Positions 1 to 64,000 of a DNA stretch of 64,000 bases are shown here, in pieces. Position 1 is the stretch's first letter. The number at the start of each line of letters is the position of its first letter. The notes under the pieces were generated by a model. That model saw only the letters and a program-made list of their open reading frames with translations, ran no database searches and was not told where the DNA came from. Position numbers and translations under genes: made by a program. This DNA comes from Blautia wexlerae DSM 19850 (lineage in GTDB: Bacteria; Bacillota; Clostridia; Lachnospirales; Lachnospiraceae): positions 1,052,001 to 1,116,000 of the forward strand of contig NZ_CP102267.1 in assembly GCF_025148125.1 (NCBI RefSeq). Direction: 5' to 3'.

Positions 1-1314
1 GGCACCGGAGAATCCTGCGTTGGCACTGTCATCCCACTGCATTGGAGTTCTGGCATTGTCACGACCTTTGTAGCCGATCGCTGCCATCATTTCTTCCTCG
101 GTCATTTTGCCCTGTTCCGTTAATTCGTGGAAAGCATTGATACTTTCGAGGTCGCGGAAGTTTTCGAGAGTGTTGAACGGGCAGTTTGTCATACCAAGCT
201 CTTCACCCTGATATACGTAAGGAGTACCCTGCATCATATGAATACAGGTTGCAAGCATTTTTGCAGAGATTTCTCTGTATTCATCGCTGTCGTTACCGAA
301 ACGGGAAACGCTTCTTGGCTGGTCGTGGTTCTCCCAGTAAAGGCTGTTCCATGCAATGTCCTGGAGACCTTTCTGCCAGCGGGTAAGAATTTTTTTGAGG
401 TCACGAAGATCCATTTTTCTGGTTGTCCATTTGCCGGCTTTTTCATCGCTGTCAACATCCATATGTTCAAACTGGAATACCATGTTCAGTTCTTTTTCGT
501 CGCTTCTTGCGTATTTCTTTGCTTCTTCGAGAGTAACACCGGAGCATTCACCTACTGTGATGGTATCTGCATTGTTTAATGCTTTCTGACGCATTTCCTG
601 AAGGTATTCATGTACATGAGGACCGTTTGCAGATACATTAAATGTTGCATATCCGTTGATTCCAGGTTCTTTGTCCGGGAGTTCTGGCTGCTCTTTGGAG
701 ATCAGGCTGATAACGTCCATACGGAATCCATCAACACCTTTTTCCAGCCACCAGTTCATCATGTCGAAAACTTCCTGACGTACGACCGGGTTGTCCCAGT
801 TGAGGTCTGGCTGCTTTTTAGAGAACAGATGCAGGAAATACATATCTGTTGTTTTATCATATTCCCATGCAGGACCGGAGAAGCAGGAGCCCCAGTTGTT
901 CGGAAGGCTGCCGTCTTCTTTTGCAGGACGCCAGATATAGTAATCTCTGTATGGATTGTCTGTGGATTTACGGCTCTCGATAAACCATTTGTGCTCGTCA
1001 GAAGTATGGTTTACAACAAGGTCCATCATAATTTTGATGCCTTTTTCGTGAGCTGTAGCGAGCATACGGTCGAAGTCTTCCATTGTTCCGAATTCGTCCA
1101 TGATATCCTGATAATCACTGATATCGTATCCGTTATCATCATTCGGTGATTTGTAAACAGGAGAGAGCCAGATAACATCAACACCAAGCTCTTTTAAGTA
1201 GTCAAGTTTGCTTGTGATACCGTTCAGATCACCGATACCATCTCCGTTGCTGTCGCAGAAGCTGCGAGGATAAATCTGATATACGACGCTTTCTTTCCAC
1301 CATCTTTTTTCCAT
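1..1314 (-). CDS. GH13 alpha-glucosidase (oligo-1,6-glucosidase type), 3' end cut by window
   Basis: Cytoplasmic glycoside hydrolase expected to release glucose from alpha-linked oligosaccharides such as isomaltose or sucrose. The first 438 codons are present; the C-terminus lies outside the window. The GH13 signature regions are all seen: DLVVNHTS, then GFRMDV with the nucleophile Asp near residue 199, TVGECS with the acid Glu near 255, and WENHDQP near 330. The N-terminus (KRWWKESVVYQIYPRSF, then DSNGDGIGDLNGI) is classical for the oligo-1,6-glucosidase/MalL branch. Start ATG is at 1312-1314 and an AGGAGG ribosome site sits just upstream. No signal peptide is present. It is transcribed away from the lipid kinase at 1665. 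Trehalose-6-phosphate hydrolase is the main alternative, and the exact substrate cannot be fixed here. Confidence 0.93.
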   Translation of the reverse strand, partial: MEKRWWKESVVYQIYPRSFCDSNGDGIGDLNGITSKLDYLKELGVDVIWLSPVYKSPNDDNGYDISDYQDIMDEFGTMEDFDRMLATAHEKGIKIMMDLVVNHTSDEHKWFIESRKSTDNPYRDYYIWRPAKEDGSLPNNWGSCFSGPAWEYDKTTDMYFLHLFSKKQPDLNWDNPVVRQEVFDMMNWWLEKGVDGFRMDVISLISKEQPELPDKEPGINGYATFNVSANGPHVHEYLQEMRQKALNNADTITVGECSGVTLEEAKKYARSDEKELNMVFQFEHMDVDSDEKAGKWTTRKMDLRDLKKILTRWQKGLQDIAWNSLYWENHDQPRSVSRFGNDSDEYREISAKMLATCIHMMQGTPYVYQGEELGMTNCPFNTLENFRDLESINAFHELTEQGKMTEEEMMAAIGYKGRDNARTPMQWDDSANAGFSGA

Positions 1315-1664
1315 TGTAAAAACCTCCTGAAATGATTTATTTTATAAGTTTTTATGTTTAAGTTTTATTGACTGCTGTGGTGCTGAAATTGCACCACAAC
1401 ATATTCTACCTACATTATAAATACTTTTTGAGAAAAATGCTTTCAATATTTTGACGGATTTGTATATTATTTTGACTTCTTGCATGAAAATTGATATAGA
1501 ATAGAAAACAGTAATAAATATGTGGCGATCACAAGGATTTTGGTTGGCTGTGCTCTTGTATGTGGAAGCCAAATATTGTATAGTATAGATACTATAGCGT
1601 TTCCAGAGAGTATCTGGATAAAGAATATTTTGGGCAGTGAAAACAGATATAATTGTGAGGAAAA
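1315..1664. promoter_or_regulatory. Divergent intergenic region with an operator-like inverted repeat
   Basis: This 350-base gap separates the alpha-glucosidase (minus) from the lipid kinase (plus). It holds an inverted repeat at 1376-1398, TGTGGTGC - 7 bases - GCACCACA, lying in the leader of the glucosidase. A possible minus-strand -10 (TATAAT on that strand) is at 1414-1419, but its -35 is poorly spaced. The repeat has no T-tract, so an operator for a sugar-responsive regulator is more likely than a terminator. No convincing gene is present. Confidence 0.5.
1472..1500 (+). promoter_or_regulatory. Sigma-A promoter for the lipid kinase
   Basis: TTGACT at 1472-1477, a 17-base spacer and TATAGA at 1495-1500. 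The predicted transcript would have a leader of roughly 155 bases before the kinase start at 1665. Confidence 0.55.
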
Positions 1665-2630
1665 ATGAGAAGAATACAGATTATTGTAAATAACGGAGCG
1701 GGAACGGGGCAGGCGCACCGGGTATGGAATGAGACACAGCGTCTGCTTCGCGGGTATAAAATAAAATATGTGGCGCATACAACCAGATATCAGGGACATG
1801 CGACGAAGCTGGCAGAGAAGATTTCTTCCATGAAGGGTGATGACCCTATTTATCTGATCGTAGTTGGCGGCGATGGAACGCTCAACGAGGTTCTGAATGG
1901 AATTACAGATTTTGACAGAGTACGGCTTGGAGTAATTCCGACAGGTTCGGGAAATGATTTTGGCAGAAACTTAAAATTGCCAAAAACACCGAAAGAAAGC
2001 CTGAAACAAATCTGCGCCAGTATCAGAAAAGACCAGCGGGGAGAAGAACTTTACAGGATAGATCTTGGTCAGGTAAGCTGGGAAGGGTGTGAAAAGCCGA
2101 GAATTTTTGGCATCAGTGCAGGACTTGGACTGGATGCACTGGTGTGTAAGAAAGCTTTGCATTCCAGACTGAAACAGGTTTTAAACCGCTTTCATCTGGG
2201 AAAACTTACATATCTTGCATTAACGGTCCAGTCACTTTTTACAATGGAAACTGCAAATGCAAAAGTGATAACAGAATATGGAGGATTTATCCTGCCGAAA
2301 ATGATCTTCGCAGCTGCCATGAATCTGCCGGCAGAAGGTGGTGGTGTCCCAATGGCGCCAAAGGCTTCGCCGGAGGATGGCAGACTGTCTTTGAGCAGCG
2401 CTTCCGGTATCGCAAAATGGCAGACCTTTTTTCTCCTTCCATTTCTGGTTGCAGCGAAGCAGGAGAGAATCAACGGATTCAATATCAGGGAAGAAAACGG
2501 GTTCAGAGTGCTGCTTGATAAACCGATGGTTCTTCATGCAGATGGAGAATATTGCGGAGATGTAACAAGGGTAGAATTCAGATGTCTGGAGAAGAGACTG
2601 TGGCTGTTGCATGAAAAAGAGGGGGATTAA
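1665..2630 (+). CDS. Diacylglycerol kinase family lipid kinase (DgkB/YegS type)
   Basis: Soluble lipid kinase of the DAGK catalytic family, 321 residues, the usual size. It is expected to phosphorylate diacylglycerol or a related lipid at the membrane and return it to phospholipid synthesis. The nucleotide-binding signature GGDGTLNEVLNG is at residues 68-79 and the second family motif PTGSGNDFGRN is near 92. The C-terminal half (AAMNLPAEGGGVPMAPKASP, then DGRLSL) matches the beta-sandwich domain. ATG at 1665 follows a GAGGA ribosome site. The next gene starts directly after the stop codon, so the two are cotranscribed. The exact lipid substrate (diacylglycerol, undecaprenol or other) is not shown by the sequence. 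Confidence 0.88.
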   Translation: MRRIQIIVNNGAGTGQAHRVWNETQRLLRGYKIKYVAHTTRYQGHATKLAEKISSMKGDDPIYLIVVGGDGTLNEVLNGITDFDRVRLGVIPTGSGNDFGRNLKLPKTPKESLKQICASIRKDQRGEELYRIDLGQVSWEGCEKPRIFGISAGLGLDALVCKKALHSRLKQVLNRFHLGKLTYLALTVQSLFTMETANAKVITEYGGFILPKMIFAAAMNLPAEGGGVPMAPKASPEDGRLSLSSASGIAKWQTFFLLPFLVAAKQERINGFNIREENGFRVLLDKPMVLHADGEYCGDVTRVEFRCLEKRLWLLHEKEGD

Positions 2631-4202
2631 ATGGGAAATTATTTGAATCCGGATAACTCCAAATTTCAGGAAGCACTCAATTCTGATATTTATGTAGATA
2701 AGACGGGTTTGATACGGTATACAAATTCTGTTTTACACACTTTACAGAAGAACATATGTGTCAGCAGACCAAGACGTTTCGGAAAGTCTATGGCTGCAAA
2801 TATGCTGACAGCATATTACAGTAAAGGGTGCGATTCAAAAGAGTTATTTTCTAATCTTAAAATTGCAAAAGACACAGATTTTGAAAAATATCTCAATAAA
2901 TATGATACGATTTTTTTGAATATGCAGGATTTTTTGAGTCGCAGTAATAATATTCAGGAGCTAATGGAACGAGTCAGGAAAATTGTATTGCGAGAGCTGA
3001 GAAGCGCTTATCCGGACGTGGATTTTTTTGATGAAAATGACTTGATTGAATCTATGCAGGATGTCTATGCTTACAGCAGATGTCCTTTTGTGGTTATTAT
3101 TGATGAATGGGATTGTATTTTTCGTGAGTATAAGCAGGATAAAGAAGCACAGGAGAAATATCTTGACTTTTTACGGGATTTACTAAAGGATAAAGGCTAT
3201 ATCCATCTGGCTTATATGACAGGTATTCTTCCTGTTAAGAAGTACGGAACACATTCTGCTTTGAATATGTTTGATGAATTTTCTATGTTGAATCCAGGAC
3301 CTCTGGGTGAGTATGTGGGATTTACTGAGGATGAAGTTCAGACATTGTGCGCAAAGTATCAGATGGATATGGAAGAGATTAAAAACTGGTATGATGGCTA
3401 TTCATTTAAGGGAGTTGCCTCTGTATATAGTCCGCGTTCTGTTGTGAGCAGCATGAGACTGGGTGAGATTGGAAATTACTGGAATCAGACAGAGACCTTT
3501 GAAGCTTTGAAAGTTTACATAGAAATGAATTTTGAAGGTTTGAAGGATGATGTGTTAAGCATGATTGCAGGTGAAAGCATTCCGGTGAATACGGGAAGCT
3601 TTACAAATGATATGACAACGTTCAGAAATGAAGATGATGTTCTTACATTATTGGTGCATTTGGGATATCTGACATATGATTATGAAAATCGGTGTGTATC
3701 AATTCCAAATGCAGAAATACGTGAGGAATATGTTAATACGGTTTCGGTTGCTGACTGGGGCGAAGTATCAAAAGCACTGAAAAATTCAGCGGACACCTTA
3801 AAGGCAATCTGGCAAATGAGACCAAAGCAGGTTGCACAAGGGATAAAAGAGGCTCATTTTGAGACATCACATCTTCAATATAATGATGAAAATGCATTAA
3901 GCTACACGATTTCACTGGCACTCTATGCGGCCCGCAATTTTTATACAATGCACAGAGAACTGGCTGGTGGGAAAGGATTTGCAGATATTGTATTTATTCC
4001 AAGAAAAAAATTTCCGGATAAACCAGCAATGGTTGTGGAGTTAAAGTGGAATAAAAGCGCAGAGGGTGCAATTTCACAGATAAAAAATAAGGAATATTGC
4101 GCGAGTCTGGAAGAATATAAAGGTAATCTTTTGATGGTAGGTATCAACTATAATAAGAAAACAAGGGAACATACTTGTATAATAGAAGAATATAAAAAAT
4201 AA
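2631..4202 (+). CDS. AAA-ATPase-like / PD-(D/E)XK nuclease-like protein (DUF1703 type)
   Basis: A 523-residue protein of the widespread AAA-ATPase_like plus PDDEXK_9 family. The P-loop-like motif SRPRRFGKS is at residues 45-53, and a Walker B-like strand VVIIDEWD is near 153. The C-terminus carries GKGFADIVFIPR followed by AMVVELKWNKS, the Asp ... Glu-x-Lys core of a PD-(D/E)XK fold. The ATG abuts the stop of the lipid kinase, with GAGGGGG as ribosome site inside that gene, so translation is probably coupled. Proteins of this family are multi-copy in gut Firmicutes and Bacteroidetes and their role is not established. Mobile or defence functions have been suggested. No link to lipid metabolism is evident. 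Confidence 0.85.
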   Translation: MGNYLNPDNSKFQEALNSDIYVDKTGLIRYTNSVLHTLQKNICVSRPRRFGKSMAANMLTAYYSKGCDSKELFSNLKIAKDTDFEKYLNKYDTIFLNMQDFLSRSNNIQELMERVRKIVLRELRSAYPDVDFFDENDLIESMQDVYAYSRCPFVVIIDEWDCIFREYKQDKEAQEKYLDFLRDLLKDKGYIHLAYMTGILPVKKYGTHSALNMFDEFSMLNPGPLGEYVGFTEDEVQTLCAKYQMDMEEIKNWYDGYSFKGVASVYSPRSVVSSMRLGEIGNYWNQTETFEALKVYIEMNFEGLKDDVLSMIAGESIPVNTGSFTNDMTTFRNEDDVLTLLVHLGYLTYDYENRCVSIPNAEIREEYVNTVSVADWGEVSKALKNSADTLKAIWQMRPKQVAQGIKEAHFETSHLQYNDENALSYTISLALYAARNFYTMHRELAGGKGFADIVFIPRKKFPDKPAMVVELKWNKSAEGAISQIKNKEYCASLEEYKGNLLMVGINYNKKTREHTCIIEEYKK

Positions 4203-4224
4203 GAAAGCGAGAGAGTAGAAAATA

Positions 4225-5073
4225 ATGAGTTACGCAGATGATGTATTTATAAAAATGTGCCAGGATATCCTGGAGAATGGTACGAGCACAGAAGGAGAGA
4301 AGGTCCGCCCGGTGTGGGAGGACGGAACACCTGCCTACACAATTAAGAAATTTGGTGTGGTAAACAGATATGACCTTCGAAAAGAATTTCCGGCTATGAC
4401 ACTCAGACGTACTGCATTAAGGAGCGCCATGGATGAGATTCTCTGGATCTGGCAGAAGAAATCCAATAACATCCATGAGCTTCACAGTCATATCTGGGAT
4501 AGCTGGGCAGATGAAAATGGTTCTATCGGTAAAGCTTACGGATATCAGCTTGGAGTGAAACATCAGTATAAAGAAGGCATGATGGATCAGGTAGACAGAG
4601 TCATCTATGATCTGAAAAACAATCCATTCAGCCGTAGGATCATGACAAATATTTATGTGCATCAGGATCTGCATGAGATGAACCTGTATCCATGTGCATA
4701 CTCTATGACATTTAATGTAACTCAGACACCGGGAAATGAGAAACTGACATTGAATGCAATCCTCAATCAGCGTTCACAGGATATTCTTACGGCAAATAAC
4801 TGGAATGTCTGCCAGTATGCAATTCTGCTTATGATGATCGCACAGGTATGTGATATGGAAGCTGGAGAGCTGCTTCATGTAGTTGCTGACTGCCATATCT
4901 ATGACCGTCACATTCCTGTGGTAAAAGAAATGATCAAGAGAAAACCTTATCCGGCACCAATCGTTAAACTTAATCCGGAAGTGAAAGACTTCTATCAGTT
5001 TACAACGGATGATCTGATTGTAGAGAACTATGAGACATGGCCGCAGATTAAGAATATTCCAGTGGCTATTTAA
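4225..5073 (+). CDS. thyA: Thymidylate synthase
   Basis: Converts dUMP to dTMP using methylene-tetrahydrofolate, producing dihydrofolate. It has 282 residues. The nucleophile lies in YPCAY (Cys157), which replaces the more usual PCH context, followed by the nucleotide-binding stretch LNQRSQDILTANNWNV and the late motif DCHIYDRHI. Sequence around the active site is divergent from E. coli ThyA but typical of clostridial versions. It is followed 125 bases later by dihydrofolate reductase, which recycles the dihydrofolate made here; this context confirms the call. Confidence 0.93.
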   Translation: MSYADDVFIKMCQDILENGTSTEGEKVRPVWEDGTPAYTIKKFGVVNRYDLRKEFPAMTLRRTALRSAMDEILWIWQKKSNNIHELHSHIWDSWADENGSIGKAYGYQLGVKHQYKEGMMDQVDRVIYDLKNNPFSRRIMTNIYVHQDLHEMNLYPCAYSMTFNVTQTPGNEKLTLNAILNQRSQDILTANNWNVCQYAILLMMIAQVCDMEAGELLHVVADCHIYDRHIPVVKEMIKRKPYPAPIVKLNPEVKDFYQFTTDDLIVENYETWPQIKNIPVAI

Positions 5074-5198
5074 TTTTGTTACTGATTTATGAAATACAAA
5101 GAGATAGTAGTTTTATTTATTAGATAGCTTACAGTACTGGAGCAAATACCTTTAAAAGAACGAAACTATAGAAAACAAGTAAGAGAGGAAAATTTATA

Positions 5199-5690
5199 AT
5201 GAATGTTATTGTAGCAGCAGATCAGAACTGGGGAATTGGCAAGGACAACAAGCTTCTGGTAAGTATTCCGGCAGATATGAAAATGTTTCGTGAAGAAACA
5301 AGTGGAAAAGTAGTTGTAATGGGCAGAAAAACGCTGGAAAGCTTTCCAAATGGCCTGCCTCTGAAAAACAGAACTAACATTGTAATCACAAAAAATAAAG
5401 ATTATGACGCAAAAGGTGCGATCGTAGTACACAGCATTGAAGAGGCACTGGAAGAAATAAAGAAATATCCGACAGAAGATGTTTACTGTATTGGCGGTGA
5501 CAGTATTTATGAACAGATGCTCCCATACTGTGATGTGGCACACGTTACAAAGATTGACTTCGCTTACGAAGCAGACAGCCACTTCCCGAATCTGGATGAA
5601 GATGATGAATGGGAGATTACGGCAGAGAGCGATGAGCAGACATATTTTGACCTGGAATACCAGTTTGTGAAGTATGAGAGAAAGAAATAA
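5199..5690 (+). CDS. folA: Dihydrofolate reductase
   Basis: NADPH-dependent reduction of dihydrofolate to tetrahydrofolate, 163 residues. The N-terminus shows the canonical AADQNWGIGKDNKL loop (Met20-loop equivalent), then VVVMGRKTLESFP and NIVITKN of the cofactor fold, and VYCIGGDSIYEQML near residue 95. The start ATG at 5199 follows AAGAGAGG at a good distance. It pairs functionally with thyA upstream. The gene is full length with no visible resistance-type insertion. Confidence 0.95.
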   Translation: MNVIVAADQNWGIGKDNKLLVSIPADMKMFREETSGKVVVMGRKTLESFPNGLPLKNRTNIVITKNKDYDAKGAIVVHSIEEALEEIKKYPTEDVYCIGGDSIYEQMLPYCDVAHVTKIDFAYEADSHFPNLDEDDEWEITAESDEQTYFDLEYQFVKYERKK

Positions 5691-5776
5691 GACAGAAAAT
5701 AAAAGATTGACGGCAATAACGAGCAAGCCAGGAAAAGAAAATCAGAATAGCCGGCTTTGAGAGACAAAATAAATGT

Positions 5777-5919
5777 GTAACTGTTCAGTACCTTCACAGT
5801 TACGAGTCAAAATCCATTAAAAATCGCCTTCGGCGATGGGATTTTGACTTGTATGTCTCGGGATTTTGGCATGTTCATGCCAAAACACCTCGCGGGATAG
5901 TAGACTGCTGAATAGTTAC
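5777..5919. repeat. 143-base structured interspersed repeat, copy 1
   Basis: Copy 1 of a repeat whose second copy is at 35358-35500 in the opposite orientation. It contains a terminal hairpin (5777-5803, GTAACTGT paired with ACAGTTAC), a long stem with GTCAAAATCC paired with GGATTTTGAC enclosing ATCGCC/GGCGAT, and a third hairpin TTTTGGCAT/ATGCCAAAA. Outer ends are inverted repeats (GTAACTGTTCAG; GTAACTATTCAG on the other strand). It lies between folA and the ilvE terminator and codes for nothing recognisable. Confidence 0.85.
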
Positions 5920-5936
5920 AGAAATGTTTAAACAAA

Positions 5937-5975
5937 AAATCCTGCAGAAACAAGAAACGGTGTTCTGCAGGATTT
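5937..5975 (-). terminator. Rho-independent terminator of ilvE
   Basis: A 13-base-pair perfect stem (AAATCCTGCAGAA with TTCTGCAGGATTT) and a 13-base loop, followed by a T-rich stretch on the minus strand. It may also stop plus-strand transcripts from folA. Confidence 0.85.
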
Positions 5976-5992
5976 GCTATTTACAGAAAAAA

Positions 5993-7018
5993 TTATTCGA
6001 TAACCTTTAACCATCCTTCAGGAGCCTGGATACGTCCCATCTGGATTCCTGTTAATGTATCATAGAGTTTCTGGATAACCGGACCCATTTTCTCCATTCC
6101 GCTTGGGAAACAGATTTCTTTACCATGGTCAACAATCTTTCCGACAGGAGAGATAACTGCAGCAGTACCGCAGAGACCACATTCAGCGAAATCTTTCACT
6201 TCATCGAAGTATATTTCTCTTTCCTCAGCTTCTAATCCCAGGTATTCCTTGGCAACATAGATTAAGGAACGACGTGTGATAGAAGGAAGGATACTGTTGG
6301 ACTTCGGTGTGACAACTTTGCCGTCTTTTGTAACGAAGATGAAGTTAGCACCGCCTGTTTCTTCTACTTTGGTACGTGTAGCTGCATCAAGATACATGTT
6401 CTCATCGAATCCGTTTTTGTGAGCATCTACGATTGCATGTAAGCTCATTGCATAGTTAAGACCTGCTTTGATATGGCCTGTTCCATGAGGTGCAGCGCGG
6501 TCGAAATCACTGACACGGATTGTGATCGGTTTAGCACCACCTTTGAAGTATGGTCCTACAGGTGTAGTGAATACACGGAACATATACTCATCAGCAGGTT
6601 TTACACCGATAACCGGGTTAGTACCCATCATATATGGACGAACATATAAAGTTGCGCCTGAACCGTATGGCGGAACATATGCTGCGTTAGCTTTTACAGT
6701 CTGAACAATTGCATCAACAAAACGGTCTTCCGGGAATACAGGCATCTCAAGTCTCTTTGCTGAGTTTGCCATACGTTCTGCATTTAAGTCAGGACGGAAA
6801 GTAACGATATGTCCGTCTTCTGTAGTGTAAGCCTTCATTCCTTCGAAAACTGTCTGCGCATACTGGAAAACACCTGCACATTCGTTCAGTGTTACATTAG
6901 GATCTGTTGTCAGTTCTCCGGCATCCCATGCGCCGTCTTTGAATTTAGATACATAACGATAATCGGTCTGTACGTAACCGAAGCCTAAGCTGCTCCAGTC
7001 GATATTCTTTTTTTCCAT
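5993..7018 (-). CDS. ilvE: Branched-chain-amino-acid aminotransferase
   Basis: Pyridoxal-phosphate fold-type IV transaminase interconverting Leu, Ile, Val and their 2-oxo acids, 341 residues. Family marks include VFEGMKAYTTEDG at the N-terminus, FRPDLNAERM, the PLP lysine in HIKAGLNYAM (Lys184), and the EETGGANFIF plus GLCGTAAVISPVG motifs of the phosphate-binding cup. ATG at 7016-7018 follows GGAGGAAAGA. The promoter is at 7088-7116. Single-gene transcription unit ending at the hairpin at 5937-5975. CodY, encoded in this window, commonly controls ilvE in Firmicutes, but only a weak CodY-like site is seen near 7123. Confidence 0.95.
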   Translation of the reverse strand: MEKKNIDWSSLGFGYVQTDYRYVSKFKDGAWDAGELTTDPNVTLNECAGVFQYAQTVFEGMKAYTTEDGHIVTFRPDLNAERMANSAKRLEMPVFPEDRFVDAIVQTVKANAAYVPPYGSGATLYVRPYMMGTNPVIGVKPADEYMFRVFTTPVGPYFKGGAKPITIRVSDFDRAAPHGTGHIKAGLNYAMSLHAIVDAHKNGFDENMYLDAATRTKVEETGGANFIFVTKDGKVVTPKSNSILPSITRRSLIYVAKEYLGLEAEEREIYFDEVKDFAECGLCGTAAVISPVGKIVDHGKEICFPSGMEKMGPVIQKLYDTLTGIQMGRIQAPEGWLKVIE

Positions 7019-7087
7019 AATGAATCTTTCCTCCGTTCACACATATTTACAGTATTTACAAGTGTGATTACTGTTTATCTCTTTACC

Positions 7088-7116
7088 ATTGTAAAACTTT
7101 TGTCTGCTAAGTTCAA
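7088..7116 (-). promoter_or_regulatory. Sigma-A promoter of ilvE
   Basis: On the minus strand, TTGAAC (7111-7116), a 17-base spacer and TACAAT (7088-7093). The transcript would start near 7081, giving a leader of about 60 bases. Just upstream (about 7123-7146) is an AT-rich near-palindrome that only loosely resembles a CodY box. Confidence 0.6.
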
Positions 7117-7153
7117 TGGGAAATTTCCAATTTTAATGAAAAATTGAAAAATC

Positions 7154-7175
7154 GTTACTGTTCACATACAGTAAC
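7154..7175. repeat. Solo hairpin related to the 143-base repeat end
   Basis: GTTACTGT and ACAGTAAC flank a 6-base loop. The arms match the terminal hairpin of the structured repeat seen at 35358-35500 and 52211-52237. It is placed between the ilvE promoter and the promoter of the xpaC-like gene, and could also act as a weak terminator. Confidence 0.6.
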
Positions 7176-7191
7176 AAAAAATCCGGCAGTC

Positions 7192-7220
7192 TTGTTTTTT
7201 ATAGAGGATTTCGCTATAAT
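7192..7220 (+). promoter_or_regulatory. Promoter of the xpaC-telA operon
   Basis: TTGTTT (7192-7197), a 17-base spacer and a consensus TATAAT (7215-7220). The start site would fall near 7227. That makes the ATG at 7233 almost leaderless and favours the ATG at 7245. Confidence 0.6.
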
Positions 7221-7244
7221 ATGGAATAGAAAATGGAGGAAAAT

Positions 7245-8543
7245 ATGAGCGAGAATTTTGATGAATTAGGAGAACTTGGAGACAAAATAAAAAAGATCAT
7301 AGACACAGCAGTTTCTACTAAAGATTACCGCCAGATGACCGAGGATATTAAGCAGACGGTGGGACAGACTGTTAACAGCGCAGTAAATTCTGCTGTAGAT
7401 TCCGGAAGCGAGGCAATCAAAAATGGTCTGAATAATGTATTTGGAACCGGAAACAGTCAGTCCGGTGATTCCGGGGTATACCGCAATAAAACAAAAGAAT
7501 TTGAAGAAAAGCGCAGGCGGGAGCGTGAACAGGAGCAGGAACGTCAGAGAATTGAGAAGGAGAAAGCAAAAGAGAAGATGCTGACTCTTTATGAAAGGAA
7601 CACCGGGGGAAGAATGAAAGGTATGATGATTGCTGTTTCAGGTGGAATCCTTGCCAGTGGAATGGGACTGGGAACTCTGGTCCTCAGCATCTTTGGAGCG
7701 GTGGGACATATGAGTTCTCTTGTGACCGGTGGAACCTGTTTTATGGCAGTCGGAGCTTTGACAGGAGTGGGACTTCTCGCAGGCGGCATTAAAAAACTGG
7801 GTAAACTGGAACGTTTTCAGAAGTATATTGATACACTGGGAAATCACACATACTGTAATTTTGAACAATTGTCAGCAGCAGTAAATAAGCCGGTGAAATT
7901 CGTTAAAAAAGATATTAAAAAGATGATTGATGACAGATGGTTCCGTCAGGGACATATTGATGAACAGGAAACCTGTCTGATTACCAGTAATGAGACTTAT
8001 CTGCAATATACGCAGACGCAGAAGGCACTTGAGCAGAAGAAACAGGAAGAAGAAAAACATCAGGCTGAACAGGAGAGAAACAGAAAGAACACACCGCCCG
8101 AAGTACAGGAAGTGCTGAATAAAGGAAATGAATTTCTGGATAAGATCCACAGGAGCAACGATGCGATTCCGGGAGAGGAGATTTCTGCAAAAATATCCAG
8201 AATGGAACTGATCGTGGAGAAGATTTTTGAACGGGCGCAGAAGCATCCGGAGATTATTCCGGATCTGAAGAAACTGATGAATTATTATCTGCCCATGACA
8301 GTAAAGCTGCTGGATGCATATGAAGAAATGGATCAGCAGCCTGTGCAGGGAGAGAATATCCAGGCATCCAAAAAGGAGATAGAGGATACACTGGATACAC
8401 TGAATCAGGCATTTGAAAAACTTCTGGATTCTGTCTTTCAGGATACTGCGTGGGATGTTTCAAGTGATATTTCAGTGCTTCATACGCTGCTTGCACAGGA
8501 AGGTCTGACAGATGATGACTTTGCAAAAATGAAAAAGAACTGA
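7245..8543 (+). CDS. XpaC-like membrane protein (5-bromo-4-chloroindolyl phosphate hydrolysis family)
   Basis: About 432 residues. The N-terminus is polar and low-complexity. A highly charged Glu/Arg coiled-coil stretch follows (about 75-115), then two Gly-rich membrane segments (about 125-180) and a long helical, Lys/Glu-rich C-terminal region with a coiled coil. This layout and the FEQLSAAVNKPVKFVKKDI segment match the XpaC family, whose biochemical role is unknown. I chose ATG 7245 because GGAGGA at 7235-7240 is spaced correctly for it. The in-frame ATG at 7233 lies almost at the predicted transcript start and overlaps that site. The TelA-like gene follows 34 bases downstream, the usual partner of this family, suggesting a joint membrane-stress function. 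Confidence 0.75.
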   Translation: MSENFDELGELGDKIKKIIDTAVSTKDYRQMTEDIKQTVGQTVNSAVNSAVDSGSEAIKNGLNNVFGTGNSQSGDSGVYRNKTKEFEEKRRREREQEQERQRIEKEKAKEKMLTLYERNTGGRMKGMMIAVSGGILASGMGLGTLVLSIFGAVGHMSSLVTGGTCFMAVGALTGVGLLAGGIKKLGKLERFQKYIDTLGNHTYCNFEQLSAAVNKPVKFVKKDIKKMIDDRWFRQGHIDEQETCLITSNETYLQYTQTQKALEQKKQEEEKHQAEQERNRKNTPPEVQEVLNKGNEFLDKIHRSNDAIPGEEISAKISRMELIVEKIFERAQKHPEIIPDLKKLMNYYLPMTVKLLDAYEEMDQQPVQGENIQASKKEIEDTLDTLNQAFEKLLDSVFQDTAWDVSSDISVLHTLLAQEGLTDDDFAKMKKN

Positions 8544-8577
8544 AAATAAAAAAGGATAAAAAGGAGCGGCAGAGGAC

Positions 8578-9717
8578 ATGGGAAACGAATTTAAAGATTT
8601 TGAAATGGAAACACCATCATTAACACTGGAGCCGGATCTTGGAGAGTTTGAAAAGAAAGAAGAAGTGCTCCCCAAAAAGCAGACACAGAAGGAAGAAGTG
8701 CCTGTACTGACACCGGAAGAACAGAAAATGGTAAATGATTTTGCTGCAAAGATTGATATTGAGAATACTAATCAGATTCTTCAGTATGGTGCAGGAACTC
8801 AGAAAAAAATGGCGGACTTTTCTGATACAGCTCTTGAGAATGTAAAGACACAGGATCTCGGTGAGATTGGAGAACTGATCAGTAATGTTGTGGGAGAACT
8901 GAAAGATTTTGATGTACAGGAGGAGGGAAAATTCTTTGGATTTTTCAGAAAGCAGACTTCTAAGATTGAAAATCTGAAAAACAAATATGACAAAGCACAA
9001 GTCAATGTGGAGAAGATCACAGATTCTCTTCAGCAACATCAGGTGCGCCTTATGAAAGATTCTGCTATGCTGGACAAGATGTATGAACAGAACCTGAATT
9101 ATTTTAAAGAACTTACCATGTATATCCTTGCCGGAAAAAAGAAACTGGAAGAAACCAGAAACGGAAAGCTTGCAGAAATGAAAAATAAGGCAGCTCTGAG
9201 CGGGCTTCCCGAAGACGCGCAGGCAGCCAGAGACCTGGATGAGAAATGCAGCAGATTTGAAAAGAAACTGCATGATCTGGAACTTACCCGTACGATTGCC
9301 ATGCAGACAGCGCCTCAGATCCGGCTGATCCAGAATAATGATACGGTAATGGTTGAGAAAATACAGACAACGATCGTAAACACAATTCCATTATGGAAAA
9401 GTCAGATGGTGCTTGCTCTGGGAATTGCTCACTCTGCAGAAGCGGCACAGGCACAGAGACAGGTAACAGATATTACCAATGAACTTCTCAGAAAGAATGC
9501 AGAGACACTTCATATGGCAACGGTTGAGACAGCGAAAGAATCAGAGCGTGGAATAGTTGACCTTGAAACACTCCAGAAGACAAATGCAGATTTGATCCAG
9601 ACTCTGGATGATGTGATGCGGATCCAGATGGAAGGCCGTCAGAAGAGACAGGCAGCAGAGATGGAAATGCATCGCATGGAAGAAGAACTGAAGAGAAAAC
9701 TTCTGGAAATCAGATAA
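8578..9717 (+). CDS. TelA-like toxic anion resistance family protein
   Basis: A 379-residue, almost entirely helical cytoplasmic protein without membrane segments. Features matching the TelA/KlaA family are the conserved middle (LMKDSAMLDKMYEQNLNYFK), the block TAPQIRLIQNNDTVMVEKIQ, and NTIPLWKSQMVLALGIAHS. Family members were named for tellurite resistance, but this role is not general and the true function is unsettled. It is cotranscribed with the XpaC-like gene. ATG 8578 is preceded by AAGGAG and GAGGA, either of which could serve as ribosome site. ispG follows after only 51 bases, so readthrough into isoprenoid and replication genes is likely. Confidence 0.85.
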   Translation: MGNEFKDFEMETPSLTLEPDLGEFEKKEEVLPKKQTQKEEVPVLTPEEQKMVNDFAAKIDIENTNQILQYGAGTQKKMADFSDTALENVKTQDLGEIGELISNVVGELKDFDVQEEGKFFGFFRKQTSKIENLKNKYDKAQVNVEKITDSLQQHQVRLMKDSAMLDKMYEQNLNYFKELTMYILAGKKKLEETRNGKLAEMKNKAALSGLPEDAQAARDLDEKCSRFEKKLHDLELTRTIAMQTAPQIRLIQNNDTVMVEKIQTTIVNTIPLWKSQMVLALGIAHSAEAAQAQRQVTDITNELLRKNAETLHMATVETAKESERGIVDLETLQKTNADLIQTLDDVMRIQMEGRQKRQAAEMEMHRMEEELKRKLLEIR

Positions 9718-9768
9718 CTGTTCAGCAGTAATTTATGGAATTGCTATAAATGAGAGAAGAGGAAAATT

Positions 9769-10821
9769 ATGTACAGAGATCATACAAAAGTGATTCAGAT
9801 CGGAGACAGAAAGATTGGCGGCGGCAACCCGATTTTAATCCAGTCCATGACAAATACAAAAACTGAAGATGTAGAACAGACAGTAGCTCAGATCCTGGCA
9901 CTGGAGCAGGCTGGCTGTGATATTATCCGTTGTGCAGTACCGACTATGGAAGCTGCAAAAGCACTGAAGGAAATCAAAAAACAGATCCATATACCACTTG
10001 TGGCAGATATCCATTTTGATTATCGTCTTGCTATTGCAGCCATGGAAAACGGTGCAGATAAGATCCGGATCAATCCCGGAAATATCGGCAGTACAGAGCG
10101 AATCAAAGCAGTGGTTGATGTGGCAAAGGAGCGAGGAATACCCATTCGTGTTGGTGTAAACAGTGGTTCTCTTGAGAAAGAACTTGTGGAGAAATATCAT
10201 GGAGTCACTGCAGAGGGACTGGTGGAGAGTGCGCTGGATAAAGTTCATATCATCGAAGACCTGGGATATGACAATCTGGTGATCAGCATCAAATCTTCGG
10301 ATGTCCTTATGTGTGCAAAGGCTCATGAACTGATCGCGGAGAAGACGAATTATCCACTTCATGTAGGAATCACAGAAGCCGGAACTCTTTATTCCGGAAA
10401 CATTAAATCTGCTATCGGACTGGGGATCATCCTGAATCAGGGAATCGGTGATACCATTCGTGTCTCTCTTACAGGAGCACCTTTAGAAGAGATTAAATCC
10501 GCAAAACGTATCCTGAAAACTCTGGGGCTTCGCAAAGGTGGCATAGAAGTTGTGTCATGTCCAACCTGTGGACGCACACAGATCGATCTGATCGGTCTTG
10601 CAAATAAGGTAGAAACCATGGTGCAGGATATCCCGCTTGATATTAAAGTAGCAGTTATGGGCTGTGTGGTAAACGGACCCGGAGAAGCAAAAGAGGCAGA
10701 TATCGGAATTGCAGGCGGAGTTGGTGTGGGACTTCTGATCAAACATGGTGAGATCATAAAGAAAGTTCCGGAAGATCAGCTTTTGGATACGTTGCGGGAA
10801 GAACTTCTGAACTGGAAGTAA
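9769..10821 (+). CDS. ispG: 4-hydroxy-3-methylbut-2-en-1-yl diphosphate synthase
   Basis: Iron-sulfur enzyme of the non-mevalonate (MEP) isoprenoid pathway, 350 residues. The TIM-barrel start shows NPILIQSMTNTKTEDV. The 4Fe-4S ligands are visible as CPTCGR (Cys264, Cys267) and MGCVVNGPGEA (Cys299, Glu306). It lacks the extra central domain of plant and Chlamydia enzymes. The start ATG follows AGAGGAAAA. It is placed between telA and polC. In many clostridia dxr and rseP precede ispG, but they are absent here, so the local order is rearranged. Confidence 0.96.
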   Translation: MYRDHTKVIQIGDRKIGGGNPILIQSMTNTKTEDVEQTVAQILALEQAGCDIIRCAVPTMEAAKALKEIKKQIHIPLVADIHFDYRLAIAAMENGADKIRINPGNIGSTERIKAVVDVAKERGIPIRVGVNSGSLEKELVEKYHGVTAEGLVESALDKVHIIEDLGYDNLVISIKSSDVLMCAKAHELIAEKTNYPLHVGITEAGTLYSGNIKSAIGLGIILNQGIGDTIRVSLTGAPLEEIKSAKRILKTLGLRKGGIEVVSCPTCGRTQIDLIGLANKVETMVQDIPLDIKVAVMGCVVNGPGEAKEADIGIAGGVGVGLLIKHGEIIKKVPEDQLLDTLREELLNWK

Positions 10822-10867
10822 CATTTGGAACGAAGACTTCCTGTCAGATCAACGAGGAGATTTTATT

Positions 10868-13800
10868 TTGGAAAAAGACTTTTTTGACGTATTTCCCAGC
10901 TTAAAAGTGAAGAAAGAACTGGAAGAACTGCTGGACATGGTTTTTGTGACCAGAGTGTCCTGCAATCCTTCCAGAACTCATATATGGGTGTATATAAAAA
11001 GTGAACGCTGGATTCATAAGAAGCATATCTTTGAACTGGAAGAACAGATAGAGAGACAGATTTTTGCAGGACTGAATGTAACAGTTACAGTTATTGAGAA
11101 ATTCCGCCTTTCCGGTCAGTACAATCCTCAGAACTTTCTGGAAACTTACAGATCCAGCATGGAACTGGAACTGCGCAGCTACAATATGCTGGAATACAAT
11201 ATGTTCAGACAGGCGCAGATTTCTTTTCCCGGAGAAAATGATCTTCATATGATCCTTCCTGATTCTGTAATAGCCAGAGAAAAGAGCGGGATCCTGATCG
11301 AATATCTGCAGAAGGTTTTCTGCGAAAGATGCGGAATGGACTTAAAGGTGGAACTTGAGTTCAGGGAGACGCAGGAAAGTAAGTACCGTAAGAATGCAGC
11401 AGTGCAGATCGCTCAGGAAGTGGAAAATGTAATCCGTCATGCGAAATTAAACAGTAAGAATGAAGAGCCGGCTCAGTCTGAAGAAGCAGGAACAGCAGAG
11501 AAGAAAGCAGAGAAAAAGACTGATAAGGGACAGCAGGAAAGGAAGGACAAAAAAGCTGCATTTGCAGACCGCAAAGACAACAGGAAGGGAGATTTCCGGG
11601 GTGGATTCAGAAGGGACAGCAATCCGGATGTTATCTATGGAAGAGATTTCGAAGGAGAGCCTGTTGCACTTGAGACGATTACCGGTGAGATGGGTGAGGT
11701 GATCGTCCGCGGACAGGTTATGGAGGTTGAAGCCAGAGAAATCCGTAATGAAAAAACAATTCTTATCTTCCCGATCACAGACTTTACGGACAGTATTGTT
11801 GTGAAGATGTTTTTGCGCAATGAACAGGTGCCGGAAGTGACAGAACATGTAAAGAAGGGGGCTTTTCTGAAGTTTCGCGGTGTGACAACAGTAGACCGTT
11901 TTGACAGTGAATTGACTATTGCATCCATAGCCGGAATTAAGAAAATTGCCAATTTTACAACTGCCAGAGTAGATACCAGCCCACAGAAAAGAGTAGAGCT
12001 TCACTGTCATACAAAGATGAGCGATATGGATGGGGTTACGGATGCCAAATCTCTGGTGAAACGTGCTTATGAGTGGGGACATCCTGCCATTGCCATTACA
12101 GACCATGGGGTTGTACAGGCATTTCCGGAGGCAAATCACTGTTTCGATGCCTGGGGCGGATGTGTGCCGAAGGATTCTGATTTTAAGGTTCTTTATGGAA
12201 TGGAAGGCTATCTGGTAGATGATTTAAAAGGTATGGTGACCAATGGAAAAGGTCAGAAGCTGAACGGTAGATTTGTGGTCTTTGATATTGAGACAACAGG
12301 TTTTTCTTCGCTGACCTGTCAGATCATAGAGATTGGCGCCGTACTGGTAGAAAATGGTGAGATTACGGACCGTTTTTCCACATTTGTAAATCCAAAGGTA
12401 CCGATTCCTTTTCGCATTGAACAGCTGACCAGTATCAATGACAGTATGGTCATGGATGCCCCGACTATCGAAGAAGTGCTTCCGAAATTCCTTGAATTCA
12501 GCAAGGATGCGGTTATGGTTGCACACAATGCGGACTTTGATATGGGATTTATTATGAAAAACTGTGACAGACTGGGAATCGCACATGATTTTACTTATGT
12601 AGATACGGTCGGTATGGCCCGTTTCCTGCTTCCTGCATTGAACAGATTTAAGCTGGATACGGTAGCAAAAGCAGTTGGGGTTTCACTGGAAAATCATCAC
12701 CGGGCAGTAGATGATGCCGCATGTACTGCAGAGATTTTTGTGAAGTTTGTAAAGATGCTGGAAGAGCGTGATATCCGGGATGTGGATATGCTGAATGAGC
12801 AGGGAGCTGTTTCTGTAAATACTATCAGGAAACTGCCGACCTACCATGTGATCATTTTTGCCAGAAATGAGACAGGGCGCATTAATCTGTATAAATTAGT
12901 GAGTCAGTCGCACCTGAAGTATTATCACAGACGTCCACGTGTCCCCAAAAGTGTGCTGGAGCAGTACAGAGACGGACTTCTGGTGGGAAGTGCCTGTGAA
13001 GCAGGGGAACTGTATCAGGCAATTCTGAGAAATGCACCGGATACTGAGATAGCCAGACTGGTAAATTTCTATGATTATCTGGAGATCCAGCCTGTTGGAA
13101 ATAACAGATTTATGATAGCAGATGATAAGCATGATATGATCAGTTCCGAAGAAGACCTGAAGGAGATAAACAGGAAGATCGTTAAGCTTGGAGAGCAGTT
13201 TAAGAAACCGGTAGTTGCAACCTGTGATGTGCATTTCATGGATCCACAGGATGAGATTTACAGAAGGATCATTATGGCCGGAAACGGATTCTCAGATGCA
13301 GATGAGCAGGCACCGTTGTATTTACGTACCACAGAGGAAATGCTGGAAGAATTTGCCTATCTGGGAAGCGAGAAAGCAGAAGAAGTTGTCATTACAAATA
13401 CAAATAAGATCGCAGATATGATTGAGAAGATATCACCTATTCATCCGGACAAATTCCCGCCGGTCATTGAGAATTCCGACCAGGATCTGAAGAATATCTG
13501 TTTTACAAAAGCGCATGAAATGTATGGAGATCCATTGCCGGAGATTGTGGAAAGCAGGCTTGACAGGGAACTGAATTCAATCATTTCCAATGGGTATGCC
13601 GTAATGTATATCATTGCACAGAAGCTTGTATGGAAGTCAAATGAAGATGGTTATCTGGTAGGTTCGCGAGGTTCTGTAGGATCTTCTCTGGCAGCTACCA
13701 TGTCCGGTATCACAGAGGTAAATCCTCTGCCACCGCATTATCTCTGTCCTAATCCGGACTGCAAATACAGTGATTTTGATTCACCGGAAGTAAAGCAGTA

Positions 13801-15358
13801 TGCAGGTATGGCGGGGTGTGATATGCCGGATAAGATCTGTCCGAAATGTGGAACCAGGATGAAAAAAGAAGGGTTTGACATTCCTTTTGAGACATTCCTT
13901 GGATTCAAGGGAGATAAGGAACCGGATATTGACCTTAACTTTTCAGGAGAGTATCAGGCTAATGCACACAGATATACAGAGGTTATTTTCGGTAAGGGGC
14001 AGACATTCAAGGCAGGGACTATCGGTACGCTTGCGGAGAAAACTGCATTTGGTTATGTGAAGAATTATTTTGAAGAGCGTGGTGTGCATAAACGTTACTG
14101 TGAGATCAACCGCATCGTACAGGGATGTACAGGCGTGCGGCGTACAACAGGACAGCATCCGGGAGGCATTATCGTACTTCCTGTAGGTGAGGAGATTGAG
14201 AAATTTACTCCTGTCCAGCACCCTGCGAATGATGTGAACAGTGACATTATCACCACACATTTTGATTACCATTCTATTGACGGAAACCTGCTGAAGCTTG
14301 ATATACTTGGACACGATGATCCCACTATGATCCGAATGCTGGAGGATTTAACGGGAATCAGTGCAAGGGATGTTCCCCTGGATCAGAGGGATGTCATGTC
14401 ATTGTTTGCAAGTACAAAGGCTTTGAAAATTGAACCGGAAGATATTGGCGGATGTAAGCTCGGATGTCTGGGAATCCCGGAATTTGGTACAGATTTCGCC
14501 ATGCAGATGCTTATTGACACCAAGCCGAAATACTTCTCTGACCTGATCCGTATTGCAGGGCTTTCTCATGGTACGGATGTATGGCTGGGTAATGCCCAGG
14601 TGTTGATCCAGGAGGGTAAGGCAACCATTTCCACAGCTATCTGTACCCGAGACGATATTATGATCTACCTTATCGGAAAAGGAGTGGAAAGTGGCCTTGC
14701 ATTTACGATCATGGAGAGTGTCCGTAAGGGAAAAGGTCTTCGTGATGAGTGGATCGAGACCATGAAAGAGCATGGAGTTCCGGACTGGTATATCTGGTCC
14801 TGTAAGCTGATCAAGTATATGTTCCCTAAGGCCCACGCAGCAGCATACGTTATGATGGCATACAGAATTGCGTGGTATAAGGTGTTTCAGCCACTGGCAT
14901 ACTATGCGGCATATTTTAGTATCCGCGCCACAGCGTTCTCCTATGAGCTGATGTGTATGGGAAAGGAACGCCTGGAGTATTATATGGCAGAAATTCGCAA
15001 AAAAGGTGATTCAGCATCTAAAAAAGAACTGGATACCCTGAAGGATATGCGTATTGTACAGGAAATGTACGCACGTGGATTTGAATTTGTACCGATTGAT
15101 CTTTATACTGCCAAGGCACAGAGATTTCAGATCGTGGATGGGAAACTGATGCCGTCACTTGCAACTATTGACGGACTGGGAGATAAGGCGGCAGATGCAG
15201 TGGTTGATGCCGCAAAACAGGGAAAATTCTTGTCAAAAGACGACTTCCGCGACAGAACAAAGGTCAGCAAAACGGTTATTGATCTGATGGATGATCTGAA
15301 ATTATTCGGAGATATCCCGCAGTCGAACCAGATGTCATTATTTGACTTTACAGGATGA
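10868..15358 (+). CDS. polC: DNA polymerase III alpha subunit, Gram-positive PolC type
   Basis: Replicative polymerase of low-GC Gram-positives, 1496 residues, starting at TTG 10868 behind GAGGAGA. Domains in order: an N-terminal region (1-190) with a charged Lys/Glu linker; an OB fold (about 260-370); a PHP domain opening with RVELHCHTKMSDMDGV; an inserted DnaQ-like 3'-5' exonuclease (FVVFDIETTGFSS near 470, HNADFDMGF, HHRAVDDAACTAEIF); then the palm and fingers. These include a Cys4 zinc motif (CPNPDCKYSDF ... CPKCGTRM), the catalytic PDIDLNFSGEYQ, and HPGGIIVLP. It follows ispG after 46 bases and is complete. Confidence 0.98.
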   Translation: MEKDFFDVFPSLKVKKELEELLDMVFVTRVSCNPSRTHIWVYIKSERWIHKKHIFELEEQIERQIFAGLNVTVTVIEKFRLSGQYNPQNFLETYRSSMELELRSYNMLEYNMFRQAQISFPGENDLHMILPDSVIAREKSGILIEYLQKVFCERCGMDLKVELEFRETQESKYRKNAAVQIAQEVENVIRHAKLNSKNEEPAQSEEAGTAEKKAEKKTDKGQQERKDKKAAFADRKDNRKGDFRGGFRRDSNPDVIYGRDFEGEPVALETITGEMGEVIVRGQVMEVEAREIRNEKTILIFPITDFTDSIVVKMFLRNEQVPEVTEHVKKGAFLKFRGVTTVDRFDSELTIASIAGIKKIANFTTARVDTSPQKRVELHCHTKMSDMDGVTDAKSLVKRAYEWGHPAIAITDHGVVQAFPEANHCFDAWGGCVPKDSDFKVLYGMEGYLVDDLKGMVTNGKGQKLNGRFVVFDIETTGFSSLTCQIIEIGAVLVENGEITDRFSTFVNPKVPIPFRIEQLTSINDSMVMDAPTIEEVLPKFLEFSKDAVMVAHNADFDMGFIMKNCDRLGIAHDFTYVDTVGMARFLLPALNRFKLDTVAKAVGVSLENHHRAVDDAACTAEIFVKFVKMLEERDIRDVDMLNEQGAVSVNTIRKLPTYHVIIFARNETGRINLYKLVSQSHLKYYHRRPRVPKSVLEQYRDGLLVGSACEAGELYQAILRNAPDTEIARLVNFYDYLEIQPVGNNRFMIADDKHDMISSEEDLKEINRKIVKLGEQFKKPVVATCDVHFMDPQDEIYRRIIMAGNGFSDADEQAPLYLRTTEEMLEEFAYLGSEKAEEVVITNTNKIADMIEKISPIHPDKFPPVIENSDQDLKNICFTKAHEMYGDPLPEIVESRLDRELNSIISNGYAVMYIIAQKLVWKSNEDGYLVGSRGSVGSSLAATMSGITEVNPLPPHYLCPNPDCKYSDFDSPEVKQYAGMAGCDMPDKICPKCGTRMKKEGFDIPFETFLGFKGDKEPDIDLNFSGEYQANAHRYTEVIFGKGQTFKAGTIGTLAEKTAFGYVKNYFEERGVHKRYCEINRIVQGCTGVRRTTGQHPGGIIVLPVGEEIEKFTPVQHPANDVNSDIITTHFDYHSIDGNLLKLDILGHDDPTMIRMLEDLTGISARDVPLDQRDVMSLFASTKALKIEPEDIGGCKLGCLGIPEFGTDFAMQMLIDTKPKYFSDLIRIAGLSHGTDVWLGNAQVLIQEGKATISTAICTRDDIMIYLIGKGVESGLAFTIMESVRKGKGLRDEWIETMKEHGVPDWYIWSCKLIKYMFPKAHAAAYVMMAYRIAWYKVFQPLAYYAAYFSIRATAFSYELMCMGKERLEYYMAEIRKKGDSASKKELDTLKDMRIVQEMYARGFEFVPIDLYTAKAQRFQIVDGKLMPSLATIDGLGDKAADAVVDAAKQGKFLSKDDFRDRTKVSKTVIDLMDDLKLFGDIPQSNQMSLFDFTG

Positions 15359-15455
15359 GCATAAATTCTGTGACCGCAAAGTGTGTTGCAGGGCATGGTG
15401 CAGACAGCAACATAAAATGCCCTGACATCATAATATATGATAACAGGAGATGGAT

Positions 15456-17411
15456 ATGAAGAAAGACGAACTTAGATATTTACAGAGACTTGCAGAAATT
15501 TATCCTACAATCGGAAAGGCATCTACGGAGATTATCAATCTTCAGTCAATCCTGAATCTGCCGAAGGGAACGGAACACTTTATGTCAGACCTTCATGGGG
15601 AGTATCAGGCGTTTTCACATGTGCTCAGAAATGGTTCCGGTGCAGTGAGGAAGAAGATTGATGATGTGTTTGGACATACATTAAGTAACAATGATAAGCG
15701 TTCTCTGGCAACTCTGATCTATTATCCGAAAGAGAAGATGGATCTTGTTAAAGATACGGAAGAAGATATGGAAAACTGGTATAAGATCACTCTCTACCGT
15801 CTTATTGAAATTTGTAAGACAACAGCCTCCAAATATACCAGATCCAAAGTACGAAAAGCTCTTCCCACAGATTATGCCTATGTGATTGAAGAACTGATCA
15901 CAGAGAAAGCGGAAGTTCTCGATAAAGAGGCATATTATGATTCCATTGTAAATACGATCATTGAGATCGGCAGTGCGGAGAATTTTATCATTGCGCTTGC
16001 AGAACTGATCCAGCGTCTGGTCGTGGATCATTTACATATTCTGGGTGATATTTATGACAGAGGTCCTGCTCCACATTTCATTATGGATCGCCTGATGCAG
16101 TATCACTCCCTGGATATTCAGTGGGGAAACCATGATGTTGTCTGGATGGGTGCGGCAGCAGGACAGAAAGCCTGTATTGCAACAGTGGTAAGAAACAGCA
16201 TCCGTTACGGAAATCTGGATATTCTTGAGGATGGATACGGAATCAATATGCTGCCGCTGGCGACCTTTGTGATGGAGGCGTATAAGGATGATCCCTGCGA
16301 GATTTTTGCCATGAAAGGTGCTTCCAATTATAATGTTCTTGAGGAAGAACTGGGCAAAAAAATGCACAAGGCTATTGCTGTGATCCAGTTTAAATTAGAA
16401 GGTAAACTGGTGCGCAGACATAAAGAATTCCAGATGGAAGACAGAGCACTTCTTCATCGGATCAATCCGGAAAAAGGGACAATCACACTGCCTGACGGAA
16501 AGGAATATCCGCTTCGCGACAATAATTTTCCGACTATTGACTGGAAACATCCATACGAACTTACAGCCGGAGAGAAAGAAGTTATGGACAAACTGTCCTC
16601 TGCATTCAGAAACTGTGAAAAACTGCAAAACCACATCCGTCTCCTACTTGACAAAGGCGGGCTTTATACAGTATATAACGGAAATCTTCTGTTTCATGGA
16701 AGCATTCCTCTGAATGAAGACGGAACATTCCGGGAAGTACAGATTTATGGAAAAAGCTACAAGGGAAAAGAACTGTACGATGTACTGGAAACCTATGTGC
16801 GCAGAGCATTCTATTCTGTAGGAAAAGAAGAACAGAAGAAGGGCAGAGATATTATGTGGTATATCTGGGCTGCTCCGAATTCACCATTGTTTGGCAAGAG
16901 CAAGATGAGTACTTTTGAAAGATATTTCATAGAGGATCCTTCCACACATGAAGAGAAGAAGAATGCTTATTACCGCCTCTGGGAGAATGAAGAAGTGGTA
17001 GATAATATGCTTCGTGAATTTGGTCTGGATCCGGAAAAAGGGCATATCATCAATGGCCATGTTCCGGTACACCAGAGTGAAGGAGAAAGTCCTGTAAAAT
17101 GTGATGGAAAGGTTATCGTGATTGACGGTGGTTTTTCCAAGCCATATCAGAAAGTAACGGGAATTGCCGGATATACGCTGATCTATAATTCCTATGGACT
17201 GAATCTTACTGCTCATGAACCGTTTACGTCCAAAGCAGATGCTGTGGCAAGAGAGACTGATATTGTATCGAACCGCGTGGCAGTCAGCTACATGTCCAGA
17301 CGCCAGCTTGTGGGTGATACAGATACAGGTCATGCACTGAAAGAGAGAATACAGGAATTGATCCAGCTGCTGGATGCATACAGAACAGGTATCATCAAGG
17401 AAAAGAAATAA
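15456..17411 (+). CDS. fbp: Fructose-1,6-bisphosphatase class 3
   Basis: Gluconeogenic phosphatase of the Firmicutes-specific class 3, 651 residues. Metallophosphatase signatures are FMSDLHGEYQAFSHVL, HILGDIYDRGPAPH, WGNHDVVWMGAA and INGHVPVH, the expected order of Asp, His and Asn ligands. I prefer ATG 15456: AGGAG at 15445-15449 is 6 bases from it but directly touches the in-frame ATG at 15450. Between polC and this gene an inverted repeat (CAGGGCAT at 15389, ATGCCCTG at 15417) without a T-tract is the only notable feature. A good promoter lies just downstream for the next gene, so fbp is probably the end of the ispG-polC transcript. Confidence 0.95.
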   Translation: MKKDELRYLQRLAEIYPTIGKASTEIINLQSILNLPKGTEHFMSDLHGEYQAFSHVLRNGSGAVRKKIDDVFGHTLSNNDKRSLATLIYYPKEKMDLVKDTEEDMENWYKITLYRLIEICKTTASKYTRSKVRKALPTDYAYVIEELITEKAEVLDKEAYYDSIVNTIIEIGSAENFIIALAELIQRLVVDHLHILGDIYDRGPAPHFIMDRLMQYHSLDIQWGNHDVVWMGAAAGQKACIATVVRNSIRYGNLDILEDGYGINMLPLATFVMEAYKDDPCEIFAMKGASNYNVLEEELGKKMHKAIAVIQFKLEGKLVRRHKEFQMEDRALLHRINPEKGTITLPDGKEYPLRDNNFPTIDWKHPYELTAGEKEVMDKLSSAFRNCEKLQNHIRLLLDKGGLYTVYNGNLLFHGSIPLNEDGTFREVQIYGKSYKGKELYDVLETYVRRAFYSVGKEEQKKGRDIMWYIWAAPNSPLFGKSKMSTFERYFIEDPSTHEEKKNAYYRLWENEEVVDNMLREFGLDPEKGHIINGHVPVHQSEGESPVKCDGKVIVIDGGFSKPYQKVTGIAGYTLIYNSYGLNLTAHEPFTSKADAVARETDIVSNRVAVSYMSRRQLVGDTDTGHALKERIQELIQLLDAYRTGIIKEKK

Positions 17412-17422
17412 GATTAAAACTC

Positions 17423-17451
17423 TTTACTTCTAAATTTTCATTCTATATAAT
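17423..17451 (+). promoter_or_regulatory. Promoter of the PurF-like gene
   Basis: TTTACT (17423-17428), a 17-base spacer and TATAAT (17446-17451), leaving a leader of about 160 bases. No known riboswitch is recognised in that leader. Confidence 0.55.
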
Positions 17452-17619
17452 GGGAGTGTTGTGTGATATAACTGTTTTTACAGCAATTTGGCAGGATAAG
17501 AACTGTTATAGTGAAGGAAAACGTTATGAAACGGGCTATAGTAATCTTTTTAAATGGATTATCGAAGAGGATTATTATAAAAGTTGCCTGAAGATGATGA
17601 ACAAAAGGAGAATACGATA

Positions 17620-19035
17620 ATGGGTGGAATTTTTGGAGTAGCATCAAAGTCCAGTTGCATTCTGGACCTTTTCTTCGGAATTGATTATCATTCCCATCTG
17701 GGAACACGCAGAGGCGGAATGGCAGTGTATGATAAGAAACGTGGTTTTGACCGCGTGATTCATAACATTGAAAATGCGCCGTTCAGGACCAAATTTGATG
17801 GTGACATTGGTGAGATGGAGGGAAATCTGGGAATCGGATGTATTTCAGATAATGAACCTCAGCCTCTTCTGGTGCGCTCTCATCTTGGCAACTTTGCAAT
17901 TACCACAGTTGGAAAGATCAATAACATGGATGAACTGATTGCCAACTGTTTTAAAAACGGATGCACTCATTTTCTGGAAATGAGTGGAGGAAGCGTAAAT
18001 CCCACAGAAATGGTAGCTGCACTGATCAATCAGAAAGACAACATGATTGAGGGAATCCGTTATGCGCAGGAAGTGATAGAAGGTTCCATGACCATGCTGA
18101 TCCTGACACCAAAGGGGATTCTGGCAGCACGTGACCGTCTGGGAAGGACTCCACTGATCGTGGGAAAGAAAGAAGATGCCTGTTGTGTATCTTTTGAAAG
18201 CTTTGCATACCTGAATCTTGGATATGAAGACCTGAAAGAACTGGGCCCCGGAGAAATTGTTGCAGTGACTCCGGACGGTGTGGAAACCCTGCAGAAACCA
18301 GGGGAAGAGATGCGAATCTGTTCTTTCCTCTGGGTATATTACGGATATCCTACTTCGGCATACGAGGGTGTGAATGTAGAAGAAATGCGTTATCATTGCG
18401 GTGATATGCTGGCCAGGAGAGACAGGGGAGAAGTAAATCCCGATATTGTAGCCGGTGTTCCGGATTCCGGTATTGCCCATGCAATCGGATATGCGAACCA
18501 GTCCGGTGTGCCTTTTGCCCGTCCGTTTATCAAATATACACCAACCTGGCCAAGATCATTTATGCCTACACAGCAGAGCCAGAGAAATCTTATCGCAAGA
18601 ATGAAGCTGATTCCTGTACATCGTCTGATCAAGGATAAGAGCCTTCTGATGATCGATGATTCTATTGTACGTGGAACACAGTTAAGAGAAACAACGGAAT
18701 TTCTTTACAGAAATGGTGCAAAGGAAGTACATATCCGTCCTGCGTGTCCGCCTTTACTTTATGGATGCAAATATCTGAATTTCTCACGTTCTAAATCGGA
18801 GATGGATCTGATCACAAGACGTGTGATCGCCAAACGCGAGGGAGAGAATGTCAGTGATAAAGTCCTGGCAGACTATGCAGATCCAAATTCAACAAATTAT
18901 AAAGAAATGCTAGAAGAAATCCGTAAGGAGCTGAATTTCACATCACTGAAATTCCACAGACTTGATGATCTGAAAGCTTCCATTGGAATTTCACCATGTA
19001 AACTCTGTACCTATTGCTGGGATGGAAAAGAATAA
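17620..19035 (+). CDS. Amidophosphoribosyltransferase-like protein lacking the N-terminal catalytic cysteine
   Basis: A PurF-family protein of 471 residues, with an N-terminal glutaminase (Ntn) fold and a C-terminal phosphoribosyltransferase domain. The PRPP loop MIDDSIVRGTQL is near 343-354. Cysteines in the positions of the PurF iron-sulfur ligands are present (Cys234, Cys383, then CKLCTYC at 460-466). The N-terminus reads MGGIFGVASKSSC: the residue after Met, which must be the Cys nucleophile in a working glutaminase, is Gly. ATG 17620 is well placed behind AGGAG (17606-17610); an upstream in-frame ATG at 17584 has no such site. It may use ammonia, act on another amine, or be a paralogue of the true PurF encoded elsewhere. 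Confidence 0.85.
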   Translation: MGGIFGVASKSSCILDLFFGIDYHSHLGTRRGGMAVYDKKRGFDRVIHNIENAPFRTKFDGDIGEMEGNLGIGCISDNEPQPLLVRSHLGNFAITTVGKINNMDELIANCFKNGCTHFLEMSGGSVNPTEMVAALINQKDNMIEGIRYAQEVIEGSMTMLILTPKGILAARDRLGRTPLIVGKKEDACCVSFESFAYLNLGYEDLKELGPGEIVAVTPDGVETLQKPGEEMRICSFLWVYYGYPTSAYEGVNVEEMRYHCGDMLARRDRGEVNPDIVAGVPDSGIAHAIGYANQSGVPFARPFIKYTPTWPRSFMPTQQSQRNLIARMKLIPVHRLIKDKSLLMIDDSIVRGTQLRETTEFLYRNGAKEVHIRPACPPLLYGCKYLNFSRSKSEMDLITRRVIAKREGENVSDKVLADYADPNSTNYKEMLEEIRKELNFTSLKFHRLDDLKASIGISPCKLCTYCWDGKE

Positions 19036-19069
19036 GTAACGAACAAGAAACAGAAGAGGAGATGCAGAT

Positions 19070-19672
19070 TTGTCGGTAACAAACAACGGGAAACAGAAAC
19101 GGAATAAAAAGAAAAAAAGACTTATAAAACTTCTGATAATTGTAATTATCCTGTTTATCCTGCTTATGCTGGCAGGCACTCTGTTGCTTCAACACAGAAA
19201 GAATGTGGACAGAGAGCAGAGAAAAGCAGAAGCGATCGCGGCATTGGAAAGAGTTCCCACTGTAACACCGACACCTGCAGCTACGCCCACACCTACCCCA
19301 ACACCGATTCCTACGGTAACGCCCACACCGGTTCTGGAACGGGCTTATGTTTTTAATCCGGAGGATTATCTGGGAACCTGGCGCAGTAAGAACGGCAGGG
19401 TTAAAATCAAAATTAAGAAACTCAGTCAGAAGTCGGTTACCTTTACTTATTCACAGACAAATAAGAAAAAGACAGCCACCTGCAAGGCAAAAGTAAAGAA
19501 ATCCGTCGCAGGAAATGCAACCAGATTCTCGTTTACAGACTCGCTGGGAAATGTAGCAAAGGGTTATCTTACCTTTGATAATGGTCGTCTTTATGTGAAT
19601 ATTAAGACAAAAACAAAAGCGGAGGGTGCAAAAGTCCATCCTTCTGTGGATACTGTTATGATAAAAGAATAA
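19070..19672 (+). CDS. Membrane-anchored extracytoplasmic protein of unknown function
   Basis: 200 residues from a TTG start behind AGAGGAG; the ATG just upstream runs into a stop after five codons. A basic N-terminus (KQKRNKKKKR) is followed by one strong membrane segment (about 22-40), giving an inside-to-outside topology. Next is a Thr/Pro linker of repeated TPTP units (about 62-85), then a roughly 100-residue beta-rich domain with regular alternating Lys, beginning DYLGTWRSKNGRVKIKIKKL. I do not recognise the domain family; it recalls small beta-barrel binding modules. It is 34 bases downstream of the PurF-like gene and ends at a shared terminator. Confidence 0.7.
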   Translation: MSVTNNGKQKRNKKKKRLIKLLIIVIILFILLMLAGTLLLQHRKNVDREQRKAEAIAALERVPTVTPTPAATPTPTPTPIPTVTPTPVLERAYVFNPEDYLGTWRSKNGRVKIKIKKLSQKSVTFTYSQTNKKKTATCKAKVKKSVAGNATRFSFTDSLGNVAKGYLTFDNGRLYVNIKTKTKAEGAKVHPSVDTVMIKE

Positions 19673-19682
19673 AAGATACGAA

Positions 19683-19734
19683 AAATATAAAAGGATTCAG
19701 TAACATAAACAGTTACAGGAATCCTTTTATATTT
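19683..19734. terminator. Bidirectional Rho-independent terminator
   Basis: A 16-base-pair outer stem (AAATATAAAAGGATTC with its complement) encloses GTAAC/GTTAC. It has A and T tracts on both sides, so it serves the plus-strand gene at 19070 and the minus-strand XRE gene. Confidence 0.9.
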
Positions 19735-19750
19735 AAAAAAGTGATTTTAC

Positions 19751-19966
19751 TTATTTATTCATCTCTTTTTTATCAGTGCGTCCTACCAGATAATCAACAC
19801 TTATGTCGTAATAATTTGCCAGTCTGATAAGCATTTCAACCGGGATATTGCGTGAACCTGTCTCATAGTGAGAGTAGGAACGCTGGCTGATGTGAAGAAT
19901 TTCGCTGAGCTGTTTCTGTGACATGTCAGCATCTGTACGTAAATCCTGAATACGCTGAAATTTCAT
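19751..19966 (-). CDS. XRE-family HTH transcriptional regulator
   Basis: A 71-residue protein consisting of little more than a Cro/C1-type helix-turn-helix. It contains MKFQRIQDLRTDADMSQKQL, then SEILHISQRSYSHYETG as the recognition region, and the family tail LANYYDISVDYLVGRTD. I place the start at ATG 19964-19966, behind AGAGGTG; a longer reading frame upstream has no domain content. It lies divergent to comM. Two direct repeats in the intervening region (20050-20065, 20075-20090) are candidate binding sites that overlap the plus-strand promoter, so it may repress itself, comM, or both. Confidence 0.88.
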   Translation of the reverse strand: MKFQRIQDLRTDADMSQKQLSEILHISQRSYSHYETGSRNIPVEMLIRLANYYDISVDYLVGRTDKKEMNK

Positions 19967-20049
19967 ATAGTTCACCTCTCTGTTTTGTAGTGTACTCCCA
20001 AACATGATCTGTGAAAAGCCTTCGCAGATTATGTACTGAAAAAAAGTAT

Positions 20050-20099
20050 AAAACAGAACAAAATGAACGGTTGCAAAACAGAGCAAAATGGTCTATTAT
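20050..20099. promoter_or_regulatory. Direct repeats overlapping the comM promoter
   Basis: Two 16-base direct repeats, AAAACAGAACAAAATG (20050-20065) and AAAACAGAGCAAAATG (20075-20090), differ at one base and start 25 bases apart. The second overlaps a plus-strand promoter, TTGCAA (20071-20076), 17 bases, TATTAT (20094-20099). They are candidate operators for the XRE protein. Confidence 0.55.
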
Positions 20100-20210
20100 A
20101 AAAATAATCTTTTTTCTAATCTGATTTCTGAAATAATTTCCAATACAATTTAAGTGATGTAACTATTCAGTCGTCCGCTGTTTGGTGAGCATAAATATCG
20201 GGGGAGATTT

Positions 20211-21767
20211 ATGCCGGAAGAAAGGAGTTTATATTTGTTTGCAAGTGTATTATCAGCTGCAATTTTTGGGGTGGAAGTATGCCCTGTGCAGGTAGAAGCT
20301 GATGTAAGTAACGGACTTCCTTCCTTTATCATGGTAGGATTTCCTTCTGCGCAGGTAAAGGAAGCGCAGGAACGGGTACGCACAGCACTCAAGAATAATG
20401 GTTATCAGTTTCCACCAAAGAGAATTACCGTCAATTTTGCTCCTGCAGACATGAAGAAAGAGGGAGCCGGTTTTGATGTACCGGTGGCAGCAGCAGTGTT
20501 AGCTGCTTTTGAGATGATCAGCCCTCAGGTTGTCAGCAGAGTTATGATGGCAGGGGAGATCGGTCTGGACGGAGAAATCCATGGGATATCCGGAATCCTG
20601 CCGATTGTATTGTGTGCAAGAAGTTTGGGCAGTCGTTTTTGCGTAGTTCCCTATGAGAATCTGAAAGAAGGAAGACTGATCAGGGATGTGCCGGTAGCAG
20701 GAGTAAAAAATTTACGGGAACTGGTCGAGTGTCTTAAGAATCCGGAACCCTATCTGAAGAGGGAAATACAGGAAGAAATTCCTTCTATTATAAATACAGA
20801 TATGGGAATGGATTTTTCAGACATTGAAGGACAGGAAGGGGCAAAAAGAGCGGCGGAAATTGCAGTAAGCGGATTTCACAATCTTCTTCTTATCGGACCT
20901 CCGGGAACGGGCAAAACCATGCTTGCCAGAAGACTGCCGACGATCATGCCTGGGCTTGGCTTTGAAGAAAAGCTGGAGCTTACCAGAATTTACAGTATTG
21001 CAGGACTTCTTTCAAGAGAACATCCTCTGATCGATGAGCGACCATTTCGCAGCCCTCATCATACAAGTACTCCGCAGGCAATTGCAGGAGGCGGGCGTAA
21101 TCCCAGACCCGGCGAAATCACTCTTGCGCATAAAGGTGTACTCTTTCTGGATGAAATGCCGGAATTTTCCAGAGCAAGTCTGGAACTTCTGCGACAGCCC
21201 ATGGAGGATAAAGTGATCCAGATAGCCAGAGCAAGCGGAACTTACAACTTTCCGGCGGATTTTATGTTATGTGCAGCGATGAATCCCTGTCCCTGCGGTT
21301 ATTATCCGGATTTAAACAGATGCACCTGTACAGCAGGTGAGATCACACATTATATGGGAAAAATCAGTCGCCCTCTTCTGGACAGAATTGATATCAGCAC
21401 TGAGGTACCGCCGGTTTCTTTTTCACAGCTTCACTGTGGAAGAAAGGGAGAAAATTCCGCTGCTATCAGAAAAAGAGTGGAAAAAGTACAGAAGATCCAG
21501 GAAGAACGGTATAAAGATGAGAAAATAAATTTTAACGGGCAGCTGAAGAGCAGTCTGATCGATAAATTCTGCCCTCTTACAGACAGCGCATCCCGACTTC
21601 TGGCAAGAGCCTTTGAAAAAATCGCATTCAGTGCCAGATCCTATCACAGGATCCTGAAGGTAGCCAGAACAATTGCGGATATGGAAGGGGAAGAAATGAT
21701 TGCCGGTCATCATATCGGAGAAGCACTTTCGTACAGGGCATTTGACAAAGATTCTGTCATAAAATAA
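20211..21767 (+). CDS. comM: YifB/ComM family Mg-chelatase-like AAA+ ATPase
   Basis: A 518-residue AAA+ helicase-type protein. It has an N-terminal Lon-like substrate domain (ASVLSAAIFGVEVCPVQVEA), Walker A LLIGPPGTGKTM near residue 227, Walker B VLFLDEMPEF near 310, and a C-terminal Mg_chelatase_C domain. Cysteine-rich CAAMNPCPCGYYPDLNRCTC is also characteristic. In naturally transformable bacteria ComM drives branch migration during strand integration, and dprA follows here. Two starts are possible: ATG 20211 behind GGGGAG, or TTG 20235 behind AAGGAG at ideal spacing. The latter gives the more usual family N-terminus (510 residues). Confidence 0.93.
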   Translation: MPEERSLYLFASVLSAAIFGVEVCPVQVEADVSNGLPSFIMVGFPSAQVKEAQERVRTALKNNGYQFPPKRITVNFAPADMKKEGAGFDVPVAAAVLAAFEMISPQVVSRVMMAGEIGLDGEIHGISGILPIVLCARSLGSRFCVVPYENLKEGRLIRDVPVAGVKNLRELVECLKNPEPYLKREIQEEIPSIINTDMGMDFSDIEGQEGAKRAAEIAVSGFHNLLLIGPPGTGKTMLARRLPTIMPGLGFEEKLELTRIYSIAGLLSREHPLIDERPFRSPHHTSTPQAIAGGGRNPRPGEITLAHKGVLFLDEMPEFSRASLELLRQPMEDKVIQIARASGTYNFPADFMLCAAMNPCPCGYYPDLNRCTCTAGEITHYMGKISRPLLDRIDISTEVPPVSFSQLHCGRKGENSAAIRKRVEKVQKIQEERYKDEKINFNGQLKSSLIDKFCPLTDSASRLLARAFEKIAFSARSYHRILKVARTIADMEGEEMIAGHHIGEALSYRAFDKDSVIK

Positions 21768-21787
21768 AGGTCAGTGAGGTATTTTAT

Positions 21788-22705
21788 ATGGAAAGAACTG
21801 ATGTGAAAAATAATCATACAGAAGAATACAGTACAGGTCAGATACGATGTATTGAGAAATCAGATCCGGAATATCCTCAGATAATGAAGCAGTATGCCTC
21901 CATGCCGGCAAAGCTTTATGTAAAAGGCAGACTTCCTGATCCTAAGAGAAGAACGGTGGCAGTGATCGGTGCCAGAATGTGCAGTCCTTATGGAAGGATG
22001 CAGGCATTCCGGTATGCGAAAGCGTTAAGTGTAGCTGGAGTCCAGATTATCAGCGGTATGGCACTTGGCATTGATTCAGAAGGACATAAAGGCGCACTGG
22101 AAGGAAAGATGCCTACATTTGCGGTGCTTGGAAGTGGTGTTGATGTATGCTACCCGAAATCTAACAGAAAACTCTATGAGAGGATCTTGTGGGAAAATGG
22201 TGGGATCATCAGTGAATGTCCACTGGGTTCAGGACCTGTTTCCTGGCATTTCCCGGCGCGAAACCGGATCATCAGTGCTTTGTCAGACGCGGTTCTGGTA
22301 GTGGAAGCAAAAGAAAACAGCGGTTCGCTGATCACTGCGGGATTTGCACTGGAACAGGGAAAGATGGTCTATGCGATTCCGGGGGCAGTGACAGATGAAC
22401 TTAGCAGAGGCTGTCATAAGCTGATCTACGACGGCGCAGGGATTGCATACTGTCCGGAAATTATGCTGGAAGAACTTGGAATTTCGATGGAAAAAGTAAC
22501 ACAAAACGGTGAAAAAAACAACTTGGGACTTGCAAGAGATTTGAATATGGTGTATAGTTGTCTCGATTTACGACCAAAAAATCCCGACTACATTGTGAGA
22601 AAAACAGGCTTTTCCCCGGCACAGGTAAGCAACTGTCTTGTGGAACTGACACTGCGGGGGCTCATAAGAGAGAGCGGGAGACATTATTATGTAAAAGACA
22701 GTTGA
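21788..22705 (+). CDS. dprA: DNA-processing protein DprA (Smf)
   Basis: RecA loader for incoming single-stranded DNA in transformation, 305 residues. The Rossmann-like core shows AVIGARMCSPYGRM near residue 55, IISGMALGIDSEGHKGAL near 85, LGSGVDVCYPKSNRKLYE and FPARNRIISALSDAVLVVEA. The C-terminal 60 residues look like the winged-helix DprA_WH domain (NPDYIVRKTGFSPAQVSNCL). It starts 20 bases after comM. Together they suggest a retained DNA-uptake or recombination capacity, though DprA is conserved even in bacteria not known to be transformable. Confidence 0.95.
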   Translation: MERTDVKNNHTEEYSTGQIRCIEKSDPEYPQIMKQYASMPAKLYVKGRLPDPKRRTVAVIGARMCSPYGRMQAFRYAKALSVAGVQIISGMALGIDSEGHKGALEGKMPTFAVLGSGVDVCYPKSNRKLYERILWENGGIISECPLGSGPVSWHFPARNRIISALSDAVLVVEAKENSGSLITAGFALEQGKMVYAIPGAVTDELSRGCHKLIYDGAGIAYCPEIMLEELGISMEKVTQNGEKNNLGLARDLNMVYSCLDLRPKNPDYIVRKTGFSPAQVSNCLVELTLRGLIRESGRHYYVKDS

Positions 22706-22836
22706 CGATTTATGATTATTGTGCTTCACGTTTCTGCGGCGCAGGGCGATTTTCATATGTAACAATATCGCTGTCAGGCAATGTGCCCGTTCAGGGACAC
22801 TGTGAAGAATAACAGATTACGACTAGGAGAGGTAGC

Positions 22837-24906
22837 ATGGCGAAATATCTGGTGATAGTAGAATCACCTGCAAAAGTGAAAACAATAAAGAAATTTCTCG
22901 GTGCGAATTACGATGTGGAAGCTTCTAACGGACATGTCCGTGATTTCCCGAAGAGTCAGTTCGGAATTGATGTTGAGCATGATTTTGAACCCAAATATAT
23001 AACGATCAGAGGAAAGGGAGAACTGCTTGCAAAGCTTCGCAAGGCTGCAAAGAAAGCAGATAAGATTTATCTTGCAACTGACCCTGACCGCGAGGGAGAG
23101 GCAATTTCCTGGCATCTGATGCAGGCATTAAAAGAAGATCCGAAGAAGATGCACAGGATTACCTTTAACGAGATTACCAAGACAGCAGTAAAATCATCGA
23201 TCAAACAGGCCAGAGACCTGGATATGGATCTGGTAGATGCACAGCAGGCAAGACGTATGCTTGACCGTATGGTAGGTTATACCATCAGCCCGCTTCTCTG
23301 GGCAAAAGTCAAGAGAGGCTTAAGTGCGGGGCGCGTACAGTCTGTTGCGCTTCGTATCATCTGTGACAGAGAAGATGAGATCAATGCGTTTATTCCGGAA
23401 GAATACTGGAGCCTGGAGGGAGATTTTCAGGTGAAGGGTGAGAAGAAACCGCTGCAGGCGAAGTTTTATGGAACAGATAAAAAGATGGATATCCACAGCA
23501 AAGAGGAAATGGATAAACTTCTGGCCTCTCTGAAAGATAAAGAATATGAGATCAATGAAGTAAAGAAAGGCGAGAGGATCAAGAATGCACCGCTTCCCTT
23601 TACTACAAGTACCTTACAGCAGGAAGCAGCCAAGACCTTAAACTTTTCCACACAGAAGACAATGCGTCTGGCACAGCAGCTGTATGAAGGAATTGATATC
23701 AAAGGAAATGGAACGGTAGGTGTGATCTCTTATCTGCGTACAGATTCTACCCGAATCTCAGAGGAAGCAGATGCTGCTGCAAGAGAATATATCACTGCTC
23801 AGTACGGAGAGGATTATGTTTCAAAGTCTGAGAAAGCTGTGAAAAAGGGACAGAAGATCCAGGATGCTCACGAAGCGATCCGTCCTACAGACATCAGCCG
23901 TACACCGGCTGTACTGAAGGAATCTCTTTCAAGAGATCAGTTCAGACTGTATCAGCTTATCTGGAGACGTTTTGCGGCCAGCAGAATGGCTCCTGCAAAA
24001 TACGAAACAACATCTGTAAAGATTGGTGCAGACCAGTATATTTTTACAGTCTCTGCCTCCAAGATCATATTTGACGGATTTATGTCTGTATACACAGATG
24101 AAGAGGACCAGAAAAAAGGAAATGTTCTGAATCAGAGTCTTGAAAGAGGAATGAAGCTTAGTCTTAAGGAACTGAAACCAGAACAGCATTTCACGCAGCC
24201 GCCTGCACATTATACAGAGGCATCTCTGGTCAAGACTATGGAAGAACTGGGAATCGGACGTCCAAGTACCTATGCGCCGACGATCACAACGATCATCAGC
24301 CGCCGTTATGTTGCAAAAGAACAGAAGAACCTGTATGTTACAGAGTTGGGGGAAGTTGTCAATAATATTATGAAACAGGCTTTCCCGAGTATTGTAGATG
24401 TAAATTTCACTGCGACTATGGAAGGGCTTCTGGACTGTGTGGCAGCAGGAACTGTAAAGTGGAAGACAGTAGTAAGCAACTTCTATCCGGATCTGAAGAA
24501 GGATGTAGATGCTGCAGAGGAAGAACTTGAAAAGGTTGATATTCAGGATGAAGTGACAGATGTGATCTGCGAAAACTGTGGCAGACATATGGTGATCAAA
24601 TATGGTCCTCATGGACGATTCCTTGCATGTCCGGGATTTCCGGAATGCAAAAATACCAAACCATATTTTGAGAAGATCGGGGTGGCATGTCCGAAATGTG
24701 GAAAAGAGATTGTGCTTAAGAAAACAAAAAAAGGACGTAAGTACTACGGATGTGAGGATAATCCGGATTGTGATTTCATGTCCTGGCAGAAACCATCAGC
24801 AAAGAAATGCCCGAAATGTGGAAGCTATATGGTGGAAAAGGGGAATAAGCTTGTCTGCAGCCAGGAGACATGTGGATATGTAGAGACAAAGGACGAGAAA
24901 GAATAA
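22837..24906 (+). CDS. topA: DNA topoisomerase I
   Basis: Type IA topoisomerase relaxing negative supercoils, 689 residues. The Toprim domain begins YLVIVESPAKVKTIKKFLG and contains TDPDREGEAISWH. The active-site Tyr299 is in VISYLRTDSTRIS. Three C-terminal zinc modules are seen: CENCGRHM...CPGFPEC, CPKCGKEI...CEDNPDC and CPKCGSYM...CSQETC. ATG at 22837 follows AGGAGAGG. It sits between dprA and codY, the common clostridial order dprA-topA-codY, and ends at a strong terminator. Confidence 0.97.
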   Translation: MAKYLVIVESPAKVKTIKKFLGANYDVEASNGHVRDFPKSQFGIDVEHDFEPKYITIRGKGELLAKLRKAAKKADKIYLATDPDREGEAISWHLMQALKEDPKKMHRITFNEITKTAVKSSIKQARDLDMDLVDAQQARRMLDRMVGYTISPLLWAKVKRGLSAGRVQSVALRIICDREDEINAFIPEEYWSLEGDFQVKGEKKPLQAKFYGTDKKMDIHSKEEMDKLLASLKDKEYEINEVKKGERIKNAPLPFTTSTLQQEAAKTLNFSTQKTMRLAQQLYEGIDIKGNGTVGVISYLRTDSTRISEEADAAAREYITAQYGEDYVSKSEKAVKKGQKIQDAHEAIRPTDISRTPAVLKESLSRDQFRLYQLIWRRFAASRMAPAKYETTSVKIGADQYIFTVSASKIIFDGFMSVYTDEEDQKKGNVLNQSLERGMKLSLKELKPEQHFTQPPAHYTEASLVKTMEELGIGRPSTYAPTITTIISRRYVAKEQKNLYVTELGEVVNNIMKQAFPSIVDVNFTATMEGLLDCVAAGTVKWKTVVSNFYPDLKKDVDAAEEELEKVDIQDEVTDVICENCGRHMVIKYGPHGRFLACPGFPECKNTKPYFEKIGVACPKCGKEIVLKKTKKGRKYYGCEDNPDCDFMSWQKPSAKKCPKCGSYMVEKGNKLVCSQETCGYVETKDEKE

Positions 24907-24931
24907 TAACGGATTGTAAATGTTATAAATG

Positions 24932-24985
24932 GGACTGTTGCAGCAGTTGAAAATGAATTTCATTAATGCAACAGTTCCGTTTTTT
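24932..24985 (+). terminator. Terminator of topA
   Basis: GGACTGTTGCA (24932-24942) pairs with TGCAACAGTTCC (24967-24978), followed by a T-run to 24985. Confidence 0.88.
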
Positions 24986-25075
24986 GTCTTACAGTCAGTG
25001 ACTTTCTGACTTTTTGTCTTCAATCCTTTGAATTTTTGATGATGATATTTATTGAATAATATTATAAAAGGAATC

Positions 25076-25090
25076 TATTTTCAGAAAAGC
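25076..25090. promoter_or_regulatory. CodY box upstream of codY
   Basis: TATTTTCAGAAAAGC matches the CodY consensus AATTTTCWGAAAATT at 12 of 15 positions, with an intact TTTTCAGAAAA core. It lies about 30 bases upstream of the codY -35, consistent with autoregulation. Confidence 0.55.
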
Positions 25091-25121
25091 AAAAATAAAT
25101 AAAAAAATAGTAAAATTTGTC

Positions 25122-25150
25122 TTGTAATTTGACTTTAAAACGTGTAAAAT
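25122..25150 (+). promoter_or_regulatory. Promoter of codY
   Basis: TTGTAA (25122-25127), a 17-base spacer and TAAAAT (25145-25150), leaving a leader of about 120 bases in which no further element is recognised. Confidence 0.5.
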
Positions 25151-25277
25151 CAAAGTATCAGTAATGTTAATGACCATGTGTGTCTGAATCTTCCTTGCGA
25201 GCAAAAGAAAGTGACTGCTCATTTATGAAATAATGACAGAAAGATTTCGGATATGTACAGGGTGAAAGGAGGACAAT

Positions 25278-26063
25278 ATGAGTGTTCAGCTGCTGGATAG
25301 AACAAGAAAAATTAATAAACTTCTGCATAACAGCAGTTCCAGCAAAGTGGTATTTAATGACATCTGTCAGGTTCTGATGGAGACACTGAGTTCCAACATT
25401 CTGGTTCTCAGTAAAAAAGGAAAGGTTCTGGGTGTCAGTTTATGCCCGGGAGTAGAGGAGATCACTGAACTGATCGAGGACAAGGTTGGCGGATATGTAG
25501 ATTCCCTGTTAAACGAGAGATTTCTGGGTGTCCTGTCAACAAAAGAGAATGTAAATCTTCAGACACTGGGATTTGAACATGTATCAAGCAGTTATCAGGG
25601 AATCATTAATCCGATAGATATTGCAGGGGAACGACTGGGTACTGTATTTATGTATCGTTATGAGAAACCATATGACATTGAAGATATTATTGTCAGTGAA
25701 TATGGAACAACCGTTGTAGGGCTTGAGATGATGAGAGCGGTTCATGAAGAGAATGCTGAGGAGGACAGAAAGCAGCAGGTAGTGAAATCTGCGTTTAATA
25801 CTTTATCTTTCTCCGAACTGGAGGCGATCATCCATATTTTTGATGAACTTGACGGAGATGAGGGAATCCTGGTTGCAAGTAAGATCGCAGACCGCGTGGG
25901 AATCACCAGATCTGTTATCGTAAACGCTTTGAGGAAGTTTGAAAGTGCCGGTGTGATTGAATCCAGATCTTCCGGTATGAAAGGAACCTACATTAAAGTG
26001 CTGAATGAAGTCATCTTTGATGAACTGGAAGAGATTAAAGCTCAGAGAAATAAGAAATCCTGA
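25278..26063 (+). CDS. codY: GTP- and branched-chain-amino-acid-sensing global regulator CodY
   Basis: Pleiotropic regulator of nutrient-limitation genes in low-GC Gram-positives, 261 residues. The N-terminal GAF ligand domain (about 1-160) contains NILVLSKKGKVLGVSL and the QGIINPIDIAGERLGT strand. The C-terminal winged helix has the signature ASKIADRVGITRSVIVNALR and ends ESRSSGMKGTYIKVLN. ATG 25278 follows AAAGGAGG. Likely targets in this window are ilvE, which it commonly controls elsewhere, and its own gene through the box at 25076. It is monocistronic, with a hairpin right after. Confidence 0.97.
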   Translation: MSVQLLDRTRKINKLLHNSSSSKVVFNDICQVLMETLSSNILVLSKKGKVLGVSLCPGVEEITELIEDKVGGYVDSLLNERFLGVLSTKENVNLQTLGFEHVSSSYQGIINPIDIAGERLGTVFMYRYEKPYDIEDIIVSEYGTTVVGLEMMRAVHEENAEEDRKQQVVKSAFNTLSFSELEAIIHIFDELDGDEGILVASKIADRVGITRSVIVNALRKFESAGVIESRSSGMKGTYIKVLNEVIFDELEEIKAQRNKKS

Positions 26064-26094
26064 TATAGAAGCTTCCATAAATAATGAATGCAAG

Positions 26095-26127
26095 AAGGCT
26101 GTCTGCTGTATGGTGGACGGTCTTTTT
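26095..26127 (+). terminator. Terminator of codY
   Basis: AAGGCTGTCTGC pairs, with several G-T pairs, to GGTGGACGGTCTT, and the hairpin is followed by five T. Confidence 0.7.
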
Positions 26128-26304
26128 ATTATGTTACAGGAATTATAGCAAGCCTCTTAATTGATGTATTTGAAGACAATTCAACTGAATGCGAAAGACA
26201 AGGAAGATATGACAAAATTATTTGTAAATTAAGAAAACAAAAGAAAAAAAGAGTATATATAAGTAAAAAAGAGAATATAGATTATTTTATAATGATAAAA
26301 GCAC

Positions 26305-26333
26305 TTGCGAAATCGACTCATTTTCAATAATAT
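26305..26333 (+). promoter_or_regulatory. Promoter of groESL
   Basis: TTGCGA (26305-26310), a 17-base spacer and TAATAT (26328-26333). The predicted start falls just before the CIRCE element. Confidence 0.7.
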
Positions 26334-26344
26334 AAGGACAGTGA

Positions 26345-26371
26345 TTAGCACTCGAAGTAAATGAGTGCTAG
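26345..26371. promoter_or_regulatory. CIRCE operator (HrcA binding site)
   Basis: TTAGCACTC, a 9-base spacer, GAGTGCTAG: 17 of the 18 consensus arm positions match. It lies at the transcript start of groESL and indicates repression by HrcA, encoded elsewhere. Confidence 0.95.
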
Positions 26372-26475
26372 CAAAAATCGGCAGAATTAGACAGAGTGCC
26401 GAAACAGTTGCCGGATATTAAGAATAGCAGAGACGGTAACAGAGATTCCAGGTTGGAGAATAAAGGAGGATATAG

Positions 26476-26763
<288 letters not shown>

Positions 26764-26861
26764 GCAATATCAAAATAGAAAACATAAATGAAGATACTTA
26801 TAAGATAATATTTACAGGATGTAACATGAAATACCGGCTAAGTATCAGAAAGAATTCATAG

Positions 26862-28514
<1,653 letters not shown>

Positions 28515-28550
28515 TCTTTAATAAACGATAAAATTATACCGCAGTATGCT

Positions 28551-28711
28551 TATAGCAATTCTCTGAAATAATGCATCTTAATCCAGCCCATCAGAGTGTG
28601 AAATCCTGCGTCAGATATCTTTGCCATGTGTCAGCACGCCTGCAGATATCTTCCTTGTCTTTCGCACTCTGCTGAACTGTCTTAAATGCATTATTTACGA
28701 GGATTGCTATA
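28551..28711. repeat. 161-base MITE-like inverted-repeat element
   Basis: The ends are inverted repeats: TATAGCAATTCTCTGAAATA at 28551 against TATTTACGAGGATTGCTATA ending at 28711, both continuing into ATGCAT-containing arms. Inside, CAGAGTGTGAAA pairs with TTTCGCACTCTG and two AGATATCT copies face each other. A right-half copy is at 61517-61550 with 33 of 34 bases identical. Shorter matches to the tip (GAATTGCTATA) occur near 9739 and 34430. Confidence 0.75.
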
Positions 28712-28740
28712 GATAAAAACAGCGCAGGCGGAAATATGTG

Positions 28741-28775
28741 AAACGGAACCGTCGTCATAGACGATGGTTCCGTTT
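28741..28775. terminator. Strong bidirectional hairpin, likely groESL terminator
   Basis: AAACGGAACCGTCGT and ACGATGGTTCCGTTT form a near-perfect 15-pair stem with a 5-base loop and a T-tract in the 3' arm. Confidence 0.8.
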
Positions 28776-28883
28776 TGTGATATAATGCAGAAAAACAGCA
28801 TGATGAATAAAATATAATTGTTAAATATGCTGTGCAAAAAAAGCTGCTTTCAACAGCTGAACAAATGAAAAGGAGACGAAACA

Positions 28884-29387
28884 ATGGGCGACTTGTATTC
28901 AGAATTACTGGTAAAGAAAGATAAGACGGCTAAAGACAGCCTGCTCAAATACGGTCTGATCGTTTTGACAGTGCTGGCAGTATTTGCCGGACTTATCATC
29001 ACACCGCTGGCACTGATCATTGCCGTAGCGCTTGGAATTGCATGCTATTTTGTAATCCCGAAAACAGATGTAGAATATGAATATCTGTTTATCAATGGCG
29101 ATTTTGACATCGACATGATCATGTCAAAGACAAAAAGAAAGAAAGTAAAGAGCTTCAAATTATCAGAAGCAGATCTGGCAGCACCGCTGGATTCCCACAG
29201 AATGGACTATTACAACGGAAACCAGAACATGAAAGTACTGGACTTTTCATCAGGAAATCCGGAGCATAAACGCTTTGGTGTTATCACAAGACTGGACGGA
29301 AATTTATGCAAGATCATCCTGGAACCGGATGAGTCACTTGCACAGGCTATGAAAAATTCAGCACCGAGCAAAGTTTTTTTGGATTGA
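28884..29387 (+). CDS. Small membrane protein of unknown function
   Basis: 167 residues. A charged start (YSELLVKKDKTAKDSLLKYG) is followed by two close hydrophobic segments (about 24-42 and 44-59) and a soluble C-terminal domain of about 100 residues beginning DVEYEYLFINGDFDIDMI. The architecture resembles a DUF of Lachnospiraceae (possibly DUF6106), which I cannot confirm. ATG 28884 follows AAAAGGAGA. It is probably a single-gene unit, ending at the hairpin 29423-29449. The end of the gene overlaps a promoter-like sequence for guaB. Confidence 0.75.
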   Translation: MGDLYSELLVKKDKTAKDSLLKYGLIVLTVLAVFAGLIITPLALIIAVALGIACYFVIPKTDVEYEYLFINGDFDIDMIMSKTKRKKVKSFKLSEADLAAPLDSHRMDYYNGNQNMKVLDFSSGNPEHKRFGVITRLDGNLCKIILEPDESLAQAMKNSAPSKVFLD

Positions 29388-29412
29388 CATAGAATCTGAT
29401 TTTTGTTACACT
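29384..29412 (+). promoter_or_regulatory. Promoter-like site overlapping the gene end, upstream of guaB
   Basis: A consensus TTGACA (29384-29389), a 17-base spacer and TACACT (29407-29412). The hairpin at 29423-29449 would lie at the very start of the transcript, so this is either an attenuated guaB promoter or a chance match. Confidence 0.45.
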
Positions 29413-29422
29413 TGTTGAAAAT

Positions 29423-29449
29423 AAAAGGACCAGTTGCTGGTTCCTTTTT
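29423..29449 (+). terminator. Terminator (or attenuator) before guaB
   Basis: AAAAGGACCAG pairs with CTGGTTCCTTTT (one bulge), with a 3-base loop and a T-run. Confidence 0.75.
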
Positions 29450-29469
29450 ACATTACAATAGTAATTTAA

Positions 29470-30954
<1,485 letters not shown>

Positions 30955-30976
30955 TAAATTTCAGGTGTAATATATG

Positions 30977-31037
30977 CCCCGGCTGGCTGCTGATGGAAAG
31001 AAATAAGATTTCCAGGCATGCCGGCCGGGGTATTTTT
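30977..31037 (+). terminator. Terminator of guaB
   Basis: CCCCGGCTGGC pairs with GCCGGCCGGGG (one mismatch) around a 32-base loop, followed by TATTTTT. Confidence 0.85.
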
Positions 31038-31070
31038 GCAGGGAGTAAAATCCCGTAAGAGAAGGTAAAA

Positions 31071-31904
31071 ATGCAAAAGCATATAAACAAAAAGAAAAAA
31101 ACAGATACCAGAACAGGGAAAACTGCAGTAAAAAAGAAAAACAGCAGGTCGAAAAGACGAAAGAGCAGCAGAGTAAGGCAGAGAAATCAGAGAATTCTTA
31201 TGAGCCTTATGCTGCTCGTGATCATAGTTCTGAGTGGGTGGATCATAATAAATCGGGCCAGTGAAAATGGATGGAGTATTGGGGACTTTTTACATAATTC
31301 TGACACGATGATTTCTGATGCGGAACAGTCAGGAACAGATAATGCGGATTCTTCAGGCGGACCGGAACAATGGCAAAAAGAAGGGGCGCCGTACATAGAT
31401 GTGGAACTGCTGACGCCGAATGAATATTCCAGACCGCAGATTCCCATTGAGAGTGTACAGTATATTGCCATTCATTATACTGCAAATCCGGGGGCAACAG
31501 CCATTGCAAACAGGAACTACTTTGAGAATCTGGCGACTACTCATGACACAAAGGTGAGCAGTCATTTTGTGGTGGGGCTGGATGGGGAAGTGGTGCAGTG
31601 TATTCCTACGTCAGAGATGTCCTATGCGACGAACTCACGTAATGTAGATACTTTGTCCATCGAGTGCTGTCATCCGGATGAGACGGGGAAATTTAATGAG
31701 GCAACTTATGATTCGGCAGTGAAGCTTTCTGCGTGGTTGTGCGTGCGGTTTGGGCTTACATCAGAGAACGTGATCCGGCATTATGATGTTACCGGAAAAA
31801 ACTGTCCGAAATATTATGTGGAGAATCCGGATGCATGGATACAGATGAAATCGGATATTGCGGTGCAGATTGATGTTGATTATGGTTTGCAGGATGTTCA
31901 GTAA
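31071..31904 (+). CDS. Membrane-anchored N-acetylmuramoyl-L-alanine amidase (Amidase_2 family)
   Basis: A 277-residue protein with a very basic cytoplasmic start (residues 1-43, about half Lys and Arg) and one membrane segment (about 44-63, LMSLMLLVIIVLSGWIII). An acidic Ser/Asp linker follows, then an Amidase_2/PGRP-like domain (about 110-277). Zinc-ligand motifs are YIAIHYTANPG and, at the end, RHYDVTGKNCPKYY. SHFVVGLDGEVVQCIP is typical of the fold. It should cleave the lactyl-amide bond of peptidoglycan outside the membrane. ATG 31071 has AGAAGG upstream. Confidence 0.9.
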   Translation: MQKHINKKKKTDTRTGKTAVKKKNSRSKRRKSSRVRQRNQRILMSLMLLVIIVLSGWIIINRASENGWSIGDFLHNSDTMISDAEQSGTDNADSSGGPEQWQKEGAPYIDVELLTPNEYSRPQIPIESVQYIAIHYTANPGATAIANRNYFENLATTHDTKVSSHFVVGLDGEVVQCIPTSEMSYATNSRNVDTLSIECCHPDETGKFNEATYDSAVKLSAWLCVRFGLTSENVIRHYDVTGKNCPKYYVENPDAWIQMKSDIAVQIDVDYGLQDVQ

Positions 31905-31938
31905 AACGAAAATTCAGCACAGTACAAAAAAATTTGCC

Positions 31939-31970
31939 TTGAAATCTACAAAGAAGTATTGTACTATAAT
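31939..31970 (+). promoter_or_regulatory. Promoter of the ZTP-riboswitch operon
   Basis: TTGAAA (31939-31944), a 17-base spacer and TACTAT (31962-31967), with an overlapping TATAAT at 31965-31970. The start falls near 31975, about 25 bases before the riboswitch. Confidence 0.6.
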
Positions 31971-32000
31971 AACAACGTGTGATTTTTTTTCACAACAGTG

Positions 32001-32070
32001 CCTGCATGACTGGCGGAAGTAGGATTACCTACAGGGAGTGCAGCGAGTATATGAGCCGACCGCCTGGGCA
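32001..32070 (+). ncRNA. ZTP (pfl) riboswitch
   Basis: Matches the pfl motif: P1 CTGCA/TGCAG (32002, 32039), the conserved GACTGGCGG, a small GTAGG/CCTAC stem, GGGAG, and the hallmark GCCGACCGCCTGGGCA at 32055-32070. It senses ZTP/ZMP, which accumulates when 10-formyl-tetrahydrofolate is short. The 3' edge overlaps the 5' arm of the terminator at 32070-32117, as expected for an ON switch. The genes downstream make IMP from AICAR (ZMP), an ideal regulatory fit. Confidence 0.93.
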
Positions 32071-32117
32071 GCCTGGAAATTATTCAATGAATAAATAGGT
32101 TTCCCAGGCTTTTTTTA
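32070..32117 (+). terminator. Riboswitch expression-platform terminator
   Basis: AGCCTGG (32070-32076) pairs with CCCAGGCT (32103-32110), with extra A/T pairs above and a run of seven T after. The 5' arm begins at the last base of the aptamer core. Confidence 0.85.
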
Positions 32118-32147
32118 ACCTTATTTTTAACGAAAAGGAGAAAAATT

Positions 32148-32861
32148 ATGGAAATGTTATCACTGGAAAAAGAACTGAAAGAGAATTCCTATCCTGGCAG
32201 AGGAATTGTGATTGGACGTTCCGCAGACGGTAAGAAAGCAGTGACAGCTTATTTCATCATGGGCAGAAGCGAGAACAGCAGAAACAGAGTATTTGTAGAG
32301 GATGGTGAGGGAATCCGTACCCAGGCATTTGATCCGTCCAAACTTACAGATCCGAGTCTGATCATCTATGCACCTGTACGTGTACTGGGAAACAAAACAA
32401 TCGTAACTAACGGAGATCAGACAGATACCATTTATGAGGGAATGGATCATCAGCTTACTTTTGAGCAGTCCTTAAGAAGCAGAGAATTCGAGCCGGACGG
32501 TCCGAACTATACACCTCGTATCTCCGGTGTTATGCACGTAGAGAACGGAAAATTCAACTATGCAATGTCAATTCTCAAGAGCAACAACGGAAATCCGGAT
32601 GCATGTAACAGATACACATTTGCATACGAGAATGCCATTGCAGGAGAGGGACATTTCATCCATACTTATAAATGTGACGGAAATCCACTTCCAAGCTTTG
32701 AAGGCGAACCGAAATTGGTAGCAATTCCGGATGATATGGATGAGTTTGCAGAACTTCTCTGGAACAGCCTGAACGAAGATAACAAAGTATCTCTGTTTGT
32801 AAGATATATTGATATTGAGACAGGTAAGTACGAAAGCAAGATCATTAATAAGAATAAATAA
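32148..32861 (+). CDS. IMP cyclohydrolase (PurO-like)
   Basis: 237 residues of the IMP_cyclohyd family, first known from archaeal PurO. It closes FAICAR to IMP, the last step of de novo purine synthesis. Motifs are PGRGIVIGRSADGKKAVTAY near the N-terminus, then FVEDGEGIRTQAF, PNYTPRISGVM and YTFAYENAIAGEGHFIHTYK. In most bacteria this activity is the N-terminal domain of PurH. Here it is a separate gene directly followed by an AICAR transformylase without that domain, so the two together replace bifunctional PurH. Start ATG follows AAAAGGAG, behind the ZTP riboswitch. Confidence 0.92.
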   Translation: MEMLSLEKELKENSYPGRGIVIGRSADGKKAVTAYFIMGRSENSRNRVFVEDGEGIRTQAFDPSKLTDPSLIIYAPVRVLGNKTIVTNGDQTDTIYEGMDHQLTFEQSLRSREFEPDGPNYTPRISGVMHVENGKFNYAMSILKSNNGNPDACNRYTFAYENAIAGEGHFIHTYKCDGNPLPSFEGEPKLVAIPDDMDEFAELLWNSLNEDNKVSLFVRYIDIETGKYESKIINKNK

Positions 32862-32990
32862 TAGTCACTTACTGAGTACAGATAGTGCTCATAGATTATT
32901 GTGAACATAAGACGATGCTTTCGCAGTAAGAAATTATTTACAGGAATTAATTTTAAAATACTTATTTGGTTCATACGGAGGATTTATATA

Positions 32991-34175
32991 ATGAAAGAAT
33001 TCGAATTAAAATATGGCTGTAACCCGAATCAGAAACCTGCAAAAATTTATATGGCAGACGGATCTGAGCTTCCGGTAAAGATCCTTTCCGGAAGACCGGG
33101 ATATATCAATTTCCTGGATGCTTTTAATGGCTGGCAGCTGGTATCCAATCTGAAGAAAGCAACAGGACTTCCTGCAGCTACATCTTTTAAACATGTATCT
33201 CCTGCCGGTGCTGCTGTAGGACTTCCTCTTACAGAGACTCTGGCAAAGATCTACTGGGTAAATGATATGGACTGGAAGAATTTTTCACCATTAGCATGCG
33301 CTTATGCAAGAGCTCGCGGTGCTGACAGAATGTCCTCTTTTGGTGATTTTATTTCTCTTTCTGATGTGTGTGATAAAGATACAGCACTTCTGATCAAGAG
33401 AGAGGTATCTGACGGTGTTATTGCACCTGGATACACAGAGGAAGCACTGGAGATCCTGAAGCAGAAGAAAAAAGGAAACTACAATGTGATCCAGATCGAT
33501 GAGAACTTTGTACCGGCTCCGCTGGAACACAAAGAAGTATTTGGTGTAACTTTTGAGCAGGGCCGTCAGGAGCTTGAGATCGATGATGCAATGCTTTCCA
33601 ATATTGTGACAGAGAATAAAGAGCTTACAGAGGAAGCAAAACGAGATATGAAGATTTCTCTGATCATCCTGAAATATACACAGTCCAACTCTGTATGTTT
33701 CGTAAAAGATGGACAGGCTATCGGTGTTGGTGCAGGACAGCAGTCACGTGTACATTGTACAAGACTTGCAGGACAGAAGGCAGACAACTGGTTCCTTCGC
33801 CAGTGCCCGAAAGTGCTGAATCTGCCATTTAAAGATACAATTTCACGTGCGGAACGTGACAATGCCATTGATGTTTATATCGGGGATGAATATATGGATG
33901 TACTTGCTGATGGTATGTGGGAGAAAACTTTCACGGAGAAACCGGAAGTATTTACAAAAGAAGAGAAACGTGCATGGCTGGATCAGATGACGGATGTTAC
34001 ACTGGGATCTGATGCATTCTTCCCATTCAGTGATAATATTGAGCGTGCTCATAAGAGTGGCGTGAAGTATATTGCGCAGCCGGGTGGATCTGTGCGTGAT
34101 GATGCTGTGATCGAGACTTGCAATAAATATGGAATGGTGATGAGTTTTACTGGTATCAGATTGTTCCATCACTAA
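32991..34175 (+). CDS. AICAR transformylase, single-domain PurH-like
   Basis: 394 residues homologous to the transformylase half of PurH, without the cyclohydrolase half. It formylates AICAR with 10-formyl-tetrahydrofolate to FAICAR. Family blocks are ELKYGCNPNQKPAKIY, SFKHVSPAGAAVG, TQSNSVCFVKDGQAIGVGAG, QQSRVHCTRLAG, SDAFFPFSDNIERAH and KYIAQPGGSVRDD. The last two include the conserved active-site region. I place the start at ATG 32991 behind CGGAGGA, because the upstream extension has no homologous character. It is cotranscribed with purO under the ZTP riboswitch and is followed at once by a 208-base palindrome that likely ends transcription. Confidence 0.94.
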   Translation: MKEFELKYGCNPNQKPAKIYMADGSELPVKILSGRPGYINFLDAFNGWQLVSNLKKATGLPAATSFKHVSPAGAAVGLPLTETLAKIYWVNDMDWKNFSPLACAYARARGADRMSSFGDFISLSDVCDKDTALLIKREVSDGVIAPGYTEEALEILKQKKKGNYNVIQIDENFVPAPLEHKEVFGVTFEQGRQELEIDDAMLSNIVTENKELTEEAKRDMKISLIILKYTQSNSVCFVKDGQAIGVGAGQQSRVHCTRLAGQKADNWFLRQCPKVLNLPFKDTISRAERDNAIDVYIGDEYMDVLADGMWEKTFTEKPEVFTKEEKRAWLDQMTDVTLGSDAFFPFSDNIERAHKSGVKYIAQPGGSVRDDAVIETCNKYGMVMSFTGIRLFHH

Positions 34176-34186
34176 ATCCAAGTGAC

Positions 34187-34394
34187 GTGTGAAAAAAATA
34201 ATGGTTTGGGGCGCGGTTTCGGAGCCTAAGAAAAACTAAGCGTCAGGGAATCTGCTAAAAACATGTAAAAAAATCTCAAACTCGCCGCAAATGCGGCTCA
34301 GACAGTGAGATTTTTTTACATAACGCAGATTTCCTGACGCTAATTTTTTCTAAGACTCCTGCAAATGCGCCCCAAACCATTATTTTTTTCACAC
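34187..34394. repeat. 208-base nested palindrome with a terminator core
   Basis: The outer arms (34187-34214 and 34367-34394) are a perfect 28-base inverted repeat starting GTGTGAAAAAAATAATGG. Inside, GCGTCAGGGAATCTGC faces GCAGATTTCCTGACGC (one mismatch). Next, ATGTAAAAAAATCTCA (from 34264) pairs perfectly with TGAGATTTTTTTACAT, and the centre is GCCGC-AAAT-GCGGC. The core is a bidirectional Rho-independent terminator. It begins 12 bases after the AICAR transformylase stop. It looks like a MITE or an amplified terminator. Confidence 0.88.
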
Positions 34395-34466
34395 TGAATA
34401 TTGGCTATAGATGTTATTCGCAGATATGGAATTGCTATAGTCATGGAAAGTTAATAGAAGGGGATG

Positions 34467-34495
34467 AAAAAAGCATCAGCCTTAGCTGATGCTTT
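34467..34495 (-). terminator. Terminator of tRNA-Gly
   Basis: AGCATCAGC and GCTGATGCT form a 9-pair perfect stem with a 4-base loop, followed by six T on the minus strand. Confidence 0.9.
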
Positions 34496-34498
34496 AAG

Positions 34499-34571
34499 AG
34501 CGATAGACGGGGCTCGAACCCGCGGTCTCGACCTTGGCAAGGTCGCGCGTTACCAACTACGCCACTATCGC
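34499..34571 (-). tRNA. tRNA-Gly (anticodon GCC)
   Basis: A 73-base cloverleaf. Acceptor GCGATAG/CTATCGC with discriminator T, D arm with AGTTGGTAAC, anticodon stem GACCT/AGGTC around TTGCCAA (anticodon GCC), T arm with GGTTCGAGCCCC. CCA is not encoded. Confidence 0.97.
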
Positions 34572-34579
34572 ATTTATGA

Positions 34580-34642
34580 TGTCGTTTGAGGGAATACCTC
34601 AGCGACAAAATATATGATACTATATACAGTGGAGTTTGTCAA
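34580..34642 (-). promoter_or_regulatory. tRNA-Gly promoter and leader hairpin
   Basis: On the minus strand, consensus TTGACA (34637-34642), a 17-base spacer and TATCAT (34614-34619). Between it and the tRNA lies a hairpin, GTCG-GAGG / CCTC-CGAC, at about 34581-34605. Confidence 0.7.
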
Positions 34643-34699
34643 ATGTTTTTTTATTTATTTTGAAATTTTATATAATGGTTTTATTGAAAAATTATGACT

Positions 34700-34733
34700 C
34701 CCTGAAAAGTGCTGAAATTGGCACTTTTCAGGG
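34700..34733. terminator. Hairpin after the toxin-antitoxin operon
   Basis: CCCTGAAAAGTGC and GCACTTTTCAGGG form a perfect 13-pair stem with an 8-base loop. There is no long T-tract directly after it on the minus strand, so termination is likely but not certain. Confidence 0.65.
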
Positions 34734-34741
34734 AACAATAC

Positions 34742-34975
34742 TTACATATTAAGTTCTTTCATTAATTCTTCCTGAGAAATGAATTCGTGACAGTCAGGGT
34801 TGTTTTCGATTTCCTTTAACATTATTAAATCTGTTTCATCGGGTTCTACTTTTTCTATATCTGCGAATGTATCAGGCAGTTTAAAATGTTTTTGAATAAT
34901 ATGCCAGAATATATTAGCATCTTTATCACTCATAATTGATACAGCACCTATAATACGTTCTTTAACAGCAGTCAT
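34742..34975 (-). CDS. Putative antitoxin of a RelE-type toxin pair
   Basis: A 77-residue acidic protein, MTAVKERIIGAVSIMSDKDA at the N-terminus and a C-terminal tail rich in Glu and Asp (KVEPDETDLIMLKEIE). I choose ATG 34973-34975 because AAGGAGTGTG lies right upstream; the longer frame would overlap the toxin. It starts 4 bases after the toxin stop, and its ribosome site lies inside the toxin gene, so translation is coupled. Small size, acidic tail and position behind a RelE-like gene suggest an antitoxin. The N-terminal part resembles antitoxins that begin TAKE-like, but I see no clear DNA-binding fold. Confidence 0.72.
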   Translation of the reverse strand: MTAVKERIIGAVSIMSDKDANIFWHIIQKHFKLPDTFADIEKVEPDETDLIMLKEIENNPDCHEFISQEELMKELNM

Positions 34976-34979
34976 AAAA

Positions 34980-35225
34980 TCACACTCCTTTATAAATCTG
35001 TCCACGATTGCCAATCATTCTAATAAAAATAATATTGTCAATATTATTAAAAATTACACGATAATCGCCTATTCGTAGTCGATAACCGTCTTTGCCTTGC
35101 AATGCTTTAACATCTCCCTTTGGGAGCACTGATATTGCATTAAGAATCCTCTTTTGAGTAATAGTATCTTGTTTCTTTAAAAATTTAAGGGCTTGTTTTG
35201 AATATTTAATTTCCAGATTTCTCAC
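34980..35225 (-). CDS. RelE/ParE-family toxin
   Basis: An 81-residue basic protein with the RelE fold signature. It opens with an N-terminal strand and helix KYSKQALKFLKKQDTITQKR, and ALQGKDGYRLRIGDYRVIF and IFIRMIGNRGQIY give the beta-sheet and catalytic-loop region (Arg49, Arg51, Arg55, Tyr54). Family members cleave ribosome-bound mRNA or poison gyrase; which applies is not shown. The annotated start is GTG 35225, but the ribosome site AAGGAG touches it, so the true start may be a few codons inside. The toxin precedes the antitoxin, the less common HigBA-like order. Confidence 0.85.
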   Translation of the reverse strand: MRNLEIKYSKQALKFLKKQDTITQKRILNAISVLPKGDVKALQGKDGYRLRIGDYRVIFNNIDNIIFIRMIGNRGQIYKGV

Positions 35226-35226
35226 T

Positions 35227-35317
35227 CCTTTACGAAAAAATATTTATATCTTATCTTTCGTAAGGCAGAATAGAATTCTGATAATTTTACTATAGCATAT
35301 AGAAATCATAGAAGCAA
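35227..35317 (-). promoter_or_regulatory. Toxin-antitoxin promoter and candidate operator
   Basis: On the minus strand, TTGCTT (35312-35317), a 17-base spacer and TATAGT (35289-35294). Downstream is an inverted repeat, CCTTTACGAAA (35227-35237) against TTTCGTAAGG (35255-35264), well placed for autorepression by the toxin-antitoxin complex. Confidence 0.6.
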
Positions 35318-35357
35318 CATAGTTTATGAAGATTCCGTGAAGGATGGGGTGGAAAAT

Positions 35358-35500
35358 GTTACTGTTCACACACCACTATCCCGCGAGGTGTTTTGGCATG
35401 AATATGCCAAAATCCCGAGACATACAAGCCAAAATTCCATTGCCGCAGGCAATCTGGAATGAATTTTGGCTACGTTACTGAGAACGGAGTGAACAGTAAC
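35358..35500. repeat. 143-base structured interspersed repeat, copy 2
   Basis: Inverted relative to copy 1 (5777-5919) and exactly the same length. The core CTATCCCGCGAGGTGTTTTG and following hairpin are nearly identical. The long stem differs by paired changes (GCCAAAATTC/GAATTTTGGC here, GTCAAAATCC/GGATTTTGAC in copy 1). Outer ends GTTACTGTTCAC and GTGAACAGTAAC pair perfectly. It lies 80 bases upstream of the 3D-domain gene. Confidence 0.88.
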
Positions 35501-35579
35501 TGGAAAATTGCAAATTGGGAGGGGGTGTGCTATGATAGGACAGACGGAGAGAGACTATAAAGGAGTTGAGGCTCAGTTT

Positions 35580-36671
35580 ATGAAGAAAAAAATTTTAGTA
35601 TTATTAGTTTGCAGTATGCTTACTTTACCAACAACAGTTTCTGCGGATATTCTGGATTATGAGGGGACAATTAATGCTTATAAGGAGGATAATAAGATAC
35701 CGCAGACATTTGAGATTGATGATGGAAGTGGAGAGAAGGTAACGGCAGTTGCCAAGTCGGATAAGGTTTCTGTTTCTGCAAAGGCAACTTATATACGCTC
35801 TATGCCGGGGAAAAACGGAAAGAAGCTTGTAAGAGTGTATCTTGGTACCGGTGTAGAGAGAGTGGCCGTATGTGATAATGGCTGGAGTAAAGTGACTTAT
35901 GAGAAAAAGAGCAAAAAGGGTACGGAAAAGATCAGTGGCTATGTGCCCACAAAACATATCAATGACAGTGATCAGGTTGCTCAGGCAAAGGGAACTTTTA
36001 CAGCACTGAAGGACAGTGATATTCTGGATTATCCGGGAAAGAAGGATGGACAGGTAGTAGGTGAGGTCATTCAGGAGGATGAAGTGAAGCGCCTGGCTAC
36101 AGTAAATGGCATCTGGAGTCAGATTTACTATAAAAAAGAGAATGGAAAAAGAGGCATTGGATATATTCCAACCAGTGTTCTGGAGAATACAGCAGCAGAG
36201 GAGAATACGGAAGAGTCAAAGGTCGCTAAAGTAGACGGCGAAGAAGCTGGAACGATTCATAAGAGTGAGGGCAAAGGCGTTTTTGCAGAGGCTGTGGATG
36301 GTGTAACTGCTTCAAAGGGAGAGTCTGTGGATGGAGTGAAGGTGGGAACTCCGGTAGCTGTGTCTTCAGATGCGTCACTGGTTCCGCTGGGAACCTTTAA
36401 GATTACTCATTATTGTCCCTGCAGTATTTGTTGTGGCCCTTGGGCAAATGGCATTACTTCTACAGGGGTGACTGCTACGACAAACCGTACGATTGCGGTG
36501 GACCCTACACAGATTCCATATGGATCTAAGGTTGTGATCAATGGACAGGTTTATGTTGCAGAGGACTGTGGTGGTGCGATTAAACATAATTGTATAGATA
36601 TTTATGTTGCTACCCATCAGGAAGGGGAGGACAAAGGGGTATATTATACAGATGTTTATTTGTTAAAGTAG
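35580..36671 (+). CDS. Secreted 3D-domain protein with SH3-like repeats
   Basis: 363 residues starting with a signal peptide (KKKILVLLVCSMLTLPTTVSA). Two bacterial SH3-like modules follow (about 55-120 and 130-205), which usually bind cell-wall peptides, then a Gly/Glu-rich linker. The C-terminal 3D domain has the three Asp in AVDPTQIPYG, VAEDCGG and CIDIYVA, and a Cys-rich CPCSICCGPW. The 3D fold is related to lytic transglycosylases and resuscitation factors, so a peptidoglycan-cleaving role is expected. I chose ATG 35580 because it starts a clean signal peptide; an in-frame ATG at 35532 behind GGGAGGGGG is a real alternative. Confidence 0.88.
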   Translation: MKKKILVLLVCSMLTLPTTVSADILDYEGTINAYKEDNKIPQTFEIDDGSGEKVTAVAKSDKVSVSAKATYIRSMPGKNGKKLVRVYLGTGVERVAVCDNGWSKVTYEKKSKKGTEKISGYVPTKHINDSDQVAQAKGTFTALKDSDILDYPGKKDGQVVGEVIQEDEVKRLATVNGIWSQIYYKKENGKRGIGYIPTSVLENTAAEENTEESKVAKVDGEEAGTIHKSEGKGVFAEAVDGVTASKGESVDGVKVGTPVAVSSDASLVPLGTFKITHYCPCSICCGPWANGITSTGVTATTNRTIAVDPTQIPYGSKVVINGQVYVAEDCGGAIKHNCIDIYVATHQEGEDKGVYYTDVYLLK

Positions 36672-36740
36672 AAAATAAGAAAGAATTTAACCGAATCAAG
36701 TAGCAAAGCGGATTGCGAATATCCGTTTGACCTGAAAATA

Positions 36741-36809
36741 AAAATCCGGAAGAATCTGGAAATGATCTGTTATATCTGTAATCATTTCAGAAGTTCTTTC
36801 GGATTTTTT
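36741..36809. terminator. Bidirectional terminator
   Basis: A long imperfect hairpin: AAAATCCGGAAGAA and CTGGAAATGAT on one arm, ATCATTTCAG and TTCTTTCGGATTTTTT on the other. It serves the 3D-domain gene (plus) and metY (minus). Confidence 0.85.
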
Positions 36810-36820
36810 GAAATTATCTT

Positions 36821-38104
36821 TTATGCGTTTTTTAATGCCTGTTCGATGTCAGCAATGATGTCTTCAACATTTTCAATACCAACGGAGAGACGGATCATTC
36901 CCGGTGATACACCGGCTTCTGCAAGTTGTTCGTCGTTCATCTGACGGTGAGTATGGCTTGCAGGATGCAGGATCATGGTTTTGGATGCTGCTACGTGCGT
37001 TGCGATGGTGGCAAGCTTTAAGCTGTCCATAAAGCGGACTGCAGCTTCTCGGCCTCCTGTCAGTTCAAAGGAGATAACGCCGCAGGTTCTGCCTTCGTTC
37101 ATGTATTTCTGAGCAAGTGGATAGTATTTGTCATCAGGAAGTCCTGCATAGTTTACATGAGATACTTTCTCATGGGCATTCAGAAATTCTGCAATTCTTT
37201 GTGCATTATAGCAGTGACGTTCCACGCGGAGAGGAAGAGTTTCAAGTCCCAGGTTTAACAGGAAGCAGTTTGTAGGAGACGGGATAGAGCCCAGGTCACG
37301 CATTAACTGAGAGGTTGCCTTTGTGATATAAGCCTTCTTTCCAAACTGTTTAGTATAAATAACACCATGATAAGATTCATCCGGTTCAGTCAGTCCATGA
37401 TATTTATGTCCATAGGCATCCCAGTCAAAGTTACCGCTGTCAACGATAGCTCCGCCAACCTGCACAGCATGTCCGTCCATATATTTGGTTGTGGAATGGG
37501 TGACGATATCAGCTCCCCATTCAAAAGGACGGCAGTTTACAGGTGTAGCGAAGGTGTTGTCTACAATAAGCGGAACTTCATGTTCGTGAGCAACCTTTGC
37601 GAATTTTTCAATATCAAGAATTACCAGGGCCGGGTTTGCGATGGTCTCTGCGAAAAGTACCTTTGTATTAGGACGGAAGGCAGCTGCAATTTCTTCAGGG
37701 CTAGCATCGGTGTCAACGAAAGTGCAGTCAATGCCAAGCTTTTTGAAGGTAACAGCCAGGAGGTTAAAGGTTCCTCCGTAAATAGTAGAAGCCGCCACAA
37801 CATGATCACCTGCTTCGCAGATATTGAAGACTGCATAGAAGTTGGCAGCCTGTCCGGAAGAGGTAAGGATAGCGGCAACACCACCCTCCAGATCTGCAAT
37901 TTTTGCTGCTACAGCATCATTTGTGGGGTTCTGCAGACGGGTATAGAAGTATCCTTCTGCCTTAAGATCGAAGAGCTGTCCCATTTCATCAGTAGTATCA
38001 TATTTATAAGTGGTACTCTGATAAATCGGGAGTGCGCATGGTTCACCCTTAGACGGAGTGTAACCGGAATGGAGACATTTAGTCTCGACTTTAAAGTCAC
38101 TCAT
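36821..38104 (-). CDS. metY: O-acetylhomoserine sulfhydrylase / aminocarboxypropyltransferase
   Basis: PLP enzyme of the Cys/Met metabolism family, 427 residues, making homocysteine directly from O-acetylhomoserine and sulfide. Family blocks are ETKCLHSGYTP, LPIYQSTTYKY, YTRLQNPTND and SSGQAANFYAVFNICEAGDH. The PLP lysine is Lys207 in HSTTKYMDGH, and a late block is LPDDKYYPLAQKYM. The length and the longer middle region fit MetY rather than the shorter MetB/MetC. ATG follows AAAGGAAC. The 100-base leader is too short for a SAM riboswitch and none is seen. Confidence 0.94.
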   Translation of the reverse strand: MSDFKVETKCLHSGYTPSKGEPCALPIYQSTTYKYDTTDEMGQLFDLKAEGYFYTRLQNPTNDAVAAKIADLEGGVAAILTSSGQAANFYAVFNICEAGDHVVAASTIYGGTFNLLAVTFKKLGIDCTFVDTDASPEEIAAAFRPNTKVLFAETIANPALVILDIEKFAKVAHEHEVPLIVDNTFATPVNCRPFEWGADIVTHSTTKYMDGHAVQVGGAIVDSGNFDWDAYGHKYHGLTEPDESYHGVIYTKQFGKKAYITKATSQLMRDLGSIPSPTNCFLLNLGLETLPLRVERHCYNAQRIAEFLNAHEKVSHVNYAGLPDDKYYPLAQKYMNEGRTCGVISFELTGGREAAVRFMDSLKLATIATHVAASKTMILHPASHTHRQMNDEQLAEAGVSPGMIRLSVGIENVEDIIADIEQALKNA

Positions 38105-38205
38105 GAGTTTAGTTCCTTTCTTATGTGAAATATTGCTTCAATAAAATATTGTATTAATATTGGGAAAATTGTGATGATATTGATACAAAATTTCATGATA
38201 GTCTT

Positions 38206-38367
38206 AGAGCGTGTCTGAAAAATCATTCCCGCAATCTGCACGCCCCACTTTGCGGGATATTTCACCCGAATTCAGTTGCCGTAGCCCGCTACGGCGCCCT
38301 CATCCGGGCAAAATATCCCACAAATTGTGACGCACATCTTGCAGAAAGCCTTTTTCAGACACACTCT
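38206..38367. repeat. MITE-like element, long copy (162 bases)
   Basis: Terminal inverted repeats AGAGCGTGTCTGAAAAATCA and, on the other strand, AGAGTGTGTCTGAAAAAGGC. The interior folds into nested hairpins, including GGATATTT...AAATATCC-like arms and GCCGTAGC/GCTACGGC. It is immediately followed by a short copy sharing its right half. A related element is at 41856-41980 and a tip remnant at 61621-61635. Confidence 0.82.
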
Positions 38368-38440
38368 AGAGCGTGTTTGAAAAATCATTCCCACAAATTG
38401 TGACGCACATCTTGCGGAAAGCATTTTTCAAACATACTCT
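38368..38440. repeat. MITE-like element, short copy (73 bases)
   Basis: Begins AGAGCGTGTTTGAAAAATCA at the base after the long copy ends, and closes with TTTTTCAAACATACTCT. The interior CCCACAAATTGTGACGCACA is the right half of the long copy, so it looks like an internal-deletion derivative in tandem. Confidence 0.8.
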
Positions 38441-38499
38441 GGAAAAATTATACTGCTGAAAGTGAGAGAAGACAATATTAAAAAATGAAATAAAAAAAT

Positions 38500-38643
38500 G
38501 CTCAGGCTTTTTCTAACCAGCCGTGAGCAAAAAAAGAAAATAAAAAATGCCCAGGCTTTTTCTAACCAGCCGTGAGCAAAAAAGAAAATAAAAAATGCCC
38601 AGGCTTTTTCTAACCAGCCGTGAGCAAAAAAGAAAATAAAAAA

Positions 38644-38644
<1 letters not shown>
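38500..38644 (-). terminator. Three tandem 48-base terminator units behind tRNA-Phe
   Basis: Units at 38500-38548, 38549-38596 and 38597-38644. Each gives, on the minus strand, a hairpin (GCTCA-GGCT with AGCC-TGGGC) followed by a T-rich tract. Units 2 and 3 are identical as read; unit 1 differs by one substitution and one extra A. The GCCCAG motif at each unit edge repeats the 3' acceptor stem of the tRNA, which suggests how the duplication arose. Confidence 0.85.
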
Positions 38645-38716
<72 letters not shown>

Positions 38717-38751
38717 ATTTGGTCTGTGAACTGTTGTGTATCACAGGCCTT

Positions 38752-38780
38752 ATAATAGCATATCGATTGTTTGAATGCAA
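38752..38780 (-). promoter_or_regulatory. Promoter of tRNA-Phe
   Basis: On the minus strand, TTGCAT (38775-38780), a 17-base spacer and TATTAT (38752-38757), with the start about 30 bases before the tRNA. Confidence 0.7.
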
Positions 38781-38832
38781 GTAATTTTTATGATTTTTGC
38801 GAAAAAAGAGAAAATTATAACAAAAATTTATT

Positions 38833-40017
38833 TTATCTTGCCATAAGGTAGATTTTTTCCATATCTCTCATATTGAGCTGTTTAAAGACTCCAATGGTGC
38901 GAGTGTCCTCAAAACTGCATTTGAATGCAAGATCATGAATTTGCTGATCTGTGAGATCCAGCCCCAGTTCATGTAAACTGGTGGGCATTTCTACAGACCG
39001 GAAGAAATTTTCCATTGCTTCAATTCCTGCAAGGGCTGTTTCTTTATAATCAGTTCCACATGGAATGTCAAATACATTGGTGGCAAACTGAGCAAAACGT
39101 TCAGGGTTCACCTCGTAGACGTATCGTGCCCAGCTTCCCCAGATAGCTGCCAGACCTGCTCCGTGAGTTACATTGTAGACACCTCCCAGTTCATGTTCAA
39201 GCTGGTGGCATGCCCAGTCACCACCACCTGTACCGCATCCGGTCAGACCGTTGTGGGAAAGGCTTCCTGCCCACATAATTTCTGCCCTGGCGCTGTAATT
39301 GTCTGGTTCTTTCATAAGAATACGGGCATTGTAAATGACTGTCTGCATCAGAGCTTCGCTGATACTATCTGTAATCTCCATAGTTTCAATATTTACAAAA
39401 TATCGCTCCATGGTGTGCATGAGGATATCTACACATCCGCTTTCTGTCTGATACTGTGGGAGTGTGTAGGTGAGACGTGGATTTAAGATGGCAAATTTCG
39501 GCCTGCAGTAATCTGTCTTTGCACATCCACGTTTTTCTTTTGTTTCTTCATTTGTGATAACACTGGAACTGCTCATTTCACTTCCGGAAGCCGCAATTGT
39601 AAGGATGACACCAATGGGCAGACAGCCGGTTGGAACAGCTTTTTTCAGACAGAAATCCCAGACATCATTGTTCGGATTGGCAACGCCATAGCCGATGGCT
39701 TTGGAAGAGTCAATAACACTTCCTCCTCCTACAGCAAGGATAAAGTCTACATGTTCTTTTTGGCATAATTCGATTCCCTCGCGGACTTTGGAAAGAAGTG
39801 GATTAGGAATGACACCACCCAGGGTGATGTATTCAAGACCTTCTTCTTTCAGATTAGAAGTGATCTCATCAATCAGTCCGGAACGGACAGCACTCTGACC
39901 TCCATAATGGATCAAAACTTTTTTTGCTCCATACTTCTTCAGCAGGGAACCTGCCTGAAGGTGGGTATCTTTGCCAAAGAGAACCTGTGTTGGTGTATAA
40001 TATTCAAAATTTCTCAT
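38833..40017 (-). CDS. Iron-containing alcohol dehydrogenase
   Basis: Group III (iron-dependent) alcohol dehydrogenase, 394 residues, closest in style to butanol dehydrogenase/YugJ. The nucleotide-binding region is FILAVGGGSVIDSSKAIG near residue 95. The metal site includes the HQLEHELGGVYNVTHGAGLA block (His ligands) near 270. The N-terminus NFEYYTPTQVLFGKDT is typical. It reduces aldehydes with NAD(P)H during fermentation; the physiological substrate is unknown. Start ATG is at 40015-40017, behind AGGAGG, and the promoter lies at 40122-40150. It is divergent from the sugar-uptake locus. No clear terminator follows on the minus strand before the tRNA promoter. Confidence 0.93.
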   Translation of the reverse strand: MRNFEYYTPTQVLFGKDTHLQAGSLLKKYGAKKVLIHYGGQSAVRSGLIDEITSNLKEEGLEYITLGGVIPNPLLSKVREGIELCQKEHVDFILAVGGGSVIDSSKAIGYGVANPNNDVWDFCLKKAVPTGCLPIGVILTIAASGSEMSSSSVITNEETKEKRGCAKTDYCRPKFAILNPRLTYTLPQYQTESGCVDILMHTMERYFVNIETMEITDSISEALMQTVIYNARILMKEPDNYSARAEIMWAGSLSHNGLTGCGTGGGDWACHQLEHELGGVYNVTHGAGLAAIWGSWARYVYEVNPERFAQFATNVFDIPCGTDYKETALAGIEAMENFFRSVEMPTSLHELGLDLTDQQIHDLAFKCSFEDTRTIGVFKQLNMRDMEKIYLMAR

Positions 40018-40374
40018 AATATGTAAACGACCTCCTATAGATTGAAAGGTTAACTGAATCAGGTAAGTCCTCTGCTTTAATTGTAAAATGTAATGAGCAG
40101 TAGGTGGGACTTCCTTTTTATATTAAAGCAAATAATGGAAAAATAGTCAAAAAATAATAAAAAAATTAAAATTTGAAAGTAATTTTTGCTGGTTCTCAGA
40201 AGACATTTTTGGAAAGATTCCAGTACAGATATCTATAATTTTCTGCACACAGAAAACGGAAAGACAGAAATTTATAGATTTTGGACAGAATATTTTATGG
40301 GCATTATGTGAATGGAATGCTATGATAAATACACTTAAATATACAAAGTGAACAAAAAAAGGAGGAAACAAGAA
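40018..40374. promoter_or_regulatory. Divergent promoter region of the alcohol dehydrogenase and sugar-uptake locus
   Basis: Minus strand: TTGACT (40145-40150), 17 bases, TTTAAT (40122-40127). Plus strand: TGGGCA (40298-40303), 17 bases, TATGAT (40321-40326) with an extended TGC before it. No catabolite-response element close to consensus was found. No gene is credible in this gap. Confidence 0.55.
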
Positions 40375-41742
40375 ATGAAAAAAAGAATGTATAAGATTAT
40401 GGCACTTGCCATGACAGCAGCTATGGTGGTACCTATGGCAGCGCAGACAACGGTATTTGCAGCTGACGACAAAGAAATTACCTACTGGAATATCGCGGTA
40501 GAGAGTCCGGATAAAGATATTGTTACCGCAGCAGTAGATAAGTTCAACAAAGAAACAAAGTCAGGCTACACTGTAAATCAGGTATCCATTCAGAACGATA
40601 CATACAAAGAAAAACTTGTTATCGCAATGAGCTCCGGTGAGTGTCCTGATATGTACTCAAGCTGGTCCGGTGGTCCGATGTATGAATATATTGATTCCGG
40701 ATTTGCTCAGCCGATTGATGATCTTCTTGATAAGTCCGATGTTAAAGATAAACTTCTGGATGCAGCTATTGAACAGGGAAGCTACAACGGACATGTATAT
40801 GCGATCCCATATCTGAATGTTTCTCTGGCAGGTATCTTCTACAACAAAGATATGTTTGAACAGTACGGACTTGAAGAACCGAAGACATTAGCTGATCTGG
40901 AAAATATCTGTGCAACATTAAAAGAAAACGGAATTACACCTTTTGCACTTGCTAATGGTTCCAAATGGACAGGTTCCATGTACTTCATGTCTCTGGCAGC
41001 ACGTTATGGCGGACTGGAACCATTCCAGAATGCAGTTGCAGGAACCGGCAAATTCACAGATGACTGCTTCATCAAAGCAGGTGAGAAGATTCAGGAGTGG
41101 GTTAACAACGGATACTTCCCGGATGGCGTAAACTCCTTAAGCGAAGATGACGGACAGGCAAAACAGTTAATGTATCAGGAGACCGCAGGTATGCTTCTCT
41201 GTGGCTCATGGTATACAGGAACATTCCAGTCTGACAGTGAGGAATTCTATCAGAAGATCGGCTGGTTCCCATTCCCTGCAATTGATGATTCCGATGCTGA
41301 TCCTACAATCCAGATCGGTACTGTAGGTGATCAGTTCATTTCCTTCAACTGTGAAGGTGATAAACTTGCAGCAGCATTTGAATGTGCAACAGATCATTTA
41401 TCTGATGAAGTTGCAGACATGACATACTCTAACAACAAGATTGTTCCTGTAAAAGATGCAGGAGACCACATTTCAGACCCTGTTGTAAAGGAAATTTTTG
41501 ATGCAGCTCAGGAAGCATCTTCTATCCAGTTGTGGTATGACCAGTATCTGCCAACATCTGTTGCATCTGCACATCTTGATGGCTTACAGGAAGTATTTGG
41601 TCTGACAAAGACTCCTCAGGAAGCACAGGAAGAAATGCAGAAAGCAATGGACGAATATTTAAGTACCAAATCTGATTCCGGCGCAGCAGATGATACTGCA
41701 GAAGAAGCTACAGATGATGCAGCAGCAGATGATGCTGAATAA
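40375..41742 (+). CDS. Sugar ABC transporter solute-binding protein (family 1), without a lipobox
   Basis: 455 residues, binding a sugar or oligosaccharide outside the cell and delivering it to the permeases encoded next. Family features are KEITYWNIAVESPDKDI, SSGECPDMYSSWSGGPMYEY, GHVYAIPYLNVSLAGIFYNK and AGMLLCGSWYTGTF. The signal peptide (MKKRMYKIMALAMTAAMVV to AAQTTVFAAD) has an A-x-A type cleavage site but no Cys, so no lipid anchor is predicted, unusual for a Gram-positive binding protein. The C-terminus is a 25-residue Ala/Asp/Glu tail. ATG 40375 follows AAAGGAGG. A hairpin after the gene may lower expression of the permeases. Confidence 0.92.
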   Translation: MKKRMYKIMALAMTAAMVVPMAAQTTVFAADDKEITYWNIAVESPDKDIVTAAVDKFNKETKSGYTVNQVSIQNDTYKEKLVIAMSSGECPDMYSSWSGGPMYEYIDSGFAQPIDDLLDKSDVKDKLLDAAIEQGSYNGHVYAIPYLNVSLAGIFYNKDMFEQYGLEEPKTLADLENICATLKENGITPFALANGSKWTGSMYFMSLAARYGGLEPFQNAVAGTGKFTDDCFIKAGEKIQEWVNNGYFPDGVNSLSEDDGQAKQLMYQETAGMLLCGSWYTGTFQSDSEEFYQKIGWFPFPAIDDSDADPTIQIGTVGDQFISFNCEGDKLAAAFECATDHLSDEVADMTYSNNKIVPVKDAGDHISDPVVKEIFDAAQEASSIQLWYDQYLPTSVASAHLDGLQEVFGLTKTPQEAQEEMQKAMDEYLSTKSDSGAADDTAEEATDDAAADDAE

Positions 41743-41792
41743 TCTTTAAAGGAAAGCAGGCATTCATTCTGACCTGAGTAAGGGTAGAAAAG

Positions 41793-41828
41793 AAGGGTTC
41801 TGCACATGCCGAAAGTGCAGAACCCTTT
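41793..41828 (+). terminator. Partial terminator between binding protein and permeases
   Basis: AAGGGTTCTGCAC and GTGCAGAACCCTT form a perfect 13-pair stem with a 9-base loop and a short T-tract. It would favour high binding-protein output over permease output. Confidence 0.75.
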
Positions 41829-41855
41829 ATCTTGAAAAACAATATGTGAGTACAC

Positions 41856-41980
41856 AGAGCGTGCTTGAAAAATCATTTCAATGTCAAATTACGTATCAGA
41901 CAGCATGTCAGAAAATATATAAAAACCATCTCAGAAATATATCTCTAACATATTCCGAAAGCATTTTTCAAACATACTCT
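41856..41980. repeat. MITE-like element inside the transporter operon (125 bases)
   Basis: Ends AGAGCGTGCTTGAAAAATCA and, on the other strand, AGAGTATGTTTGAAAAATGC, the same family as 38206-38440. The interior is AT-rich and differs from the other copies. It lies between the attenuator hairpin and the first permease gene. Confidence 0.8.
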
Positions 41981-42037
41981 GGCATACGTTAGGTCAGATG
42001 ATCAAATCTCAGAAAGTATTAAAAAGGAGGCACCAAA

Positions 42038-42940
42038 ATGAATGAAAAAGGGATATCTCTGGTTCAGTTAAGACAGAGAAAAACACGTCAGACAGCAGCA
42101 CTTTTTCTGGCACCTGTTATCATTTTATTAGTAGTATTTATCGCATATCCGATTATTGATACATTTATTACAAGCGGATACCAGTGGAATGGTATTTCCG
42201 CAGACAAGAAGATGGTAGGACTTGCAAACTGGGCAAAACTGATCAAAGATACAAAATTCTGGACAGCATTTAAGAACAACGTTATTATCATGATCTTATC
42301 TATCATTATCCAGATTCCGTTAGGACTTGCAATGGCAACATTCCTTGACTTTGGCGGTAAGAAACTTACAATTTTCAAGGTTATCTGGTTTATTCCAATG
42401 CTTATGTCTTCTGTTGCAATTGGTTTCCTTTTCACATACGCACTTGCAACAAACGGAGGTATTGCCAGCACAATTTCCGGATGGTTCGGAGGGGGCAATA
42501 TTGACCTTCTTGGTAATCCGAAATTAGCATTGATCACAGTTATTCTTATCATTGCATGGCAGTTTACACCATTCTACATGGTTTACTTTATGGCTGGTTA
42601 TACAAACATTCCATATGATGTATTTGAAGCAGCCAGAATCGATGGTGCTACAAGAGGACAGTATTTCTGGAAGATTGCACTTCCACTTCTTATTCCGTCA
42701 ATTAAGAGTGCAGCTATCCTTTCAATGGTTGGATCTTTGAAATACTTCGATCTGATCTATGTTATGACAGGGGGCGGTCCTGGTACTGCTACAGAGCTGA
42801 TGGCAACCTATATGTACAAAGAATCATTCAAGAACTTTAACATGGGTTATGGCTCAGCCATTGCAGGAGGTATGTTTATCCTGATTACAATGGTATCTAT
42901 GATTACTATGAAACTTATAAACGGAAAACAGGAGGATTAA
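42038..42940 (+). CDS. Sugar ABC transporter permease (MalF/UgpA type)
   Basis: 300-residue inner permease with six predicted membrane segments, starting at about residue 19 (QTAALFLAPVIILLVVFIAY). The EAA loop that docks the ATPase is AARIDGATRGQYFWKIALPLL near residue 200, followed by the typical LKYFDLIYVMTGGGPGTATE. ATG 42038 follows AAAAGGAGG. The second permease follows after 3 bases. No ATP-binding protein is encoded in this locus, so a shared MsmK-like ATPase from elsewhere is expected. Confidence 0.95.
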   Translation: MNEKGISLVQLRQRKTRQTAALFLAPVIILLVVFIAYPIIDTFITSGYQWNGISADKKMVGLANWAKLIKDTKFWTAFKNNVIIMILSIIIQIPLGLAMATFLDFGGKKLTIFKVIWFIPMLMSSVAIGFLFTYALATNGGIASTISGWFGGGNIDLLGNPKLALITVILIIAWQFTPFYMVYFMAGYTNIPYDVFEAARIDGATRGQYFWKIALPLLIPSIKSAAILSMVGSLKYFDLIYVMTGGGPGTATELMATYMYKESFKNFNMGYGSAIAGGMFILITMVSMITMKLINGKQED

Positions 42941-42943
42941 GGG

Positions 42944-43792
42944 ATGGACAGCTATAAGAAAAGTAGAAGAAAAAGCATCATAGCCTGGGTCATTGCTTTT
43001 GTTCTTGCTATCGGTGCAGCAATTGTATCATTTACACCTTTTATATTCATGGTGCTGAACTCATTCAAAGAGAAATTTGAGATGCTTACCAAGGGTGTAT
43101 TCCAGCTTCCTGATAAACTGAACTGGTCCAATTACACTGAGGTACTTACAGGAGGGTTTGCAAATTACTTCAAGAACAGTGTGATCGTTCTTGCAATTTC
43201 CCTGATCCTGCTGCTGTTTATTTCAGCATGTGCTTCTTATCCTCTGGCAAGATTTAAGTTTAAAATGGCACAGCCGATTTATGCGATCATTGTAGCCTGT
43301 ATGTCTATTCCTGTACATATTACATTGATCCCTGTGTTCAAAATGTCAAAGTCAACAGGACTTTATGATACAATCTGGTCACTGATCGGACCGTATGTCG
43401 CATTCGCAGTTCCGATTTCCGTATTTATCCTGACCAGCTTTATGAAAGAGATTCCGAGGGAAATCGAAGAATCTGCTGAAATTGACGGATGTGGAAAGAT
43501 TCAGATGTTCTTCTCCATGATTCTGCCGCTTTCCAAACCCGGAATGGCGACACTGGCAATTTACAATGGTGTAAATATGTGGAATGAGTTCTCTTTCGCA
43601 AATACACTGACACAGTCCTCACAGAATCGTACCCTGCCGCTGGCAATCTGGGAATTCCAGGGACAGTATTCTATGAATACACCAATGATCATGGCAGTTC
43701 TTACATTAACACTTTTACCAATGGTTATCATGTTCATTATTTTCCAGGATAAACTGGTAAAAGGTATGACTGCAGGTGCTGTAAAGGGTTGA
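42944..43792 (+). CDS. Sugar ABC transporter permease (MalG type)
   Basis: 282 residues, six predicted membrane segments. It begins with a basic SYKKSRRKSIIAWVIAF leader and includes the EAA loop ESAEIDGCGKIQMFFSMILPLS near residue 170 in the expected E-x-A-x-x-D-G form. It forms the transmembrane channel together with the preceding permease, from which it is separated by 3 bases (AGGAGG inside the end of that gene). The YesM-like kinase follows after about 120 bases. Confidence 0.95.
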   Translation: MDSYKKSRRKSIIAWVIAFVLAIGAAIVSFTPFIFMVLNSFKEKFEMLTKGVFQLPDKLNWSNYTEVLTGGFANYFKNSVIVLAISLILLLFISACASYPLARFKFKMAQPIYAIIVACMSIPVHITLIPVFKMSKSTGLYDTIWSLIGPYVAFAVPISVFILTSFMKEIPREIEESAEIDGCGKIQMFFSMILPLSKPGMATLAIYNGVNMWNEFSFANTLTQSSQNRTLPLAIWEFQGQYSMNTPMIMAVLTLTLLPMVIMFIIFQDKLVKGMTAGAVKG

Positions 43793-43913
43793 TTCTTTCT
43801 GCAGAATCTGTTGTGTCCATTTACCATTGAACATGGTATGATATTGGGGAGATAAAATCCCCCCTGATCATGTGGGTATATGTGAAATTATGTGACAGAT
43901 GAGGAAAGACAAC

Positions 43914-45701
43914 ATGAACAAATGGAAAACAAAATTCAGCCACTGGAAATTTGATAAAAAAATACTTTTACTTGTGACCGTCAGTATTCTTATTGTAACG
44001 CTGACGGTTGCAGGTGTTTCTCTGACTTTTTCTATAGCATCGATGAAAGAGCAGTCTGTAGAACTTCTGCAGATGCAGAATAATACAGTTGCGGAATCTT
44101 TTAAGGGATCAATGGATTCATATAAAGAAATCGTATTGGGTACGATCATGGATGATTCTGTGCAGAATTACTGCAGGCAGGTGCAGAGAAATGAGCTGAA
44201 GACAGCAGACATTGATGCAGTTTACAGCAAGCTGGAGAATCTGAATAATATGTATGAGAGTCTGAACTTTGCTGCCATTGTCAGTTCGGATTATAAGAGT
44301 TACTACTACAGAGGAAAGGGTTCTTTATCAGTTACGCAGTTTGAAGAAGTGTATCCCCAGGCATATGAGAGAAGCAAATATGCGAAGAAAGGAACGCTGA
44401 AAGTTGCCTATAATAACGATTATTATAAAGGGAACAGATATACATTGAGTCTGTATTATCCATTATATGATACCAGAAAAGTATCTGATGCAAGAGGGCT
44501 TCTGTGCATGAATTTCGATGATCCGGCAGTACAGAAGATGCTGGCTGTAGGAGATTCTTCAGCAGAAACAAGAGTAGTTGACACAGGTGGAATGATACTG
44601 CTTTCGAATGATAAAGAGGAGACAGGCCGTTACGTAAATTATATAGATGAGATGGAAAAAGGGATACAGATATTTACAAAGAATGGGAATATGTATGTAT
44701 GCCAGAAGATTAAGAATTGGAATTATTATGTAGTCAGTTCGATTTCTTTTTATAAACTGATGGAATCAGGATTCCATATAATGGTTGTTGTGATTCTGGT
44801 TCTGATCATAGTGCTGATCATAGTAAGCATTATTATAAGAGCACTGGTCAGGAAAATGTATCAGCCCCTTAATAAGGTAGTATCTAAGATGGATCATGTT
44901 GCAACAGGTTCCCTGAGAACAAGGATCAATGTTGACAATATGGGTGAAGATTTCACAAAGCTTGCAATTGGTTTTAACTCTATGATGGATGAAATCGAGG
45001 TGTTGATGGAACAGGTAAAACTGGAACAGCATCAGCTGGAGCAGATTCGTTTTAATGCCCTTCAGTCGCAGATTCAGCCGCATTTTCTTTATAATACACT
45101 GGAATGTATCCACTGGCAGGCGATTGCCGAAGGAAATAAAGAGATTTCCACAATGGTAAAGGCGCTGGCGAAATATTACAGGATCTGTCTCAGCAAAGGA
45201 CATGACGTGATCACGATCAGAGAAGAAGTAGAGCATATCAGGAATTATATGATTATCCAGAACATGAGATACGACAACATTATCGGAAGTGAGATTGTTG
45301 TAGAATCTCAGGTGGAAGAAAGCCTGATACCGAAGCTGACTCTGCAGCCACTGGTGGAGAATTCTATTTATCATGGAATGAAAGTAAAAGAGGGAAAAAC
45401 AGGTACACTTTATCTTACAGCATATAAAAATGAGGATGAAGTTATCATAAAGGTATCAGATACAGGCACAGGAATGAGTCAGGAACAGATAGATGAAATG
45501 AATGAACAGCTCTCCAGATACGAGGATTCCTTTGGATATGGAGTGCGAAACGTAAACAAGAGGATTGAACTTCTTTTTGGAGAGGGATATGGTCTTAATT
45601 ATCAGAAGAATGATTTGGGTGGGGTAACTGTCGTGATCCATCTGCCATATCAGACAGAAATCAAAAAGAATACAGCAGGAGGTGAGTGGACGTGTGTATA
45701 G
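43914..45701 (+). CDS. Sensor histidine kinase of the LytS/YesM family
   Basis: 595 residues: cytoplasmic start, first membrane segment (about 15-38), a roughly 240-residue extracellular sensing region, second membrane segment (about 283-306), HAMP domain, His_kinase (PF06580) domain with phosphoacceptor His390 in QSQIQPHFLYNTLE, and a HATPase domain with LQPLVENSIYHGM and DTGTGMS. I use ATG 43914 behind AGGAAAG; an in-frame ATG at 43899 lacks a ribosome site. It overlaps the response regulator gene. Location next to a sugar transporter implies sensing of the transported glycan or its binding protein. Confidence 0.94.
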   Translation: MNKWKTKFSHWKFDKKILLLVTVSILIVTLTVAGVSLTFSIASMKEQSVELLQMQNNTVAESFKGSMDSYKEIVLGTIMDDSVQNYCRQVQRNELKTADIDAVYSKLENLNNMYESLNFAAIVSSDYKSYYYRGKGSLSVTQFEEVYPQAYERSKYAKKGTLKVAYNNDYYKGNRYTLSLYYPLYDTRKVSDARGLLCMNFDDPAVQKMLAVGDSSAETRVVDTGGMILLSNDKEETGRYVNYIDEMEKGIQIFTKNGNMYVCQKIKNWNYYVVSSISFYKLMESGFHIMVVVILVLIIVLIIVSIIIRALVRKMYQPLNKVVSKMDHVATGSLRTRINVDNMGEDFTKLAIGFNSMMDEIEVLMEQVKLEQHQLEQIRFNALQSQIQPHFLYNTLECIHWQAIAEGNKEISTMVKALAKYYRICLSKGHDVITIREEVEHIRNYMIIQNMRYDNIIGSEIVVESQVEESLIPKLTLQPLVENSIYHGMKVKEGKTGTLYLTAYKNEDEVIIKVSDTGTGMSQEQIDEMNEQLSRYEDSFGYGVRNVNKRIELLFGEGYGLNYQKNDLGGVTVVIHLPYQTEIKKNTAGGEWTCV

Positions 45702-47253
45702 AGTACTGATTGTTGATGACGAAAAGATGATACGTATGGGTATGAAAAATGCCATAGACTGGAAGAAACTGGAAGTAGATGACGTATTTACTGCTGCATC
45801 AGGAAACGAGGCTTTGAAGATTCTTAAAGAAGAAGGTCCTGAAATTATGGTTACAGATATCCAGATGACAGAAATGACAGGACTGGAACTGATTAAAGCG
45901 GCCAGAGAATCAGTACCTGAACTGCGTGTGATCGTGCTTACAGGCTTTGATAATTTTGAGTATGCAAGAGAGAGCCTGCGGCTTCAGGTGCAGGATTTCT
46001 TCCTGAAACCGATTGATGAAGATGATCTTTTCAATGCGATAGAAAAGCAGATAAAAGAACTGAAAGAGCAGGAAAACAAAGAGCAGAATCAGGCCAGAGT
46101 GTGGCGCTCTCAAGGCTCTGTAGTGCAGATGAGACTGGAGCAGTGCATGAGGAATTTGGTGCATACAAAAGCAGATAAAGAGATGCAGTTGTATATTCTC
46201 CAGAAAGATTTTCAGTTTGATATTAAGCAGAAAATGAGCTTGATTCTTCTGGAACAGGGAATGTATACAGAACAGCAGAATGACGGAAAATTCCGTGCAA
46301 TGACTGTTAAAAATGTCTGCATGAGCATGGTGGATTCCCAAAACAGAGGAATCACATTTGTAGATGATGACGGTACGATTGCGATTGTCTGTTTTGAAAA
46401 GGATGATGACGACAGCGTTCTGGAACAGATTGAAGAATTGTCGGATGTACTGAAGGATGAATTTGAATATAAACCAAAGATTACGGTTGGAAGTGCTGTG
46501 CAAGGATTTGAAAATCTGGCAATTTCCTACAATGATGCCAGATATCTTCTGGAACATGAAAAAAAGAATATTCAGGACATTATACAGACGATGGGGGCTC
46601 AGAACAAGAAGAAAATCTTCTGGGAAATCTATGCAGAACTGCGAAATATCATGATTTCCAATATAGGAACTCCAGATTATGTACTAAAGGCATTTAATAC
46701 CTTTACTAAGGCAACGGAATCCTATAATCTTTCTCCTTCTGCTGTGCGCAGATGTTGTTTCGAGATTGCCTCCTCTTTGATTTTTTCCTACATGGAAGAA
46801 TCGTGTGAGGTGGAAGAAGGAAAGTTGGATGCACTCTCCAAGAGTCTGTCATCAGCAGGAAAAGAAGAGGCCTGTGAGATTACGAGAATGTTTATTGAGC
46901 AGCTTATTGAAAATGATGAAGAGGATGTACATTATACCATTTCCAATGCCAGACACTATATAGATGAGCATCTTGCAGAGGATATTTCGGTTTCCAGCAT
47001 TGCGGAAAGTCTCTATATCACACCGAATTATTTTTCCAGATTATTTAAGCGGATTACAGGTGAAGGATGTAATGAATACATTGTCAGAAAGAGGATTGAG
47101 AAGGCGAAGAGCCTTCTGGAAACTACCAGCATCAAGACTGGAAAGATTGCTATGATGGTAGGATACAGAGATACGAATTATTTCTCACTGGCATTTAAGA
47201 AACATACAGGAAAATCTCCGACGAAATACAGAGAAGAAATGCAGAATACATAA
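45682..47253 (+). CDS. Response regulator of the YesN type (receiver plus AraC HTH)
   Basis: 523 residues. Receiver domain at the N-terminus (YRVLIVDDEKMIRMGM, phosphoacceptor Asp59 in MVTDIQMTEMTG, Lys in FFLKPIDE), a long middle region, and a C-terminal AraC-type double HTH (AESLYITPNYFSRLFKRITG; SLAFKKHTGKSPTKYRE). It probably activates the transporter and the GH3 gene. The gene starts with GTG, either 45682 (touching AGGAGG) or the in-frame GTG 45694 at better spacing. Either start overlaps the kinase gene, indicating coupled translation. Confidence 0.94.
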   Translation: MSGRVYRVLIVDDEKMIRMGMKNAIDWKKLEVDDVFTAASGNEALKILKEEGPEIMVTDIQMTEMTGLELIKAARESVPELRVIVLTGFDNFEYARESLRLQVQDFFLKPIDEDDLFNAIEKQIKELKEQENKEQNQARVWRSQGSVVQMRLEQCMRNLVHTKADKEMQLYILQKDFQFDIKQKMSLILLEQGMYTEQQNDGKFRAMTVKNVCMSMVDSQNRGITFVDDDGTIAIVCFEKDDDDSVLEQIEELSDVLKDEFEYKPKITVGSAVQGFENLAISYNDARYLLEHEKKNIQDIIQTMGAQNKKKIFWEIYAELRNIMISNIGTPDYVLKAFNTFTKATESYNLSPSAVRRCCFEIASSLIFSYMEESCEVEEGKLDALSKSLSSAGKEEACEITRMFIEQLIENDEEDVHYTISNARHYIDEHLAEDISVSSIAESLYITPNYFSRLFKRITGEGCNEYIVRKRIEKAKSLLETTSIKTGKIAMMVGYRDTNYFSLAFKKHTGKSPTKYREEMQNT

Positions 47254-47333
47254 TGCAGGAGTAGCGGGCTGCGCTGAGGCTTTGTTAATACCTGCTGAAT
47301 AATTATCAAATTATATAAACAGGAGGATCTGAA

Positions 47334-49454
47334 ATGAAAGATCACAGAAAAGAAAGAGCAGAAGCAAGAAAAAAAGCAGAAAAACTGGTATCACAGATGA
47401 CGCTTCTGGAGAAGGCTTCCCAGTTAAAATACGATGCTGCTCCCGTGAAAAGACTGGGTGTTCCGGCATACAATTACTGGAATGAAGCACTGCATGGAGT
47501 GGCCAGAGCAGGTGTGGCAACCATGTTCCCACAGGCAATTGCGATGGCTGCAGTATTTGACGATGAAGAGATGAAAAAAGTTGGCGATATCATTGCAACT
47601 GAGGGAAGAGCAAAATACAATGCATATTCTGCAAAAGAAGACAGAGATATTTACAAGGGTCTTACTTTCTGGTCCCCCAATGTAAACATTTTCAGAGATC
47701 CGAGATGGGGCAGAGGGCATGAAACCTATGGTGAGGATCCATATCTGACGTCCAGACTTGGCGTGAAATTCGTAGAAGGACTTCAGGGTGACGGACCTGT
47801 AATGAAAGCGGCAGCATGTGCAAAGCATTATGCAGTGCACAGCGGTCCGGAATCGCTCAGACATGAATTTGATGCACAGGCAAGCATGAAGGATATGTGG
47901 GAAACATATCTTCCGGCTTTTGAAGCGCTTGTAACAGAAGCGGATGTTGAGGCTGTAATGGGTGCTTATAACAGGACAAACGGAGAACCCTGCTGTGCAC
48001 ATAAATATCTTATGGAAGATGTCCTGAGAGGAAAATGGAAATTCGAAGGTCATTATACTTCTGACTGCTGGGCAATCCGTGACTTCCATGAACATCACAT
48101 GGTAACTTCTACGCCAAGACAGTCCGCTGCTATGGCATTAAATGCAGGCTGTGACCTGAATTGCGGTAATACATATCTTCATATGATGGGAGCTTATCAG
48201 GATGGACTGGTAACAGAAGAAAAAATCACAGAATCTGCAGTCAGACTGCTGACAACCAGATATCTGCTGGGCCTGTTTGACGGAAGTGAATATGATAAGA
48301 TACCGTATAGTGTGGTAGAGTGCAAAGAGCACATTGATGAAGCTCTTAAGATGGCAAGAAAGAGCTGCGTACTTCTGAAGAATGATGGAGTTCTTCCGAT
48401 TGATAAAACAAAAGTAAATACTATTGGTGTCATCGGCCCGAATGCAAATAGCCGTGCAGCTCTTATTGGAAATTATCATGGAACATCTTCAGAATATATT
48501 ACTGTTCTTGAAGGAATCCGTGAAGAAGCAGGTGACGATGTAAGGATCCTTTACTCTCAGGGATGTGATTTATATAAAGACAAAGTTGAAAATCTGGCAT
48601 GGGATCAGGACAGAATTTCTGAGGCAGTAATTACAGCGGAAAACAGCGATGTAGTCATACTCTGCGTAGGTCTTGATGAGACTCTGGAGGGAGAAGAAGG
48701 AGATACCGGAAACAGTGATGCATCCGGGGACAAAGTTGATCTTCATCTTCCGAAAGTACAGGAAGAACTGATCGAGAAAGTAACAGCAGTAGGAAAACCT
48801 ACCATCGTAGTTCTGATGGCAGGAAGTGCGATTGACCTGAATTATGCGCAGGATAACTGTAATGGAATCCTTCTTGCATGGTATCCGGGAGCAAGAGGCG
48901 GACGTGCAATAGCAGATCTTCTCTTCGGAAAAGAATCTCCATCAGGAAAACTTCCGATAACCTTCTATAAAGACCTGGAAGGAATGCCGGAATTCACAGA
49001 TTACTCTATGAAAAACAGAACTTACCGTTATATGGAAAAAGAGGCACTTTATCCATTTGGATACGGACTTACATACAGTGATACCTGCGTAACAGAAGCA
49101 GAGGTTGTCAGTGAAGTATCAGCAGAGTCCGATATCATGTTAAAAGCAACTGTTAAGAACAATGGAACAGTAGATACAGATGAAGTTGTTCAGGTGTATA
49201 TCAAAGACCTTGATTCTCCGCTTGCAGTTCGTAACTACAGTCTCTGCGGATTTAAGAGAGTATCTCTGAAAGCGGGAGAAGAGAAAACTGTAGAATTTAC
49301 AATTTCTAATAAAGCAATGAATATAGTTGATGAAGATGGAAATCGTTACATCGCAGGAAAACATTTCCGTTTATTTGCAGGAGTATCCCAGCCGGATACA
49401 AGAAGTGCAGAACTGACAGGACATAAGCCTGCTGAGGTAGAAATTGCACTTTAA
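47334..49454 (+). CDS. GH3 beta-glycosidase (beta-glucosidase or beta-xylosidase)
   Basis: 706 residues with no signal peptide, so it acts in the cytoplasm on imported oligosaccharides. Domains are the GH3 N-terminal barrel (YNYWNEALHGVARAG, RDPRWGRGHETYGEDPYL, KHYAVHSGPES), with nucleophile Asp in GHYTSDCWAIRDF near residue 244, then GH3 C-terminal (about 340-570) and a fibronectin-III-like end (about 610-690). The YNYWNEALHG and SDC context resembles beta-xylosidases, while other parts fit glucosidases. ATG 47334 follows AGGAGG, 80 bases after the YesN gene with no terminator between, so it is likely part of the same transcript. Confidence 0.93.
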   Translation: MKDHRKERAEARKKAEKLVSQMTLLEKASQLKYDAAPVKRLGVPAYNYWNEALHGVARAGVATMFPQAIAMAAVFDDEEMKKVGDIIATEGRAKYNAYSAKEDRDIYKGLTFWSPNVNIFRDPRWGRGHETYGEDPYLTSRLGVKFVEGLQGDGPVMKAAACAKHYAVHSGPESLRHEFDAQASMKDMWETYLPAFEALVTEADVEAVMGAYNRTNGEPCCAHKYLMEDVLRGKWKFEGHYTSDCWAIRDFHEHHMVTSTPRQSAAMALNAGCDLNCGNTYLHMMGAYQDGLVTEEKITESAVRLLTTRYLLGLFDGSEYDKIPYSVVECKEHIDEALKMARKSCVLLKNDGVLPIDKTKVNTIGVIGPNANSRAALIGNYHGTSSEYITVLEGIREEAGDDVRILYSQGCDLYKDKVENLAWDQDRISEAVITAENSDVVILCVGLDETLEGEEGDTGNSDASGDKVDLHLPKVQEELIEKVTAVGKPTIVVLMAGSAIDLNYAQDNCNGILLAWYPGARGGRAIADLLFGKESPSGKLPITFYKDLEGMPEFTDYSMKNRTYRYMEKEALYPFGYGLTYSDTCVTEAEVVSEVSAESDIMLKATVKNNGTVDTDEVVQVYIKDLDSPLAVRNYSLCGFKRVSLKAGEEKTVEFTISNKAMNIVDEDGNRYIAGKHFRLFAGVSQPDTRSAELTGHKPAEVEIAL

Positions 49455-49539
49455 CCGAACGGAGTAAGTATTCTGTTTCAATTGCGAAAAGTAACATAAA
49501 ATAAAAACCATATTATATATGGACAGGAGGAACACAGAC

Positions 49540-50610
49540 ATGAAAAACAAAATTAAAAAAATATTACTTCTTGGAATGACAGCCATGTTTACTGCCGGTG
49601 CAGCAGGCACAGCAGTTATATCCTGTCCTGTATGGGCAGATGAAGCAGAACAAAACTCTGAGACTGCAGAAGAGCCAAAAGCAGAAGATGCAGCTGTGGA
49701 AGAAGAAATTGCTGATCAGACAGATGATAAAACAGAAAACACAGATTTAAAAACTGTAGAACATCCAAGAATGTCTGCCTATTCCATTCGCAGATTTTCC
49801 ATTGTAAAGGACGGCGAAGAAGTATTTCAGATCAAACAGGAACCGGCAGATTATAAGATGGATTTCGACTACTGGGAAATTACCAATCCGTATGATGAGA
49901 CTGCAACAGTAAACACAGAGAATATGTATGAAATGTTTGGAGTGCTGGCTGCTTTTGATCTCAGCAACGGCGTCGATGCAGCAAATACAGATACCGGACT
50001 GGATAATACAAAGACATATTTTACAGTAGATTTTGTAAATACAGTTAACGATGACACAGCAAAAGAAACGCAGGATGCAGATGCAACAGCAACGATCCTT
50101 ATCGGAAATACAGATGAGAATGGTGATTATTATGCATGCGTAAAAGGATACGAAGAGGCTGTTTATCTGCTTTCAAAAGAGTCGGTGAACAGTCTTCTGG
50201 AACTGAAACCATTTAATTTGATCCTGAAGATTCCGGCATTGGTAAATATTGATACACTTGACAGTGTGGATATAAGCATTGGAAAGAAAACCTATACCAT
50301 GAAGCTGGATGGCAGCGATTATAAATTCGGAAAGAAAACTGTAAAGAAGGAGAAATTTACTGAATTGTATCAGGCGCTTCAAAGTATAATGCTTGATTCG
50401 GAAGTTGAAGAAACAAAAGATGCAGCAGATAAGGAAGAAGTGCTGACTGTAACATTCCACAGAAACACAGAAGAAGCTCCGGAAGTAACTCTGAAATATT
50501 TTGCATATGATGATACTTATGATAGTCTGGAAATCAATGGAACCGAGAGATTTCTTGTGAAAGCGGAAGATGTGGATGCACTGGTAAAACAGATTAAAAA
50601 AGCGTTTTAA
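49540..50610 (+). CDS. Secreted DUF4340-like protein
   Basis: 356 residues starting at ATG 49540, with AGGAGG ten bases upstream. A signal peptide (residues 1-35) ends either at a type I site after VWA or at a lipobox-like VISC; both are possible. A strongly acidic Glu/Asp/Ala stretch follows (about 36-75), then two related beta-rich segments (VKDGEEVFQIKQEPADYK; GKKTYTMKLDGSDYKF) of the kind seen in DUF4340 proteins. DUF4340 proteins often accompany gliding or ABC-type export genes, but none is adjacent here. Function is unknown. It directly follows the GH3 gene. Confidence 0.75.
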   Translation: MKNKIKKILLLGMTAMFTAGAAGTAVISCPVWADEAEQNSETAEEPKAEDAAVEEEIADQTDDKTENTDLKTVEHPRMSAYSIRRFSIVKDGEEVFQIKQEPADYKMDFDYWEITNPYDETATVNTENMYEMFGVLAAFDLSNGVDAANTDTGLDNTKTYFTVDFVNTVNDDTAKETQDADATATILIGNTDENGDYYACVKGYEEAVYLLSKESVNSLLELKPFNLILKIPALVNIDTLDSVDISIGKKTYTMKLDGSDYKFGKKTVKKEKFTELYQALQSIMLDSEVEETKDAADKEEVLTVTFHRNTEEAPEVTLKYFAYDDTYDSLEINGTERFLVKAEDVDALVKQIKKAF

Positions 50611-50719
50611 TCGAATCGAATCTGTTATTTGCTACAGAGCTCAGCAGAGAAACATAATATGTGGTATCCTAATTTATATCATAAAATATTTTGGTACACG
50701 GACAAATGTCTTTTGGTGA

Positions 50720-50748
50720 TTGACATGATGGATAGAATTGGTTATAAT
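50720..50748 (+). promoter_or_regulatory. Consensus sigma-A promoter of glyA
   Basis: TTGACA (50720-50725), 17 bases, TATAAT (50743-50748): a perfect consensus, predicting strong constitutive expression with a leader of about 35 bases. Confidence 0.85.
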
Positions 50749-50789
50749 CGGAATAATTACTGAGCGTATAACAAAGGAGGAGCACGAAG

Positions 50790-52028
50790 ATGTATTCAAT
50801 CGACGACGTAGCAAAGACAGACAAGGATATCGCAGATCTGATCGAGGCGGAGCTTGCACGCCAGAATTCCCATATTGAGCTGATCGCTTCAGAGAACTGG
50901 GTAAGTAAAGCAGTTATGGCAGCAATGGGAAGCCCTCTTACTAATAAATATGCGGAAGGATATCCGGGGAAGAGATTTTACGGCGGATGTTCCTGCGTGG
51001 ATGAGGTGGAAGCTCTTGCAATCGAACGTGCGAAAGAATTATTCGGATGTGAATATGCAAATGTACAGCCGCACTCCGGAGCACAGGCAAACATGGCAGT
51101 CTTTTTTGCAATGCTGCAGCCGGGAGATACTGTAATGGGTATGAATCTGGATCATGGTGGACATCTGACACATGGAAGTCCTGCAAATATGTCCGGAACC
51201 TACTTTAAGCCGGTATATTATGGAGTCAATGATGACGGTGTGATCGATTATGAAGAAGTCAGAAGAATCGCCATTGAGAATAAACCAAAGCTGATCGTAG
51301 CAGGTGCAAGTGCCTATGCCAGAGTTATTGATTTTAAGAAATTCCGTGAGATCGCAGATGAAGTTGGGGCTTATCTGATGGTGGATATGGCGCATATCGC
51401 CGGTCTGGTAGCAGGAGGACAGCATCCAAGCCCGATTCCTTATGCAGACGTTGTGACTACAACCACACACAAAACTCTGCGTGGACCAAGAGGCGGCCTG
51501 ATCTTAAGCAGCGCAGAGAATGCAAAGAAATTTAACTTTAATAAAGCAGTATTTCCGGGAATCCAGGGTGGTCCTCTGATGCACGTGATCGCTGCCAAGG
51601 CAGTATGTTTCAAAGAAGCGCTTCAGCCGGAATTTAAGGACTATGCAAAGATGATCGTTGAGAATGCGCAGGCACTTTGCAAAGGGCTTCAGAAGAGAGG
51701 AATTGATATTGTTTCCGGTGGGACAGACAATCATCTGATGCTTGTAGATCTCAGAAGTCTGGGCGTTACAGGCAAGCAGATGGAGAATCTTCTTGATGAA
51801 GTAAACATTACCTGCAATAAGAATGCAATTCCAAATGATCCCCAGTCTCCATTTGTTACAAGCGGTGTACGTCTCGGAACAGCAGCAGTTACTTCACGAG
51901 GCATGAAACCGGAAGATATGGACAAGATTGCAGAAGCAATTGCTATGACCTTAAAAGAAGAAGGCAGCCAGGAAAAGGCAAAGGCAATCGTCAAAGAACT
52001 TACAGACAAATATCCTCTGGTTGGATAA
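50790..52028 (+). CDS. glyA: Serine hydroxymethyltransferase
   Basis: PLP enzyme converting serine and tetrahydrofolate to glycine and methylene-tetrahydrofolate, 412 residues. It supplies the one-carbon units used by ThyA and the AICAR transformylase in this window. The signatures are [44 protein letters not shown], and PLP Lys228 in [19 protein letters not shown] 50790 follows AAAGGAGGAG. It is a single-gene unit with its own perfect-consensus promoter and terminator. Confidence 0.98.
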
Positions 52029-52051
52029 ATAAATCATACAAAATAATGTAT

Positions 52052-52098
52052 AAAAGCGAAATGCATGGTTCATGAGTGAACAGCACTTCGCTTTTATT
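52052..52098 (+). terminator. Terminator of glyA
   Basis: AAAAGCGAA-TGC pairs with GCA-TTCGCTTTT, with a loop of about 18 bases and TTTTATTTATT following. Confidence 0.8.
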
Positions 52099-52168
52099 TA
52101 TTATGTCGCTGAATCGAGAAACTTATTTAACCAAATTATACCAAAATTATCCAAATAAAATCATGGAT

Positions 52169-52183
52169 TTTTTTCAGAAAACG
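52169..52183. promoter_or_regulatory. CodY-box-like site upstream of trxB
   Basis: TTTTTTCAGAAAACG matches the CodY consensus at 11 of 15 positions, with the TTTTCAGAAAA core intact. It sits just upstream of a TATAGT (52188-52193), so it could block a promoter. Confidence 0.35.
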
Positions 52184-52210
52184 TAGTATAGTAACAATAG
52201 CTGATAATAA

Positions 52211-52237
52211 GTTACTGAGAACAGAGTGAACAGTAAC
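52211..52237. repeat. Solo terminal hairpin of the 143-base repeat
   Basis: A 27-base hairpin with GTTACTG/CAGTAAC arms. It differs at a single base from the right-end hairpin of copy 2 (35474-35500) and lies in the leader of the trxB-like gene. Confidence 0.8.
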
Positions 52238-52289
52238 GATGATATATCACAGTATATTGAAAACAATAACAGAGAGCAGGTGACAGAAT

Positions 52290-53198
52290 TTGGAAAAAGT
52301 GATAATCATAGGTGCCGGACCTGCAGGAATTTCCGCTGCGCTTTATGCAGTTCGTGGAAATCTGGATCCCCTGGTGATCAATAATGGGATCGGTGCTTTG
52401 GAAAAAGCAGAGAAAATAGAAAACTATTACGGACTGGAACATCCGCTGTCCGGTCAGGAATTATATGATACAGGAATCGCTCAGGCGAAAGCACTGGGCG
52501 TACGAATATTGGATGCACAGGTTCTGGGAGTCGGCGGGTTTGATACTTTTGTGGTAAAAACTACAGAAGGTGAATTCGAGACTCAGAGTCTGATTCTTGC
52601 AACAGGAAGTAAGCGCGCTGCACCGAAGATCCCGGGTGTTAAAGAATTTGAGGGAAAAGGTGTCAGCTACTGTGCAATCTGCGATGCTTTCTTTTACAGA
52701 GGCAAGGATGTAGCAGTTCTTGGAAACGGTGATTTCGCCATGCATGAAGCAAAGGAATTGTCTAATACTGCTTCTACAGTAACCATTTATACAAACGGTG
52801 AAGAACCGGAATTTACATCTGAAGAAAATATCAGTGTAAACACAATGAAGATCCAGTCTGTAGAGGGCGATGATCTGGTATCCGGAATCCGTCTTGCACC
52901 TGATGTGCAGGCAGAGGAAATAAAGGCAGGAGCAGGTCAGCAGGCAAATGATTTCTGTCCTGCAGAGGGTGTATTTATTGCAATGGGAACTGCAGGCAGT
53001 ACTGAGATTGCCCGCCAGATGGGAGCTGAACTTACGGAAAAAGGAAACATTAAAGTTAACGAAAATATGGAAACAACCATCCCGGGACTCTATGCGGCAG
53101 GTGACTGTACAGGCGGACTTCTTCAAGTGGCGAAAGCTGTGTATGAGGGAGCAAAGGCAGGTATTAATGCAGGGAAGTATGTAAGATCTTTAAAATAA
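52290..53198 (+). CDS. trxB: Thioredoxin reductase-like flavoprotein with altered NADPH motif
   Basis: 302 residues, starting at TTG 52290 behind GCAGGTG. FAD-binding IIGAGPAGISAALYAVRG is at the N-terminus, the redox pair is CAIC (Cys128, Cys131) in YCAICDAFFYRG, and the FAD end motif is GLYAAGDCTGG. The second Rossmann domain has GNGDFAMHEA (145-154) where NADPH-dependent enzymes have GGGxSA-like. The downstream HRRxxxR NADP-phosphate site is replaced by TIYTNGEE. This resembles the ferredoxin- or flavodoxin-dependent thioredoxin reductases described in clostridia, so NADPH may not be the donor. trxA follows, so it presumably reduces that thioredoxin. Confidence 0.88.
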   Translation: MEKVIIIGAGPAGISAALYAVRGNLDPLVINNGIGALEKAEKIENYYGLEHPLSGQELYDTGIAQAKALGVRILDAQVLGVGGFDTFVVKTTEGEFETQSLILATGSKRAAPKIPGVKEFEGKGVSYCAICDAFFYRGKDVAVLGNGDFAMHEAKELSNTASTVTIYTNGEEPEFTSEENISVNTMKIQSVEGDDLVSGIRLAPDVQAEEIKAGAGQQANDFCPAEGVFIAMGTAGSTEIARQMGAELTEKGNIKVNENMETTIPGLYAAGDCTGGLLQVAKAVYEGAKAGINAGKYVRSLK

Positions 53199-53309
53199 AA
53201 AATCTAAAATAAAAACTGAAAATTTAACAGGGTTATAGTGTTGATATTATAAAACCAGAGAACTTACATTGCAAATTTTTATAAAGAATAAGCAAAGGAG
53301 ATATGAATT

Positions 53310-53612
53310 ATGGCAAAAGAGATTACAACAGCAAATTTTGAAACAGAAGTATTAAAATCTGAGAAACCGGTTCTTATAGATTTCTGGGCAACATGGTGTG
53401 GACCATGTATGCGTCAGGGTCCGGTTGTAGAAGAACTGGCAGAAGAGGGATACGCAGTAGGAAAAGTAGACGTAGATCAGAATATGGCACTTGCACAGCA
53501 GTTTCGTGTAGTCAGCATTCCGACACTGATCCTGTTTAAAGACGGTGCGGAAGTGAAACGCTTCGTAGGTCTTACTTCCAAAGAAGAGCTGAAGAGTGCA
53601 CTGGAAGGCTAA
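53310..53612 (+). CDS. trxA: Thioredoxin
   Basis: 100-residue thioredoxin with the canonical active site in FWATWCGPCMRQGPVVEEL, then VGKVDVDQNMALAQQFRVVS and the cis-proline segment SIPTLILFKDGAEVKRFVG. It reduces protein disulfides, being re-reduced by the TrxB-like protein 112 bases upstream. ATG 53310 follows AAAGGAG. The radical SAM gene starts 7 bases after the stop, so at least part of this cluster is one transcript. Confidence 0.97.
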   Translation: MAKEITTANFETEVLKSEKPVLIDFWATWCGPCMRQGPVVEELAEEGYAVGKVDVDQNMALAQQFRVVSIPTLILFKDGAEVKRFVGLTSKEELKSALEG

Positions 53613-53618
53613 AGATTT

Positions 53619-55295
53619 ATGAAGATTTTATTAGCGGCATGCAATGCAAAATATATTCATTCCAATCTTGCTGTTTATGATCTGCAGGCATATGCATCCG
53701 ATTACGCAGATCATATTGTATTAAAGGAATATACCATCAACCAGCAGAAAGATGATATCATGCGTGATATTTATCTGGAGCATCCTGATGTGGTATGTGT
53801 GTCCTGTTATATCTGGAACCTTTCTTTTGTAAAAGAACTGATGGCAGATCTGATAAAGATTCTTCCGGGCGCCGACTTCTGGGCCGGCGGTCCGGAAGTT
53901 TCTTATGATGCGGAGAAATTCCTGACAGAAAACTCAGAATTTAAAGGTGTTATGGTCGGGGAAGGTGAAGAAACATTTAAAGAACTTGCCGGATATTATG
54001 TGGAAAAAAATCCGCAGAACCTGAAAGATATGACAGGAATCTGTTACAGAGACGGAGATCAGATCATACATAATGGATGGCGCCAGATCATGGACTTAAG
54101 CAGTATTCCGTTCATTTACAAAGATCTGTCTGAGTTTAAGAACAGGATCATTTATTATGAAAGCAGCAGAGGATGTCCTTTCTCCTGCAGTTACTGTCTT
54201 TCTTCCATTGATAAGAAACTGCGTTTCAGAGATACAGAGACCGTAAAGAAAGAGCTGCAGTTTTTTATAGACAATAAGGTTCCGCAGGTAAAGTTTGTAG
54301 ACCGTACCTTTAACTGTAAACATGACCATGCAATGGCAATCTGGAAGTATATTAATGAACACGATAACGGTGTAACAAACTTTCATTTCGAGATTTCGGC
54401 AGATCTGTTAAGAGAAGAGGAACTGCAGGAAATGTCCACTATGCGTCCGGGCCTGATTCAGTTGGAGATCGGAGTACAGTCAACAAATCCGGATACGATT
54501 AAGGCAATTCACAGAACTATGGATTTTGAAAAACTGAAAGGAATTGTTGACAGAATCCACAGCTTTGGAAATATCCATCAGCATCTGGACCTGATCGCAG
54601 GACTTCCCTATGAAGATTACGACAGCTTCCGGAATTCCTTTAATGATGTCTATGCGCTGAAACCACAGCAGCTTCAGCTGGGCTTTTTGAAGGTGTTAAA
54701 GGGTTCCCATATGATGGAGATGTGCAGGGAATATGGTATTGTATACAAAACACAGGAGCCTTATGAGGTACTTTCCACGAAGTGGCTGGATTATGACCAC
54801 GTTTTGAAGCTGAAAACTGTGGAAAATATGGTGGAAGTGTATTATAATAGTGGACAATTCCAGAATACACTTGAATATCTGGAAAATTTTTTCCCGGATG
54901 CTTTCTCAATTTACGAGAGACTGGGCAGTTTTTACATGGAAAAAGGCTATGGTGATGTTTCTCATACAAGAATGCGAAGATATGAGATTCTGCTGGAATT
55001 TCTGGAGGATATGCCGGAGATTTCCGTGGATCAGGTAAAAGACCAGATGGTATATGATCTCTATCTGAGAGAGAACCTGAAAAGCCGTCCCGGCTTTGCC
55101 AGAGACCAGAAGCCTTTTGAGAGACAGATATGGGACTTCAGAAAACGGGAAAAGGTGGCAAAGAATGCACATGTGGAAGTATTTGCAGATGGAAAAGTAC
55201 TGCTGTTTGACTATGCAGACCGTGATCCGCTGACTAACAACGCTCATGTGACAGATGTGACGAAAGATGTGTTTGAGAACCTGAACAGAGATTAA
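53619..55295 (+). CDS. B12-binding-domain radical SAM protein with DUF4080 C-terminus
   Basis: 558 residues. An N-terminal cobalamin-binding-like Rossmann domain (about 1-150, beginning KILLAACNAKYIHSNLA) is followed by a radical SAM core whose 4Fe-4S cysteines are Cys186, Cys190 and Cys193 in SSRGCPFSCSYCLSS, then QLEIGVQSTNPDTIKAI. The C-terminal third fits DUF4080. Such enzymes methylate or rearrange unreactive carbons; the substrate for this family is unknown. Linkage to thioredoxin genes suggests a need for thiol reductant. ATG 53619 lies 7 bases after trxA; its ribosome site (GGAAGG) lies within the end of trxA. Confidence 0.92.
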   Translation: MKILLAACNAKYIHSNLAVYDLQAYASDYADHIVLKEYTINQQKDDIMRDIYLEHPDVVCVSCYIWNLSFVKELMADLIKILPGADFWAGGPEVSYDAEKFLTENSEFKGVMVGEGEETFKELAGYYVEKNPQNLKDMTGICYRDGDQIIHNGWRQIMDLSSIPFIYKDLSEFKNRIIYYESSRGCPFSCSYCLSSIDKKLRFRDTETVKKELQFFIDNKVPQVKFVDRTFNCKHDHAMAIWKYINEHDNGVTNFHFEISADLLREEELQEMSTMRPGLIQLEIGVQSTNPDTIKAIHRTMDFEKLKGIVDRIHSFGNIHQHLDLIAGLPYEDYDSFRNSFNDVYALKPQQLQLGFLKVLKGSHMMEMCREYGIVYKTQEPYEVLSTKWLDYDHVLKLKTVENMVEVYYNSGQFQNTLEYLENFFPDAFSIYERLGSFYMEKGYGDVSHTRMRRYEILLEFLEDMPEISVDQVKDQMVYDLYLRENLKSRPGFARDQKPFERQIWDFRKREKVAKNAHVEVFADGKVLLFDYADRDPLTNNAHVTDVTKDVFENLNRD

Positions 55296-55309
55296 AGAGG
55301 TGAAGAGAA

Positions 55310-55414
55310 ATGGGAATGTTTAATCCAAAGAATCGTAAAGTGATCACAGCAATTATTGCAATCATTCTGGTACTGGCAATGGTAGTGCCGACAGTTCTGT
55401 CTCTGCTTGTATAA
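55310..55414 (+). CDS. 34-residue single-span membrane peptide
   Basis: A short gene between the radical SAM and half-HypE-like genes. The start ATG 55310 has GAGGTG eight bases upstream and the stop is TAA at 55412-55414. The peptide begins MGMFNPKNRKV, and residues 11-34 are almost entirely hydrophobic (ITAIIAIILVLAMVVPTVL), one membrane span with a basic inside end. The ribosome site, codon-like structure and tight fit in the operon (14 bases after one gene, 22 before the next) support a real gene. I do not recognise a family; it may anchor or modulate a neighbouring protein. Confidence 0.7.
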   Translation: MGMFNPKNRKVITAIIAIILVLAMVVPTVLSLLV

Positions 55415-55436
55415 TAAATTTTTCAGGAGAAAACAA

Positions 55437-56033
55437 ATGAGACTGGGACAGGCGGCAATAGAGGCTCTGAGGGCAGAAATAACCGGATGCCTGAAACCGG
55501 GAGATGAACTGGTGGTGGCATGTCCGGTGGCTCTGAAAGGAACCTCTGTAATAGCAAAAAATAAAAAGGACAAACTGGCAGAGAGATTCTCTGCCGGTTT
55601 TATTCAGAATTGCGTTTCACTTCGGGACGATTATGGAGCTGGCAGTATTGTCTGGAAAATTGCGCAGGAGGCAGATGCCAGCGCATTATATGCTATGGGT
55701 GAGGGCGGCTTTTTAAGTGCGCTCTGGAAGATGGCAGAAGCTTCAGAAGTAGGACTGGAAGCAGACTTCCGTAAGGTACCGATTCGTCAGGAGACCATAG
55801 AAGTGTGCGAGATTTTTGACCTGAATCCATATAAGCTTCAGGCAGATGGAGCAGTATTGATTGGAATCCGCGGAGGTGAAGCACTGGTACAGAGGCTTCG
55901 CAATGAAGGATTTATGGCAGAGATCATCGGACAGACAAACAGCGGTAATGACCGGCTTCTCTACAGTGGCGGCAGTGCCCGCTATCTGGAACGTCCGGCA
56001 GAGGATGAACTGCAGCAACTTCTCAAAGAGTAA
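55437..56033 (+). CDS. AIR-synthase-related protein, C-terminal half of HypE/PurM fold
   Basis: 198 residues from ATG 55437 behind AGGAG. The segment YAMGEGGFLSALWKMAEASE, then VGLEADFRKVPIRQETIEVC and YKLQADGAVLIGI, matches the C-terminal domain of HypE, ThiL and PurM proteins (AIRS_C). In complete enzymes that domain pairs with an N-terminal ATP-binding half. Here only a short N-terminal piece with DELVVACPVALKGTSVIAKN is present, so the ATP-binding half is largely missing. No hydrogenase genes are nearby. Catalysis as in HypE is therefore doubtful. It ends 70 bases before trmL. Confidence 0.78.
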   Translation: MRLGQAAIEALRAEITGCLKPGDELVVACPVALKGTSVIAKNKKDKLAERFSAGFIQNCVSLRDDYGAGSIVWKIAQEADASALYAMGEGGFLSALWKMAEASEVGLEADFRKVPIRQETIEVCEIFDLNPYKLQADGAVLIGIRGGEALVQRLRNEGFMAEIIGQTNSGNDRLLYSGGSARYLERPAEDELQQLLKE

Positions 56034-56103
56034 CTGCAGGAAACTTAAGAGACAATTTTCTAAGAAGAGACAGACGATTAATAACAAGAGGAATAAAAAG
56101 AAA

Positions 56104-56604
56104 ATGGCAAAATTAAATATTGTACTTCACGAGCCGGAGATTCCTGCAAACACAGGAAATATCGGCCGTACCTGTGTGGCAACAGGAACCAGACTCCATC
56201 TTATCGAGCCTCTGGGATTTTCCTTAAGTGAGAAAGCCTTAAAGAGAGCAGGAATGGATTACTGGAAAGATCTGGATGTAACTACATATCTGGACTTTGA
56301 GGACTTTCTGGAGAAGAATCCCGGGGCAAAAATTTACTATGCAACAACAAAAGCGCCTCAGACTTATACAGACGTTCATTATGAAGAAGACTGCTACATC
56401 ATGTTTGGAAAAGAGAGTGCAGGGATCCCGGAGGATATTCTGGTCAATAATCAGGAAACCTGCGTAAGAATCCCTATGATCGGAGATATCCGTTCTCTGA
56501 ATCTGAGCAATTCCGTAGCAATCGTTCTGTACGAAGCACTGCGCCAGAATAATTTTGACCACATGAATCTGGAAGGACACCTGAGAAACTACGACTGGAA
56601 ATAA
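56104..56604 (+). CDS. trmL: tRNA (cytidine(34)-2'-O)-methyltransferase
   Basis: SPOUT-fold methyltransferase modifying the wobble base of tRNA-Leu isoacceptors, 166 residues. It starts LNIVLHEPEIPANTGNIGRT, and the SAM-binding knot is formed by IMFGKESAGIPEDIL, RIPMIGDIRSLNLSNSVAIV and LYEALRQ. ATG 56104 follows AAGAGGA; longer upstream reading is out of character. It overlaps no neighbour. It ends the trxB-to-trmL run; the TetR gene follows after 27 bases. Confidence 0.95.
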   Translation: MAKLNIVLHEPEIPANTGNIGRTCVATGTRLHLIEPLGFSLSEKALKRAGMDYWKDLDVTTYLDFEDFLEKNPGAKIYYATTKAPQTYTDVHYEEDCYIMFGKESAGIPEDILVNNQETCVRIPMIGDIRSLNLSNSVAIVLYEALRQNNFDHMNLEGHLRNYDWK

Positions 56605-56631
56605 TCACAGTAAGCAGACAGGAGGAGTTAT

Positions 56632-57201
56632 ATGCCAAATACCACAAAAGCAGCTCTGGAAGAATCCCTGAAACGGCTTCTTCTGAAGAAACCTCTGGAC
56701 AAGATCACGATAACAGATATTACCACGGACTGCGGGATAAGCCGCATGGCTTTCTACTATCATTTCAAGGATATTTATGATCTGGTTGAATGGTCCTGCG
56801 TGGAAGATGGGACAAAAGCCCTTCAGGGCAAAAAGACTTCTGAATCCTGGACAGAAGGGCTGACCCAGATATTTGAGGCAGTGCTGGAAAACAAACCGTT
56901 TATTATGAATGTTTACAGAAATGTGGACAGGGAGCGGATAGAAAATTATCTTTTTAAATTAACCTATGATCTGATCGTGGGTGTGGTGGAAGAAAAAAGC
57001 AAGGGTCTGAATATCACAGAAGAGGATAAAAAATTTATTGCAGACTTCTATAAATATGGTTTTGTGGGAATCATACTTGAGTGGATCAGGGAAGGGATGA
57101 AAGAAAATATTGAAGATCTGGTAAGAATGATGGATTTGACACTTCGCGATACAGTGACTACATCTATTCATAACTTTCAGAAAAATAATATGGAAAAATA
57201 A
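56632..57201 (+). CDS. TetR/AcrR-family regulator (DhaS-like)
   Basis: 189 residues. The N-terminal HTH is TKAALEESLKRLLLKKPLDK followed by ITITDITTDCGISRMAFYYHF, where the DCGISRMAFYYHFKD recognition helix is typical. The C-terminal helical domain (about 70-185) resembles the TetR_C group of DhaS-like proteins. Ligand unknown. It starts behind AGGAGG 27 bases after trmL and ends at a strong terminator. The next gene is an oleate hydratase, so a fatty-acid-responsive repressor is a reasonable guess. No clear palindromic operator was identified between them, apart from an imperfect ATTTCCGG / CCGGGAAAT pair at about 57410-57462. Confidence 0.88.
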   Translation: MPNTTKAALEESLKRLLLKKPLDKITITDITTDCGISRMAFYYHFKDIYDLVEWSCVEDGTKALQGKKTSESWTEGLTQIFEAVLENKPFIMNVYRNVDRERIENYLFKLTYDLIVGVVEEKSKGLNITEEDKKFIADFYKYGFVGIILEWIREGMKENIEDLVRMMDLTLRDTVTTSIHNFQKNNMEK

Positions 57202-57525
57202 TCATATAAAAATTCTTTACAAAAGCCGCAGGGTGATAAAAAACTTATCATTCGGCGGCTTTTGTAAATTGTAGAATCATATTTTAACTGTTAATATACA
57301 GCCATAGCAACAAACAGATAATTCAGACGGATGAAATGCTTATGATGTGGGAAACATACAGATAAGAATGTAAAAGTCATGAAGATGTCTTGCCGGGAGA
57401 TCAAGAGATTTCCGGCAGGCGAAAAGAGTTTCCGGGAAATGGGTAAAGCAGAGAGTAAAAAGCATTTAAGATAACGAATCTGAAAGAACTTCTAAAGAAG
57501 AATTCAAGAAAGGTGGATGTGTATT
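57202..57525 (+). other. Gap between tetR and the oleate hydratase gene
   Basis: Starts with a strong terminator (57216-57268). The remainder is a purine-rich leader with direct and inverted GATTTCCGG-like motifs (about 57408-57462). No promoter with convincing -35 and -10 was found, and no gene. Confidence 0.5.
57216..57268 (+). terminator. Terminator after the TetR gene
   Basis: TTTACAAAAGCCGC and GCGGCTTTTGTAAA form a 14-pair perfect lower stem, with GGTGATAA and TTATCATT continuing above, loop AAAAC. Confidence 0.9.
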
Positions 57526-59502
57526 ATGAGTAAAAATAAAGGTTTAGGACTTATATCCGCATTGGCAGTTGGAGCAGGCGTGGCAGCAGTGGCAGTAGGA
57601 AAGAAGTATAAAACAGCTGAGACAAAGAAAAAAGAAGATTATGACGCACTTCATAATACAAGTGAATATCGCAATACAGAACGTGGAAAATATGAGAAAA
57701 ACAGTAAGGGAATTTATTATACAAACGGTAACTATGAAGCATTTGCACGTCCAAGAAAGCCGGAAGGCGTAGATGATAAACATGCTTATATCGTAGGAAG
57801 CGGACTGGCTTCTCTTGCAGCAGCCTGTTTCCTTGTACGTGACGGACAGATGCCCGGAAAGAATATCCACATTCTGGAAGCAATGGATATTGCAGGCGGA
57901 GCATGTGACGGTATCTTTGATCCGAGCCGCGGATATGTGATGCGTGGGGGACGTGAGATGGAAAACCATTTCGAGTGCTTATGGGATCTTTTCAGAAGTA
58001 TTCCATCCATTGAAACACCTGGTATATCTGTACTTGATGAATATTACTGGCTGAATAAGGAAGACCCCAACTATTCTCTCTGTCGTGCAACAAAAGAGAG
58101 AGGCAAGGATGCTCATACAGACGGTAAATTCAATCTGAGCCAGAAGGGCTGCATGGAGATCATGAAGCTGTTCATGACAAAGGATGAAGATCTTTATGAC
58201 AAGACAATTGAAGATGTATTTGACGATGAAGTATTTGATTCCACATTCTGGTTATACTGGAGAACCATGTTCGCATTTGAGAACTGGCACAGTGCACTGG
58301 AAATGAAACTGTACTTCCAGAGATTTATCCATCACATTTCCGGACTTCCGGATTTCAGTGCCCTGAAATTCACAAAATATAATCAGTACGAATCCCTGAT
58401 CCTGCCAATGCAGAAATATCTGGAAGAAGCAGGTGTTGAATTCCAGTTCAATACAGAGGTTACAAACGTACTTTTTGAGTTTGAAGGCAATAAGAAGATT
58501 GCAAAAGCAATCGAGTGTAAGGTGAATGGCGTAGAAAAGGGAATTGTTCTTACAGAAAACGACTTTGTATTTGTGACAAACGGAAGCTGTACAGAGGGAA
58601 CCATCTATGGCGATCAGAATCATGCACCGAACGGAGATGCAGAAGTTCGTACAAGTGGATGCTGGAGTCTCTGGAAAAATATCGCAAAACAGGATCCGTC
58701 CTTCGGACATCCTGAGAAATTCTGTTCTGATATTGCTAAGACAAATTGGGAGTCAGCAACAGTGACTACTCTGGATGATAAGATCATTCCTTATATTACA
58801 GATATCTGCAAACGTGATCCGAGAACAGGCAAGGTTGTTACAGGCGGTATTGTAAGCTGTCAGGATTCCAGCTGGTTATTAAGCTGGACGATCAATAGAC
58901 AGGGACAGTTCAAGGATCAGGACAAAGACAAGGTTTGTGTATGGGTATATGGTCTGTTTACAGATGTACCTGGTGATTATATCAAGAAGCCTATGAAGGA
59001 GTGTACAGGTAAGGAAATCACAGAAGAGTGGCTCTATCATCTTGGCGTTCCGGTTGACCAGATTGAAGACATGGCTGAGAACAGTGCAGTTTGTGTACCG
59101 ACCATGATGCCTTATATTACAGCATTCTTTATGCCGAGAACAAAGGGTGACAGACCTGATGTTATTCCGGATGGCTGTGTAAACTTCGCATTCCTCGGAC
59201 AGTTTGCCGATACACCAAGAGATACTGTATTTACTACTGAATATTCCGTAAGAACTGCTATGGAGGCTGTGTATGGACTTCTGGGTGTTGACAGAGGTGT
59301 GCCGGAAGTATGGGGCAGTGTTTATGATATCAGAGAATTACTGGATAGCAGTGTGAAGCTGATGGATGGAAAATCTCCACTGGAGATCGAACTTCCGGGA
59401 CCACTGGATATGCTGAAGAAACCGCTTCTGAAAGCTGTTAAGGGAACTGTGATCGAGAAAGTACTCAGAGATCATGATGTGATCAAAGATTATATGATGT
59501 AA
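57526..59502 (+). CDS. Oleate hydratase with N-terminal hydrophobic anchor
   Basis: FAD-dependent fatty-acid hydratase of the MCRA family (10-hydroxystearate from oleate), 658 residues. Residues about 65 onward are the standard enzyme: GIYYTNGNYEAFARPRKPEG, the FAD loop AYIVGSGLASLAAACFLVRD, ILEAMDIAGGACDG, GREMENHFECLWDLF, and late NFAFLGQFADTPRDTVFTTE. Typical family members begin at that MYYSNGNYEAF-like motif. Here about 65 residues precede it, with a Gly/Ala-rich hydrophobic stretch (6-25) and then a charged linker. This predicts peripheral or single-span membrane attachment. ATG 57526 is at proper spacing from AGGTGG (57511), unlike ATG 57517. Confidence 0.93.
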   Translation: MSKNKGLGLISALAVGAGVAAVAVGKKYKTAETKKKEDYDALHNTSEYRNTERGKYEKNSKGIYYTNGNYEAFARPRKPEGVDDKHAYIVGSGLASLAAACFLVRDGQMPGKNIHILEAMDIAGGACDGIFDPSRGYVMRGGREMENHFECLWDLFRSIPSIETPGISVLDEYYWLNKEDPNYSLCRATKERGKDAHTDGKFNLSQKGCMEIMKLFMTKDEDLYDKTIEDVFDDEVFDSTFWLYWRTMFAFENWHSALEMKLYFQRFIHHISGLPDFSALKFTKYNQYESLILPMQKYLEEAGVEFQFNTEVTNVLFEFEGNKKIAKAIECKVNGVEKGIVLTENDFVFVTNGSCTEGTIYGDQNHAPNGDAEVRTSGCWSLWKNIAKQDPSFGHPEKFCSDIAKTNWESATVTTLDDKIIPYITDICKRDPRTGKVVTGGIVSCQDSSWLLSWTINRQGQFKDQDKDKVCVWVYGLFTDVPGDYIKKPMKECTGKEITEEWLYHLGVPVDQIEDMAENSAVCVPTMMPYITAFFMPRTKGDRPDVIPDGCVNFAFLGQFADTPRDTVFTTEYSVRTAMEAVYGLLGVDRGVPEVWGSVYDIRELLDSSVKLMDGKSPLEIELPGPLDMLKKPLLKAVKGTVIEKVLRDHDVIKDYMM

Positions 59503-59524
59503 ATATAGAGATGTAAGTGATATG

Positions 59525-59557
59525 AAAAGGCTGCAGGAGATATCCGGCAGCCTTTTT
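59525..59557 (+). terminator. Terminator of oleate hydratase
   Basis: AAAAGGCTGC and GCAGCCTTTTT form a 10-pair stem with a 12-base loop and a T-tract. Confidence 0.9.
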
Positions 59558-59608
59558 GTAAAGCCGTTAAAAGTTGATGGAAAGTTGCTTTGGTAAAGAA
59601 AAAACAGG

Positions 59609-59637
59609 TTGCAAATTAAAAAGACAGATGATAATAT
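59609..59637 (+). promoter_or_regulatory. Promoter of adenine deaminase
   Basis: TTGCAA (59609-59614), 17 bases, TAATAT (59632-59637), leaving a leader of roughly 140 bases. I looked for a purine riboswitch in it and found none. Confidence 0.55.
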
Positions 59638-59780
59638 ATAATGAAATATATAGAAAAAAATGATTGGGACAATAAAAAGTCTGAAAAAACAAGTAAATAT
59701 GATAATATATTGGAAGCTTTACTGTAATAATGAATGTGTGGCGCAGGAGGGCTTTCAAGGGAGCGAAAGGAGGTTTTTTT

Positions 59781-61505
59781 ATGGAACTTGAGATGTATCG
59801 CAGGTATTCGCAGATGGCAAGAGGTATTGAGAAGGCTGAGTTGGTGTTTAAAAATGGGCGTGTGTTCAGCTCTGGTACGGGAGAATTTATTGATGGTGAT
59901 GTGGCTGTTGCAGATGGAATTGTGATCGGAGTCGGTACATATGAAGGAGAGACAGAGATTGATCTGGAAGGAAAAGTAATCTGTCCGGGATTTATCGACA
60001 GTCATCTGCATCTGGAATCTACTCTGGTGACGCCGGGTGAGCTGGTCCGGCAGGCTGCACAGTGTGGAACTACAACATTTATTGTAGATCCTCATGAGTC
60101 TGCAAATGTATCCGGTACGGATGGAATTGATTATATCCTGGATCAGACAGAAGATGCACCGGCGAATGTATATGTGATGATGCCTTCCTGTGTTCCGGCG
60201 ACTCATGTGGATGATAACGGGTGTATTCTTACAGCAGGAAAGATGAAGGGATATCTGGAACATCCGAGGATTCTGGGACTTGGTGAAGTGATGGATGCGC
60301 CTTCTGTGATTAACGGAAGTGTTGCCATGCATGAAAAGCTCCAGCTGTTTCAGGACAGAGTGAAGGATGGCCATGCACCGTTTCTGGCATCTGGGGATCT
60401 GGCTGCATATGTACTTGGCGGAATTGACACAGATCATGAGTGTGTGGATTATGAGTATGCAATGGCTGAGGCAAGAAATGGAATGCAGGTATTGATACGT
60501 GAGGGAAGTGCAGCAAGAAATCTGGATGCTATTGTGAAGGGGATTGTGGAACACCATACAGATACGTCAGGTTTCTGCTTCTGTACTGATGATAAGCATA
60601 TCGAAGAAATCCGTAAAGAGGGGCATATCAATTATAATGTGAAACGGGCTGTACAGCTTGGACTTCCGGTTGAGAAAGCACTGCAGATGGCAACGATCCA
60701 GCCTGCAAGATGCTATGGTTTATACAGACTTGGAATGATCGCACCCGGAAGACAGGCAGATTTTGTCATTCTGGATAATGTGGTAGATTTGAATGTTGTA
60801 GATGTATATCATTGTGGTAAGAAGATCATTAAAGATGAGAAAGCAGAATTGAAACCATGTCCTCCATATCTGAAAAATACAGTTCATGTATCTGGGTTCA
60901 GTGAGGAACGTCTGAAACTGAAACATCCGGGAACAAAGGCAAGAGTGATTCAGATGCTTGAGAAACAGATTGTGACAAAGGATGTTCTGGAAGAGGTTCC
61001 ATGGATAGAATCGGATGGTGAGAAATATTTTGCTCCGGACGGAGAATATCAGAAGATTGCAGTGATCGAGCGTCATAAGAATACGGGCAAGATGGGAGTG
61101 GGCATTGTAAAAGGCTATGGAATCCACGGCGGAGCTATTGCTTCCAGTGTTTCCCATGATTCCCACAATATTATTGTAGTAGGAGATAATGATCGTGATA
61201 TGGCTATTGCTGTAAAAGAAATGATGCGGACGCAAGGTGGTTATACTCTGGTATGCAATGGAGAGATTTATGGAACCTTACCACTTCCTGTCATGGGACT
61301 GATGAGCGATGCCGGCTACGAGAGTGTAAACGAAGCACTTGCAAAAATGATTCCGAAGGCCCATGAGATGGGAGTGAAAGAAGGATTTGATCCGTTTATT
61401 ACCCTGTCATTTATGGCACTTCCTGTGATTCCTGAAATCAGGATCACACCGAGAGGAATCTATCTCGTAAATGAAGACAGAATGCTGAGAACACCGTTTA
61501 GTTAA
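59781..61505 (+). CDS. ade: Adenine deaminase
   Basis: Amidohydrolase converting adenine to hypoxanthine in purine salvage, 574 residues. It has the metal-site motif CPGFIDSHLHLESTLVTPGE, FIVDPHESANVSGTDG, MPSCVPATHVDDNG and DDKHIEEIRKEGHINYNVK. The C-terminal half, TGKMGVGIVKGYGIHGGAI, then SSVSHDSHNIIVVG, is characteristic of Ade and distinguishes it from other amidohydrolases. ATG 59781 follows AAAGGAGG at ideal spacing; the in-frame ATG at 59730 has none. It has its own promoter and terminator. Confidence 0.96.
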   Translation: MELEMYRRYSQMARGIEKAELVFKNGRVFSSGTGEFIDGDVAVADGIVIGVGTYEGETEIDLEGKVICPGFIDSHLHLESTLVTPGELVRQAAQCGTTTFIVDPHESANVSGTDGIDYILDQTEDAPANVYVMMPSCVPATHVDDNGCILTAGKMKGYLEHPRILGLGEVMDAPSVINGSVAMHEKLQLFQDRVKDGHAPFLASGDLAAYVLGGIDTDHECVDYEYAMAEARNGMQVLIREGSAARNLDAIVKGIVEHHTDTSGFCFCTDDKHIEEIRKEGHINYNVKRAVQLGLPVEKALQMATIQPARCYGLYRLGMIAPGRQADFVILDNVVDLNVVDVYHCGKKIIKDEKAELKPCPPYLKNTVHVSGFSEERLKLKHPGTKARVIQMLEKQIVTKDVLEEVPWIESDGEKYFAPDGEYQKIAVIERHKNTGKMGVGIVKGYGIHGGAIASSVSHDSHNIIVVGDNDRDMAIAVKEMMRTQGGYTLVCNGEIYGTLPLPVMGLMSDAGYESVNEALAKMIPKAHEMGVKEGFDPFITLSFMALPVIPEIRITPRGIYLVNEDRMLRTPFS

Positions 61506-61516
61506 GGTGGGTGAAA

Positions 61517-61550
61517 TGTCTTAAATGCATTATTTACGAGGATTGCCATA
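61517..61550. repeat. Half copy of the 161-base inverted-repeat element
   Basis: Matches the right end of the element at 28551-28711 (TTAAATGCATTATTTACGAG and flanks) at 33 of 34 bases. It lies between adenine deaminase and its terminator. A tip of the 38206-family element (TCAGACACGCTCC) follows at 61621-61635. Confidence 0.8.
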
Positions 61551-61558
61551 GAATAAAA

Positions 61559-61607
61559 AAAATACCGTAATAAAAGTAAATGATATATACTTTTGTTACG
61601 GTATTTT
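61559..61607. terminator. Bidirectional terminator
   Basis: AAAATACCGTAA and TTACGGTATTTT pair perfectly, with additional AAAAGTA/TACTTTT inside and T-tracts both ways. It serves ade (plus) and the histidine kinase (minus). Confidence 0.88.
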
Positions 61608-61690
61608 TTATAGCAGTCCTCTCAGACACGCTCCAGGTAAGAGGGTTGTTACAGGTATATTTAAGACAATATTTTTCAAGTGAAAGAAAT

Positions 61691-63103
61691 TTATTTCGTT
61701 TTCTCCAGAGTAAAGATAAATTCGGTTCCCACACCTTCTGTACTGATCACATCAATATTCTGGTTATGTGCATTGATGATCTCTTTGACTATAGAAAGTC
61801 CAAGTCCGGTGCCTTTACGGTCTTTTCCGCGGGATGCATCAATTTTGTAGAAACGATCCCAGATTTTGCCCAGGCTTTCTTTGGGAATGCCGGTTCCGTA
61901 ATCTTTTACAGAAACGAAGACCTTACCGCTTTTTACAGTTGTTTCAATCTGAACAGAGGAATTATCATTGCTGAATTTAATGGCATTATCAAGAAGGTTG
62001 TAAAGAACCTGCTGAATTTGTTCCATATCAGCTCTGACATAAAGTTCATGTCCGGAGAGAAGCAGCTCCAGACGGATCTGGCGGCTGGTGCAGATGCCTT
62101 CAAATGTAGCTGCTGTGTTTTTGATGGTATCATTGATATCAAAACGCTGAATGTGCATCATCCGTTTTTTCATATCCAGTTCATTCAGAGTCAGAAGACT
62201 GCGGGTGAGTTTTTCAAGACGTTCAGATTCAAAAGCGATGATCTTCAGATACCGTTCCTGCATCTCATAGGGGATGGTACCGTCCAGTATGGCATTGACA
62301 TATCCCTTGATGGAGGTAAGGGGAGAACGGAAATCATGAGAGACATTTGCAATGAATTTACGCTGATATTCTCCGTTTTTGTTCAGTTCATCGGACATAT
62401 AATTCAGAGTTTTGGCAAGATATCCCATTTCATCATCAGAAGTAACGTCTATTTTATATGCAAGATTACCTCCTGCATATTCACTGGCACCTTTCATGAT
62501 CCTGGCCAGGGGCTTACGTATGTAGTGGCTGTAAGCCCAGAGCAGAAGACTGGTGGCTGCATAGCACAGGAGAAAGATTACCTGCATGATAAAAAGAATA
62601 CTGCTTCGGCTCTGATAAAGGTTTGTCATCGAATAATGGATTGCCACGTAACCTTTGGTTTCCATATCAGAGGTGATCGGGGCAATAACACTCAAATGAT
62701 CTGTTTTAAAGAAACCATAAAACTTTCCAATCTGATAATAGTTGCTTCCCCATTTGGAAGCATCGAATTCTTCCAGTGGGATTGGATCCCGGACATCAAT
62801 ATTTTTCTGTGTACTTACAATGATTTCACCGTTACTGTTGATGATCCACAATACAGCATCCTGAAAATCGGAAATTGCACATAAGTGTTCCTGAAGAGTA
62901 TCTACTGTACTGGAAGAGATATTGCTTTTAACTGCTTCGTTAGATGCGATATTGTGCGCTTCTGTATAAAGTGCGGCACTTAAAGAGTGTTCCAGATGCT
63001 TTTCCACCATATAAGAACCGCCGAGGGTTATGAGGAAAAATCCCAAAATCCCGATGAGAATATAAAATCTCAGGAATTTTGTGGAAAGATGATGCTGTTT
63101 CAT
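61691..63103 (-). CDS. Membrane sensor histidine kinase (HAMP, HisKA, HATPase)
   Basis: 470 residues. First membrane segment at about 9-31 (FYILIGILGFFLITLGG), extracellular PAS-like region to about 165, second membrane segment (about 165-187), HAMP domain, HisKA with His256 in ANVSHDFRSPLTSIKG, and HATPase with NLLDNAIKFSND, DYGTGIPKE and GTGLGLSIV. Its ATG overlaps the stop of the response regulator by the ATGA arrangement, so the two are translated together. It is of the PhoR/ResE/VicK-like class; the stimulus is unknown. Confidence 0.95.
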   Translation of the reverse strand: MKQHHLSTKFLRFYILIGILGFFLITLGGSYMVEKHLEHSLSAALYTEAHNIASNEAVKSNISSSTVDTLQEHLCAISDFQDAVLWIINSNGEIIVSTQKNIDVRDPIPLEEFDASKWGSNYYQIGKFYGFFKTDHLSVIAPITSDMETKGYVAIHYSMTNLYQSRSSILFIMQVIFLLCYAATSLLLWAYSHYIRKPLARIMKGASEYAGGNLAYKIDVTSDDEMGYLAKTLNYMSDELNKNGEYQRKFIANVSHDFRSPLTSIKGYVNAILDGTIPYEMQERYLKIIAFESERLEKLTRSLLTLNELDMKKRMMHIQRFDINDTIKNTAATFEGICTSRQIRLELLLSGHELYVRADMEQIQQVLYNLLDNAIKFSNDNSSVQIETTVKSGKVFVSVKDYGTGIPKESLGKIWDRFYKIDASRGKDRKGTGLGLSIVKEIINAHNQNIDVISTEGVGTEFIFTLEKTK

Positions 63104-63801
63104 GGATTTTTTACCTCAAATTTGTATCCGATTCCCCATACGGTGGCAATGGACCAGTGAGGATTGTCTTTGATCTTTTCACGAAGACGTTTGATATGAA
63201 CGTCTACAGTACGGGTATCACCGATGTATTCGTAACCCCAGATATGATCCAGAAGCTGTTCACGGGTAAATACCTGGTTTGGTGATGCTGCAAGGAAATA
63301 GAGAAGTTCCAGTTCCTTTGGCGGCATATCAACCTGACGACCCATATATGTGACTGCATAGTTTGTCAGATTAACGGTCAGATCCGGGTAAGTAACACAT
63401 TTTTCACTGGAAGAAGGCGCTGGCTGTTTAACCTGGAAACGGCGCAGGACAGCACGTACACGGGCAACCAGTTCCTTGGAATCAAAGGGTTTGATCATAT
63501 AGTCATCTGCACCCAGTTCAAGTCCGAGAACCTTGTCAAAGGTTTCGCCTTTTGCTGAAAGCATAATGATGGGAACATCAGAGGTATGTCGGATTTCACG
63601 ACATACCTGATAACCGTCAATTCCGGGAAGCATCAGATCCAGAATGATCAGATCCGGGCGGAAGGAGGCAAATTCCCTTAACGCTTCTTCTCCGTCATTT
63701 ACGATTTTTGTCTCGAAGCATTCTTTGGTAAGATACAGGGCAATAAGCTCTGCGATATTGTTATCATCATCAACAATAAGGATTTTCTGTTTGGAAACCA
63801 T
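63100..63801 (-). CDS. OmpR/PhoB-family response regulator
   Basis: 233 residues: receiver with KILIVDDDNNI, phosphoacceptor Asp55 in IILDLMLPGIDG, Thr/Ser switch in IIMLSAKGE and Lys in MIKPFDSKE. The C-terminal winged helix is typical (ELLYFLAASPNQVFTREQLL, then DTRTVDVHIKRLREKI). ATG at 63799-63801 is preceded by GGAGG, which overlaps the mutS2 stop codon. It is cotranscribed with the kinase and probably with mutS2 upstream. The pathway cannot be named from sequence alone; WalR, ResD and PhoP types look alike at this level. Confidence 0.95.
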   Translation of the reverse strand: MVSKQKILIVDDDNNIAELIALYLTKECFETKIVNDGEEALREFASFRPDLIILDLMLPGIDGYQVCREIRHTSDVPIIMLSAKGETFDKVLGLELGADDYMIKPFDSKELVARVRAVLRRFQVKQPAPSSSEKCVTYPDLTVNLTNYAVTYMGRQVDMPPKELELLYFLAASPNQVFTREQLLDHIWGYEYIGDTRTVDVHIKRLREKIKDNPHWSIATVWGIGYKFEVKNP

Positions 63802-63812
63802 GGCGGTCCCTC

Positions 63813-64000
63813 CTATTTCTTAAATTCTACAATAGTAACACCTGCATCTCCTTCGCCGAATTCTCCAAGGCGGAAGGATTCCACATGCTTCTGGCGCTTC
63901 AGATAATTGTGTACACCTTTTCTTAGAGCACCGGTTCCTTTACCATGAACAATACGGACAGATTTCAGATGAGCGATATAAGCATCATCCAGATATTTGT
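63813..64000 (-). CDS. mutS2: Endonuclease MutS2, C-terminal Smr domain (gene runs out of the window)
   Basis: The last 61 residues and stop codon of a gene entering from beyond 64000. The Smr nuclease-domain motif [18 protein letters not shown] is intact, with [20 protein letters not shown] towards the end, which matches MutS2. MutS2 acts on branched DNA or collided ribosomes depending on species. The stop (63813-63815) is 11 bases before the response regulator start, so they share a transcript. Confidence 0.9.

Follow-up and report, generated by a model that had tools for sequence, protein, structure and literature searches.

Covarying stems in a short repeat of Blautia wexlerae: a probable IS66-mobilised MITE family of the Lachnospiraceae

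Results

Two matched copies of a 143-base repeat

The window, by which we mean the whole analysed stretch of 64,000 nucleotides of the Blautia wexlerae DSM 19850 genome (contig NZ_CP102267.1, positions 1,052,001 to 1,116,000), holds two copies of a repeat of 143 bases each, copy A at 5777-5919 on the plus strand and, inverted, copy B at 35358-35500 on the minus strand. This had been reported in an earlier note made from the sequence alone and was found to be so, the equal length masking two 1-base indels that offset each other. Genes for a dihydrofolate reductase and a class IV aminotransferase both converge on copy A, and copy B is located directly upstream of a gene for a 3D-domain protein. 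Both copies are flanked by target-site duplications, matched at 7/8 positions for copy A (ATAAATGT at 5769-5776 on the left and AGAAATGT at 5920-5927 on the right) and at 8/8 for copy B (TGGAAAAT at 35350-35357 and again at 35501-35508). With the family model, copy B scores 167.2 bits and copy A 166 bits, the model that scored copy A being built from relatives plus a copy identical to A. The ends of copy A are of the GTAACTG type and those of copy B of the GTTACTG type, which is the commoner one among the host-genome copies listed. Elsewhere in the window, a ZTP riboswitch (31996-32076, plus strand, 56.7 bits) precedes an IMP cyclohydrolase-like gene (32148) by about 70 bases, and after this gene comes one with an AICARFT domain; together these plausibly form a purine-regulated operon.

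The outer terminal inverted repeats of copy A comprise 12 bp and pair positions 5777-5788 with 5908-5919 (plus strand). The right one, CTGAATAGTTAC, also ends an IS66-family element of a relative (G011, locus L397). The left end is itself a palindrome of 27 bp (5777-5803, plus strand), composed of the outer GTAACTG and an inner arm CAGTTAC. It also occurs alone as a solo end; the window holds one such remnant at 52211-52237 on the minus strand, with a decayed duplication (6/8), and its comparison with three relatives gave no clear picture. The interior consists of a middle module (5806-5848, plus strand) with a 10-bp inner stem, a 7-base bulge and a 6-bp hairpin, in which 6/16 pairs show double changes, and of a conserved core, TGTCTCGGGATTTT-hairpin-AAAACACCTCGCGGGATA (5854-5899, plus strand).

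A core of about 50 bases had been described as nearly identical in the two copies, and A and B indeed differ there at one loop base. The stem differences reported in the earlier note are also present: pair 2 of the inner stem is T-A in A and C-G in B, pair 9 is C-G and T-A, the hairpin reads ATCGCC/GGCGAT in one copy and ATTGCC/GGCAAT in the other, and in the outer stem pair 3 changes from A-T to T-A and pair 12 from G-C to C-G. The observation of two copies with matched stem differences is therefore confirmed. The stronger wording, that the stem has diverged only in matched pairs, is correct for these pairs but not for outer pair 7, a G.T wobble in A and G-C in B. Both copies fold far lower than their dinucleotide shuffles (z -8.65 for A and -6.26 for B).

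Copy number, target duplications and insertion sites

In the host genome (4.69 Mb, one contig), a search for the core that allowed 3 mismatches gave 61 matches, the window copies being two of them, and a search for the 27-bp left end that allowed 2 mismatches gave 152. In order to keep the analysis of target duplications non-circular, 44 copies were picked from this genome by their end sequence only. Their flanks agreed at 8/8 positions in 31 cases, at 7/8 in 10 and at 2/8 in 3, whereas a shifted-flank control gave no case at 8/8 and 0.1% at 7/8. The duplications are richer in A+T than the flanks (77% vs 65%), and 4/119 copies lie within an ORF. At one pair of sites both the filled and the empty state were found: the relative G023 carries a full 143-bp copy (contig C12, 56214-56356) in duplicated AGTCTATC, and the host genome holds a single AGTCTGTC. 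With regard to the window copies, copy A is absent from the corresponding regions between genes in G023 and G001, whose flanks have diverged, and the flank of copy B aligns with G001 on one side only.

The 12-bp outer stem forming the terminal inverted repeats is paired in 93.4% of cells across the family. In being short and without coding capacity, and in having terminal inverted repeats and a target-site duplication, the family shows the traits of bacterial MITEs. Among the options raised in the earlier note, it is the MITE that agrees with the data, mobility being evident from the many copies, the 8-bp duplications and the filled/empty site. The repeat can be regarded as a MITE, its mobilisation being read from sequence comparison rather than from an observed transposition event.

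At one locus of the host genome (L003, C1:3859277-3859633), an element with a ACGCTTCG middle and an A-type element lie about 70 bases apart. The plasmids and viral contigs searched gave no family matches. Whole or partial elements are present in seven short, unannotated GenBank records named 'Bacteriophage sp.' (MT839053.1 and six others), all of human faecal origin, which may represent bacterial DNA.

Distribution and modular architecture

A DNA search of 61 genomes, host included, gave matches in 14, all of them Blautia and some to the end only. In a separate collection of named genomes, the record titles among the matches listed include Blautia, Fusicatenibacter, Oliverpabstia, Hominisplanchenecus and Anaerobium as well as uncultured Lachnospiraceae, Eubacteriales and Clostridia. 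With a covariance model built from 29 members, the family was detected in 53/299 genomes of the taxonomic family (52/298 genera, host included) and, in a class-level draw, in 2/291 genomes, both from the same taxonomic family and one of them the host; these searches used strict filters at which weak matches are lost. No match was listed outside the taxonomic family. Among 30 loci read from the model searches, 23 have the ends and duplications of 7-8/8, the duplication being part of the criterion.

Three architectures were distinguished, with the palindromic left end common to all. The first, to which the window copies belong, combines a CAAAAT middle with the CTCGGG/CCTCGCGG core, the second has a GATGCACA middle with this same core, and the third, of about 133 bp, joins a CAAAAT-type middle to a different right module, TTACGGTC...GACCT. 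This second right module, which reads GAATCAT..TTCTTACGGTC, hairpin GCAGTAAATGC and GACCT (with variation), replaces the core in the 133-bp class in other genera (L432-L438, L440-L443, L445 and L447-L453, less clearly L439 and L456). In further, longer variants the middle module is extended, namely in elements of 198 bp (L161, L223) and in elements of Oliverpabstia (L237), where a long hairpin has been added to it. Two 109-bp copies (L095, L137) are without the terminal hairpin between GGGAT repeats and lie in duplications of 7-8/8; this deletion is another slippage-type event. The interior is a chain of base-paired modules, namely the palindromic left end, the middle hairpin and the core or the alternative right module, shuffled between subfamilies.

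Covariation of paired positions

Covariation was assessed in 29 diverse members, picked by sequence diversity from boundary-resolved copies, with 3/32 left out. The structure was named from single folds, RNAalifold being unusable on mixed families and partial on family 1. Pairing is present in 95.5% of 1276 cells. Double-sided changes were found at 11/44 pairs and in 90 cells, compared to 29.7 in shuffles, and 0/500 shuffles reached 90; with the partners slid out of register, the number of double-changed cells was at most 8. The count of further pair types was no higher than in shuffles (26 vs 25.4; 227/500 shuffles). The conserved pairing with real covariation that the earlier note had read from two copies thus extends to further homologues. 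The left local hairpin of 7 bp is paired in 95.1% of cells and is at least equal to the outer stem in pairing at all 7 positions for which the two compete. In L235 (GTATCTG/CAGATAC, right end CAGTTAC), L249 and L260, the left arms match each other and the right end differs.

Origin of the matched stems

Private mutations in 37 sister copies (34 in total) comprise 23 in the 92 paired and 11 in the 51 unpaired sites, corresponding to rates of 0.25 and 0.22 per site (Fisher p 0.84; small sample), and the stem states resulting from them are GT in 6 and AC in 7 cases. In comparisons among 103 unique family-1 elements, sequences with up to 3 differences show 0 coupled changes vs 336 one-sided changes at paired sites. 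The coupled share is 0.2% at 4-10 differences, 2.6% at 11-15, 31% at 16-22 and 59% at 23-35, with these shares resting on non-independent sequence pairs. Since the mutations of the daughter copies are blind to pairing and coupled changes appear between subfamilies only, pairing seems to be kept in the source lineages rather than at each locus. An inserted copy would decay with indifference to pairing. The arms of source elements would stay matched, giving coupled changes between subfamilies and none between sister copies. We infer that the coupled changes originate largely in one step, through template switching between the arms, and matched arms would be retained since unpaired source elements spread less.

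Template switching has been published for RNA hairpins (PMC8794818), and mutational homogenisation by this route could match the two arms of a hairpin by itself, with no selection on structure. Such a process would be in line with double transversions, present in 7/11 covarying pairs (e.g. C-G/A-T, C-G/G-C and A-T/T-A), and with the rarity of G.U states at these pairs (3/319 cells). However, 0 coupled changes against 336 one-sided ones in near-identical copies indicate that homogenisation is infrequent, and taken alone it leaves the persistence of one module architecture across genera unexplained. We consider homogenisation as the sole cause possible but rather unlikely.

Is the repeat a structured RNA?

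In the earlier note, the covariation was taken to mean selection on a folded RNA. A regulatory or small structured RNA, spread by transposition and with its pairing selected in the transcript, would agree with the strong covariation in 29 members, the stable folds, the conserved G.U pairs kept on the plus strand of the core stem and the presence of the family in many genera. The plus strand is also the more stable one in 69/80 related family-1 sequences, but this holds for only 13/24 diverse representatives (<85% identity; a few with wrong or double boundaries, namely at least one wrong boundary and one tandem pair), and we treat the excess among the relatives as a lineage effect. Furthermore, private mutations that ignore the stems and divide about evenly between GT and AC speak against selection in a transcript, as do the scarce G.U states at covarying pairs mentioned above. 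Rare states in the wider set (GT 27 vs AC 54) run contrary to the plus strand but are not independent; their use as evidence for the minus strand was dropped, several of these states being common to whole lineages. Seen from the element, and based on simple ORF calls, the flanking genes are both sense in 31, both antisense in 44, divergent in 34 and convergent in 10 cases, and the co-directional cases also count against selection in a transcript.

At the gathering threshold, Rfam gave no match at the copies or at 20 further loci. With relaxed thresholds, the one hit of note was on the minus strand of copy A (5770-5852), which matches the whole model of Rfam GA-cis RNA (RF02987) at 32.4 bits, below the gathering score of 34.7, with little sequence match. 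GA-cis RNA was not found in copy B at E up to 5 nor at the 20 loci at gathering, and this likeness was taken as chance. A host RNA is not supported by these results, and we regard a structured RNA spread by transposition as improbable.

Solo 27-bp ends

At least nine distinct 27-bp solos with perfect duplications were found in five genomes (L042, L146, L151, L152, L160, L219, L221, L227 and L229). A deletion between the direct repeats GTTACTGT could leave such a solo in an intact duplication. Solo L152 is 27 bp long and flanked by a perfect GATTACTT duplication. At its site, G023 is empty, whereas a longer copy in the same orientation is present in the relative G087, in which both of its ends can be read and the contigs break inside it. 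Judged from the sequences, the solos look like remnants of deletion between the GTTACTGT repeats, L152 being the one informative site and the other solo sites giving no clean comparison. The number of solos with perfect duplications in several genomes might also suggest a minimal unit that transposes independently. This idea is set back by the longer copy of G087, the direct repeats predict this very deletion, and 27 bp would give scant room for two bound ends; we therefore consider it quite improbable.

The probable partner transposase

The host genome has further fragments of the transposase gene besides its three PF03050 loci; in all three of these loci, which were the ones compared, GTTACTGTTCA is present at one end or at both. 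The host IS66-family element is complete, with a length of 2242 bp, ends GTTACTGTTCAA and TTGAACAGTAAC and the duplication TTTTGGTT on both sides, and shares its 11-bp ends and the 8-bp duplication with the MITEs. Its transposase scores 70.5 bits with PF03050 (DDE_Tnp_IS66; cut-off 23.1) and 143.4 bits with NCBIfam NF033517, under the cut-off of 180 of that model. IS66 transposition produces an 8-bp target duplication, and IS66 ends are described as starting with GTAA. The first bases are GTAA in copy A and in IS66 elements of G011, G021 and G024, and GTTA in copy B and the host IS66-family element. A scan of 33 IS66 loci yielded 9 rows (8 distinct elements) with inverted-repeat ends of at least 10/11 and an 8/8 duplication, and the transposases of the resolved elements show 27-100% identity to that of the host. 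The end types GTTACTTTTCACGG, GTAACTATTCAG and GTAACAGTTCAGCC of IS66-family elements in the genus recur as MITE ends.

The correspondence is not complete in every genome. The host IS66 transposase as query matched 19/64 genus genomes, with a fragment in G023, relatives at 26-30% only in G024 and no match in the MITE-bearing relatives G028, G029 and G030. In G024 the resolved IS66 element has GTAACAGTTCAG ends, and the left ends of the MITEs read there are for the most part GTTACTG and GTAACTG. The ends of the host A-type copies occur in 0/3 host PF03050 loci.

IS66-family insertion sequences and the MITE are alike in the terminal 11-12 bp and the 8-bp duplication. They differ in that the former have a transposase gene and 1.7-2.4 kb, whereas the MITE has no gene, 143 bp and an unrelated interior. 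This interior gave no family-model match (up to E 1) in the 33 IS66 loci, and pattern searches gave short degenerate hits only. The MITE thus did not arise from those insertion sequences by simple internal deletion, an origin that is frequent but not universal in MITEs, which also have ends in common with an autonomous element, as found here over 11 bp. The end sequences of 11-12 bp and the duplication length suggest that IS66 transposases probably move the MITE in trans. The transposase would bind the MITE ends and insert the element into AT-rich intergenic DNA.

REP/REPIN elements with their RAYT transposases are likewise palindromic, multicopy and extragenic, and the host genome has 13 matches to Y1 transposases, but REP/REPIN elements are not known to make target duplications, and in 0/10 Y1 loci fetched was the core or either form of the end (27 bp or 11 bp) present. 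The REP/REPIN option of the earlier note, with transfer of a folded single strand by a Y1 transposase, is therefore rejected as extremely improbable. IS66-type ends together with 8-bp duplications, and neither ends nor core at Y1 loci, point to IS66 transposases instead.

Discussion

The most likely reading, in our view, is a non-autonomous MITE, present in Blautia and in other Lachnospiraceae, that is moved in trans by IS66 DDE transposases, has a modular interior and keeps its pairing at the level of source elements. From the interpretation given in the earlier note, conserved pairing, covariation and mobility as a MITE are retained; REP/REPIN and selection on a folded RNA are not.

Bacterial MITEs such as RUP, NEMIS, ERIC and Nezha (PMC3733652; general features reviewed in PMC10969869) are similar in being shorter than 300 bp, without genes and present in many copies. 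They, too, have terminal inverted repeats, duplicate their target, lie at AT-rich intergenic sites and are predicted to fold stably. The present family differs from them in its IS66-type ends, in an interior of covarying paired modules across many genera and in a palindromic left end leaving 27-bp solos. IS66 is not mentioned in the main text of PMC10969869, and the parts of PMC10969869, PMC3733652, PMC9769881 and PMC3189936 drawn on here describe other repeats and MITEs. Among the titles and abstracts listed, which cover few of the subscription journals, none was found on an IS66-linked family of Lachnospiraceae. While MITEs are known as a kind, this family with its modular, covarying and family-wide interior seems to be undescribed.

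A more far-reaching idea is that the covarying hairpin modules act as a folded nucleic acid, either transient single-stranded DNA or a transcript, required for uptake by the IS66 transposase. We regard this as speculative and on balance unlikely. If true, it would mean that throughout one bacterial family a transposon parasite has acquired a conserved, structured interior that bears no relation to the element of the enzyme itself.

Covariation is widely taken as a strong sign of functional RNA. The family presented here is a natural many-copy case of strong covariation between lineages with no pairing constraint on individual copies, and RNA-discovery pipelines could report such MITEs as regulatory RNAs. 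The system permits a direct test of template switching, transposition and RNA function as the keeper of matched stems. For the gut Lachnospiraceae, the results describe a widespread superfamily of structured MITEs, whose several end types correspond to those of several IS66-family elements and in which solo ends mark old insertions.
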